Source: Hydra vulgaris (taxonomy: Eukaryota > Cnidaria > Hydrozoa > Anthoathecata > Hydridae). From it: a DNA stretch of 64,000 nt. The stretch lies in the NCBI RefSeq assembly GCF_038396675.1, contig NC_088930.1, positions 37,078,501 through 37,142,500 of the forward strand, read 5' to 3'. The translations under genes and the position numbers were made by a program. The notes beneath the pieces were generated by a model. The model had not been told where the DNA came from and searched no databases. It worked only from the letters and a program-made list of their open reading frames with translations. Numbering within the stretch: the stretch's first letter is position 1; the number at the start of each line of letters is the position of its first letter. Shown here piece by piece: positions 1-64,000 of the stretch.

Positions 1-1218
1 AGTTTCACCAAATATTACATGGGAGAGGGGGTGGTTAGCCACAGTGTGACATGACAAAATTTTTAAAATTTAAATTCTAATCACAGCGGAATAGTAAACC
101 TTTAGCATAAAAGTACAACCTCAAAGATATATTTGTTTAAAAATAATGTCACGTCACAAATAGGGTGGGGAGAGATTGTTTAAAATGTTTCATATACAAA
201 GAAGGGAGTCTAAAAACAGCAAAAAAGTGTTTCATTGTACTTGAATAGCCCCAAATAGCATATACGTGCAATCACTTTTAAAAGTAATAGCATATATAGC
301 ATAAACATTCTTTCAATCTATTTTGAGTATCTATTAGCAAAATAATCAAAATAATTAATAATTGGATTAAAAATGGAACAAAAAGGAGTCGGTTGATTTT
401 TTAAATGATATATTGATTATTAACAAAATGCTACGCGTCTATTATTTTAAATATAAACATTACAAGTACTCATTAAGAAATAATTTGGGCATATTTATTC
501 AAATCCAAATGGGTAATGTAAATTGTATTATCCTGGGCTTACATATGGTAATTATTTGGCTTCCTGCATGATGCCATCAGTGAATGTCCATTAGTTTTAT
601 TTTAACCCTTACTCTAAACCTGCAGTGAACCTTTTTGTAAACATCACTGGCTAAATAAACTAGCTAAAATATACAGAAAACTAGCATTTGAAAGAACTTT
701 TTTAGTATTTTTAATATAAAAAGAAAAAGAAAAACAACATGAATTTAATATTTTGAGGCATTTTTTTAGCGCTCATAGCGGTCCTATAGTACCAAAAAAG
801 GTCTAGGTTCACCCTTGATCAGATCATGCAACTTGTCTTGCATTGCATCAGGAAGTTAAAACAAAATACTTTAGCATAAAATTTCACGTTCATAAAATAA
901 TGGAAGTGCTAAGCTAAAGTGTTTTTTTTAACTTCTTGTTTTCATTATTACTTCTTATACCCTAGGGTATAAGAAAACATCATGATAATTGTTAAATTTT
1001 CGTTTTAGAGGTCTTGTTTTATCATACAATTGACTTGAATTAAAAACACTTTTATTTGCAATAGGGAATGACAGTTTTATTAAATAAAGAAATTGCTTCA
1101 ATAAATTCAAAAAATACATTTGATTTCATTCTTGTATATTTGAAACTATTTATAAACAAAATTTCTGTTGTCAGAAATATAAGGAACATTTTGAAAACAT
1201 AAGCAAAAGTTCAACAAC

Positions 1219-1275
1219 TTTTCCATAACATACTATGAAAAATACATTGTATTTTTCATAATATGTTATGGAAAA
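1219..1275. repeat. 27-bp near-perfect hairpin, 3-nt loop
   Basis: The left arm (1219-1245) and right arm (1249-1275) are reverse complements with one mismatch, separated only by att. It lies in non-coding DNA. It is one of a series of short-loop inverted duplications in this window. Confidence 0.85.
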
Positions 1276-2205
1276 TGGTTCAATTGTAATAATTAATAAA
1301 AGTTGAGTTTTAATTAAAACCCACTTGTTTTTTGTAAGTTTTTTTTCAGTGATATTTCAGATTGAGAGTTTATGGTACCATATTTGCACGAATAAAAACA
1401 TGATTTTTATATTTGATGGATGGCATAAAGTTAGTTCTGTGAATCAGGAACGTGCAGTATAAAAACGTTTGACTCTTTGACAGAGCAAGTATTGATTAAA
1501 TTACAACAACAAGTATTGTCGTAGGTTTTCAAGACACCAAATCTAAAAGCTACAACCAGTGTGAACAATATGCTGTCATCTCAAGAGTTGTAATACTATT
1601 TTCAACAGCAACAGATAATAATTCTACTGAATTGTGAAAAGTACTATCACTCCATTTGGACTAACTGGTGAATCAAGTAACTTTTTATGGAATTTCTACT
1701 CTTTGCAATAACAAACTACAACAATGAGATTTCATATAGAAATACAAAAAAAAAAAAGATCTACCAAAGCAGTTTAAACTATTAAAGAATATGTTTCTTA
1801 TTTGCAAATAACAATATTATTTACCAAGAAATTAGGCTTCAAAAAGCTATGCTCTTTTTTTAATAATTTAAATTATCCATAGATATTAATAATATCTCCT
1901 GATAATTGAAATAATTAAAAACAGAGCATTATTATTCAAAATAATCTTAATATCGTTATACCTTTAATACCTTTGAATAACTGAAATTATCGAAAAACAT
2001 AGCATCATAATTCAAAGTAAGTTTAATATTTAGGTTATAATACTTTTTTACTTCAATAGCCTGATTACTCATAGATAATTTTAGCATTATTATATTTTGA
2101 AATAGTCTTGTTCACATTTATAGATTAAAAAAAATAGATATTTGAAAAACTAATGAATTGATTACATATTTTTGTGAATATTGTATCTATGTTAGCACAA
2201 ATATT

Positions 2206-2255
2206 TTCTCTCTCACACAGAGAGAGTGAGAGAAAGAACTCTCTCTCTCTCTCTT
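2206..2255. repeat. CT/GA microsatellite
   Basis: A CT run, an interrupting cacaca, a GA run and a second CT run give a partly self-complementary simple repeat. Confidence 0.8.
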
Positions 2256-3091
2256 TATGCTAGTTATGCAAGTTAAAGTATATATTTCAATAATATTGTT
2301 GTATATATTTTTGTATAAGATAGTATAGATAGTATAGCATAGATACAACCATAAGTTAATATAGTATAGGTACATTATATAGTTTTGATGTATGACAATA
2401 ACTAGTTATTAAGTTAACTTATTTTATAAGTTATTGGCATACTACAAAACTAAATGATATATCCGCACTATGGTCGCTCTCCTTGTTTTAGCCAGGCTAT
2501 GAGAGAGTGAACCATCCATTATATAGATTTTGTGTATATGTTTTTAACCTTAAATGTTTGTTGAAAACAAGTTTTATAAAACAAGTTTATGTAGTACATC
2601 TAAATTTTTGGTAAATATGCTGCTATTGGTAATGTTGTTTAAAAAAAAACTACAGTTGTATTATTTAAATAAATAACTTAATGTATAGCAGTATAAAATT
2701 AAGATAAAATTATATTTTATTGGCAATAACAAACAAAATCTGAAATCTTTTATAATAATAAAAACGCTATGTTTAAATAATGTTAGATGATTTAAAGTTA
2801 CGCCAAATCTAAGTCAAAAAATAGCAGACGTATCTTTGGTTGCGTAAAGTTTCTAAAATGGTCGTGCGACGGTTGTACGACTGTCGCAAGACTGTCGCGC
2901 GACCTTATGGAAACATAAGTCGTGCGACAAGTTTTGTCTTTCAAGGCTGTTTTATGATCGTGTTATAGGTGTCGCAGAGATAGAAAAAATTCTATCGCTT
3001 CAACAATTATCGCGCGACCCTAAAATATGATTGGTTGACTATTTCGAAAACGGAGTATTAAAAAAAATACAATTTCACATATTAACATAAA

Positions 3092-3909
3092 ATGGAACTT
3101 GAACAAGAAAGATCTATCAAAGAATTCAGCAAAGAAAATTTTATGCAGTAAGTGCAGAAGTATCCTGTGCTGTACAACAAATTTAATACCGAATTTAAGA
3201 ACAATATTATTTTAAAAAATGCTTGGACAGCTATTGGTGTTTTGTTTGGTTTAACTGATCACGAATGTGAATCAAAGTACAAAAATATAAGATCGGCTTA
3301 TGGACGCTTTTTAAGGAAAAAAAAAAGTACACCTTCCGGCTCAGGGCGAATTTTTATCAGTAAAGAATACAATTATTTGCAGTGGTTAAATGTTTACATT
3401 GACCATAGAGATACCACAACTAATGTTGGAGATAAAGCATCAACAACAGAATTAACAACGGAATCACCTATGTCTTGTATAAGTTATGAAACTATAAACT
3501 ATGATGAAGAAGTTAGTAATCAGGCAGAAGTAGAAAATGAAAATTTAAGTGAAAATACAAGTGTGTTGAATTTTTCTTCTAATACACACAAATCAAATAC
3601 ATTCAGTAATCAACAAAAATCGTTAAATCAAATAAAATCTCCTGTAAATATAAGAAAAAAACAATTTAAAAGATCTCTATCTGATGAAAATACAAAAATA
3701 CAAGATGCAATACTTAGTACTCCTAATGTTGCATTAATATTAATGCAACATTAGGAGTTAGTGAACATGAAGAAAGCGACGATATTACACATTTTTGTAA
3801 ATCTATTTGTGCTACAATTAAAAGGCTACCTCCTAAAACCCAAGCAGTTGCTAAAATAAACATACAGCAATATCTAGCTGCTCTGGAATTTCCAGATATT
3901 GTCGACTAA
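3092..3909 (+). pseudogene. MADF (Myb/SANT-like) DNA-binding protein of the Harbinger element, broken
   Basis: In PIF/Harbinger elements this second protein binds the transposon ends and helps the transposase enter the nucleus. Translation starts at an ATG at 3092. An in-frame TAA at 3149 interrupts it after 19 codons, and the same frame then continues with a MADF-type domain: VQKYPVLYNK, an AW..IG..FGL helix, and C-x3-K-x2-KNIRSAYGRFLRKKK. The middle is acidic and Ser/Thr-rich. A 40-bp perfect palindrome at 3719-3758 shifts the frame and causes the TAG just after it. Another frame then continues to a TAA at 3907-3909 with HEESDDIT..., ending in a BESS-like helix (KTQAVAKINIQQYLAALEF). Two lesions therefore separate it from a full protein of about 270 residues. 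The family call is firm; the BESS label is inference. Confidence 0.8.
3719..3758. repeat. 40-bp perfect palindrome inside the MADF gene
   Basis: Two 20-bp arms meet with no loop, centred between 3738 and 3739. The reading frame breaks exactly here, which suggests that an inverted duplication caused the frameshift. Confidence 0.9.
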
Positions 3910-4199
3910 TATAAAATTTGTTTGTTTTTGTTAACAGTTGTTCAACATTTTGTTATACATATTTTAAACCATTATTTCAATATATTAATTATACAAACAA
4001 AATAATGTTTTTTTTTCATTGTTCTAAAAAAATTTCATTTCCTGCTAGATTGTACCTACAGCTGGTTACATAGTTATGTTGCCATGACAAGGATCCACTT
4101 GGATGATTAAAATACTCTGTTAGCGTTAATCTTACAGTGTTAGCATCTGTTGTGTATCGATTTCATGTACATCGAGGTAAAGTATGTAAAGCATTACCT

Positions 4200-5322
4200 T
4201 CATGTGTTATTTTCCTCCAGTCTCCAGGATTCTTCCAAATCAACAAATCCAGATGGCACATAGTTAATTCCGTCATTGATCCTTAAATAATTATGTAAAC
4301 AGATTTTAGCTTTTATAATGTTTTCAATATTTTCTGGAGTTGCTTTTATTGGACGTCTAAACACTCTCCATTTAGCTGCCATAATTCCAAATGTGTTTTC
4401 AATTGTTTGTCTAGTCCTAGATAATCGATAGTTAAAAATACGTTCTTTGATTGTCAAATTTTTACCAGAAAAAGGCTTCATTAACCATGATTTCAATGCA
4501 AAAATATCATCCCCAACTAGTACTGGTGGTACTTGTGTGCCATTTGATAGCTGTCGGTTTTTAGCAAGTTTGAATAAGTTGTTCTTGAAAGCTTTACCCA
4601 TTTTACTTTCATTGAATATAGAAGCATCGTTATCTCTGCCATAGCTACCTATATCTACCAAAGTAAAGCAGTATTTTGCATCACATATGGCTACCAAAAC
4701 CATACTGTGATAATTTTTGTAGTTGTAATATGCTGATCCACTCAAACTAGGAGCTTCTATACATACATGTTTACCATCTATGGCCCCTATACAATTAGGA
4801 AAGTTCCATTCATTTTCAAATTCGTTTGCTAATTTCTCCCACTCATTTGATGTACTTGGTGCCTTTAGATAACATGGTTGTAACACATTCCAAATGGCCT
4901 TTGTTGTTTCATTTATAATGTTGCATACTGTTGTTCTGCCCAGTCTAAAGTAAAAAGCTTGTGTTTGTTGTGAATCTCCAGTAGCCAAGTATCTCAGTGT
5001 CACAGTCAATCGTTCTGAGGGTGATATAGTTTGACGGCTTCGACATGACTTTTTGTAATGCTAGGTGCAATCATTGATAACAAGTGTTCATACCTTTCAG
5101 GCAACGTTCTGTAAAAGCGATGAAAAAATTCTCTGTCATGAAGACGTAGCTCAGGAATAAGTGTGTTAAATGCACCTTTTTTACAACGGTTTTTAAACAA
5201 TGAGCGAATCCAAAATTTGTGCTTTCTTTTTTTTTTTTTTTACTCTGCAATGTTCTGAGAGGTAGTAATGTATTGCAAAGTGCAAGCTGGCACTTCAAGA
5301 GATATTTTTTATTATTTGCCAT
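4200..5322 (-). pseudogene. PIF/Harbinger DDE_Tnp_4 transposase, frameshifted
   Basis: This is a cut-and-paste transposase of the Harbinger superfamily. It probably began at an ATG near 5322 (MANNKKYLLK). A frame change in the A-run (T-run on the + strand) at about 5228-5242 leads into KHKFWIRSLF...ELRLHDREFFHRFYR, the usual N-terminal helical region. A second frame change near 5030 leads into the main frame (SPSERLTVTLRYLATG). Catalytic motifs are intact: first Asp in CIGAIDGKH, second Asp in DIGSYGRDNDASIF, and Glu in ENTFGIMAAKWRVFRRPI. The C-terminus is WRLEENNT. The two frameshifts make it non-functional as read, but the catalytic domain (4200-5009) is otherwise uninterrupted. It is convergent with the MADF gene. 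Confidence 0.9.
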
Positions 5323-5829
5323 TGTTCTAAAAATCAATTGGTTTATATAATTAATCAATTTTTTTTTATATTACTCTATTTGTTACTAGAATTAATTATT
5401 AGAAATTTATCATTAGAAAAAAGTTAGAGAAGATTTTTTCAATAGTACTAAAGCTGATGATCAACATCTATTATTTTTTTAATCTTGGTAACTATTTCTT
5501 AACAAAAATTAGTTGAACTAAAGTTTTATGTTGATATTTTTATTGTGGTGTTTTAAAATAAATTTTTGTAAATACTAAAATTCTTCACAAAAATTATTTA
5601 ATTTTTAAAAATTTGATTCTTAAGCGTTTGTTTTTTTAAATCTTTGTTATATTCCCAGTTAGTGTTAAAGCTTTTTATTATCATTAGAACCTGTGTATAC
5701 TTTAATTGGTGTGTACTCGTCATATTTCTAGAACATTTTTTTTACAACTATTTGTAGTGAAGATAATTTTAAAAAATCTTCAGCTAAAAGCACATATTTC
5801 ATAAATTTAGAAATAGGTTCATAATATTA
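5323..5829. other. AT-rich non-coding part of the Harbinger element
   Basis: No gene is seen between the transposase start and the microsatellite. It is probably the promoter side of the transposase gene, but no element can be pointed to. Confidence 0.5.
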
Positions 5830-5844
5830 TTATATATATACATG

Positions 5845-5902
<58 letters not shown>

Positions 5903-6087
5903 TGTGTGTTTGTGTGTGTGTTTGTGTGTGTGTGTTTGTGTGTGTGTGTTTGTGTGTGTTTGTGTGTGTGTGTGTGTGTGTTTAGGTAAATATATATATA
6001 TATTTTTTTATTTTTATATATATATATATATTTATGTAAATTTATATATATATATATATATATATTTATGTATATATATATATATAT
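5830..6087. repeat. Compound (TA)n-(TG)n-(TA)n microsatellite
   Basis: TA dinucleotides give way at 5862 to about 120 bp of TG with periodic TTTG interruptions, then to TA again until about 6087. It is inside the Harbinger element, so it expanded after insertion. Confidence 0.95.
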
Positions 6088-6353
6088 GTGAAATTATTTG
6101 TTTGGCTTCACGGAAGTGTTAAGTAATTCTTAAATTAATGGAAACAGATGGTCGTGCGACAATTATTGCAGATGTTGTTGCGCGACAGTTGTCGCACGAC
6201 TGTCGTGCGACTATATGGAAACCAACCTTAAGTTTTTGTTTACGCAAGGTTTGTGAATACCACTTAGCGTAACTTTGAACTTAAGCAAAACTTACGCAAA
6301 CTTTACGCAAATTTTGGACTTACGAAAGTGTTGTGAATCCGCACCCTGGTACG

Positions 6354-7250
6354 TAAGTTGATTGCGAAATTCCTGATTTATTTCTTAACTAAAAAAAAGT
6401 TTGTTTTGCTTACGGTGTAAAGCTTCATTTTTTGCTTATTTACTTTTCATAACTATATTTGATATATTGAAAAAATATGATTGCATATAACGTAAAATAT
6501 ATTATGTCAAATAAATTATGTGAAATACTTAAAATATATTATTTTAAAGTTATTTTTACAACACCTCTTAATTAAAAAAAAAATCCTGCGTGAGTAAAAT
6601 TTATATTGGAGAAACCAAAACATTTTATTTCAAAAAGGTATTGAGCACCAATCAAATAGTATGAAGCAATTGAACATTTGCATGAAAGTGAAAAAATCAT
6701 AAAATGTCTTCTAGTTTTTACCTGAAATATGGTAACTTTAGTAATTTAATACTGTGTTTGATTAAACACGTTTTATTTTGAACAAGTGTTAAATTAGTAT
6801 TTTAAAAAGCTGTATAAAACAGAAATAAAAAATATTGCGAGATTTGCTTTGTTAATATCAAAAGTGGGTGTTATTATCAAAACAACCTCCCCTTATTATT
6901 TTATTTTTATTTTATACAGTTGAAGACTCCACGGGAAAAAACGGCAGGGTTAATTTTGAAAAAATTTGACTTTTCGCACTTTCTAGCTTTATTAACCACA
7001 TAGTAGGGAGTTTAGTCGATTTTTATAGCGAATGTAATTTTTTTAAATTTAAAATGCATTAAATTCCTTAAGGTATTAACCACTTCTGTAGCTCATTTAG
7101 TTCCAAAGATATACGTGTTTTAATATTATCAATACATAGACTTTTTATGAAATATTTTGTTTAAATATCTCATAAAATTTTTGGCACCGAAAATTAAAGA
7201 AATAACACATACCTAAAACTTCAAAATACGCGGAAAATAATAATTAGTCT
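6354..7250. other. AT-rich stretch with a solo transposon end
   Basis: No gene was seen. At 6931-6947 the sequence cacgggaaaaaacggc closely matches the terminal repeat of the MITE at 31490, suggesting one leftover end of the same family. Confidence 0.5.
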
Positions 7251-7252
7251 CT

Positions 7253-7303
7253 ATAAAAATAAAAATAGTCGACAAAAATATTGAAATAGTAGACGATTTC
7301 TTA

Positions 7304-7364
<61 letters not shown>

Positions 7365-7464
7365 TTATTATTATTAAATTTTGATATTAATTGACAAAAT
7401 TGATATTAATTAAATTTTTAAGAAAACGTCAACTATTTCGATATTTTTGTCGACTATTTTTATA
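7253..7464. mobile_element. Fold-back MITE with a (TA)n core
   Basis: Arms 7253-7309 and 7412-7464 are reverse complements over about 53 bp with few mismatches and one 6-nt insertion. Both contain atagtcgacaaaaatat followed by gaaatagt.gacg. The centre is a (TA)n run at 7308-7357 followed by TTA repeats. It has no coding capacity. The superfamily is unknown because no target duplication is obvious. Confidence 0.8.
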
Positions 7465-8197
7465 CACTAACTATGCTATTTTACAATCTAGATTAGATTG
7501 CATTTATTAGAACAAATAACACATGTTCTAAAGGACACGCAGGTCCATGTTGATGGTCGCTAACAACGTGCCCCTAAATAAATTATGTAACAGCGTACAA
7601 CATCGAATAAATAATTTATATACAAATAGCAAATGAGATATGCTGTCAACGCCGACATAATTTTTCAAAATTGAGTTAATTTTACTCTTAAAGATGTTGA
7701 TGTTATCGGCTTTAAAAACATCGAAAGGCAACTGATTCCAAATGTTGACAATTCGGTAAGAGAAACTATATTTGCGAATATCTAGTCGACATTGTTGTTT
7801 GCGCATTTTATATTTATGTCCTTGTGTGTTGTTTTTGTTGTTCAGCATGAAATGGTGACCAAGCTGGGGAGCAATATCCTAATACAGGCCTAATATATGT
7901 ATTGAAGGCTCTTACTAAAATACTAGGATCGCGGGACTTGAAACATTTTAAAATAAGGTATGCTCTAGTATTAGATGCATGTACAACGTTTAAAATATGC
8001 TTTTTATAGTTCAGTTGAGAATCCAGAGTCATTTTTTTCATTAACCGAGATCTTTTGGAATAGAAGACCAAGCTAAAAAATGATTTCCTAACTTATAATT
8101 AAAGTTAATGCATTTTCTCGATGAAGCACGCGCGATCCTATAAACAAAACACTTACTGGTAGAAATGGGTAGTTGCCATGTTCTGATTAAAGTATTA

Positions 8198-9479
8198 AGG
8201 CATGCTATTGGTAAAATCTGCCCACCTTTTGCGGTGTGATAAAGCTAGTTAACGGTCGTTTTTTTGTGTGTGGTAGTGTTTGTATAATAGAACATTTTAG
8301 CAGATAAAAATAATTAAAAATATTATTTAGTTTCAAAATGTCAACCGAGCAAACTAAACGAAGATTTTTGATTGTGGACAAGCACTTAAAAAATCCAACT
8401 TTATCTAATAGAAAGTTGGGGAAATCATTAAAAATATCAAGAAGAACTGTAGATACTGTTCTTAAACGGTTTAAAGAACAGAAAACTATTCAGAGAAAAC
8501 AAGGAGGTGGTCGAAAAAAACGCACAGCAAATCCTAGAGCTCTCGAACGGTTTGAGACTTCATCGGAAGAACATCCTGATTGGTCTGATAGATATCGAGC
8601 AAAAAAACTGAAGGTTTCCAATTTTTTTGTACACAAATGGCGACAGAGACTTGGATATCAAAGTTTTAAAGTAGTTAAAATGCCGATACGAAACGATAAA
8701 CAAAATTCAACCGCAAAGAGTCGAGCTCGAAAGTTGTATGACAACTTGTTAACAAAACATAATGGATGCATTTTGATGGATGACGAAACTTATGTTAAAA
8801 TGGATTTTAAACAAATTCCTGGGCAGTGCTACTATGCTTCTAAAATAAGAGGAAACATGAGTGATAAATACAAGTATGTAATGACTGATAAATTTTCGAA
8901 AAAATTGATGATTTGGCAGGCACTTTGCTCTTGCGGCAAAAAATCGCCAATTCATGTTTGTTTGGACACAATGAAATCTTCGGAATACGTGAAATGTTGT
9001 CTTTCTCGTATAAAACGACTAATTAAAGCTCATAGAAGTACTACAGTATTGCTTTGGCCTGATTTAGCCACAATACATTACTCAAAAGATGCTCAAAAGT
9101 TTTACGATGATAATGGAGTGATGTTGGTTCCGAAAAAGATGAATCCTCTAAACTGCCCCGAATTAAGTCCTATTGAAAAATATTAAAAAAGAAAATGAAA
9201 TTAAGTGGAAAAACAGTAAAATCAGCTACAGATTTGAAGAAAAAATGGGATTACGCTGCTAAAACTTACAAAAATCACTCTGTCCAGAAACTTATGGGAG
9301 GCATCAAAAAGAAAGTCAGAATTTTCTGTAAAACTTAATTTATTTTTTATTTTTTTCCTATTAATAAGTAATCCTTATAGTCTTAATTTTTCAGAACTAT
9401 ATTGATTTAAATACATTTAAGCTTTCTTACATCCTATTTTGATCAAGAAAGGTGGGCAGATTTTTCCGATAGCATGCCT
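8198..9479 (+). mobile_element. DD37E mariner (IS630-Tc1-mariner) element, complete ends
   Basis: A 32-bp terminal inverted repeat, starting AGGCATGCTATTGGTAAAAT on the left (8198) and ending at 9479 on the right, matches with two mismatches. A TA target duplication flanks it (8196-8197 and 9480-9481). The 1282-bp element carries one transposase gene and sits inside an older LINE. Confidence 0.96.
8338..9339 (+). pseudogene. DD37E mariner transposase, frameshifted near the C-terminus
   Basis: It starts at an ATG following a short leader after the left TIR. Residues ~1-110 form paired helix-turn-helix domains (RKLGKSLKISRRTVDTVLKR, then RAKKLKVSNFFVHKWRQRLG). The catalytic triad is first Asp in CILMDDETYVKMDF, second Asp in LLWPDLATIHY, and Glu in PELSPIEKY. 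Exactly 37 residues lie between the second Asp and the Glu, which defines the DD37E group known from mosquitoes and other invertebrates. The frame stops right after SPIEKY. Translation resumes in another frame at about 9187 (KRKMKLSGKT...) to a TAA at 9337-9339, where the tail of about 50 residues belongs. One frameshift therefore inactivates an otherwise full-length gene. Confidence 0.93.
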
Positions 9480-10063
9480 TACGTTATTAAGAGATTAACT
9501 AGGTGATGGCTATGGTCCGTATTGCAAAATGAACTGTATAACTTGATGCCATCGGCATATAGCTTTAAAGAGCAGTCAAGATTGTTAGCAATAGCGGTTA
9601 TATCGTTGATATATATTAGAAAAAATGTTGAGCCTAACATGCTACCGTGAGGAACTCCGCTAACGATGTGAGTTGGATTTGATAACAACATTACAACCTT
9701 AAATTGCTGACATCTATTGTTAAGAAATGCAGCAATCCAATTTTTTAAATTACCTCTTATGTTAAATAGAGCAAGTTTGGCTAATAATTTATGATGAGAT
9801 ACAGAATCAAATGCCTTTTGAAGGTCAATATATTCAGCATCTGTTGTTAGATGTTTTTCTAGTGCAACACTCCAATCTTTTACTGTTTCTAAGAGATTAT
9901 TGCATGTGGAGCGTTTCTTGAGGTAACCATGTTAATTATCGGCTATTTAGTTATGGAGAGTTAAGTAATTAATAATATCCGAGTTAATAATTCTTTCCAT
10001 TGCTCGACAACAAGTGCGTGTAAGTGAAATTGGTCTATAATTATTTATTATTAAGTATACTAA

Positions 10064-10073
10064 GTATATATAA

Positions 10074-10138
<65 letters not shown>

Positions 10139-10139
10139 A

Positions 10140-10172
<33 letters not shown>
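10064..10172. repeat. (TA)n microsatellite
   Basis: TA repeats with rare TAAA interruptions. They abut the truncated 5' edge of the LINE. Confidence 0.95.
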
Positions 10173-10178
<6 letters not shown>

Positions 10179-10356
10179 ATGTCATTAAATATATATATAA
10201 TATATGCATAATGTCATTAAAATATTTTATACTATATTTGCCTTGGCTATTCCGTTTATAAATTAGACAAAATTGTCTAACTTACTTAACGAAGTGCACT
10301 AACGAGAAGGTTAGCCATAGGACTTTGCACTTTATCAGTAATTTGTCATGTTGCCT

Positions 10357-10585
10357 AAGGTTAGCCCTCCATTTCTGGATATTTTCCTTTTCTTGACAGG
10401 CAGTTCATTTAAAAGTAAAATGTAATTTTGCCTAAGGTTAGCCCTCCATTTCTGGATTCTTTCCTTTACTTGATAAGCAGTTCATGTAAAAGAATATGTA
10501 ATTTTGCCTAAGGTTAGCCCTCCATTTCTGGATTCATTCCTTTACTTGATAGGCAGTTCATGTAAAAGTAAATATAATTTTGCCG
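10357..10585. repeat. Three tandem copies of a ~76-bp unit
   Basis: Units start at 10357, 10434 and 10510, each with aaggttagccctccatttct, then a conserved cagttcat.taaaag and a closing taattttgcc. A partial unit (aaggttagcc) occurs at 10307. There is no coding sense. Confidence 0.95.
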
Positions 10586-10867
10586 AAGCTTTTTATTGTG
10601 ATTTCTCAATTATTTATAATTAACAGTTAAACATAACACAAAAAAATATTGATATTAAATGTAAAAATATCTTTACATAAAATAAAATTGGTAAATATAA
10701 ACACTTAAAATATGATTCAAAAAAGATAAAAATGTACTCAAATGCAATAAACAGATGAGTGGAACATATTTTTTTATTGATTTTACCAATAAACAAAAAA
10801 TAAAACCAATAAACAAAACATAATTCAAAATTAGTAATAATTTATATTAAATGAAATTACATCATAA

Positions 10868-11303
10868 AGGGCTGTCCATAAACGACGTCACGCTTCTAGG
10901 GAAGGGAGGAGTCTAGACTTTTGTGACAACCTGTGACAAGTGGGAAGGAGGGGAGGGTGAGTGGGTATAAAAATGTGACATCACAAAAAATAAAATGTTG
11001 ACAAAAATATAAAACTTTTTAAAAACGAATTTCTAAACAAATTCAATTTGAAATAACGCATTAATAATGAGACTTTTTGTTGGACTTTCAATACATTTTA
11101 TTCAACATAGCAAATTTAAATTAAATATTTAAATTCGATATTTATCCAAATAAATAAATAAAAATAAAAAAGATAAATAGGAAGAAATAAAATAAAAAAA
11201 TAGGAAGGGGGGTATATTTTAGAAGGGGTCTAACTTTTTCTGACGGGGAGGTAGGGGGCTGAAAATTGCAAAAAATTGTGCGACGTAGCTTATGGGCGGC
11301 CCC
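10868..11303. mobile_element. MITE with TAA target duplication (Harbinger-type)
   Basis: The 24-bp ends are imperfect inverted repeats: gggctgtccataaacgacgt on the left and its relative ggggccgcccataagctacg read inward from the right. They are flanked by TAA at 10865-10867 and 11304-11306. A 3-bp TWA duplication is the PIF/Harbinger signature. The interior is non-coding and contains G-rich patches on both sides. It inserted at the 3' edge of the broken gene at 11303-13588 and supplies the last base of that gene's stop codon. Confidence 0.85.
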
Positions 11304-13588
11304 TAATCCAAGTTGCAAAGAATAAGATCGCCTTTTTCAAAATCAATAAATAATGGAAATGACCATAGTTCATCAGGTTCGTTATCATACTTAAGACAAG
11401 AGAAGTTTCTTCTTTTGGTTCTTTCTACCTTTGATTTACAAAAAAATTTTTTGTCACATTCCACACCTATGATAACACGATAAAAATTAAGTTGAGCAAG
11501 GAGTACTTTTGATTTTAATGATTCTTCCATATTATAAACTGATTCTTTTACTTCTTGCAATGAAGTCCATGCTTTTTTATTTAAATTTATTAGGCTATTA
11601 CAAGCTGAAACTTTTTTTTGGTGTAATTTAATTTTTTCTTTATTTTTTTCTTCTTGCTTTGCTAGCAGGCGGATAGCTTTATCTTTTTTAAGCGCTTTTT
11701 TTCATCATTGATACTTTGGTTCTTGAATAATCAAGTAATTCTTTTCTCTCTTCATCTGTTTTACTATTTTGCCATTTTAATGTTTGATTCTGAGACCACA
11801 TCGTCAAAGCCTGGATAGTTTGAACATTTGCATTTGGTTTTATACGAATCATTAAATCCAAAATGGCAAAGTCACTTTCTGGTGCTTTGTTAGTAACAGG
11901 GACATTAGAAGCTGCATCAGCAACTGAATCAGATGGATTCCAATATTTATCACCAGGTAACTGACCAGCACATCGACGTTCCAAAATAAAAAGAATAGCA
12001 TGAAAAATAACTTCAAGTGATTGCACAGTCAAAGAATCTAACTCATCATTTTGTGTGTTTTTAAACAGTTTGCAGTAAACCATATCTTGATGAAGAAGAT
12101 TAGTATCCTCCAAAATTTTTCCATTTGCAAACAATAAAGAAGAAGCATCCTTAAAAAGAGTTGAAGGTCTATTTTCAAACTAAGTAGGTAGGGGTTTAAT
12201 AGCAAAATGCTATCAAGTGATTTGATAATTCGCCACAAAGGACCTGTAAGTAGTTTATCAATGATTCCTAATGCACGAACTTCAGCAATAAACACAAGAT
12301 TTGTGATATCTTACTTAATAGCTTTTTAATAAATTATTTGGATTAGGCCACGCATTAAGAAATTCAATTATAGCATCTTTGTGATAATACAGGGCAGGTG
12401 CATTATAATACAAAATATTAAAACGATTTCCAATAAATAGAACAAATTATTCTCAAGCATTGCTTCAGCAACTTGAAATTGACCTAAAATTGCAGCTTTC
12501 TGAATTAACCTGCATTTAACAGCAGCTGATGGCAGTTTTGATACATTCTTTTTTGCTAGTTTGTTTAGTACAACTTTAATGACATCGTTGACACTATTCA
12601 TACTTACATTCATTGAAAGCAATTTCATAATGGTTTCTCTAATGTCATCACAATATCTACCATCTTCAAAAGTTATTATTTCCTCATCATTCAACAAAGA
12701 AACCAACTTATGATGTTCTTGATTCTATTCTTTTAAAACCTTTGTCTTACTATATATTGTTACAACTTCTTTTTCTAAACTTATAAGATTTTTCATATTG
12801 TTTTCATTAATATAAATGTTTTTATTTTGTAATTTACTTACTTTTTTTCGCAACTTCAGTTTTTCTCTTTTTAATTCTGAAATATTTATATCTGAGCTTT
12901 CTAAAACCGAACTAATAATTATTGTTTCTTTTTTTAATTGTGATGTTTTACATTTTTTTTCTTTTTTTAAGGAATTGATTTCTTTCTTTTTTATTTTCAA
13001 TTGAGCATCACGGTATTTAACTTTTTTATTTAAGTTTCCAACACTAAATGATTTTTTGTGTGTCTTAACTAACTCTAATTTGTTTTCAATAGTGTTGAGG
13101 TTTTCTTCCTTTTCACCATAAAGTTTTTTAATATGATTTTGTTCACTTTCCATTAATAAGTTTTTTGAAACAAGCATTTGTAGATTGTTAGATATATCTT
13201 TAAAATCTTTTAGATATTTAAAATAATCTAATTTTAAATCCATCATTGATTCAATTTTTCTTTCTTTTTTGAGCATTTTGTTTTCGCTGATTAAAGTTAT
13301 TTTTTAAGGAATATTAGAACTATTTAATGCATTATTATTTGTCAAAGGTTGAGTGAGGGTTTCACCTAATAGCAATACCAACCTACTATTTTTGCGAAGT
13401 TTCTTTAACTTTCTGATGTTATTAACTAATCTAGTTTTCTTTATGGATAATGATTTTTCGCAGCAGGCATGATTAATATTAAAATCTAAACAAAACTTAT
13501 AATAAACAACATTGCATGAGGTATCTTTTAACGCTAAATACCAATCATAAATTTCTTTATTAAGCACTTTATCTAAACAAATATACAA
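11303..13588 (-). pseudogene. Unclassified coiled-coil, repeat-type gene, fragmented
   Basis: Successive fragments on the minus strand read as one broken protein. Residues from 13588 to 13304 are Lys/Arg-rich with Cys-His pairs (FCLDFNINHACCEKSLSIKK). From 13276 to 12725 there is a long Lys/Glu-rich coiled coil. From 12706 to 12430 a compact domain (YCDDIRETIMKLLSMNVSMN, VLNKLAKKNVSKLP, QVAEAML) is followed after a gap by LGIIDKLLTGPLWRIIKSLD (about 12270). From 12134 to 11688 comes VIFHAILFILERRCAGQLPG...FAILDLMIRIKPNANVQT, and from 11560 to 11303 a Cys-rich tail. From general memory this resembles a protein family amplified in cnidarian genomes and probably carried by transposons. The core between AEAML and LGIID appears deleted. 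Several frameshifts are present. No function is assigned. Confidence 0.55.
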
Positions 13589-13617
13589 TTTTTGTAAAAT
13601 CAGACGTGGAAACTATA

Positions 13618-14055
<438 letters not shown>

Positions 14056-14143
14056 CAAAATTAAACAAATATTACTTTTAAGTAACATTTTTCTAATTTT
14101 TAAACTATTTTATACCAAATTTAAATTCATCGACATCGAATTG

Positions 14144-14345
14144 AATTTTATACTAAATTTAAATTCATCGACAGGTTTTAAATTTCATTAAAAACAGTTG
14201 TAAATTACAAAAAATATTACCATGCAAACTTTTCGACACCCTAAATGAGGGGGTTGTAAATTTTGAATGGTAATTACTTTTATAATTTACATTATTTTTT
14301 AATGAAATTTAAAACCTGTCGATGAATTTTAATTTAGTATAAAAT
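14144..14345. mobile_element. Fold-back element with ~50-bp arms
   Basis: Arms 14144-14194 and 14296-14345 are reverse complements (core aattcatcgacaggttttaa) around a ~100-bp spacer. A direct partial copy of the left arm precedes it at 14109-14136. Non-coding. Confidence 0.85.
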
Positions 14346-15229
14346 AATAAAGTTGAAAATTTTACTACATAACTGCCCTCACCTTTGAGCAAGGGGGGCT
14401 AAAATTTTAGGGTATTTTTTTTCCCAGGCCTCCATCATTGCAATTTTTTGCAAAACTTTTTCATTTGGCATAGGTATGAACATATTTAAGTTTGGAGTTA
14501 GCGCAATACGTGAAAGCGTCATATCTGAAACATTAAAAAATACTGTTGGCGACTCTGGTTGGAAGATTTAGTTCAGATCAAATAAACGGGGGGAGGAGGT
14601 TAATTAAAGGATAATGAGGGAATTTTTCAAGTTTCAATATAATTACTTTTTTACAAAAAATTTGAGATTATAAATCTGAACTAATATTTTTACAAAACAC
14701 GCTTAACACGCTTAAACTATTTAATTCTAGTGTGGCTTGCGGTCAAGTGCGCATTTTCGAACAGTTGTTTTATCATAATTTCAATAGGATTTAATATGCT
14801 GATATAAGATATTCTTTGGTGAGAAATAAACCAAAAGCTCATTTTCGACAAATTGAGATTTTCAAGGTCGGCGATTTTTAAAGCTTGTTTACACTGAAAG
14901 TTTTTGTTTTTATTAGTGACTGAATAATTTTTTTCTTATTTTTAAGGCCGTTTTTTACTGATTTTTTTTTTTAGTTTTGAGATATAAAGTTTTTGCTGAC
15001 AACAAGTAAAACTAATAAACAAGGGGGGGGGGGGGAGAGATCTTATTAAGCTTAGGGTAGACGAGAAAAGTTTCCAAAAATTAATAAAGGCCGTTCTTCT
15101 TTTTTTTAAGGACTCGAGAGTAGTTATAACAAAAAAAAAATGCTGTCCGCCATCAACAGTGTTTTTGACGTGTTGTGATTTTGTGCACCTGTATTAATCA
15201 CTTGAAAAATATTGTACAGTCGAACATGT
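14346..15229. other. AT-rich stretch without gene
   Basis: Nothing coding was seen. There is a G-run at 15025-15036 followed by gagagatctt, and scattered poly-A/T. Confidence 0.5.
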
Positions 15230-16679
15230 TTTTTAAAAATTGAATGGGATCAAGAAATACCAAACGAACATTCGGCAGAATGGCAAAACTGAATAAAGGT
15301 AATAAGCAACTAAAGAACTATTAAGATTCCGCGGAGCGTGGTATCTGGGAAAATAATTGAATTGAAGTTTCATGGATTTTTGAATACGAGTTAACTAACC
15401 ATATGTGCATGTATATACACTGTTATAAGTTCAAAATTCAAAAACTAGCAACTTACTTGTAGCAAAAGCACAAATCGCACCAAAAAATATCAGTATTCCA
15501 ACACTGGAGTTGATAGCAGCACATACTATCAGCAAGTTAATGAATAATGTAAGGAACACGTAAATATTTGCAAGGTATATGGCTAGGTCGATATTACTGC
15601 GGTACTTTATTGGTTAAAAAAAGTCAGTTGGTCACAATTTGTAGGGAGCTGTGTTCAACATATCTTATCGGATGGTAAGGTGGAATGGCTATACGTACCA
15701 TCTAAAGAAAACCCTAGTGATCTCGGAATAAGAGGAGTGGATCCGGAGAAGTTGCCAAGCTTGTGGCTTAACAACCCAATTTGGTTAAAACACAAAGAAA
15801 AGTGGCCAGACCAATTAGGATTAGTTAAAACGCCGTATGCATCATGTGACCATATTTGTATACAGGAAAGCGTCTGTATAGTAAAAGAAGAAATAAAAGG
15901 AAAAAAATAAAATATATTTAAAGGATTGTGGAGTAAAAATGCGTTTTGGAAGACTTTAAGGGTGTCGTCTTTTATAAAGAGGTTTATTCACAATTGTTGT
16001 AGTAAAGAAAAAATAGTTGGACCAATAAGGGCTAAAGAGATTATTGAAAGCAAAATTAAAGGTAAAGATGGAGTCACAAGAGGTTTGAAAATACGATTGG
16101 GAAACGGTTATGTGATTGAACGACCAATTCAATTTGTGTGCAATCTGGAAATCGATTGTGAGGTGAAAAACGTAATTGAACCGAAAGACAAGAAAGACGG
16201 AAAGTCAAGCAAAAACAGAAACCTTGAAAGGAGAAACAAGACGGGCTAAATCGGACGTGATACAATAGATCAATTGCATCGTGGAAAACGAGATGCTTTA
16301 TTAAAGCCGAAGTCTCAGCTTTAATTGGGGGAGGGTGTTGCGAATGACGACTTCCACGCTTTTAGAAATTAATTAGCGGTTATCTTTTAATATTAAATTT
16401 AATGAACTTATAATGTGCTCTTCTGGCAGGTTTGGGAAATCAAACTATCCTATTTACGGATATCATTATAACATATTTTGTGGTTACAAATTGTATATAT
16501 TTGTTGATATTTGTAAATAATTGATGTTTGTAAATAATTTCGCGGTTGATATTTGTAAATAATTTTCACAGTTGATATTTGTAAATAACTTCACAGTCAG
16601 GTGATGATAAATTATCGATAAACAAATGAGTGAAATCATTAGTGTCTAAGGCAAACTTATAAGAATTCCCCACACAACA
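15230..16679 (+). pseudogene. BEL/Pao retrotransposon 3' fragment (RNase H, integrase ends) with 3' LTR
   Basis: This is the tail of a Pao/BEL polyprotein. WDQEIPNEHSAEWQN (about 15243) belongs to the RT-RNase H connection and runs into an in-frame TGA. LLVAKAQIAPKNISIPTLEL (about 15455) and WLYVPSKENPSDLGIRGVDP (15686) are RNase H. LRVSSFIKRFIHNCC...RAKEI (about 15955) is the linker before the integrase zinc finger. The sequence then jumps directly to SKIKGKDGVTRGLKIRLGNG and ERPIQFVCNLEI, the C-terminal domain of the integrase. The zinc finger and the whole DDE core are thus deleted. A purine tract (ttgggggaggg) precedes the LTR, as expected for second-strand priming. Confidence 0.85.
16336..16679 (+). 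repeat. 3' LTR of the BEL/Pao fragment
   Basis: It starts TGTTG right after the polypurine tract and ends CAACA, giving inverted TGTTG/CAACA borders. About four copies of a ~20-bp unit (gttgatatttgtaaataatt) occur at 16501-16595. No matching 5' LTR was found in the window, so the end is set by the border motif only. Confidence 0.7.
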
Positions 16680-17049
16680 ACCATGCTTACCAGCAAAGTG
16701 GGTTAGTTTTATCTATTTTAAATATTTACCGTGTACAACTTTCTTTAGTGCAACCTTCCCTATCAATAGCTTTAAATACAAATCTTCTTCCTCGCTTACT
16801 TTTTTCAAAAAAACTTAATTAAAGCTCGAGTTGAATAATCCCTTATTTGTAGTAAGATTTGAAGGAAATACCGCCTTAACAAAAATAGCGGTTGATACCT
16901 TGACATTCTTGCACCACGCCTCTTCCTTAAATAAATTACAGTTACCATATATTAGTTTCCTAAAATTTGCGGCTTTTAATCTCCAGAGGCTTGGCAGTTC
17001 ATCTTATAAAGATATTTAATTCGCTTTTGGTTAGATGGTTAAGAAGAAC

Positions 17050-18750
17050 TCTGTCTGATGATTTGTAAGATTTTGAATTATAGTAAATTGATGAAAAAAA
17101 TAATTCAATAGCAAAATTTATTAAAGTTACTGGTAAAAAAAATTAAGTAAAAAAAATTAAAATAATTAAGGAAGGCAGTGGTAAAAAATATTCTAGACAG
17201 AAATACTTTTCCAAATTTTCTCGAATTTAATAACAATGTCATTGAAAAATAATTAGCGCTGAAACACTTAACAAACATTTTATTATTGTTGGTTCTTCTT
17301 CAGCATCGAAAACTAAATCCTCTCAAATCAACTTTGATGAATATTTAGACTCTAATAATACTAATATTATGTCTAATGATAAATTAAACGAACAAGAATT
17401 ATTAGGTGCAGTTTCTTTGATTAAGCTAAAAAAAAAGTATAGGGGTCAACAACTTAAGTTTTTAATATTTTATAATATTTTATATCATTATAAGTTCAAT
17501 AAGTTGTAACTATTCCGTTTTTGTATATCGTTAACTTATTTTTTAAAGGGGGAATTTTTCCGGGAAAGTTGAAAATTACCAATGCAGTTGCAATTTTCAA
17601 ATCAGGTGATCCTTATGATATTACTAATGATAGACCAATCTTTGTTTAAACATATTTTTCAAAAATTTTAGAACGAATTATGTTTAATAGACTCTACTCT
17701 TTCTTAATCAAGAATAATACTTTGTACAATAAACAATTTGGTTTTAAATCTGGTCATTCTACTGATCATACAACCTTACATCTTGTTCATGGTGTATTTA
17801 AAGGGTTTAATTAAAAAAATTTTAATTTTTAATTGCCGATGATACTAATTTGTTTTATTCTAACGAAGTATTAACATTTTATTTTCAACAGTTAACCAAG
17901 AACTTAATAAACTAACCCAGCGGTTTATGTCCAATAAATCATCTCTAAATATCACTAAAACTAAATACACATTACTCTATAGTGTTCATAAAAAAGTATA
18001 CCATTAAAACTTCTGAATCTTTTTGTTGATAATAATATAATAAAAAGCTAAATGTCATTAAAGTTTTTTGGCGCGATTCTTGATGAAAACATTACATGGA
18101 GAAAACATATAAATGTAATTGAGAATAAAAATTCAAAAAATATTGGTATAGTATTCAAAAAATATTGGTATGGTTGATTGTACGAAGCTAAATAATTGCA
18201 AACTGCAATTGTTTAGCTTTGTACAATATACCAATATTTAATTGCAATTGCAGCAACAACGTTAAAAACTAAGTAAACTTCTCTGCAAACAAAAACATGC
18301 TATTAGGATTATTACAAATGAAAATCGTCTCTCCCATACAAAAATACTTTTTAGTACACTTAATATACTAAATATTTTAAAATTAAATCTTTATCGTATT
18401 CTTATATTTATGCTTAAACTTGATTTTTAAAAATGGCACCGTTATTGTTTAACTCATTATTTAAAAAAATTGATCATATATTACAGCATAAGATTTTCAA
18501 ATAATAGTTATAATCAATCCAAAACCGATTATTCAGTCACTAATTACTCAATAACAATCCAAGAACCTAAATTATGGAATACACTTTTAAACCATAACCT
18601 TAAAACACTTCGCTTAATCAATTTAAAACGAAATTAAACTAATTTTTTTTTAAACTGTTTAAATAAGAGTATTCTTGTAAAAATGTTACACGAACTTTTT
18701 CGCGGTTAACAATATAAATTGTTTATATTTATTGTAAAATAAAATAAAAA
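17050..18750 (+). pseudogene. CR1/Jockey-type LINE reverse transcriptase, degenerate
   Basis: Pieces of one reverse transcriptase appear in changing frames. They are the connector before RT (VGSSSASKTKSSQINFDEYL, about 17285), then GGIFPGKLKITNAVAIFKSG (17550), a decayed NYRPIS motif (ITNDRPI), RIMFNRLYSFLIKNNTLYNK, FGFKSGHSTDH, the catalytic box ADDTNLFYSN (about 17836), and FGAILDENITWRKHI (about 18070). The RT block with the second catalytic strand is shortened, since only about 20 residues separate GHSTDH from ADD. The 3' end trails into AAAATAAAAATAATAATAAT near 18750. It is dead. Confidence 0.8.
18161..18238. repeat. Inverted duplication inside the LINE
   Basis: A 40-nt left arm (18161-18200) and a 35-nt right arm (18204-18238) pair around aac, with a 5-nt gap and two mismatches. 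Just before it, tattggtatagtattcaaaaa is duplicated in direct orientation. Confidence 0.8.
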
Positions 18751-19230
18751 TAATAATAATCAAAAGTTTCCAAAATCGTATATTATAATTTTCACGTATA
18801 TGGATGTGTTGGAACTATAGCTTTTAATTTTTTATTTTTTATATATATATAGTTTATTATATATATGAGCGTTATTGTGCGTGCAACCATTCACTTTTTA
18901 CCTTATTTCCTTTTTATTATCTATATTTTTTTCTCAATTATTTTGCATTAAATAACTAGACGATCTTAATTTATAAATTAACAAAATCTAAAAATAAATG
19001 GACTTTTAAATTATTTATTTATTTGTTCAATTACATAAATATTATAAGGTACGGAATAGTTTTTTTTGTTTATTTTTGTTTTATTGTGTTTTTGTTTTTG
19101 GTTTGTTTGTTAATCCCTATTTATTTATATTTTTAGTAAATTTTAACGGTACTAAAAAATAATTATGTTTTTTGATTTTGTATTTTATTTTACACGGTTT
19201 TTATAAGCTAGTTAAACTTCACGAGTATCT

Positions 19231-19282
19231 TGCGGTATATTATTGCGGTATATTATTGCGGTATATTATTGCGGTATATTAC
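19231..19282. repeat. Four tandem copies of a 13-bp unit
   Basis: tgcggtatattat repeats at 19231, 19244, 19257 and 19270 with perfect period 13. Confidence 0.95.
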
Positions 19283-19831
19283 GGAGCTTAGTGATAAGGC
19301 AACTATATTCTTCTTTTTTCCCGGTCATTATTCGTTTACTTTGTAATTGTAAATATTCTTTCGCGGCGAAATATTAAAAAAAAATTAAAAATAAAAATAA
19401 TAAAAGCCGATCAATGACGTTGAGTTTTTTTGTTGACGGTTTTTTTAATCATCAGCCGTCTCTTCAGGTAATTTGATCCAGAACATCTAATAAGCATTTA
19501 TTTTTGGTGTTAATTGAATGCTGTTAATGTAAATAACTTTTTGTTATGTAACATAAAACCCAAATGTAATATGGCTGTTGCTAATAGCTGATTCTGCCTC
19601 TTTTAGATCCGATATACTTTTAAACTCACAAACTATTTATTCACAGTCCTTGTTCACAGTTTACAGGTTATTTGCTCACATGTGAACTATTAGTAAAAAC
19701 TTATATTCCCCAATTTTGTGCATAAGAAATGTATTATTTCCTGCTTGGAAATACTCAGCAAGTTTTATAAATTATTGCTCTTATTTGTAATGAATATGTA
19801 TTTTCATCTTTTGGCATACTCACAAGTGAAA

Positions 19832-19923
19832 TTTTACCTCCATTTGGCGTAAGGTTTTATCTCCATCTAAAGCAAATTTTTACTTCAATCTGAAGCAAAG
19901 TTTTACCTCTATCTAGAGCATAT
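19832..19923. repeat. Four tandem copies of a 23-bp unit
   Basis: Units start at 19832, 19855, 19878 and 19901, consensus ttttacctccatctaaagca plus aag. Copies are diverged but exactly phased. Confidence 0.85.
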
Positions 19924-21729
19924 AAATTTTTAGCCATTACAGTATTGTTTATCCCAAATATCAGTATTATGATTAACAGATGTTTGTCTTAAATATTTTT
20001 TTTTTAGCTTTAAAATTGCAAATAAGACAACTGTAATAATTTGTTTCTAATTTTTTTAAAGGCTTTTACTTCCACTCTTATTTCATTTGTTTAAAGACTT
20101 TGGTATAAGCTTTAAATTTATATGGCATGGTGTTTAACTTTCCTTTTACTTATGTTATTTTACTTCGGTGTTCTGTAGAAGAGAAAACCAATCGTAATGT
20201 GGAAAAACTTTGCAAAAGCAAACGACGATTATTTTAAGGTACTTACTAATGAACGTTTTACGGCGTGGTTCTTAGCAAACGTTATTTTTTTGTTTAATGA
20301 AAAACCTTTTTTTTCTGATTTTATTTAACGTTGGTATTTATTCAAATTTAGTATTATAATTTGAAAATATGTTCCCACTATAAAAATCTTTCAAATGATG
20401 CTTATAATTTGCTTTAACATGACGTGCTCATTCCAAAACCTTTTCCAGAACTTTCTCAAAATTTCATGTCCCAACATTTATACGTTTGACCATAAGAAAG
20501 TGTTAAACACTTTTTATATAGAAACAGCGTCACTTCTTTTTTCTAAGATGATTATCTAAGTACAATGTTCAATTTTTTTGGGAAGATCTGTTTATAAAGT
20601 AGCTGTTGTTTTAAATAAATCTGCACAATGACTTATTTTTCAAGAATCCTAGATCCAAGTGGGACAAGGAGTTTTACATCCCTACATGAATTTTTTTTTT
20701 AATAAAAGATTTTGACGGCTATTGTAAGATCAACATCCACTACAACGCAAGTAATAGTTTTGTCCAGTTCTATAAAAGGTTAGAGAACAAATGAAACAGG
20801 GACCTCTTAGCTTTAAAAACTTTTGGTTAAAAGAATCTCGTTGTCTCTACCGGAAAGACTAAGGTTAAGAACCTTTCTTTTCTTTGGATAACTATAAAAA
20901 ATTTATAAATAAAACTACATACCAGATAAGATTTTGGTACTTAAAAATTTTTTTATTAATTTTCTTATGATTCTAAAGGGAATTTTTTAAATAATTTTGT
21001 TATGATTTGTAAGTATTTGCAACATAGTTGAAGTTACACAATTTCTGAGAAGTGAAGGAGGACGGAAAAGTGGAACTTTAAGAAAAGAAAAATATTGGTA
21101 AAATTGAAAGTAATTAAGTTAGAAAGATAGAACACGACGATCTGTTTTCTGGTATTTAACAGTAGTTAGTGGAAGTGAATTTCCGACGTTTTGCAGTTTT
21201 TTTTCGGTTCTGCTTACTAAAAAAAGAATAACTCTTTACAGTTTTATTCTTTTTAGTTTGAGTTTTTTGTTTTATATTTTTAAAGTAATTGAGTACGTAG
21301 TGGGTGAAAAAAAAAATCTTAGAATCATATTTTGACTTCAAGTTATAAACCATTGAAGTTGTGTATTTCGTCGGGATATTCTTGTATTTCTTCAGGATAT
21401 TTTCTTTTTATGTTTTATGTTTGATGCTATGCCAGAATATATTTTTCAACCTCTAGCTTAAATTGTATAGTTTAAGTCCTTAACTTTAGAGAAAACCAAA
21501 ATATTTGTTATGATTATATTTCTAAGTATTTATTTATGTATTTTATCTAAACACACATATTTATTCAATTTTAAAAGAAAAAATTAACTTTTTTCTATTT
21601 TTTCTGTTCTGTGTTATACTTCGGTGTATGCGAGGAAAATGTTGATTTCAATGATAAAATATTACTGCAAAAAAAAAATGTTAACTCTTAAATTTACACT
21701 TATTTCAATATTTAAACACAGAATGTAGA

Positions 21730-22341
21730 GTGATAGTAAGCTTTGATGAAAAAGTTTATTGTGATGCATCGAATACAGAAGCATTTAATGGATATTTAGC
21801 AAAAAGAAAGTTTGTTTCTGATTTTGGAGAAGAATCATTCGTAATTTTAAATATTAACAAATCTAATGGAAAACCTTTATACGAAGGAATAATTATGTGT
21901 GATAACAATATACAAAAAAGATGTATCTACATTAATCCAACATTTTGTCGTGAAGTTAATCGTTTGTTTTTTTAGTGTTTAAGTAAATGGCAGCCTTATA
22001 AAATAAATGGCAAAAAGTTATCAAATCTCGGAATATCACACTTCATTTATTAGAAGTCTAAGATGTAAATGTTGTAAATACTTCTGATCCTCTACATTTT
22101 GCTTTTAGATATATCAAATTATTGAATCTTTTAAATTTAAATTACTTTTAAAAGTTTTGTGAATTATATAATCAATGAATGTCCAGAAATTTTCGACAAG
22201 GCAATAGATGAAAGCATTGATTTCTTAGTTCATATAATTAAAAGGTTACGGTTTCCAACAGCTGTAAAAAAACTTGACTGTCATGATATTGCTTTAATAA
22301 TAATGGATAAAGTCCAAATTTCGCAGATGTATAAAGTTTAA
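21730..22341 (+). pseudogene. Unrecognised protein-like remnant
   Basis: Two short frames have balanced, non-repetitive composition: 21730-21975 (SFDEKVYCDASNTEAFNGYL, then GKPLYEGIIMCDNNIQKRCI) and 22159-22341 (NECPEIFDKAIDESIDFLVH..LDCHDIALIIMDKVQ). They look like coding sequence unlike the surrounding AT noise, but no family was recognised. They may be exons or parts of a dead element. Confidence 0.3.
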
Positions 22342-22478
22342 AAAAACATTCTCAAGAAAAATAATGTAATAATTCCAACGTATGACTAACTCAAAAAATA
22401 CTATTTTAATATAGATGTACGTCCAATTCAAGAAATTCACAATCATAGTACTAGTTTCAGTTGTGAGTGTTATAAATA

Positions 22479-22519
22479 CGTAGTTTTTCTTAAATACGTA
22501 GTATTTAAGAAAAACTACG
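22479..22519. repeat. 19-bp perfect hairpin, 3-nt loop
   Basis: Arms 22479-22497 and 22501-22519 are exact reverse complements around gta. Confidence 0.9.
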
Positions 22520-22640
22520 AAGAGTCCTATCCACCCACTTTACAAAAAGTTTTTCTTAATTGAAAAACAACAGGTAATAAGAGATATATTGATTCTGAAG
22601 AATAAACTCTTTATGAAATGTTTGACATTAATTTAAAACT

Positions 22641-22692
22641 ATCTCCAGTCTCGCGTATAATTAAAACTTTATTTATACGCGAGACTGGAGAT
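22641..22692. repeat. 20-bp perfect hairpin, 12-nt loop
   Basis: atctccagtctcgcgtataa at 22641-22660 is exactly reverse-complemented at 22673-22692. Confidence 0.92.
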
Positions 22693-22699
22693 AATTTTT

Positions 22700-24720
22700 A
22701 GTACTGCTTGTCGTTATCCAATTAAACTTCTTTTGCAATTTCGAATTTAACTTCTCTTTGGTGTGGGAATAAAAGTCATGAGAATATCGAGTTATATGTG
22801 AAAAAAACTGTTCACAGATTTGACAAATCTTGTTAAAAATGGATTATCAGTGTTTATTAATGGTAGTAAAAATGAACAATTTATTGTGATCATATTTTTA
22901 GTTCCAGAACTTAGTTTTATATAGGAAGTTATCGATAAATGTTCCAGTAATCAAATATATAATTGCATTCATTGCAATTTTTTCAGACTGGATTATAGAA
23001 AACTGGTAAAAAATTGTTTGATTTTTTTAACTTTTTTAACTTAGGTATTTTGGAAGTTTGAAAAACTTAAAATGTATACTAAAGTATTCTTTATTATTTC
23101 AGGGAACAGGGAACTAAAGGATTGATTATTGACTTCATGCCACCATGTGGCTTGCATTTGATTTTGGCACACCATAGATATCTTTGGAAATTCTTATATG
23201 ATGTATAGTTCCATATGCATTTTGTTTTTTGTTTTTTTATCTGAATTTCCTGCAAAGGGATATATATACTTTTTATAAGAATATAATAATGCTTCTAATA
23301 AGAATAATTATAAATATCGTGTTTACGATCAAATCATACATAGATAGTTTTACGCAAAAAATTTAGGAGTGAACTTATTAAGATATTTTCAAATAAACGT
23401 TTAAAAAAATGAGTGGAATTTGCGGAATATATTGTAAAAATATTTCAAACTTCAATCGTTATCTTGCTCTACAATCTTCATCTTTTCTCTTCAAGTAACT
23501 TCCAACTTTAATTAATGGTTGCTTGCAGCCTTGTTGGAAGCGAAGATGTTTAAAAAAAAAAAAAACTTTGGGAATTAATGCTTTACTTCCAACCATAGAT
23601 CGTCGTGGAATAGAAAAATGCGGACAGACCGGTCATTTAAAAATTAAGAAAAAAATAAGAAAACTAAAACTAAGAAAACGAAAACAAAAACTAAGAAAAA
23701 TTTCTCGACGTTTCGGCTAAAAAGTTTCAGTTTTTTTTTTCCGTAAAATATTTTGATTTTTGTTTTTTTGTTTTTTTTAAAACCTTTGGCTAACTTGCGC
23801 AAAAATTTGAAATTTTTTGCTTTGTGTTTCTAAAAATTGGCTTTAAACTTCTCTAATATTTATAAAAATTTTCTTTAGACTAACTAAAAACTGTTATTTT
23901 TAGAATTTTTTTTTTTAACCATTTAAGAAGTATTTTTCATCGGTGTCTAAATTATATCCTAAGTTAACCGGGGCTTTGGCTAAACTTGCACAGGCTTAGA
24001 AAATTTGAAAAAAACTTTACCGTTTTTATAAATTTTGCTATTTAAATTCTTTATATCTAACTGTTTAAAGGAAATTCTAACGAGAGTTTAAAGACAAATA
24101 AAAATATAAAATCAGATTTACTATTGTTTTGATTAATAAAGAATTTAACACGATAAACAAACTTCTAGAGAAAGTGTAATAGAAGTACAATGTAAAGTTC
24201 TCTAGTTTAGGTTACTTTTTGTTGCTCCTTGATGTGAAACAAATATTGTCTCATTAATAAAAATGTTCTTGTGTCAGACAAGCATTTAACATTTTTTACC
24301 ATTGGCTTCACATAAGCACTGTTTTCCTTGACATTTATAATTTGACCAGGAAAAAGTTCACAAGTCTCGAATTTTCTGAGCTTAATTTCTCATTCTTATT
24401 CTTTTTGTTGACAAGTTTATTTTCAATGCTACTCAATAACTTTGAGCTAGAACTGTTATTAGAGAAAGGAAAACTGGTTACCGGTTTCCGGAAACAGTAA
24501 AATTTTAGGAAATCGAAATCCGAAAATGTTATTTTCAAAACCGGTTTTTGGATATATATCTTTTGTGCAAAATTTACTTGGTTATTTGGCAATTCTAAAA
24601 CACTTTTCTTGATGTGTAGTTGCTCGAGAAAATAAATGAATTTCATTTTGCTTCCACTTGAACTTTAACAGTAAGTTACTTCAATTTGTGATGTAAAAAA
24701 GTAAAACAACTTTTCACAAA
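22700..24720. other. AT-rich stretch without recognised gene
   Basis: Scattered short frames are Lys- or Phe-rich low complexity. No element ends were seen. Confidence 0.5.
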
Positions 24721-24727
24721 AATAAAA

Positions 24728-26093
24728 ATGTCGTTTTCTGAAGTCCACATGGATAACGCACCAGTTTAAAAGCACTTTTTGCACTCAAAAGAACTTGAAT
24801 TGGCCGAGTGCAAGCTCTGCAACCAAGAAATTAAGTGTAAAGGAGGAACCAAAAGCTCCATGGGGAACCACCTGAGGACAAAGCACAACATCACGTCTGC
24901 TGCTGTTGTCAATGGGTTTAATGACTTTGAGTTTCCTGAGAAGAAACTCAAACCCATTGATTCGTTTTTTAAGGCAAAGGATCCTGTTGATGTTGTTTTG
25001 GCTGAGCTTATTTCATGGGCTGCCCTTTCGTGTTTTCTCAACTAGTCAACGTTTGAGAACAGCTGTAGAGACACAAAGATATATATTTACCCAAAGATGC
25101 TAAATCGATTAAAGCTCTACATATGAAACTTAATAAAGATATCAAGAAAACATAGCAGCAGCAATTTGCAGAAAAGAAGCTTGTTGATCACAAATTTAGC
25201 TTAACCCTTGATGAGTATACTTCATCCAGAAACAGAAGTTATATGAACATAAATGTTTATGTGGAAGGTGATTATTGGAACCTTGGAATGATCAGGGTAC
25301 ATGGGTCTATGCCAGCAGAGAAATGTCACTGATTAAGTTATCAAGCGATGTTATGATTTCTAAGTCTGAATTTACCACTTTACAAAATCTAGCAAATGCT
25401 TTAGAACCAATCAAGGTTGTTGCTAAAGCACTTTGCAGAAGAGATTTGAACTTGCTATCATCTGATGGCATTCTAAGTTTATTTTAAAGCAGCTTAAAAG
25501 CCAGGAAAATACCTTTAGTCAAGAGCTAGTTGACTCATTTACTAAAAGAGTCACTGAGAGGAGGAATGCTTTATTAGTAAACTTAGTTATATATCTGATT
25601 AATCCAGGAGCAACTCATGCCATTTTCGAAAATTCCATGCCAAAGAGAAATGCAATGGCTACTGCTGCACCAAGTTTGTTTAATCGTTTGTTTGAGCAAA
25701 AGAGAAGTGAGTCTATAGATGAGGACATTTTTCAGACAATGAAACTAGTCAGGAACAACAATTTACTTCCTTTTCAGAAGAGCTCGAGTTCTCCATCAAA
25801 GAGGCAGTCAAAGGGGTTTCACCAAAGAAACAAAAAATAGAATCAACTTCCAAACTAATGCGCAAAGAAATGGCAGTATTTAAGCTAATAAAAAAACAAA
25901 TAAGCAGATTTGTTGCACACGGCTTTGAAGTCAATCCAAGTAACAAGTGTGGAGGCTGAAAGGTCAAGTTCTGCAAGTGGTCTATTTGTCGCTAAACTAA
26001 GGTCAAGGTTAAATGATGAAACACTTAATGTTGTATGTTTTTTACGTGCTTATTGTCATAGGAAACGTAAAATTAACTATTAAAAAGACTTAT
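24728..26093 (+). pseudogene. hAT transposase with BED zinc finger, internally deleted
   Basis: It starts at an ATG at 24728, with a stop after 13 codons. The next frame has a BED-type zinc finger (C-x2-C in CKLCNQE, H-x4-H in HLRTKH). After a frameshift near 25045 come SLTLDEYTSSRNRSYMNINV and EGDYWNLGM (about 25196), then a jump to ISKSEFTTLQNLANALEPIK (25347) and the helical region before the C-terminus. The dimerisation domain is present in another frame: TSVEAERS..ASGLFVAKLRSR, then LNDETLNVVCFLRAY (25940-26060), ending in TAA at 26091-26093. The segment between MIRV and the EPIK region is much shorter than in intact hAT transposases, so the catalytic core is largely deleted. TIRs and the 8-bp TSD were not located. 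Confidence 0.85.
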
Positions 26094-26248
26094 TTGTTTG
26101 CCAATATCAAACCCTTATCAAATTTTTATAAATCTTCTGTGCCAACACTTTTCCCTACAAGAATAGAAAACTTTATTTTTTTGTTTTTTAGTTTCTGCAG
26201 ACTGCAAGGATTTATATTTTTCTTGTAAAAAATTCTTAAAGTTGTCTT

Positions 26249-26503
26249 CTAAAAATTCTTTATCGGATGATTCTTTTTCTCTCTTCTCTCCCTTTCTCTA
26301 AATTGTGTGAGAAGTTGATTGACATTCACTGAATGAATACCACACTTTCTAAAACCTGATTTTAAGTTGTAAGCCTGATTTGGTTTTATAGCAATCAATA
26401 ACTTGTTTAAAATTTCCAGAAAACGTTGTTTTTCAAGAGATGTTTTTGTTCCGTCTTTTCCGTTAATTTCATAACTTTTTATTCCGTATTTTTTCATAAA
26501 CAC
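26249..26503 (-). pseudogene. C-terminal fragment of a pogo-type (DDE_1) transposase
   Basis: An 84-residue frame includes FLEILNKLLIAIKPNQAYNL and SGFRKCGIHSVNVNQLLTQF, matching the segment just after the catalytic domain in pogo/Tigger-like transposases (compare NSFKCTGFYPFNENIF at 45150). No catalytic residues are included. It is an isolated scrap. Confidence 0.55.
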
Positions 26504-27350
26504 TGTTTAATAGGCGAGCGGTTTGGGTAATTTGAGGCTGTTATTTAAATTTATAAATTAAACGGTTTTTTTAAACATTTTTTTACGGTTATGTGTTTAA
26601 TAGATGATGCTTGCCGCAAGTTTATGTGTTTAATAGCTGATGGTTTCCGCGAGGCATGAAACTTTAAATATCATATAAATGTTGTTTTTCATTTAAACAA
26701 AACTTAAATGCATACATACATGTATACATATATATTAATTATAATAAGTATAAACGTTATCATCACTAATGATGATAACGTTTATTTTAATACGTTAATT
26801 AGGTATATCTAATTAATTGTATGAATTGCACATTCTAACATTCAGTGCAATTATCTGTCCGCTTTCTCTATGCTATCTTTCTAACTCGACTTCTTCTGGC
26901 TGTCACTCTAACTTATTTCGTTCTTCTTAAACTCATTTACTCTTGGCATGGAAGTATAAAAAGGATGGAAATTCATCAAGCCGCAAACATCAAAGCAATT
27001 TCAAGTTGTCCCGGGAGTATGCTTGTAACCGATAATTTAAAAAAAAACGAGTTTCATTCGACAAAAAACAACAAAATTCACTGAAACTATTTTTATTAAA
27101 ACAACCGTCAAAATACTATTTTTAAATTATTATGAACGTACCTATTTGCGTCAACGTATAAAGATTAAGATTTTAAGGGCAATCTTGATGTCGTTTTCTT
27201 TTTGTTTACTAAAAAAAAGGTTACAAGCATAGTCCCGAAGCATTTCAATGCGGTTGAACTTTTTAATGAGCTGAACTTGTCTTCGCAGGCCCGGGTATGT
27301 GACCTCTATATGGCAATAAGCCGGAGGGGGATAAACCGCATTGCCTATAC
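26504..27350. other. AT-rich stretch, no recognised gene
   Basis: It contains a 16-bp hairpin with a ctaa loop at 26750-26785. The less AT-rich piece at 27215-27350 reads on the minus strand as YPPPAYCHIEVTYPGLRRQV, directly next to the CATA tract. That layout resembles a LINE or other retroelement edge, but nothing could be identified. Confidence 0.45.
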
Positions 27351-27551
27351 ACGCATACATAAATACATACATACATACATACATACATACATACATACAT
27401 ACATACATACATACATACATACATACATACATACATACAAACATACATACATACATACATACATACATACATACATACATACATACATACATACATACAT
27501 ACATACATACATACATACATACCTACATACATACGTATGTGTATGTATGTA
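27351..27551. repeat. (CATA)n microsatellite
   Basis: About 200 bp of CATA tetranucleotides with few interruptions. It translates as Tyr-Ile-His or Met-Tyr-Val-Cys repeats, not as genes. Confidence 0.97.
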
Positions 27552-27574
27552 ATGTGATACTATGAAGTCAATTA

Positions 27575-27588
27575 AAACAACAACAACG

Positions 27589-27628
<40 letters not shown>

Positions 27629-27630
27629 AA
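27575..27630. repeat. (CAA)n microsatellite
   Basis: CAA trinucleotides with one CGA interruption. Confidence 0.95.
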
Positions 27631-28067
27631 ATAGAAGTATTAGTTATAACTAAAATAATAATAATAGTATAAAAACAAACTGGAATAATAATAATATAGT
27701 TTAATAAACTTTAATTTGCTTAAAAGCTTTAATAATACTAGTTTAATAAGCTTTAATTTACTAACAATAGTTAATGAAACATAGCAAGTTTTTTTAATTC
27801 AAGTTGAAAAGGTAGGCTGTTCTATAATTTGATGGTTTTATAGATATTCGACCATGTGTTTGAGTGAAATCATAATGGGTAGTTAACTTCAGATTATTTA
27901 CACAACTATTATTAATAGTTATTAAATAATTAAAATAAACGGTCAAAGTGATAAAGTTGAAATGAATTAAAATAAAAATAACAATAATAATAGTATTAAC
28001 AATAGCTATATTAAAGAAACTATAATAAGATCAATAGTAAAAAGTTTTAATATTTATTATGTAATAA

Positions 28068-28249
28068 TTTTTTTTTTGTACGTCCAGCTAGAGACACCTG
28101 CTGCTGAAACCAGGTTTACACAGGGCCCTAGAAGGCGGTGTTATTAGGGAGTTGAAACTCCGCGTATGACCTACTTAAGGGTTTAATTGCCACTCAACCA
28201 CTAAAGAACAGATACTACACTTTATCTTAGCCATTAGGCCAAGAAGCGG
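28068..28249 (-). mobile_element. U2-snRNA-headed short retroposon (SINE)
   Basis: Read on the minus strand, a 172-bp body (28249 to 28078) ends in a 10-nt A run (28077-28068). A perfect 10-bp target duplication, tgtaataatt on the plus strand, flanks it at 28060-28069 and 28250-28259; the low copy overlaps the A run by two bases. The first ~50 bases match the 5' end of U2 snRNA: CCGCTTCTTGGCCTAATGGC, then AAGTGTAGTATCTGTTCTT, including the GUAGUA branch-point-pairing sequence. After that the sequence leaves U2 and continues with an unrelated body ending CAGGTGTCTCTAGCTGGACG. A U2-derived head, a foreign body, a poly-A tail and a TSD fit a retroposon mobilised by LINE machinery, as known for SINEs with snRNA-derived heads. 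A U2 pseudogene chimera made by template switching is the alternative. Confidence 0.88.
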
Positions 28250-28308
28250 TGTAATAATTACTATTAAGTAATAACTAATAATTATTAATAGTATTTATGG
28301 TATTAACA

Positions 28309-28422
<114 letters not shown>

Positions 28423-28499
28423 TAATTTTGGTTCTATATATGTATATATACATATACATATATACATATATAGAACCACAATTATAATCATATGTTGTT

Positions 28500-29242
28500 T
28501 AGTAAGAATTCTTTAAAATCCATCTAATCCTTAGCACTTTTTATATAAAAAGTAAAACAAAAAAAATGAAAAAGCGGGTTGAACGAAATTGCTTTGACAA
28601 TAATAATTCCTCAACTCTTAATTAATTATTAAATAGTTTTTCTGCAAATATTTTTAAATCACGTTGTAGAGAATACTTTTCTGAGTAAGATGATATCAAA
28701 TTATATTTTGATGGAAAAAAATTTGTTATAAATTTTTAAGTATGCGAAAAAGATTATTTTTATTATTTTGAAAAATGAACTTAAAACTCTAGTTAAATTT
28801 GACATCATTGAACTTAAAAAGTTTACTGATATAACTTTTTACGCTGATCAAGAATCTTCTTTTAAAAGTAAATTTGCTATTTAGGAAAAAAAGTTATGAG
28901 TAAAAAACGAAAAAGGAGAATTTGTTGAATGAAATAAGTGAAGCAATAACTCACTTCTTAAATGCGGCTTTTTTTATAAATCTTAAGTGACCAATAAATC
29001 TCCACCTATAAACTTTTTGTATTGAAAACATTTTATTAATGAAATTTTTCTGAATTTAAATGAATGACTTTTACAGAATAATTTTATTAAATGATTCTAA
29101 TGAATAAATGAAATACGCTAATTACTTTCTTGTTAGATGAGTTTTTTATTAAATAATTAAATCTCAAGTGACCAAGCTATCTCTATAAATTTTGTGCATA
29201 AATTTCAAATGGATTATTGTTAAATCTACTTTAATATAAAAT
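28500..29242. other. Non-coding stretch with a diverged direct repeat
   Basis: The segments around 28970-29035 and 29143-29215 share aaatct.aagtgacca followed by tctctataaa-like sequence, suggesting an old ~175-bp direct duplication. No gene was seen. Confidence 0.45.
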
Positions 29243-30624
29243 ATGCCTCAAAACAACTTGCATGCAAAGAATAAAGAAAAACTATACACCGAAGAGGTGG
29301 TTAAAGTACGAAGCGGTGTATTTTCACTTAACAAATCTGCTTGAATCAGTTCTGGTAGATACGCTCATCAAATTATCCGATTTGGGTTTTGGTAGAACTT
29401 ACAATAACGTCATCACACTTGTTACCGACTATTTGTAACACTAAGGTCAATCTCATTTGTTTCTTAATGGTATACCAGGAAGAGATTGATATAACTTTTT
29501 CAAGAACCGGTGGAGTCATAGGTTGAGCATCAGAGCCATAGGCAATATTTCATTACTCAGAGCCGCTTCTTGCACGAAAGAAATAGTAGCAAAGTATTTC
29601 AACACACTGCAAAGAGAATTTAACGTAGTAGGTATCAACAAAAATACTCCATGTCATCTGTAGAATTTTGATAAAATTGGCTTCTCTGGTAATCAGGGTA
29701 AGAAAAATATAGTTTGCAGGCGTGGTGCAAAACGACTATTGAAATTGGTTAGCAACAATAAAAAAATCTATTATACAATTGGAAAATGCACTAATGCTGC
29801 TGGTAATCGTCTTGCTCCATGCATTATCTTTAAATCAAAAAAAAGTCCGTACAGAGATTCGTGTTTAAGTGGTCCAGATGATGCCATATACGCTATACCT
29901 CTATCCAGATGGATGGAAGATAAGCAATTTGTACTGTGCATGTTCCCGCCATTAGGAAAATTCAAGGTAATTAGTTCAATCTAATTTTATTTATCTAATT
30001 TTACATTCACAAAAGATTAAATCAATCTAATTATAGTTATCTAGTTTTAGGTATTCATATTTTAGTCGTAAATGGACATGTGACACATGTCACTTATCGG
30101 GTCGTACTTATTTGCATCGAAAACAATATCTTGTTAATTTGCTTACCAGCTCACTCGTCACATGCCACTAGATGTCGGTGTTTATTGCCATGTCAAAAGA
30201 GTTTGGCGCAAATTACTTCAACAGTTATATGCAGAGACAAAGTTCAGCAACTTATTAAAAGAATGTTTTAGTCGCCTGGAAAAAAAAACTTTTCAGCTCT
30301 TATTTGCTAGTATTCGAAAGGGAGTGTCTCAAAACTGAAATGCTGAAAGACGCTGAGAGCAAAAAAGTAGCAAATCAAGTTAAAAAACAACCTAAGCTTT
30401 GCTCGAATGGCGAACAGAAAATAAACCAAGCCACAAGTCCAACGAAAATATTTACTGCAAACCAATTTAAATGTAAAGAGTGCCGAGAAGTTTTAGGCGA
30501 AGCTTCAGCAAGTCAAAATATGGAATGGTACTAGTGTGAAAAATCAAATTGCAAGGTTTGGCTATGTCAAACATGCATACCAAAGCAATTCGTAAAAGGC
30601 GCTGAGTTTTATTCTTCCAAATAG
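29243..30624 (+). pseudogene. Pogo/Tigger-type DDE_1 transposase with C-terminal Cys-rich finger, degenerate
   Basis: It begins at an ATG at 29243 (PQNNLHAKNKEKLYTEEVVK, a psq-like helix region). Many frameshifts follow. GFSGNQGKKNIVCRRGAKRL (about 29680) is the region around the first catalytic Asp, where the expected DETGF has become DKIGF. YTIGKCTNAAGNRLAPCIIF and SRWMEDKQFVL follow. NGHVTHVTYRVVLICIENNI (about 30071) holds the second catalytic position, with DGH changed to NGH. LPAHSSHATRCR.. is where HxxQPLD would lie. The tail (30304-30624) is Lys-rich and ends with a Cys-rich finger (KCKECREV..., CEKSNCKVWLCQTC), which would resemble a PHD-like zinc finger. Catalytic residues are lost, so it is inactive. 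Confidence 0.78.
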
Positions 30625-31487
30625 TGCCGCACAACTAAAAACTCAACTCAACCTCTAGTACCACTAAACGACTCAACATCATCACAAAAATAAGAAAGTT
30701 AATTTTATTTGATTGATATTTTAATTGTTATTATTGATTGCTTTTTGTTTTAAATGTTGTTTTTATTACACATATATTTGCGTATTTCATTCTCCCCAAA
30801 TGTCAGTGTAGAACGGAATAAATTTTTTTTTAATCAAATAAAGCTTTATAAAAAATTTTAAAAAAAGTTACTTGATTTTTATCTATTTAAATACAGCTCA
30901 ATATGCTCTACAACTTTGAAAAAAAAAAAATTAAAAAATTCCGTAAAAAATGAATTAAAATCCATCTATTCCATTTGGCCCCATTTTACTTTATATATTT
31001 TTGTCATTTCTTGGTTTTTTGAATATTGTACTTGCTAAATTTTATCTTAAGTTTCACTGAAGTCAATCATGCATTTTTAATTGCTTTGACCTGTTAGTCT
31101 CGGCTTTGTGTTTAAATTTTTTAAATTGCCTTCGACTTTTTCGGTGAAGTGTTACAACATTTGATTTTTATATTGTCGTATTATAGTCCTTACTCAGTCT
31201 ACACAATCAACAAACATAATGAAATATCATTATATTTTTTGATTGGCTGAGATGAAGGTTATTAGTCTTCTACTCAAAACTTTAAGAACTTGCTAATGAC
31301 ATTGAATTGGGAAAAGGTCTATTGAGATTGTAACCTTGGAGACACAAGTTCTGCTTACAACAAATATACAACAATATCTTTGTAAATATTTTCTGCTCGC
31401 AATATAATGGTAGTTTTCTAATTCAAAAAAAAGATAAATGAAAGTAAAGTATCTAAATTGTCCATGGATCACAAAAGAAATGAAGAG
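30625..31487. other. AT-rich stretch without gene
   Basis: No coding sequence or element ends were recognised. Confidence 0.5.
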
Positions 31488-31489
31488 TA

Positions 31490-31753
31490 CACGGGAAAAA
31501 ACGGAATTGTCGCATTTAAAAAGTTTTGAGAAAGTATATATTAATCATTTATAAAAGTTTTCATATAAAGCATAGAAGTAAATTAGAAAGAATTATTTCT
31601 TGATTAATTTATCTGAAGTTTACATTTTTAATAAAATAATTGTAACTTTTATTAAAAAAAAATTTTTCCTAACTTCGTACAAAGACTTTTATAGATGATT
31701 CTTAAATACTTTCTTAAAACTTTTTAAATGCGACTATGCCATTTTTTCCAGTG
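31490..31753. mobile_element. 264-bp MITE with long TIRs, TA target site
   Basis: Terminal inverted repeats of about 75 bp (left cacgggaaaaaacgg..ttgtcgcatttaaaaag; right the reverse complement) are flanked by TA at 31488-31489 and 31754-31755. A TA duplication implies mobilisation by a Tc1/mariner or pogo-type transposase. It has no coding capacity. Confidence 0.85.
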
Positions 31754-31755
31754 TA

Positions 31756-31937
31756 GGGGAAAGTATGCACCCTTGCTCCTAAAATGCGTTTTCTAAATTT
31801 ATGGTTTTAATAAACTTTAAGAAAGTATATATATATTTTTTATAATCAATATTAGTTTTGCAATTATCATTAATTTAGGAGAACGTTATTAACATAATGC
31901 GCCCTGGATTTTATGATCAAGGGTGCACGCTTTCCCC
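31756..31937. mobile_element. 182-bp MITE abutting the previous one at a shared TA
   Basis: The ends ggggaaagtatgcaccctt.. (31756) and ..agggtgcacgctttcccc (31937) are inverted repeats of about 24 bp with two mismatches. TA flanks at 31754-31755 and 31938-31939. Non-coding. Confidence 0.85.
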
Positions 31938-31959
31938 TACTCTTCAAATAAGAAATTTC

Positions 31960-32660
31960 TCATAGCGAAAACAAAAACTTTACGCAATATATCTGAAAAA
32001 TAGAACTGAATCTAACTTATCTATTTACAAACAATACAAAATATATTTGAAAAAGTTAAAATCAAATCGAAAAATTTATATTATTCCGCCCAAATGCAAA
32101 AGTCAAACGGAGATTTAAAAAAAACATGGGACATTACCTAGGAAATAATTGAAAAAAGTAAAGTTATTTCTAACAAAATCCATTTTAGAATAACAAATAA
32201 TGAAAAAAAATTAAGTAAAAAGAAAGATGTCTTTAAAGATTTCGACAACTATTTTGCCAGCATTTGGTGCTGATCTTGCATCTGGATTCCTCAAAACATT
32301 CATTTGAAAATTACTTAACATTATCTCATTGCTTTTTGAGATTTAATGAATTAAGACAAAACTCGAAATAGCGTTGAAATTTCTCACAAAAAATTAAAAT
32401 CCCTAGTGTTTATAACAACACTTGTAAAGTAGTACTAAATGTTTTCGGGAAGATACATAACTTTTATTTCCAAATAATCATTCATTTCAAAGCGTTTGAA
32501 AAAATAGTCTACAATAGAGTATATAAATTAACAACAATAAGCACTTATGTGCAACGGTTTACACGTTTGGGACAATTAAGCAGGTAAAGATATCATTCTA
32601 TTGTTATAGTCAATGCAAATGATTTCAATATTGTATCTAACATGTATAACTTGTCCAAGG
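31960..32660 (+). pseudogene. LINE fragment (region N-terminal to the reverse transcriptase)
   Basis: One main frame with breaks reads LSIYKQYKIYLKKLKSNRKI, KSNGDLKKTWDIT.EIIEKSK, KDVFKDFDNYFASI, and later SKRLKK..YNRVY. This is the conserved linker between endonuclease and reverse transcriptase in CR1/Jockey-like elements, followed by a jump to an RT A-block. The catalytic RT is absent. Confidence 0.65.
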
Positions 32661-32814
32661 CTTAGCTAAATTGTGTATAAAAAAATTATATAATGTAATG
32701 ACTAATTGATTAAACTAATTAATTAAGGTAAAAAGTATTTTTAAAAAAATTAATTCTGGTATTAATATTATAGTAGTAAGTACAGCGTTTGGTGTTACTC
32801 AATTATCAGTCTTA

Positions 32815-32975
32815 GGAGTCATCCATAAATTACGTCACACTCTAGGGAAGGAAGGGGTTGGTGGTTTTGTGACAACTCATACGAGACTTGTTACTAAAGA
32901 GTTGCGACGTTGAGACGAGGGGGCAGGGGGTCGAAAACCATAAAATATTTCGTGATGTAATTTGTGGATAAACCC
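32815..32975. mobile_element. 161-bp MITE with TTA target duplication (Harbinger-type)
   Basis: The ends ggagtcatccataaattacg and the inward-read gggtttatccacaaattaca belong to the same family as the MITE at 10868. They are flanked by TTA at 32812-32814 and 32976-32978. The interior has G-rich gaagg and gaggggg patches. Confidence 0.88.
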
Positions 32976-33116
32976 TTAGAATAGATATAATATTGATTTG
33001 TAAACAACAGAATGATAGATTCGATTCAGTGTAATTAGTTCATTGTTACTAACCAATCATTTTTAAGTGTATTAAAATATTTTATTAGTTTGTCTTTGGT
33101 ATAAGAAATCTCAACG

Positions 33117-33260
33117 GTCTAATCACAGAGCACCGCGGAATTTAATCAGGAAATTCACAGCTTCTTCCTTACCAATGATCCGTATATGGTCAAAGCCGGC
33201 TTCGAATCTCAAAACTCCAGTTCTGACAGAACTCTAAACACTACACCATAGCTGCTTAGT
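33117..33260 (-). mobile_element. tRNA-derived SINE
   Basis: On the minus strand, a box A-like TGGTGTAGTGTTTAGAG (33248-33232) and a box B-like GAGATTCGAAGCC (33210-33198) lie at tRNA spacing within an otherwise unpaired, non-cloverleaf sequence, followed by an unrelated ~80-bp body. This fits a degenerate tRNA-headed SINE with an internal pol III promoter. Confidence 0.65.
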
Positions 33261-33261
33261 T

Positions 33262-34143
33262 GCATTTCCGTGTTCTGTGTACTTTAAACGAAAGTCATTT
33301 TTATTTTTAAAACGTTTAGATGGTTAACGAAAGGTCTAATACTAATTTATGTTTTATTTGATTATTAACTGGTTGACTTGCACTCTGCTTATTGCGTTAT
33401 TGTGAATAATAGCTTGTTGTGAACAATAGCTTGTTTACTTCCTCCTAAAATAACTCTAAGTTTTTTTTCATAAATTTTTTTCGATATAGATGTCTATATA
33501 GACGTCAACATCGATATAGATGTCAACAATAGTCTAGACTATTGTTGAAATTGTTTTGCCTATAAAAGTAGTTGAAGTAGTTATTTAAATATGTTTCCGA
33601 TTGAATCCGTGTTTTTTAAAAACGCGGTTTATTTAAGAAGTTTTAAGCAAATCCGCCCATTTTAAAAATCCATTGAACCTCTTGATGCTTTATTTTGCAG
33701 GATTTATTTTGGAAATTTTTTACTTATTCAACTAAAAAAATACCGATACCAAAAGTGAAAATATAGTAGATATATTAGTAATATAAATAAGTAAATATAA
33801 GAAAATAGTGAAAAATTTTGCTTTATAATATTCATCTATAATAAGAATTATTTCTTTAAAAATATATTTTTTAAATATATATTTAAATGCATATATATAT
33901 TTCTTATAAAGTATTTTCACAAAAAATATATTTTTATAAATCAACACTTTGGTCAGATAAAAGCTAAGAATATCAAAAAAGTAAAAATAAAACAGAAAAA
34001 CTTTCAAAATTATTTTTAAGTCCTAAAAATATTGAAGCTTTTTGCGTTAGACATAATCTAAAGTTTTTCAAGTTAAAATTATATTTAAAAAAATAAAAAT
34101 AATCTGTATAATCTATTTTTTGAGAGAACTTTTGTGAAATTTT
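33262..34143. other. Region downstream of the channel gene, no gene
   Basis: Non-coding AT-rich DNA. A 24-bp perfect palindrome lies at 33524-33547, and a short direct repeat (gaataatagcttgtt / gaacaatagcttgtt) at 33403-33435. The part below 34144 probably includes the 3' UTR of the channel gene. Confidence 0.5.
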
Positions 34144-40000
<5,857 letters not shown>

Positions 40001-40840
40001 CTAAGTTTAAATAAATTATCCTTGTCAAATTATTTTCATAAATTAGCTGAGTTTAACCACAAAGTTTTTAAGACTGTTTTTGGCGGTAACTATTGTATTT
40101 AAATATTTTTTTAATAAGTGTCGCTAATTTGTCATTGGGACCATTTTACGACATTAAATATTTATTTCCAAAAATATTATTAATTGATATTGTTGAATTA
40201 CATGTCAAAAATAGACGATATTTTGCTTTGCCTAATATAAGATTATCAACGTAAACTCGCAATGTTGATTTTTTTCAAAATAAAATTTGATAAAATAATA
40301 CGTAAAACATCTTACAAAACTTTATAATAAAATGAATTGACAGCATGAAAATTTTAAAAAAATTTAATAAAAATACGTAATAAAAACTATTTAGCATTTA
40401 TAATTCTTTTGTTAAAACGTTTATCTTAAATAATTAACTTCCTTACTTTTTAAAAAATTGATTACGTATGACTTTGATTACTTCACTGTTAAGAGAAGCA
40501 GCTGATTTAAAGAAATATATATTTATTTAAAAAATTTAAAATAAATTTCAAATATAAAAGATTATTAATTTAAAATAATTATAACCAATTACTGTTTAGT
40601 AACAATATTTAACGCCAAATAATGAACATAATTATGAAGTAGTTTGAACTTTTTTAATAAACTAATAACTGTAATTTTTTCAGTGTTAACAAATTCATTC
40701 AGTGTTTAATAAAAAATAAGTCACTATTTTAATTGGTTACATATGGTCAAGAAATATATTTCAAATAATTATAATTACCAAGATTTTTTAGTCTTTTTAT
40801 ATTTAAACATTTAAATAAGTTAAAACACTTTTTAAATTTT

Positions 40841-40909
40841 GGTGTACGCTACGTAGTTTTTTTGGTGTACATTACCCAGTTTTTTTGATGCATGTTCCCT
40901 AGTTTTATG
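40841..40909. repeat. Three tandem copies of a 23-bp unit
   Basis: Units start at 40841, 40864 and 40887 with ggtgtacgctacgtag, ggtgtacattacccag and gatgcatgttccctag, each followed by a T-run. Confidence 0.8.
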
Positions 40910-41587
40910 GTATAAATATGTTACCTTATTTTACTAACGGTATTTTCACGATATTTGACAAAATTAAAACCGCTACGACGATTACGACAGTAACAACAGT
41001 CAAGAAAAATTTTTAAATATACTTAAGTTTAAAAGTTTTTCGTTAAAACTGCAAAGTATAATTTAAAATGGAATATTTATGTCTACTTTTGAAAATTCAA
41101 AAGCATTTATACTTCTTTATAACATTTTTTGTCTTACATAAGTTTTTTCAATACTATAGAACCTACACGTGTCATTTCGACAGAAATTTTCCTTTTGCGT
41201 GTCACATGTCTTCGTGGCTTTGTATTTTGGTTTACCATCATCAGTTTTTTTATTTTATCGAATCTAGTAAAAATACAATCTTAAATTCAATACAATGTTT
41301 ACACTTCAAGTATGAAAAACGATTTAATCATATAATCAACTTCTAAAACAGTATTCAAAACGTATACATAAAATTATTTATTAGGTTTTCTATATTTAAC
41401 ATATTACTTTGTTTCACCATATGACTTTATTGAAAAGGTTGGCATATTTAATTGAAAACTCATGAAATCAATATATAGGTCTTTATCTCTCAATCTTTAT
41501 TTTGCTTCTAAGGTTTAACAAAATATAATAAATAATAACAACAATGCATCAGTCTTTAATACATGTAAATATACCTTTATAAGAAAA

Positions 41588-41621
41588 ATATATATATTTA
41601 TACATATAGTCTATATATATA

Positions 41622-41686
<65 letters not shown>
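41588..41686. repeat. (TA)n microsatellite
   Basis: TA repeats preceded by a duplicated tatagtctatata. Confidence 0.95.
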
Positions 41687-41689
<3 letters not shown>

Positions 41690-43218
41690 TTTTATTTAGC
41701 TTTAAATCCTCTTCCTTCTCTTTCTAATATATTTTTAAAAATAAGATACAATTTTTTTGGAAATCACCAGTTATATGTATAACAAGTGATATGGTGAAGT
41801 AACTTAAAGATATTGAGTTTTCTAAATTAAGTTATGCAATTAAATTTCGTATTTGGAAAATTATTCTTATGAACAAAAAAACTCTAAGATAGAAACTTTT
41901 TAGTTTAAACAAATTGTTTATCAAATATGAAAAACAGAACAAAATAATTCATTGTATTGATAAAAAAGAATCATTTTGAATAAAATTGATATAACTTCCA
42001 TGGTTATAATATTGTAAAGAAAACTTTCCCGTTATCTAAATATAAAAAGAAAGTCAATTCAAAGTAATACATAATAAGTTAGAACTTTAAGTAATATATA
42101 CAAAAAGAAAAAGAAGTTAAAAAAAAAAAATTTTAATATTAATTTTAATTGGCTTTTTAGTGAACACGTAAAACTGTTGTTACATACCTAAGGTGCCACT
42201 GGTCGACACAGTGTAAGCTTTCCGTTTCTATAAAATTAATTTTTAGTAGAAAAAATACTTTAATAATTAATGTTCATCGTTTTAGTTCCGGTAAGTTCTT
42301 TGATAAGTAACAGTTTGAAGTTTTTTTAACGATTTGAATTTTAAATATAAACTTAGAAGTAGTATACATATTTACCTTCAGAGAAAATCTCCACTTTTCA
42401 TTATATAAAAAACAAATATTAACAGGGCTGGGGGCTGGGGCAAGAATAAAACAAAATAGGTGATATCATCAAGTTCCGTAAGTAAATAAGTACCTTTTGA
42501 AAGCTTAGTAATAAAATTTTGCAAGTTGCACCTGCATAACATTAATTTGGAACTATTCTCCCTGGTAAAACCTAAGGCTACAAAGAGTATTTGCTAAATA
42601 ATTCATTTTTTAAAATAACTGACCTAAAAACTGTAATTGTCATTTTCAAAAATTAAGTAATTAAGTTGCAAAAAATCAGACAAAAAGTGTGCATGCTGTT
42701 AAAATCATTTAAGGATTATAAAAACATGCAGTAGTAGAACTCGAACTGAAGAGACTGTGTGTATGTGTGTTGATGGTAAATGGGGGTGTTTGTGTATATA
42801 TGAATATTTGTATGCATTAGCAAACTCGCGCATTTTTTTAAAATGATAATCTAAAATAAAAAACACCGTTTAGCATTTGAAAATTTAAAAAAGCTAAAAT
42901 GGAAAACTCTAAGAAGTTTAGAAAAATGGTATATTGAAATTATTTTAATGAAAAAAAGAAGATAAATGCTCGCATGTTCTTGAAATATACGTATTCACGT
43001 GGTCTTGGGAGATAATACATTTATTTAAAGATTAGTAAACTTGAAAAAGTTAAATAACTTGATAATAAGAGTAATGAGCTTGTTGAAATTACTCAAAGAG
43101 TGAGGAAAAAAAATCACAAATTTAGTAAAAACGAAAAACTTCTGCTCATAAAACAGGTTCGAACTGTGACTACATTAGATTTAAATGTTTTGAAGTGATA
43201 AACAAAGAAAACAGAGTA

Positions 43219-46200
43219 GGGGAACCTGTTGTACCTTTGACCACGTTGTACCTTTGGTCACTCTACTCTGTTGGCTTACTATTATTATTTTAAAAAAAAC
43301 GGGAAGTGTCATTTGAAATAGTAGTCCATGACAACTCTTCTTATCGTAAAACATTATACTTGGGATAGATGGTATTGATCCACAAGCAATTATAAGTTTT
43401 GACTCTTAAAAAGTAAATGTTTGTGTTAATCTTATTCTGATTTTAAAACTGTGATAAATTGTGGTTTGATTCATCTACGACATTATAAACATTACCCAAC
43501 ATCTTTTTTTTGTTATGGAAAATTTTGGATGATTATGTCTGACCGTAAATGGGGATTAAGACAATAACTGTTAAAGAAACCCATCTCGAGTATCCTTTGA
43601 CCAGTCAAGGACCTTTGACCAATAAAAACTGCTTTGACCAATAAAAACCTTTGACCAATAAAAACTGCTTCCTCGGTAATTTGCGGACTTTAAGAGGGCA
43701 AGATTATAAAATTTATAATCTACCTTATTAGGCGTCGTCTGTGCTTTATTGCTTTTTAATGCATAATTGTTTCTAGTATTATGATGATGAAATAATTCCA
43801 TTGAATTTTAATGCAATTCACTATTTATTCTTGAACCACTACTACACTTAGAATAATCAATTTTGTTAATTTAGTTAGTTGGACAGCTGAAGCAATATTA
43901 TTGTCAAGTTCATTTTATTACCTAGTTTCTGCTCAGCTATAGGGAATTAAATGTATCGAAATAGTTAATTAATTTTGTTAATATATTTTAGTTTTAAAAT
44001 GCCAAGGAGCAAGATTGGTGTTTTTCGCAAAAAGATTTCCGAAATGGATATGCTAAATGCAGTGAATTTTGTGCTTCAACAAAAAATGAGTTTAAGTGAA
44101 GCTGCAAGACATTGCAACATTAAAAAGTCAACTTTAATATATCAGTTGAAGCAGTTTAAAAAATCTGGTAGTTGCGAATATTTATATTCACATACCAAAC
44201 CAAAAAAAGTATTCTCAACTGAAGAAGAATTAATTTTGGTAAACTACTTGGCAGATGCTGCAAATATGCATTATGGACTTACATTAAAGCAGATAAGATC
44301 CTGTGCATATGAGTATGCTTTAGCAAATCATAAAAAAATTAAAACTTCATAGATGAAAAATAAATGTGCAGGTGAACAATGGCTGCGAGATTTTCGCAAA
44401 AGATATAATAACAAGCTATCTCTACATAAACCACAACCTACAAGTCTTGGTAGATCTTCTGCATTCAATAAAGAAACTGTAAGAATTGTATATAAAATTT
44501 ACAAAAATTTTTTAGAACGTTATCATTTTGACCCATCAAATATTTGGAACTGTGATGAAACAGGAATTACCACAGTCCACGTACCACCAAAAATTCTAGC
44601 TCCAAAAGGTAAAAAACAAATAGGGAGCATAACTAGTGCTGAACGAGGCAACAATGTAACAATGATTGCAGCCATTAATGCTACTGGAAATAGCATCCCA
44701 CCATTACTTGTATTTCCACGTGCTAAATTCAAAAACTACATGTTAAATAATTGTCCTCCTGGAAGTGTAGGAGCAGCTAATAAGTCTGGATGGTCAAATG
44801 AAGTCATTTTTGTGCAATTTCTTGAATATTTTATTAGTAATGTGCGACCGTCAATTAAAAAACCTGTTCTTTTATTAATGGATAATCATGAAAGTCATGT
44901 AAACATTTCTGTTATTGAGTTAGCAAAAAAATCAGGCATAGTTTTAATGACATTTCATCCTCACACAACCCATAAAATGCAACCTCTTGATCGTGGTGTT
45001 TTTGGACCATTTAAAACTTTTTATAACAATGCCATGAATAACTGGATGATATCACCAGGCAATGCTGGTAAACCAGTCACAATTTATGATATATCTTACC
45101 TTGTTGGTCAAGCTTATCCTCATGCTTTTGTACCAAATAATATTATAAACAGTTTTAAATGTACTGGATTTTATCCATTTAATGAAAATATTTTTACTGA
45201 TATTGACTTTTTAGCTGCAAATGTTACTGATAGGCCAATAGTGAATACTGAAGCTTGCCTTTCAAATGAGATTATTGATGTTAAAACTGCTCCATCCAGT
45301 GTACCATCAACGTCATCTATTGTTTTAGGGGAAATCCCTACTGTGAGTTTACCATCAAGATCAATTGTTTCACCTGAGATAATACGACCTCATCCTAAAG
45401 CCAAATTAAGAAAAACAAATACTTCAAAAAGACGTAATAGAAAATCATGTATTTTAACTGATACCCCTGAAATTAAAGTTATTCTAGATTCAAAATCTAA
45501 TAACCAACAATTTAAAAAGACCTCTTCAAGCAAAAGAAAAAAAATGGCAAAGCAGATTATTTTTAGTCAGTCTGACATATGTTTAAATGATGAAAGCTCT
45601 AATGAAATTGATTTTGGAGTAAATATACTTGATAATGAAAGTGAAATTGTTTCTGGAGATTTTTTAATTGTCAAGTTGGCTGGAAAGAAATGCTCTAGAT
45701 TTTATGTAGCAGAAGTTTTAGAAGTTGTTGGTATAGTTTACAAAATTAAGTATCTTAAGAAATCAGGAGACTTTTGTAACAAGTTTATAAGAGAAGATGA
45801 CAATCTTTATGATTTGGAACTTAAGGATATTATTATGAAACTTCCACCACCAAGTATTGGTCATGGTTCATCTAAGCGTCAGTATCTTATGTTTGATGTT
45901 GATCTGACTATTTGCAATAGTTAATATATTTGACTCTTTTATCATTGTATTTTTTGTTGTCATCATTAAGATATTTTCTATAAAAAGCATTATGATCATA
46001 TGTAAATGAATATAGACTGCCAGCTAACATAAGTTATAAAAATATATTTTTGCTCTTTTCTTATCTAAAATAATAAAAATAACTGTATATATTAGAAAAT
46101 ATGTTTTGTACAATTAAATCGTGTTTAAAGTTTTGGACCTTAATCCTAATTATTTAATGTAAGTAGCATCTAACTAAAGAAAATATGTGACTTTATCTAA

Positions 46201-46693
46201 ATAGTTATAATAACTGATTTTATTGAAAAAAATAAGTAATACTGAGTATCGTAACTTTAATACACAAGTCTTTGCAAGATTGTAAGGATTGATTTTTCTA
46301 GTGTTTTTTTTGACAATTAGGCTTGATTACAAAATAATTAGATTTTTTTTATTGATATAAGATGGACCAAAAGTTTCTATATAATATATAACAAGCTAAA
46401 ATATTAAAAAGGGTTCAAACATTGCATGATTTTTTAATAATAACATTTTGGTCAAAGGAACAACGCGCATCGGTCAAAGGTACAACGTACGTGTTGTACC
46501 TTTGACCAATAGACTTCTTTTTTTAAAACGCGGGAAAAAGATACTTCTTGGTCAAATGAAAAAAAAGTTCTAAGTATAATTTTTGGGCAAAATATAAGAG
46601 AATATTATAAAGTTTGAATGGTTTGGATTTACTCAATAGGCTACGCAAAAAACGCCTTAAAGCAAAAAGTGGTCAAAGGTACAACAGGTTCCC
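43219..46693 (+). mobile_element. Nearly intact pogo-type transposon (3.5 kb)
   Basis: The left end (after TA at 43217-43218) and the right end (before TA at 46694-46695) share a perfect 25-bp inverted repeat beginning GGGAACCTGTTGTACCTTTG; the left has one extra G. TA target duplication and a DDE_1 transposase are the pogo signature. Extra copies of the TIR word ggtcaaaggtacaac lie inside both ends: 43245-43262 on the left; 46450-46464, 46472-46486 and inverted at 46491-46508 on the right. A further cluster of cctttgacca words is at 43597-43665. The only clear lesion is one stop codon in the transposase, so this is a recent insertion. Confidence 0.95.
43999..45924 (+). pseudogene. Pogo-type DDE_1 transposase, full length with one in-frame TAG
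   Basis: The likely start is the ATG at 43999 (MPRSKIGVFRKKISEMDMLN). An upstream in-frame ATG at 43975 would add eight residues unlike the family. Residues ~10-60 form a psq helix-turn-helix (LSEAARHCNIKKSTLIYQLK); ~75-150 are the second DNA-binding region, ending AGEQWLRDFRKRYNNKLSLH. A TAG at 44350-44352 sits inside this region, where a Trp is usual, and the frame continues without a gap. Catalytic residues are Asp in WNCDETGITTV, Asp in LLMDNHESHV and Asp in HKMQPLDRGVFGPF, with 35 residues between the last two (DD35D). CTGFYPFNENIF closes the catalytic domain. The tail is Lys/Ser-rich and ends with a compact ~70-residue domain (GDFLIVKLAGKKCSRFYVAE...) of unknown function. Confidence 0.94.
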
Positions 46694-46695
46694 TA

Positions 46696-48121
46696 TATTT
46701 ATCAAAGATATTTATTTTAATAGCAAGCAAAGAAATGCAACTTTTTTTTTGTTGTTTGGAGTTGTATAAGACCGCGTATATAAAAGCTGAGCAGAGTTAA
46801 CAGTTTTTGGTACTATTATAAATTGCTTGATTATAAAGGTTAGTAAGTTTCAACTAAGTTAAATTTTAAATACTTTTTTTGTAAATTTGTGGTTCAAGTG
46901 CACTTAACACGTGTTAAATTCTTTTTATATTTGTTGTTCCAATTTTAAAGCTTTTCTTTCTATATTTTGAAGTAAAAATAGAGTAAAAACATTAGTTTAT
47001 AAGAATGTCATACGCAGTTTATTCTCACTTACCGAATAAACGGGGGACGGGGGAGTGATGGCTATAATAATGGTGAGGGTAGAAAATATTACTAAAATAT
47101 AATAAACGGGGAGGGGTCCTGATAAACGTGAAGATCGGTTTTTTAAAAAAGTGAACAACGAAAAGAATAAATTTTTTATGGACAGATTGTCTCGACATCT
47201 TGAATGTCTTCAGTAAATAAAATTAACACTAATTAAGGTAATCCCGCAGTTACACGACCTAAAATAAATTTACATTTAAATCTCGTTTGAGGAGACTTAA
47301 AAAACATATTAAAATTTTTATTAATAATAATATTATTATTAGTACAAATATTTATTTCTATAAATTATAATAATCATTTTTATAATAAATGTATAAGCTG
47401 TTATTATAGATATTTATTGTTAACATTTACGTAATTATTTTCTTGAAATGCATATCAATACTCTCCCCTTATTTTTAAAAGCAAAAAAATAAAACTATTT
47501 TCGGCCGCTTAACTCCAGTATACTCTAACTTAAAGTAATCGAGAACGCTTCAAAAACCTAAAGAATTCCTTTAAAAAAAAACGCTTTTCTACTTTGAATA
47601 AAACTGATGCTTTGGTTGCTTTTTAATATCAATGATGGAGAGACTGATGTTTTAACGTTTTGACGTAATGAATTAGTTGGCAATTAACAAGAAAAAATAA
47701 TTTCAATAAAGTAAAAATATTGACCATTTTACATTCCTTATAATACAAAATTATTAAGATAATTTTAGGCCTCATGAGGCCTCATAAAATGTTATCATTT
47801 TTTTCTTTCAACGTTCATAGATCAAAAACCTAGACCAATTTACCCGAAGAAATATGAAATAAGATTATGAGATATATTAATAAGAAATAAGAAATAAAAC
47901 GCTTAACATTTTTATTATTCTTGACCCAAATGTAAAAATTTAAATAAATAAATTTAAATTTGAAAAAGATTTACACCAAAAAAAGACTGAAACTTTTTAG
48001 AGAAAAAAAAAAAAATTAAAACCGTTAAGAGAACTTTGAAAATATTTGACTATAAAAAAAGTATATATGTGCGAAATCTTGTTTTTAGCTATGCTTAATT
48101 TTTTACTTTTTTGGTTTTTGT
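46696..48121. other. AT-rich stretch without gene
   Basis: No gene was seen. Two G-rich patches (47040-47055 and 47107-47117, each preceded by aataaacggggg) look like edges of small unidentified elements; a similar aataaacgggg occurs at 14580. Confidence 0.45.
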
Positions 48122-48290
48122 TTGAGGTGCCCCAACAAACTTGCGGTAAGGCGTTTAACTCAGAAGTTAATGCCTACTTCCATATCGATAACAATAAAAT
48201 ACCCTAAACTCGTTTCGAACCCTAGAATTTTTGCTTCTAAAGCAAGCGCTCTAACCACTGCGCGATGGCAGCTTATGAAGAGACTGCTTC
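48122..48290 (-). mobile_element. tRNA-derived SINE
   Basis: The minus strand begins gctgccatcgcgcagtggtt with a good box A (CGCGCAGTGGTTAGAG, 48264-48249), an anticodon-arm-like CTTGCTTTAGAAGCAAA, and box B CTAGGGTTCGAAACG (48225-48211). The acceptor and T-stem do not pair properly and a ~90-bp unrelated body follows, so this is a SINE head and not a tRNA gene. Confidence 0.7.
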
Positions 48291-48349
48291 CAAAAAAATG
48301 GAATCAATTAATTGAAAGATTAAAAATCATTTTTTAATTTTTCAAATTG

Positions 48350-49608
48350 GTTTTTGTCGTCATTTAAATCCATTAGCCAAAAATGTAAATTTTGGTCTGT
48401 GATTGTTGTATCATTATAAAAATTGTTCAGTTCTTAGGATTTTAGATTATTTAATTCTGAATCAGAAAAAATTCAACTTCATTAAAGTTACCATTTTTGA
48501 TAGGGTCATTCATGTAATGTTACAAAAATAGTAATATCATAAGAGTTCTCAAAGCTTTAATCAGTTTGTCATCTGATGAGTTTAGTATCTTAATGTAACT
48601 TGCAAAGAAATAATTTTATAAATTTATTTTTATATAGGCAAGGTTTGAAATTATGACTCATTTTACGAAGTTAACCTGTATCTAAAATAAGATTTAGCAT
48701 TGTAAAAACAGTTTCATGTATATATTGTGTTTAATGTTACTATTCTGCATTCGTCATTCAAAATAATGCACAATAAAAATACTTTTTACTTACAGTTTAA
48801 AACACTATCGTTTTTAACGGTTAACGGTACGATATTTTAGTTATTGCTGAGTGTGCGATAAAATAGATCCATAACAAAACATAACATTGTTCAGTAGTTC
48901 CACAATCAAAATATGTATAAAATAGATTTTTTCAGGGCAACTTATCTTTTTTCTACATTATTGCATTTAAAACCAAAAATGTATTGAGGCATTATATTAA
49001 AAAAAATAAGATTAAGCATTAGAATGCAAGACGTTTATTTTTATTTTGGTATTTGCTCAATTTTATTTTGAGTGTGGTTCTTTCAATGATTTTTTAAGCT
49101 ATTGTTTAACTTTTTTTTCTTTATTATTTTTATTTTTGTAAATAACATTATCTTCGCTTTGTGATCATTTTTCTAATAAAAAAACTAGAAAAATATGGAA
49201 AGTTATTTTTTGCTTCCAAAGCGTTTTTATGAGAGATGGATCGCATAGTGATCAAGAAATCATTTGCTTGAGATTATTTTATGTAGAATACCAACAACAA
49301 AAACCTCTCACAATGAAAAATATTGGTTAGGATTTGATTCTTTAGGTGACAGTAAGTTGTGTAGAGTTATGATTTTGTTTCTGAACTTAAAAAACAAAAG
49401 TATTTACAATCACTAAGAAGAAAAATTCAAAAAGCAGATTTTTATTTCTATAATCTAAAACATTATATGGGGGTTAAGTTTTGTTTTTACAGGCACATTT
49501 TGTTATAATTTTGAAAAGTTTGAAGCAAGATAGCTATATATATTAGCGGATCGGACCCGTAAAAATAAGGTTCTTTATAAGTCTATTCCACACCGACCTT
49601 CAGTGACA
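48350..49608. other. AT-rich stretch without gene
   Basis: No gene or element recognised. Confidence 0.5.
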
Positions 49609-49956
49609 CGGTAAGCACGGATCCTGATAATGCCAATCTAGCTGATCCAAGAAAGCCACTTATATGTGGTAATAACGAACACATCAAGGTACCCTGTGAT
49701 GCAAATTTTCAAATCTTTTAAATTTGTCCGCGGAAAATAATTTAATTTTTGACTTTATAGTGCGACAATAAAAACACTTGTAGAATGAGAACCACTACAT
49801 ATAATAAAAATTAGTGCAACTGTAGTTTAGATCAAATTCTGGATAAAATTTCTGTTGAATTGGTTTACTGGTTAAGGTTAATTTATGGCAGTTTTAGTTT
49901 TTATCGCATTAATTTTTTGCTACTTAGACCTTAAAACGTTACCGGTTTCTGTGATA
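49609..49956 (-). repeat. Unclassified ~350-bp dispersed repeat, copy 1
   Basis: On the minus strand it aligns along its length with 58739-59095 (+): taagtagcaaaaaa.taa, aactaaaactgccataaat, gtggttctcatt.taca.gtgtttttatt, ttaaattattttccgcggac, and cagctag.ttggcattatca. It has no protein coding sense. It touches the 3' tail of a LINE at 49957. Confidence 0.85.
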
Positions 49957-50880
49957 TTTTTTTTTTAGAATTTTTTATTTATTTCATCATTTTACACATT
50001 TTACAATGTTATCTATAAATTTAAACAAATATATATATAATTACAAGCTGACTGGGGCAAGTAGAAGTCAAAATGACTTATCATCTAGCCCCTTTGTGAA
50101 ATACAAAAAAAAATACAATTAAATTTTACATCTTCCAATATTACATAAAAGAGTGAAATTAATAAGTTTAAAAAAAAAAAAAAAAATTGGTTAGAAATTT
50201 TAGAAGGTTAAAAAAGAACTTAAAGTTAAAAAAAGAAGAAATTTAAGATAAAGTTAAAATATAAAATAACAAATAAAAAATTACAAATCTGTACATATTC
50301 GTATACATATTAAAGATAATAAACAAAAAAACAAAAAAATTTAATTCGCTTCAAATCCATATACATATTCAATACAATAAAATTAAATAAAGTACATAAA
50401 AAATTAAAAATACAAAATTATTTCGATTTTTTTTTTAAAAGAATGAGAGAATGTACGTAATGTTTAAATTTAGTAAGTGTTTTTTTATAGTTCTTTTAAA
50501 TGTAGCAATAGATTTTATTTTTTTCATTTTTTTGTCAAGAACCGAATTTCACAAACGTGGTCCCCGGCATATAGTCGAGAAGTCAGATTTTTTGAGTGAT
50601 GTTAGTGGGATGTAGTAATTACTCATTGAATGTCTTGTTTCATATTTATGATTAATTCGAGTGAAACTTTTAAAAAAAAATATTTTGGAATCATTTCATT
50701 TTGAAGTTTAAACATAAATAACAAGTTATGGTATATATTTAGTTTGTATACATTTAGAGCATTTATTTCCTTGAGTAACGGCTCGGCACTTTCGTATCTA
50801 CTTGCGTATCTAATTGCGTAGATACTTTCGTATCTACTATATTCGATCACTATTTCCAAAATAAAGGTTACATAAGTGTT
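49957..50880 (-). pseudogene. CR1/Jockey-type LINE 3' end with 3' UTR
   Basis: The frame 50859-50675 reads INALNVYKLNIYHNLLFMFK (the C-terminal region after the RT thumb), then changes frame to HKYETRHSM, the GPRLWNSVLDKKMKK box and a TFKRTIKKHLLNL end (about 50470). The 3' UTR runs to a poly-A stretch near 49957-49975 on this strand and contains gatgataagtcattttgact. A short duplication in the coding part (agatacgaaagt/agatacgcaagt at 50785-50840) replaces the sequence that reads RYTHTEPL in the sister copy at 62870. The 5' end is truncated. Confidence 0.78.
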
Positions 50881-51289
50881 CTACTATGTAATATTAACAG
50901 TTTTTACTAAATATGTTTCTGTTAAAAGAATTTTTATTGGCCCTTAAAACGTTCTTACGCACATTGACTTTCAAAATGAAGTAAAAAAAAACTATATAAA
51001 CCCAATTTTTGCATTTTATTACCATCAAATAGCATCTGATTAAGTTGTAAGACATGGTCTTTGATTTTTTCAATAAGAAATTTATAATAGCTTAATATAC
51101 TCTTTTAGTTAAATACTCTTCAATATTTTTACATGCAATATTAAAATTCATAATTACTAACAGCAATAAAAGATTAAAGTATTCATTATAATTAAAGTAT
51201 TCTCGTTTAAACCTTGATCAATGTTTATAAAAGTCTTGATGAGCAGTTTTATCAGTTTGTTCACTATAGGGCTTTAAGGGGGATCCTTT
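50881..51289. other. AT-rich stretch without gene
   Basis: Nothing recognised. Confidence 0.5.
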
Positions 51290-52660
51290 GTGACTGATGA
51301 AATCTTTGATGTGGTAGAAGACAGTATGAGTTTTGGGTGTTACGCTTTAAACAGTTATTAGTAAGTAACACCTTTTCACACGGGCTCAGTTAAATGTGGA
51401 AGGTAGCTGGTCACTTAACAGCTTCTATCTAAGCTGTTTTAAGTATTTAGAAAAGATGATTGACAACTCCTATAAGGAGATGCAAATCAATCAGTAGGAC
51501 CACTTCCAAAATCAGAATATTGTTAGGCCCACTGATGATTGGCTTTCAAATTTTATTGCAAAACGAATTTGCACGATTAACGAATCCGTCAGATTGCTGA
51601 AAAGACACGAGGCTAGATTTGATTAAGCCCAGTTATTTTTAAAGCGGTGAGCTGATATCAACCCTTAACGCAGTATCAACAATACTTTGACAAAACATGG
51701 CAAAACCTCTAGCCCCATCAATTCCGACTTTAACAATATATCAAGAAATTTCGCGAGATTGAATAACATGGTTCACAAGTATTGATAAATCATTGCAGTG
51801 AGCAACAACCCAAATTATACCATAATCTCTTTTTCCGTCGGTAACAGGTAAGTAACTGCAGGTGAAGAAATCACTTGTTGACCTTCTCTGAAGAAATTCT
51901 TATAATAATTTGACGTTTTTTTTACAGTTCTGACAGTTTTTTTAATCTGTTGTTTGATAGTCCCGTATTTAAGAGCGCTTGATAGTGGCTGGACACTACT
52001 TTGGCATAAAACCAAAACACTCATATTTTATCTTTATATTAAACTTTGTTCAAAAAGGTTGTTTAAAACTTTCAAATTATTCGTTTTTAAAGTGATTAGA
52101 AATTTGTTAAGAATATGCTTCCTGAAACCTATCCTATCTATATTTTGAATATGTATGTAAAAATTATTTAAGTATAAATATTTACCTAGGTTAATTGTAG
52201 GTGGAGGCCCGCCATATGCTTTAGCAATTCAAATAGTTTCTTCAGGGGATAATTCTTTATTGGAAATAACTCAAGATGCAATTTGCTTGGCTGCTCTGGC
52301 ATCTTTTGCTGCTAAAGATTGATAGTTTTCCCTGAACTTTATTTAAGAGCCTTGGTGGGGCAAATTTTTTTTGGGGCTTGTGTTACAACGTACATTTGGT
52401 TCTTTCTCAATGGTGGTTTGCTCTTCAAGAGAATGTTTTTCTTGCAGTTTTAAACGACCACTTTGGCAGATTAGGCAACTACACGTCGTGCCTCTTGTTT
52501 CAGGATTCACTTGTATTGAATTGAAATTACACAAAGGAGGGAGTATAACTTCTTTCCCTCCCTGTTTCCTGCGTGAAATTGCTCTACACAATTCGCAGGG
52601 TCCTTGTGGTACCCGAGAACCACTGATATCGATCTTTGTCTCGTACAGTTAGCATATTAA
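51290..52660 (-). pseudogene. Unclassified repeat-type gene with Cys-rich N-terminal region, degenerate
   Basis: On the minus strand the first part (52655-52343) contains paired cysteines (GPCELCRAISRRK and TTCSCLICQSGRLKL) as in zinc-binding modules. Further on, broken frames give NYYKNFFREGQQVIS (about 51895), WVVAHCNDLSILVNHVIQ, and KVGIDGARGFAMFCQSIVDT (about 51735). A conserved D-G within a hydrophobic strand could be a transposase-like catalytic Asp. From memory, proteins with this layout are amplified in cnidarian genomes, but the class is not certain. Many stops are present. Confidence 0.4.
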
Positions 52661-52708
52661 ATCTGCTTTGAAAGAAGTAAGTTGTCTTAAACATTTTTTC
52701 AGACAAGC

Positions 52709-52942
52709 TGTAGCGTTAGTTTGCTAACGCAGTACCCAGTTGGTTTTCTTAATTTCATAAATATAAAAGAGAAAGCGCTCTTTTCGCTCTCTCTTGCGTT
52801 ATTATTACTACGTGTGCCTTGGCGTATTCACTTGGCGCGATCCAAAGTTTTATTGTATATAACGAGTCGCATCTTGAAGAAATATATTGTAAAGTAATCT
52901 TATCTACGTGATTTATTACTAGAGTCTCTTCTAAACTCTTTA
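52709..52942 (+). repeat. 5' LTR of the BEL/Pao element
   Basis: It begins TGTAGCGTTAG and ends CTCTTTA. It includes a hairpin-like agagaaagcgctcttttcgc stretch near 52768. The primer-binding site TGGAGCCCAAGAT follows immediately. Confidence 0.93.
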
Positions 52943-53273
52943 TGGAGCCCAAGATTTAAAAGATAATTGAAGATTTAACTAGCTAAGTTGTTTTTATTTT
53001 TATCAATTATTTTGAAAGTTGATTTTTTTTTTAGATTTATGATAAGACTACTACGGATTATTATATATTAATTTACGTGAAATTGGTGATGTTCTTTGTG
53101 GAGAATACGATTTACGTTTAAAGAATTACGTTTAAAGACCAAGTTACCAGCTAAGTGATTTTATTATTTGAGATTTACGTTTGTGCTTAATGACTTTAGG
53201 CTATATTTAAGTTAACATATCGTATGTATGAGAAAATTAGATTAAATTATATTAAGGTCAAATTAGACAAGAT

Positions 53274-54962
53274 TTGCGATATCCTTTTGCGAGAATTAAG
53301 ATTTTAGATGATGAAATTTCAATTTTGATTGATGACGCGGATGAGTTACAAATTAACGATGATTTAGCTATTGACTTAACATTAAGCTTCAAAAGAGAGA
53401 ATTCTAAAATAAACAATTTTTTAAATAAATTTTCTATGAAATCTAACGACGATGCGAGTTCTACAGTAACATTTAAAAGTAATAAAAGGATTAACCTATC
53501 AACCTTGAAAATTGAAGCATTTGACGGTAATCGGGAAAATTGGCAACCCTTTTGGGAAAATTTCGGCTGTGCTATAAATAAAAATGATGACCTAAGTAAT
53601 ATTCAAAAAATGACTTATTTAAGGAACTTGGTTCAAGGACAGGCATATTCAGCAATTAATGGTCTGTCGCTTTCTAACGATAATTATATTATAGCTTTAG
53701 ATATTTTAAAACAAAGATTTTCGAATAAACAATTGACAGTTTCTTTTTATATAAAAAAACTATTAAAGCTTGAACGCATTAACAATATTAAAAATTTAAG
53801 TTCTTTGCGAAATCTTCTAGATACAGTGGAAATTCAGATACGTAGTCTAGAAAATATTGGTGTTAATTCTTTGATGTATGGGTCTTTACTTGTCCCAATA
53901 ATACTTGAAAAGCTTCCAGAGGAGCTCAATTTAATTATTAGTCGTAAATTAGATGAAGATGGAAACTGGGAAATTAAAGATGTGCTCGATATTTTAAAAT
54001 CTGCGTTAAGAGCGCGAGAACACATTAATTCTTCTAACACAGATACTTTACCTTTCACTGCCAGTACGTTTCATTTGAGTGATAATCCGAATAGTAAATA
54101 CGATAAGAAAACTTATATTTATAAGAGAAATGACTCTTATTCACCTGTGTGTTTATTTTGCGATAATAACCACAAGTCGCATCAGTGTAAATTAGTAACT
54201 AACATTACGGCCAGGAAAAAGATTTTAAGTGATAAAAAATGTTGTCTTTGTTGTCTTAGTAATAAACATTATAGCAATAAGTGTTCATCAAAATTAAAAT
54301 GTTTTAAATGCAATCGTTTTCATCATGTATCTATTTGTGATAGTGACAATAGAGATAAACATAATAACAACAAAGACGGCGAGTTGACTTCAGTACCGAG
54401 TACATCTTTTCTTTCTGCTTTTAAATCTGTTCTTCAACCTACTGAAACCGTATTGTTACAAACAGTATTAGCTACTGTTAAAAATCAAGATTATTCCAGA
54501 TTTGCTACATGTCGAATTTTATTTGACAATTGTTCGCAGCTAAGCTACGTTACTCCTGAGACTTGTGCCAAACTTAATCTAAAACGTATTAATAGTAAAG
54601 AAATAAACATTAAAATATTTGGGCACGGTAGCATTTCTGAAGTCTTAGATAGAGTGAGAGTTTCTATTAAAAGTATTTATGGTTATTTTATAAGTATTGA
54701 ATGTTTTGTAAAGGATATATGTTCCCCTTTAAGTGGGCAGCATATTAATATAGCATGTAATAATTTTAAACATCTTAAGGGTCTTAGATTAGCCGATTAT
54801 AATAATACTAAAGAAAATTTATCAGTTGATATTTTAATAGGTGCAAATTTTTATTGGAAATTTATGGAAAATTCTATTATTAGTGGAGCTACTGGTCCCG
54901 TAGCGATTAAATCTAAATTAGGATATTTAATAAGCGGTCCCGTGATGGTTAATAGGGATTAA
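53274..54962 (+). CDS. BEL/Pao Gag-protease polyprotein part
   Basis: A 562-codon open frame. Residues ~75-250 match the BEL Gag core (LSTLKIEAFDGNRENWQPFW, LVQGQAYSAINGL, LDILKQRFSNKQL). Zinc knuckles follow (CLFCDNNHKSHQC, then CCLCCLSNKHYSNKC and CFKCNRFHHVSIC). The aspartic protease domain is in the last 160 residues (CRILFDNCSQLSYV, VDILIGANFYWKFM). The family's active-site D-[ST]-G reads D-N-C here, which should abolish protease activity. No ATG was required near its first codon, since the frame opens at 53274 with a non-ATG codon; the true start may be further inside. The stop at 54960 interrupts the expected continuation into RT. Confidence 0.9.
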   Translation: MRYPFARIKILDDEISILIDDADELQINDDLAIDLTLSFKRENSKINNFLNKFSMKSNDDASSTVTFKSNKRINLSTLKIEAFDGNRENWQPFWENFGCAINKNDDLSNIQKMTYLRNLVQGQAYSAINGLSLSNDNYIIALDILKQRFSNKQLTVSFYIKKLLKLERINNIKNLSSLRNLLDTVEIQIRSLENIGVNSLMYGSLLVPIILEKLPEELNLIISRKLDEDGNWEIKDVLDILKSALRAREHINSSNTDTLPFTASTFHLSDNPNSKYDKKTYIYKRNDSYSPVCLFCDNNHKSHQCKLVTNITARKKILSDKKCCLCCLSNKHYSNKCSSKLKCFKCNRFHHVSICDSDNRDKHNNNKDGELTSVPSTSFLSAFKSVLQPTETVLLQTVLATVKNQDYSRFATCRILFDNCSQLSYVTPETCAKLNLKRINSKEINIKIFGHGSISEVLDRVRVSIKSIYGYFISIECFVKDICSPLSGQHINIACNNFKHLKGLRLADYNNTKENLSVDILIGANFYWKFMENSIISGATGPVAIKSKLGYLISGPVMVNRD

Positions 54963-55700
54963 ATTGATAATTCAACTGTTTTAACTTCTCACGTTTTGAA
55001 GGTTGCGTCTGATTTTAATAGGGAACAAAATTTATATGGTATAAAGACTTATTTGATTTATACAATAATAATTTAAAAAATGCTGATTTATGTGTTTATC
55101 GATTGTGTCGAGTTTTGTTTGGTGTAACCTTTCTCCTTTCTTTTTATCTGCGACCTTAATTAATCACGCTAAACATTATGCTGCGAACGATTTTGATTTT
55201 AGCAAGAAATTAATTCAATCGTTACATGTTGATGATTTAAATACAAGTTTCGATTCAGTATCCAAAGGACTTATGTTTTATAATAAAGCAAAATCGTGTT
55301 TAAGAGAAGGAAACTTTTATCTTAGAAAATTCGAGTCAAATTCAACGGAGCTTAATAGTTTAATCAAAGAGAACAATCCAACCTCAAGTGACATAACCAA
55401 AGTTCTTGGCTTAAAATGGGATAAAATTGAAGATAACTTTATTTTTTCCTTTCAGGATTTATTATATTTAGTGGACAATAAACCTACTAAAAGAAGTATT
55501 CTTAGATTCATTGCAAGTTTTTATGATCCTTTGGGATTAGTGAATCCTATTATTGTAAGATATTGTTTCAATCGATTTGTAAGTTAAAGTTGGAATTCAC
55601 TTATAGGAGATGATATCTTGATTGAATGGAACGATATTATTAATGATTTAAGTTCAGTACCTTTTATTTGTGTTCCAAGATGGTAAAGTAAGTGTGTAGA
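54963..55700 (+). pseudogene. BEL/Pao reverse transcriptase, N-terminal half deleted
   Basis: After the stop at 54960 the frame continues briefly (TVLTSHVLKVASDFNREQNL), as expected before RT. It then jumps to the second half of the RT: YRLCRVLFGV (about 55096) and, in another frame, LSATLINHAKHYAANDF. The catalytic box reads LHVDDLN, followed by KAKSCLREGNFYLRKFESNS, SSDITKVLGLKWD and RSILRFIASFYDPLGLVNPI. The fingers and the first catalytic Asp are gone, so the enzyme cannot be functional. Confidence 0.85.
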
Positions 55701-56514
55701 CAACATCCAAAATATTAAATTTGAGTTATACGGTTTTTGCGATGCGAGCCTAAAAGCGTATGGGTGTTGTATTTATTTAAGAAGTAGCGCTAAGGGAATT
55801 GCGAATTTTTGTCTAGTTACTTCTAAATCCAGAGTTTTTCCTTTGCTTAAAAATACTATTCCTAAGTTAGAATTAAGGGCAATGTTATTATTAGCTAATT
55901 TGTTTTTAGTTGTATACAAAGAATTATTTTGTGTTTTAAATATTTCTTGCGTCAAGTTATTTTCTAATTCTATTATTTGTCTTAATTGGGTAAACAATGT
56001 AAATAAAAAATATGAAGCATTTGTTCAGAAACGCTTAAAAAAAATTCGTTCTTTGTATGATATCAATTTTTGGAGTTATATTGAAAGTGAAAGAAATCTC
56101 GCGGATATTATATCTCGCGGATGTAGATTTAGTACCTTTCAAAATAATGACCTCCGGTTTAAAGGTCCAAGTTTTCTATTCAATGATTTTGTTTTATGGC
56201 CTTCATTTGATTTAAGCAAGCAAGGAGATTCTCTGTCTGAAGTCGCAACTTTAATTACTTCAGAACATTTGATAATAAATTTAGATTTTATGAATATCAA
56301 GAATTTTAAAACATACGATCGTCTTCTTAAGGTTACAGCTTTAGTTTTACGTTTTGTTAGTATCATTAAAAAAGAATTCAATAATGATTTTTATAAAATA
56401 ACTACTTTAGAATTAAATAATGCGGAATTGTTGTGGATTAAATTTATTCAGAAAAGTATATTTTTCTCTTTTTTGTTGGTTGCGAGCCTTGCAACCAACA
56501 AAAAAGAGATTTAG
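55700..56514 (+). pseudogene. BEL/Pao RNase H domain and linker
   Basis: It reads ELYGFCDASLKAYGCCIYLR (first catalytic Asp), KSRVFPLLKNTIPKLELRAM (catalytic Glu), then FSNSIICLNWVNNVNKKYEA and WSYIESERNLADIISRGCRF (final Asp). The frame changes near 55843 in the track of the domain and ends at a TAG (56512-56514) created right after a perfect inverted duplication (56466-56508). Confidence 0.85.
56466..56508. repeat. 18-bp perfect hairpin, 7-nt loop, at a frame break in the BEL pol gene
   Basis: ctcttttttgttggttgc (56466-56483) is exactly inverted at 56491-56508 around gagcctt. The pol frame is lost here and resumes at 56513 with LGFFTVDELIRCQGRLSNA. Confidence 0.92.
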
Positions 56515-57814
56515 GATTTTTTACTGTTGATGAATTAATTCGTTGTCAAGGTCGTCTTAGTAATGCGCCAATTCCCTTTGATTCTAAATTTCCTATATAC
56601 TTACTTAATAAGAGTTACCTTTCAAATTTAATCATTTTACATTACCATTATATTACTAAACATGGTGGTGTTAAAGAAACACTAAATGAATTAAGAACTA
56701 AGTTTTGGTTGACAAAAGCTCGTAGTCTAATTAAGACTATAATTAGAAATTGTTACAATTGCAGAAGATTTGACAGTAAACCCTATAAGTATCTAAATTC
56801 TCCGTCTCTGCCCTTATCGAGAGTTAGTGATAAATATGCATTTAAGTACGTTGGAGTAGATCTTTGCGGTCCAATTATGATTAAAAATATTTATGAATCT
56901 AATATGATGTATGAAGCGTGGATATTTGTTGTTGCATGTTGCAGTACACGTTTTCTTTATTTAGATTTAGTGCCCGATTGTTCAGCGGAAGCTTGCATTC
57001 GCGGTCTTCGACGCTTTATTAGTCGCTTTGGCGCACCCTTACAATTCATAAGTGATAATGGTTCTAACTTCTCTGCGGAAGAAACTCAAAGCTTCACGAC
57101 GTATACGATGGTGTTTTTACGTTCCAGCAGCTCCTTGGTGGGGAGGGATATTCGAAAGAATGATCCGAACCACCAAGAGAGTAATTTAAAAAGTGCTTGG
57201 AACATCAAGAGTAACTTACGAAGAAATGACTAAAATTCTGGCTGAAATTGTTGTTACTATAAATAAACCGGCCGATTATATTTCTTAACGATGTACCTGG
57301 TGACGAACCACTAACCCCAAATCATCTCGTGTTTAGGAGGAAATTACATTTAGAATCAGTGAATCTTAATAACTTTTTACCTACAGACCACGGCGATGAT
57401 AAACAAAACTATTTACACCAAAAAGCAATTTTGGATTTCAATTAGCATATTTGGAAAGAAGAATATATAACAAGTTTACGAGAATTGCATAAAAGCGTGA
57501 CACATCGAAGTTGGGGATTTCAAATGAAAGTTGGCGATGTTGTGATAATCGACGATCCAAAGGTTCCACGTTCAGTGTGGAAAATGGGCGTTACACAAAG
57601 GTTACGATATTCAAATGATGGTCAAGTACGTGCTGCCGAAATACGTGTCATCTCTGGTGATAGATCTGTTATTAAAAGAACAGCAAATAAACTTTATCTG
57701 TTAGAAAGACATTACGATATTAAAGAACAATCAACTCAAGTAACATTTGTGAAAGAAAAAAACATTAATATTTTAATAAACAATTTGAAAGTGCCGGCCG
57801 CAGTGTTGCGTTAG
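56512..57814 (+). pseudogene. BEL/Pao integrase, frameshifted
   Basis: It starts with FFTVDELIRCQGRLSNA. A HHCC zinc finger follows (LHYHYITKHGG, CYNCRRF). The catalytic Asp residues are in KYVGVDLCGPI and FISDNGSNF. The Glu is in WWGGIFERMIRTTKR in a shifted frame (about 57135-57175). After further breaks (VPGDEPLTPNHLVFRRKLHL, 57290) the C-terminal domain is open from 57485 to the stop at 57812-57814: MKVGDVVIIDDPKVPRSVWK, GQVRAAEIRVISGD. Key residues are visible but spread over at least three frames. Confidence 0.88.
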
Positions 57815-58039
57815 TTCGCTAACGCAGCAGCCAGTTGGTTTTCTTGATTTTATATATACATAAAAGAAAGCGCTCTTTTCGCTCTCTCTCTTGCGTTATT
57901 ATTACTACGTGCGACTTGGCGTATTCACTTGGCGCGATCCAAGGTTTTATTGTATATAACGAGTCCTATCTTGAAGAAATATATTGTAAAGTAATCTTAT
58001 CTACGTGATTTATTACTAGAGTCCCTTCTAAACTCTTAA
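57804..58039 (+). repeat. 3' LTR of the BEL/Pao element
   Basis: It begins TGTTGCGTTAG and ends CTCTTAA, collinear with the 5' LTR. It starts about 10 bp after the integrase stop codon, overlapping no coding sequence. Confidence 0.93.
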
Positions 58040-58044
58040 CAAGC

Positions 58045-58738
58045 ACTCAAATTTACAATTTTTATCGTGAACTTTGCTTTACTTGGCATTGCGGCAAATC
58101 ACTAAATCCAACTTTACTAAATCAAACAATACCTTTTACAAAATTTAACTTGAATTTGTATTGGATAACAATCCATTAATATACCTACAAATATTAGTAA
58201 TTTCAAATAAGTATAATCAAAGTATAAAACTCCTTAAACTACAAGGAAATAATTCTTACCTAATTCTTTCCTTAAAAAAAAATAATTCTCAAATTAATGA
58301 CACTAGTCATATTTGTTAACGATTTAGATGAGATTTTATTTATTGGCGCATTCCTACAAAAGATTTTTACTGTTATTCAAAGGACTTTTAAGGAACCTTT
58401 CATAAGATGTTTCTCTGACTGCCCCTCCAACCGTTTTATGTGTCAATTATTTTAGTTAACTTATCTAAATTTTTATATTTTTTTATGTAGGTATCTTTAT
58501 AAAAGCTATTCAACCATTTTTTAACATTTTCATGCATTTTTACAGTAGTTTATACCTTAGAAAATGCTGACATTTTCACGCAATGCCTAAGTCAAGTCAA
58601 ACCACGCTTTAAATAGCAAATCAATATTCTGGTCTATAAAATGAAAATGATAGTTTAGCAATAAAACCATTATAACAAAAATTGTTGGTATTAATAGTAG
58701 AACTCTTATATAACTATTATTTTGAAAATAGTGAACGA
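58045..58738. other. AT-rich stretch without gene
   Basis: Nothing recognised on either strand. Confidence 0.5.
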
Positions 58739-59095
58739 ATATCGCAGTAATCATTACCGTTTTGAGGTATAAGTAGCAAAAAACTAACAAAATTTAAACT
58801 AAAACTGCCATAAATCTTCAACCAGTTGAATAATCCGGCTGAAATTTTATCCAGAGTTTAGCGTGGCCATATGCTACATTTCAAAAAAATTTATCAAATT
58901 AAAAAATGTGGTTCTCATTTTACAGGTGTTTTTATTATCGCACTATAAAGTCAAAGTTTCACTTAATTTAATTAACATTCAAATTAAATTATTTTCCGCG
59001 GACAAAATTTACATCAAAGGATACCTCGATGTTGACCATATAAGTAGCGTTCTTGGTTCAGCTAGGTTGGCATTATCAGGAGTTGTGCTAACCGA
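58739..59095 (+). repeat. Unclassified ~350-bp dispersed repeat, copy 2
   Basis: It matches 49609-49956 in reverse orientation, with conserved blocks taagtagcaaaaaactaa, aactaaaactgccataaat, tcgcactataaagtcaaa, ttaaattattttccgcggac and cagctaggttggcattatca. Similarity ends at ..gtgct.accg. No coding sense. Confidence 0.85.
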
Positions 59096-59849
59096 TATGA
59101 TTTAGTATGCTGTGATCAGTGTCATTTTCGAGGGTTCAAAGCCACCCTATAGCATAATACATTTTTTAGAATTTCTTTATTCTTGCTCTCAGAGCCAGCC
59201 AAGAGGGGGGTGCAAGCGGCGCAGTCACACAATGCTCCGCGATTCCGAAGAGCCCGCGCTTCGAAAGGTCCATTGCATTTGGACTTAACATCAGACATAA
59301 CAAAGTTGGTTTATCTTTTCGATTTATGTAAAAAACATGTAAATTATTAACAAAGTAACAACAATGTTTAAAAAACGCATGCACACTATATATGTTTTTT
59401 GAACCATTGTGTATTTCATATACAATAGAATTAAAAAAAACCTTTTATTTTTGATTAAAAAACAAGCTTTTTGAAATTCTACTAAAAGTGTTCTACTTTT
59501 ATAGTTTATGATAAAAATGTACTATTTTTATAATTTTCGACTAAAAGTATTCTGTTTTTATAAATAAATAAAAAAAAAGGTTCTATTTTTATAATTTACG
59601 ATAATAAAAAAACGTTTTAAAAACTTTTAAAAATTTAAAAAAATCTTATGGTGTTGTTCTTTATAATAGCCATAAATGCTTTAAGAAAGTTCCAAAAATA
59701 ACTTCTACGGAAAGAGATGCTTAACGAAAGTATACGCGTGTCTATGATAAATTAAAAAAGAAAAGAAAAAGAGAAGAAGCTGCAGCAAAACAAAGAGACA
59801 GTCTAGCATAATTTTTAAAACTAATGATTATTATCATATACCTAGTACC

Positions 59850-60811
59850 ATATTAATGATGGTGAAAGCGACAATTCAACAAAAGGATTGAAGTTGATGA
59901 AGCAGAGGGAAACGTAAACAAAGAAGACTTCTTATCGATATCAAATAAACAACATGAATCAGTGAAAAGTTTCCAGCTTCAAAACAATCAAGATATCAAC
60001 GAAGATGACATAACTATCACCATCAATGATCTTGACACTTGGCTGAAAATATAAGTGATAAAATTAGAATGACAATTATACAAAATGATGTAATACAAGT
60101 GAAAAATTACGATTTTCCTAAAGATTATAAAAATAGACGTTTTTCTGAATGCTATTATTTAAGAAAATTAACAAATGGGGAATAACACAAACGAAAGTAG
60201 TAATTATATTCCAAAACTAAGGACTCCACATTCTGTTATGCATGTAAATTATTCTCATCAAATACCGCTGTTCTCTGTTGAAATGGATTAAATGATTGGG
60301 TACATTTAAGTTCGCGATTGTTGATAATGCGGTTAATTGATTTGCAAGAAGATTTAAACCCTATAAAGAACATGAAACATTGTATGGTTTCTCATATAGT
60401 TTGGATAATATTAAAAACATGAGTGAAGATAAACTTCTAAAATATTGTAAAGATATATATATGACATTGCAAGATGATATTGATGTGATTGATTTATGAA
60501 ATCAAAATCTGTCGTCGAGTTTTGCCTTCCAACTTCAGAATATTGCAAATACTGCAATATTTGTTAAAAAATAATCTATTTGAGTTAAATCCTTATTTCG
60601 TTACTGCGCTTAAAATTATACTAACTTTACCAATTACAGTCGCTTCAGCAGAAAGATCTTTTTCAAGATTAAAATTAATAAAAAAAAGTCTGAAGTCTAC
60701 CATAAGCCTAGAAAGATTTACTTCATTAGCAATATATCTATAGAATCAGAAAATGCCAAAAAAAATTTCGATTATATCATCTCCAAATTTGCCATAAAGC
60801 ACGCTAGGAAA
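59850..60811 (+). pseudogene. hAT transposase remnant with dimerisation domain
   Basis: The N-terminal pieces (EVDEAEGNVNKEDFLSISNK at ~59890; KNYDFPKDYKNRRFSECYYL at ~60105) resemble the TTF-type zinc-finger region that precedes ZMYM-like hAT transposases. The catalytic core is missing. The C-terminal dimerisation domain is clear: FVTALKIILTLPITVASAER then SFSRLKLIKKSLKSTISLER (60594-60710), ending IISKFAIKHARK at a TAA near 60811. Many stops precede it. Confidence 0.75.
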
Positions 60812-61072
60812 TAAATTTGGAATTCTTTGTATTAAATATATCTATATTTTTTCAATATAATTCTATTTTTTGTAGTTTGATTTATTAAAGAAAATTTTGA
60901 TGACTGAAATGTTAGTTCACTTGTTTATAATATTTTTAGTGACTTATAATTATACTATTTTTAGAGCCATTTTTCAACCTGTACTTAAATTTAGTCCACA
61001 TATAAACAATATGTGTAAAAAATCATATATGTGTACATATATGATTTTTTACACATATATGTACACATATAT

Positions 61073-61117
61073 GAGGCCTTAATATTATTATATGTACTAT
61101 AATAATATTAAGGCCTC
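61073..61117. repeat. 20-bp perfect hairpin, 5-nt loop
   Basis: gaggccttaatattattata (61073-61092) is exactly inverted at 61098-61117 around tgtac. Immediately upstream, 61020-61072 is built of catatatg/gtacac palindromic words. Confidence 0.92.
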
Positions 61118-61317
61118 GCAAGGTTATCCTGCACCGGGCCCCGCATTTGTTCGGGCCGGCCGTTCTTGCCCTATATATTTATTGCAAAAATATATATAGC
61201 AAAAAAGGCTTCTAATAGTAAAAATAAAACTTTAAAGTTTTATCATATTATGCATATATTATACTTGATCTTCCATATACGTCCGCATACTTAATTTATA
61301 CTGAAGGCAAGATCGAT

Positions 61318-61683
61318 AAGTCTGTTTTTTCAAAGAAATGAACTTTGTAAACTAAATTTGAAATTGAACAAAAACTAAAAACTTTAAGATTGGCCCATAA
61401 TACCTTACATGCTACCTATAAATACCTACTTGATTTCAGGTAAAGATATTGTGTGTGGAATATTAATTTTTTTGATAACCTTTGAAACTTGTGTCACGGG
61501 ACACATGTTTTCTGTGACACAAGTTTTGACTAAAAATTTAGGATTCTATTAATAATGTCTTTACTTAAAGTTAAATAGATATTTATATGTAGTATGTAAG
61601 GTATTATTGCCCAATTATAAACGCTTTTAGTTTTGTTTTTGAATTTAGTTTACAAAGGTCGTTCTTTTTGAAAAACAAGACTT
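61318..61683. mobile_element. 366-bp fold-back element
   Basis: Nearly the whole interval is one imperfect palindrome. The outer arms pair aagtctg.ttttcaaa with its inverse, then tttgtaaactaaat, acaaaaactaaaaa, then ccataataccttacatgcta. The centre is a tight hairpin aacttgtgtcac..gtgacacaagtt (61488-61531). It has no coding capacity and resembles a MITE or fold-back element. Confidence 0.85.
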
Positions 61684-61689
61684 TTCAAT

Positions 61690-62640
61690 CCTAAAGATTT
61701 CTTAGATGTAAGCAGTGAAGTTAAAGTTGCTTTGTATTTTTTGAATCGACTTTATGTGGTGATAACAGGAATCAGTACAATTTGCGTAAATTTATATGCA
61801 GTAATTAGCAGTTATTATCTAATTAAAATTTAATTGTTAATAATTAAGTTTTAATTAATAAATATCTTATTAAAACTTAATTGTTTGTTTTGTTAGAATA
61901 ATATCATCATGCATGAATAAATCTGTGGCGCGATATTTTGGTGCTAAAATAATAAAATAAAATTTTCATAAAGAAAAGTATGTTAGCAAAAAATCCAATC
62001 CATTTTTGTTTGAAAAACAATGCATAGAAACATCTAGTTTTGATTTTATTTAAAGACTCCATTTTTGTGTAATATGAGCATGCTCAAATTACTCGGTGTT
62101 TTTCATTAAAATTACCTGGTTTAAAGTCCTAAAATAGCAGTGGTTTTAATTGCTTTTTTAATAAAAACAAAACACAGCAAAAAATTTTATTATTTTAACT
62201 ATACTAAATATTCTGTATTTTAAATTTAAAAAATTTGAATATTTATCGTTTAAAGGTTTGAATTAATAAAATTGAAAAAATAACAAACTAATTTTTGCGG
62301 AAAACATAGTAGTATTGTTTCAACAAAAAGCGGCCTAAAATTGGATCTTTTAATGATAAGTTTTGTTAATAATGAATCATTATATTCCAAAAACTGATGC
62401 TATTTTTTTGAGCTAATTTAAAGTGCTCATATTACCAAGTGGTCTGGATAATATGAGCACTTTTGATAGTTTTCTAAAACCTCTGTGTTTTTAAGAAAAA
62501 ATTTCGGTTGCCCCAATATCTAAGTGAATCATGAGTAGGGATCCCTAAAAATTGTTTATTCGCAAAAATTTTGGATCCAGCATAATTATTTTTGAAAATA
62601 TATTTTAATTTCCGCCAAAGGTGCTCATATTACCCTAATC
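61690..62640. other. AT-rich stretch with repeated gctcatatta words
   Basis: No gene. The word aagtgctcatattacc and its inverse taatatgagcacttt form a hairpin at 62421-62466. Related gctcatattaccc recurs at 62624 and aatatgagcatgctc at 62070, suggesting pieces of a small element. Confidence 0.5.
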
Positions 62641-62643
62641 TAC

Positions 62644-62689
62644 CCTAAGATCTAATATATAATTACCCAATTATATATTAGATCTTAGG
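62644..62689. repeat. 21-bp perfect hairpin, 4-nt loop
   Basis: Arms 62644-62664 and 62669-62689 (cctaagatctaatatataat..) are exact reverse complements around accc. Confidence 0.92.
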
Positions 62690-62719
62690 CCCAATCATGC
62701 ATAAAATAAAACACCTAAA

Positions 62720-63610
62720 TAAAACTTGCTTAAAAATTCTACATCTTATTCGTTCATTCACAATTATATCAACTATGGCAATATTGTTTGGGCAAGCACA
62801 TACTTTTCAGTACTAAAAAAAATGTATGTTAAACAAAAGCAAGCGTGTCGAATTGTATACAATGCTAACAGATATACCCACACTGAACCATTATTCAGGG
62901 AAATCGGAGCTTTAAATATTTATGAACTGAACCTCTTCCAAAATTTATTATTTATGTTTCAATCGCAAAACAACTTGTTGCCAAAATACTTTGAGAATCA
63001 ATTTTCCACCATTGATCATAAATACCCAACGAAGTACTCTTTTCAAAACTTTAAAACTCCGAAGACTTTACTTTAAATAACTGACTTCTCTATCTTATCT
63101 CGAGGACGGCGGTTATGGAATTCGATCCTTAAAGAGGAAATAAAAAACACGAAGTCATCAAATCTCTTTAAAACAGCAGTCAAACAGCACCTATTTAGCT
63201 TAAGTGACGTCAACATACTCTCCTATTTTTAAAGATCAAATTAATAATAATTAACTAAAACGAGTTTATCTCTTTTGAATGACCACAAACGATGATATCA
63301 CAATACAAATAGTTTTTTTCTTTTTTCTTTTCTATACTCATCTATCAGATCGTTACGTACAAGGCTTTGTTTTTGGTTTATTTCTACTTAAGAATTTTAA
63401 TGATACGTTAATCTCACGTGAAACTTATTCCAAAGTTACAAATGAAAGGGGCCTGATGATAAGACTGCAGTTTTCTACTTGCTCCTGTCATTATTTTAAT
63501 TTTTTTTTATCTTATTTATTAATCTATACATATAAATATACTTTTATTTATAAATGTATTAAAGTTAAATTGTATGTAAAATAAATTGTGACGAAATAAA
63601 TTACAAAAAA
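62720..63610 (+). pseudogene. CR1/Jockey-type LINE 3' end with 3' UTR
   Basis: The frame 62726-63076 reads NYINYGNIVWASTYFSVLKK, KQKQACRIVYNANRYTHTEP and IGALNIYELNLFQNLLFMFQ, the C-terminal region of a LINE ORF2. After a stop the same frame continues ITDFSILSRGRRLWNSILKE and NLFKTAVKQHLFSLSDVNIL to a TAA near 63231. The 3' UTR shares a block with the LINE at 49957 (aggggc..gatgataag, then cttctacttgc in 49957 / ttctacttgctcctgtc here) and ends in an A-rich tail near 63600. It is truncated at its 5' side by the hairpin-rich region. Confidence 0.82.
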
Positions 63611-63831
63611 ATAAAAAAAAATAAAAATTACTTCATTCAGTGAAGCATTTTAATATCAGTTTAAACGTAGTTAAAAGAAAAGAAAAATTCTACTTCACAA
63701 AGTAAATAACAATTTATTTAATTACAAATATATAATAAATTATATATTTGTCTGATTTCGAATGAATATAATTAATCTTAATACTTTAACATCGTTTTTT
63801 AAACAGTTATTATATTATTGATATCAAAATA

Positions 63832-64000
63832 AGTGAAATTTATATATGTAAATAGTTGTTAAATACGGGCGCCCCTGAATTTAATTTTTATTAAGTATGC
63901 AAAATGTATTTATTTTTTTAGATTCTTCGGTTTCTCTACACTTTTCAAAGTAAATAAAGTTTATATGTGTAAATGGTCGCTAAAAACGGGGGCCCCTAAA
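63832..64000. repeat. Direct repeat ending in GGGCGCCCCT / GGGGGCCCCT
   Basis: agtgaaatttatatatgtaa..tacgggcgcccctga (63832-63880) recurs as aataaagtttatatgtgtaa..aacgggggcccctaa (63952-64000), about 120 bp apart. GGGCCCC-type ends are seen in some hAT elements, so the window edge may cut one. Confidence 0.65.

Follow-up and report, generated by a model that had tools for sequence, protein, structure and literature searches.

A SINE of Hydra vulgaris that inserts into U2 snRNA genes and probably owes its U2 head to that insertion site

The heads of short interspersed elements (SINEs) are normally regarded as captured RNA polymerase III (Pol III) promoters. A retroposon on the minus strand of the 64-kb stretch of Hydra vulgaris DNA analyzed here (the window) begins with the 5′ end of U2 snRNA, and such a head makes no sense as a captured promoter because the promoter of a U2 gene lies upstream of it. 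Where, then, does the head come from, and what transcribes the element? The initial annotation of this locus had identified the source of transcription as the key question, and rightly so. No Pol III promoter pair is present in the family consensus, and full-length copies reside in U2 genes. We conclude, with a probability of roughly 0.83 for the joint reading, that co-transcripts from the U2 promoter, consisting of U2 nucleotides (nt) 1 to 49, the element, and poly(A), are retrotransposed, that the U2 head is the mark of off-target insertion, and that the window copy, which has undergone internal shortening, is an old insertion made off target by a SINE whose target is U2 genes.

The features of the window copy are collected in Table 1. 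The G+C content of the window is near 28% (21 to 34% per 2-kb window). Within the 64 kb, the Rfam U2 model (RF00004, gathering threshold of 46 bits) has a single match at the gathering threshold, at positions 28034 to 28250 of the minus strand (50.7 bits, E value of 4e-7 for the window). This alignment is genuine for model nt 1 to ~47 only and is forced in its 3′ portion, which is the partial 5′ match that the initial annotation had expected. The window head is identical to host U2 at 44 of 47 bases over nt 1 to 47, as judged by alignment to the family consensus, whose head is that of host U2; the assignment of a U2 5′ head to this retroposon is therefore upheld. Neither the Rfam alignment nor the consensus alignment extends U2 homology of the window copy past nt 47, and a U2 snRNA gene or plain pseudogene was rejected because homology stops there.

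The perfect 10-bp target site duplication (TSD) is present as annotated, with base 28250 serving both as the last base of its 5′ copy and as U2 nt 1. A 10-bp repeat abuts the ends by chance in 23 of 20,000 shuffles of the AT-rich flanks (~1 in 870) and is found at similar spacing at 82 of 62,500 window positions. By itself, the window TSD is suggestive, not decisive; the retroposon status of this copy is settled because of the family evidence, beyond the TSD alone. The tail, annotated as A10, is A8 proper, or A10 with two TSD bases included. The foreign body of ~120 bp is not a whole body, being the 3′ third of a body of ~366 nt, of which ~200 nt is missing at the copy's internal junction. The window body is 79 to 89% identical to dispersed copies (79 to 84% to the longer matches) and holds only one of the three tandem units of ~20 nt (AAACCCTTAAATGGGC) present in the consensus.

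Table 1. Coordinates of the window copy and its parts (window positions)
Feature	Position	Strand	Basis or description
Window element	28070-28250	(-)	U2 head + body + A8
TSD, 5′ copy, aattattaca on (-)	28250..28259	(-)	Exact 10-bp direct repeat with 28060-28069
U2 snRNA head, nt 1-47	28204..28250	(-)	Rfam RF00004 and family-consensus alignment
Private internal junction, U2 nt 47 / consensus nt ~252	28203..28204	(-)	Alignment to consensus
SINE body, 3′ third, 126 nt	28078..28203	(-)	Alignment to consensus and to dispersed copies
3′ tail domain (CTTCTAGGGCCCTGTGTAAA...)	28078..28135	(-)	Common to the family and ORF1-only elements in U2 genes
A8 tail (A10 including two TSD bases)	28070..28077	(-)	Sequence
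TSD, 3′ copy, tgtaataatt	28060..28069	(-)	Exact match to 28250-28259

The genome searched comprises 911.5 Mb in 15 contigs. With the window element as the query, there are at least 61 matches (itself included, with head and body pieces counted apart), a lower bound from the scoring of 40 of 408 candidates. In 20 of the 61, the match is to the head and a body match follows some hundreds of nt downstream; the window copy is therefore a short form. The majority consensus, built from 50 of 73 distinct copies, is 415 nt long, comprising 49 nt of U2 and 366 nt of body. Its U2/body 5′ junction (U2 nt 40 to 49 plus body nt 1 to 13, up to 3 mismatches) occurs at 111 places, and a reversed control of this pattern has no match genome-wide. 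The first 27 nt of the body match at 80 places, 71 of which are joined to U2 nt 40 to 49. All 50 body 5′ ends with 0 or 1 mismatch are joined to U2, so that no headless form was found among these 50 best ends. The other 9 of the 80, each with 2 or 3 mismatches, are outside the listed junctions, and some of them may be among the 11 junction matches beyond the listed ones. The initial annotation had proposed a multicopy family with independent TSDs and a genomic copy count as a check on it; the 111 junctions, and TSDs in 23 of 60 copies (see below), bear this out, and the outcome of a single-copy pseudogene was not seen. Exact junction or tail patterns had no match in the viral and bacterial contigs searched, nor had the U2 pattern in the viral contigs searched. 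Among the papers searched, no title or abstract opening described a SINE that targets U2 genes.

The window copy's own short internal junction occurs, with up to 3 mismatches allowed, at one place in the genome, which is the window copy itself. A junction present only once is what a one-off template switch would leave, in which the reverse transcriptase (RT) jumped from SINE RNA to U2 at this locus as in U6/L1 chimeras, and the initial annotation had kept this option. The uniqueness holds for the internal junction but not for the element or for its family-wide U2/body junction: U2-headed full-length relatives are abundant and have one common junction, and an internal loss within a U2-headed copy accounts for the window copy. 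We therefore consider a one-off chimera very improbable. U6/L1 and other snRNA/L1 chimeras are independent events that usually do not propagate (PMC13174262). As described there, they are like the window copy in carrying an snRNA 5′ end on a poly(A)-tailed insertion with a TSD, but the Hydra SINE has one fixed junction at 111 places. Junctions that are independent and variable between copies, the trait of L1-style snRNA chimeras, were not found, as one junction is shared by 71 of 80 body 5′ ends.

Could the element instead be a tRNA-type SINE, transcribed by Pol III from a box A and box B of its own? The window copy has a box A (TGGTTGAGTGG) and a box B (GTTTCAACTCC) 42 nt apart, which is the only strict pair on either strand of the 64 kb (the strict pattern uses an 11-nt box A) and is matched in 4 of 4,000 body shuffles. 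The family consensus, however, contains no box A/B pair of the kind that defines tRNA-type SINEs (SINE2). Its only exact box A, at nt 141, has no suitably spaced box B; no box B with ≤2 mismatches is present, and the consensus reads CGGCTGAGTGG / GTCTCGGCTCC at the positions of the window copy's boxes. Pol III transcription is refuted at the family level and is hardly credible as the source of the window copy, whose box pair most likely arose by decay. The idea that U2 stem-loop I had been retooled as a box A was dropped, since host U2 has the same UAAU loop. Another SINE in the window, at 48268 to 48100 on the minus strand, has a tRNA-like head (GCGCAGTGGTTAGAGCGC ... GGGTTCGAAACG); comparison of the U2-headed SINE with the body of this element, and with the 3′ ends of LINEs within the window, gave no relation above shuffles.

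Contig C2 carries the host U2 genes as a tandem array with a unit of 366 bp. Uninterrupted U2 (nt 28 to 64, up to 2 mismatches) matches at 117 places, and all 100 of the matches listed are on C2. Among the loci at which this array was sampled, L013 to L017 have the order spacer, U2 nt 1 to 49, body, A(n), and then U2 from nt 35/36 onward, with some substitutions in the flanking U2 of L014. A full-length SINE thus sits between U2 nt 49 and a repeat of nt 35/36 to 49, and the U2/body junction falls where the target duplication ends. The upstream 170-nt spacer is 169 to 170/170 identical in four of the six copies flagged as lying in U2 genes and 133/170 identical, ungapped, in L014; the sixth, L032, lies behind a LINE end and lacks the upstream spacer. 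Exact junctions of body, A(n), and U2 nt 36 to 50 number eight, all on C2. The non-long-terminal-repeat retrotransposons Keno and Utopia target U2 genes, the U2 3′ flank of Utopia starting at nt 39 and the site of Keno being given as the same, and Keno has been reported from hydra (PMC4640811). The SINE insertion is at or beside this published site, with an offset of ~3 nt: the U2 3′ flank starts at nt 35/36 for the SINE and at nt 38/39 for the LINE in L073. This LINE resembles Keno and Utopia in its insertion into U2 genes, with an APE-type endonuclease and RT and a flank at nt 38/39, whereas those are autonomous LINEs and the Hydra element is a SINE with a body of ~366 nt and a flank at nt 35/36.

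Copies outside the array reveal what kind of molecule gave rise to them. Of 90 loci fetched, 17 were repeats (the same place twice or identical copies at different places). The 73 distinct copies comprise the 6 flagged in U2 genes, 4 set aside for a 5′ flank shared with another copy, and 63 termed off-array, i.e., lacking U2 gene flanks by the test of our script; the 63 include L031 and L082, which are within the 20.4- to 21.4-Mb region of C2 (the sequence of L082 is incomplete). Off-array copies start at U2 nt 1 in 43 cases, at nt 2 in 7, and at nt 3 to 6 in 6, which is 56/63 at nt 1 to 6. The remaining seven start at nt 35 (four), nt 38, nt 9, and nt 14 (one each), and several of the nt 35 to 38 starters sit in head-to-tail trains of U2-site elements. 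The end of the U2 spacer (TTCAGTT) is upstream of none of the 63. TSDs of ≥8 bp flank 23 of 60 head-complete copies, compared with 48 of 3,540 mismatched flank pairs, and 20 TSD-bearing copies remain once shared flanks are dropped; 37 of the 60 have no TSD by this strict test. Most copies that reach the family 3′ end continue into an A-tail, many with unrelated TSDs. Based on their starting positions, the absence of the spacer, and the TSDs, we conclude that the dispersed copies were made from RNA beginning at U2 nt 1.

Dispersal of pieces of the U2 array at the DNA level, by segmental duplication, would account for the identical flanks in L020/L051/L052, L024/L057, and L096/L103 and for identical sequence at different places (L048/L054/L056 and L032/L033). 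Against it are the missing U2 spacer in all 63 off-array copies, the A-tails in most 3′-complete copies, and the unrelated TSDs in many, and we give it next to no credence as the general explanation. Among the 50 copies that entered the consensus, divergence from it has a median of 1.9% for the copies in U2 genes (n = 6) and ranges from 1% to 17.5% for off-array copies, with a median of 4.8% (n = 44), and the window copy is among the diverged members. This age pattern is as expected if the array turns over while steadily releasing copies. In the 20 TSD copies, the A-tail is followed immediately by G in 10 cases, by T in 8, and by C in 2. G is more frequent here than its share of 22% would predict (binomial P = 0.005), which is a weak hint that a nick like that before U2 G36 is also used off target.

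The U2 site is not occupied by the SINE alone. It also holds LINEs with an APE endonuclease and RT (Pfam Exo_endo_phos and RVT_1 are present in L073, L074, and L075) and, at L069, L070, L071, L072, L077, and L080 of the C2 array, ORF1-only elements of ~2.1 to 2.5 kb in which the longest open reading frame is 400 to 535 amino acids (aa) and no RT was seen. We take the latter to resemble the "half-a-LINE" class of protein-coding, nonautonomous elements. The off-array LINE and ORF1-only copies were read at their short 5′ ends. Across the genome, the most frequent ORF1-only 5′ end is joined to U2 at 42 places, 36 of them on C2; of the five off-C2 ends fetched (from six listed), four start at U2 nt 1 to 4 with non-U2 flanks before them and the fifth is in a train. 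The L073-type LINE 5′ end has 31 junctions with U2, 17 on C2, and of four off-C2 ends fetched (from 14 listed), three have the whole head, after a non-U2 flank in L127 and after stacked U2 pieces in L128 and L129, and one is in a train. Three different 5′ ends therefore carry the same kind of head, which makes separate template jumps unlikely and points to co-transcription from the U2 promoter.

This bears directly on the most serious alternative. SINEs with heads derived from U1 or U2 snRNA (SINEU) were reportedly described in crocodilians by Kojima in 2015 and are said to insert preferentially into Mariner-N4_AMi and to have been mobilized by Tx1-Mar. The Hydra family, too, is a multicopy set of retroposons with independent insertions and a 5′ head derived from the U2 snRNA 5′ end. 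By analogy, its head could have been gained once by a template jump and inherited ever since, with insertion into U2 genes acquired later, and the constant junction in the joined copies is what an inherited head would give. We nevertheless regard this as unlikely: the junction lies where the target duplication of U2 genes ends, the consensus lacks a box A/B promoter pair, and the sampled off-array 5′ ends of ORF1-only elements and LINEs carry like heads, which would require several independent jumps to have stopped at almost the same position. The Hydra head differs from that of SINEU in that it is flanking sequence of the gene that the element itself targets. Its source is the insertion site, not the SINE itself.

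A relationship to LINE 3′ ends, suggested in the initial annotation, was found for ORF1-only elements and not for the RT-bearing LINEs that could be compared. The SINE tail (CTAGGGCCCT...TTGGT) matches the ORF1-only tails of L079 (57/64 aligned columns) and L077 (44/48), each with 0 of 1,000 shuffles as good; the tail of L071, the commonest ORF1-only element, has a weak match (9/9, 23 of 1,000 shuffles). In the LINEs L073 and L075 no match to the SINE tail exceeded shuffles, and none was apparent by eye in L076, L078, or the RT-bearing element of L079, so that the SINE's 3′ tail is missing from every RT-bearing LINE for which the 3′ end was available. Between L077 and the L075 LINE, which has both endonuclease and RT, the ORF1 products share 53% identity over 200 aa. 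We infer that the partner RT is supplied by a resident LINE.

In the U2 co-transcript model, the U2 promoter (Pol II) would transcribe U2 nt 1 to 49 and the element as a single RNA, as its 5′ ends suggest. The RT of a resident LINE would copy this RNA by target-primed reverse transcription through recognition of the poly(A) and the common 3′ tail. On insertion into another U2 gene, the U2-derived segment of the cDNA would blend into the target without trace and may assist in joining of the 5′ end; on insertion elsewhere, that segment would remain as a head. Such an off-target copy is probably dead because the U2 promoter has been left behind. The internal ~200 nt of the window copy would have been lost during or after its own insertion. 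Some observations count against this model. The SINE's tail was not found on any RT-bearing LINE examined at its 3′ end, and its match to the commonest ORF1-only element is weak; a U2 transcript is expected to reach the U2 3′ end, and an RNA 3′ end at poly(A) is unexplained; in addition, 37/60 copies lack a TSD, 7/63 do not start at U2 nt 1 to 6, and 9/80 body 5′ ends are not among the listed junctions.

Elements of the R2 kind are further precedents. R2 SIDEs and R2/R1 hybrid SIDEs are short, nonautonomous elements of a multicopy RNA gene that rely on host-gene co-transcription and a resident LINE and that begin with a ribozyme that removes the host part (PMC3414825). On this description, the Hydra SINE is likewise a short element of a multicopy RNA gene, with a proposed reliance on a host co-transcript and LINE. 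It differs in that no ribozyme was detected in L015, for which an Rfam scan (E value up to 0.5) gave U2 matches only, and in that the host leader seems to be kept whole from nt 1. R2 RNA is itself released from a 28S co-transcript through ribozyme cleavage, some lineages keeping up to 36 nt of 28S, and it has been suggested that this retained leader base-pairs with the target and thereby primes synthesis of the second strand (PMC3774820). As presented there, the R2 leader lineages resemble what we propose for the Hydra SINE, a host-gene leader left on the retrotransposed RNA, but R2 uses the 28S rRNA gene and has a ribozyme-set end, whereas the leader of the Hydra SINE reaches the first nucleotide of the gene.

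If our reading is right, the Hydra family offers an answer to the puzzle of a head without a promoter, namely, that the head is a transcribed host gene, kept since the element lives there. This would be one route by which a mobile element gains a small-RNA head, and it suggests a ribozyme-free parallel to R2 co-transcription that uses Pol II. Mapping of RNA 5′ ends also becomes a test of how snRNA-headed SINEs originate. One small-RNA gene array carries LINEs, ORF1-only elements, and SINEs at a single site, and these could form a guild that depends obligatorily, as parasites, on the Pol II promoter of U2, with the untrimmed U2 leader as a homology arm for joining of the 5′ end at the next U2 gene and all dispersed copies as dead escapes that bear this leader; we consider the case for such a guild evenly balanced. 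If it exists, no member needs its own promoter, and target-site co-transcription, rather than template jumping, would be a general origin of SINE snRNA heads.

Several individual copies have unusual structures. A second partial U2 5′ end or piece precedes the head in L023, L024, L026, L053, L090, L091, L119, L128, and L129 (for example, cttctcggattgcttctcga|ATTGCTTC), as if the RT recopied part of the U2 template when synthesis ends. Trains of U2-site elements arranged head to tail, with only ~15 nt of U2 target sequence between neighbors, are found at 18.95 to 20.79 Mb of contig C8 (L088, L089, and L130), in L032, and in L132. L108 (C2:35224217) is a U2-headed copy that ends within the body, without an A-tail and with a possible 7-bp TSD (GCGGGTG), perhaps as a result of internal priming. 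L031 (C2:20573874), in the interior of C2, is a U2-headed copy with TTAGGG repeats directly 5′ of it.
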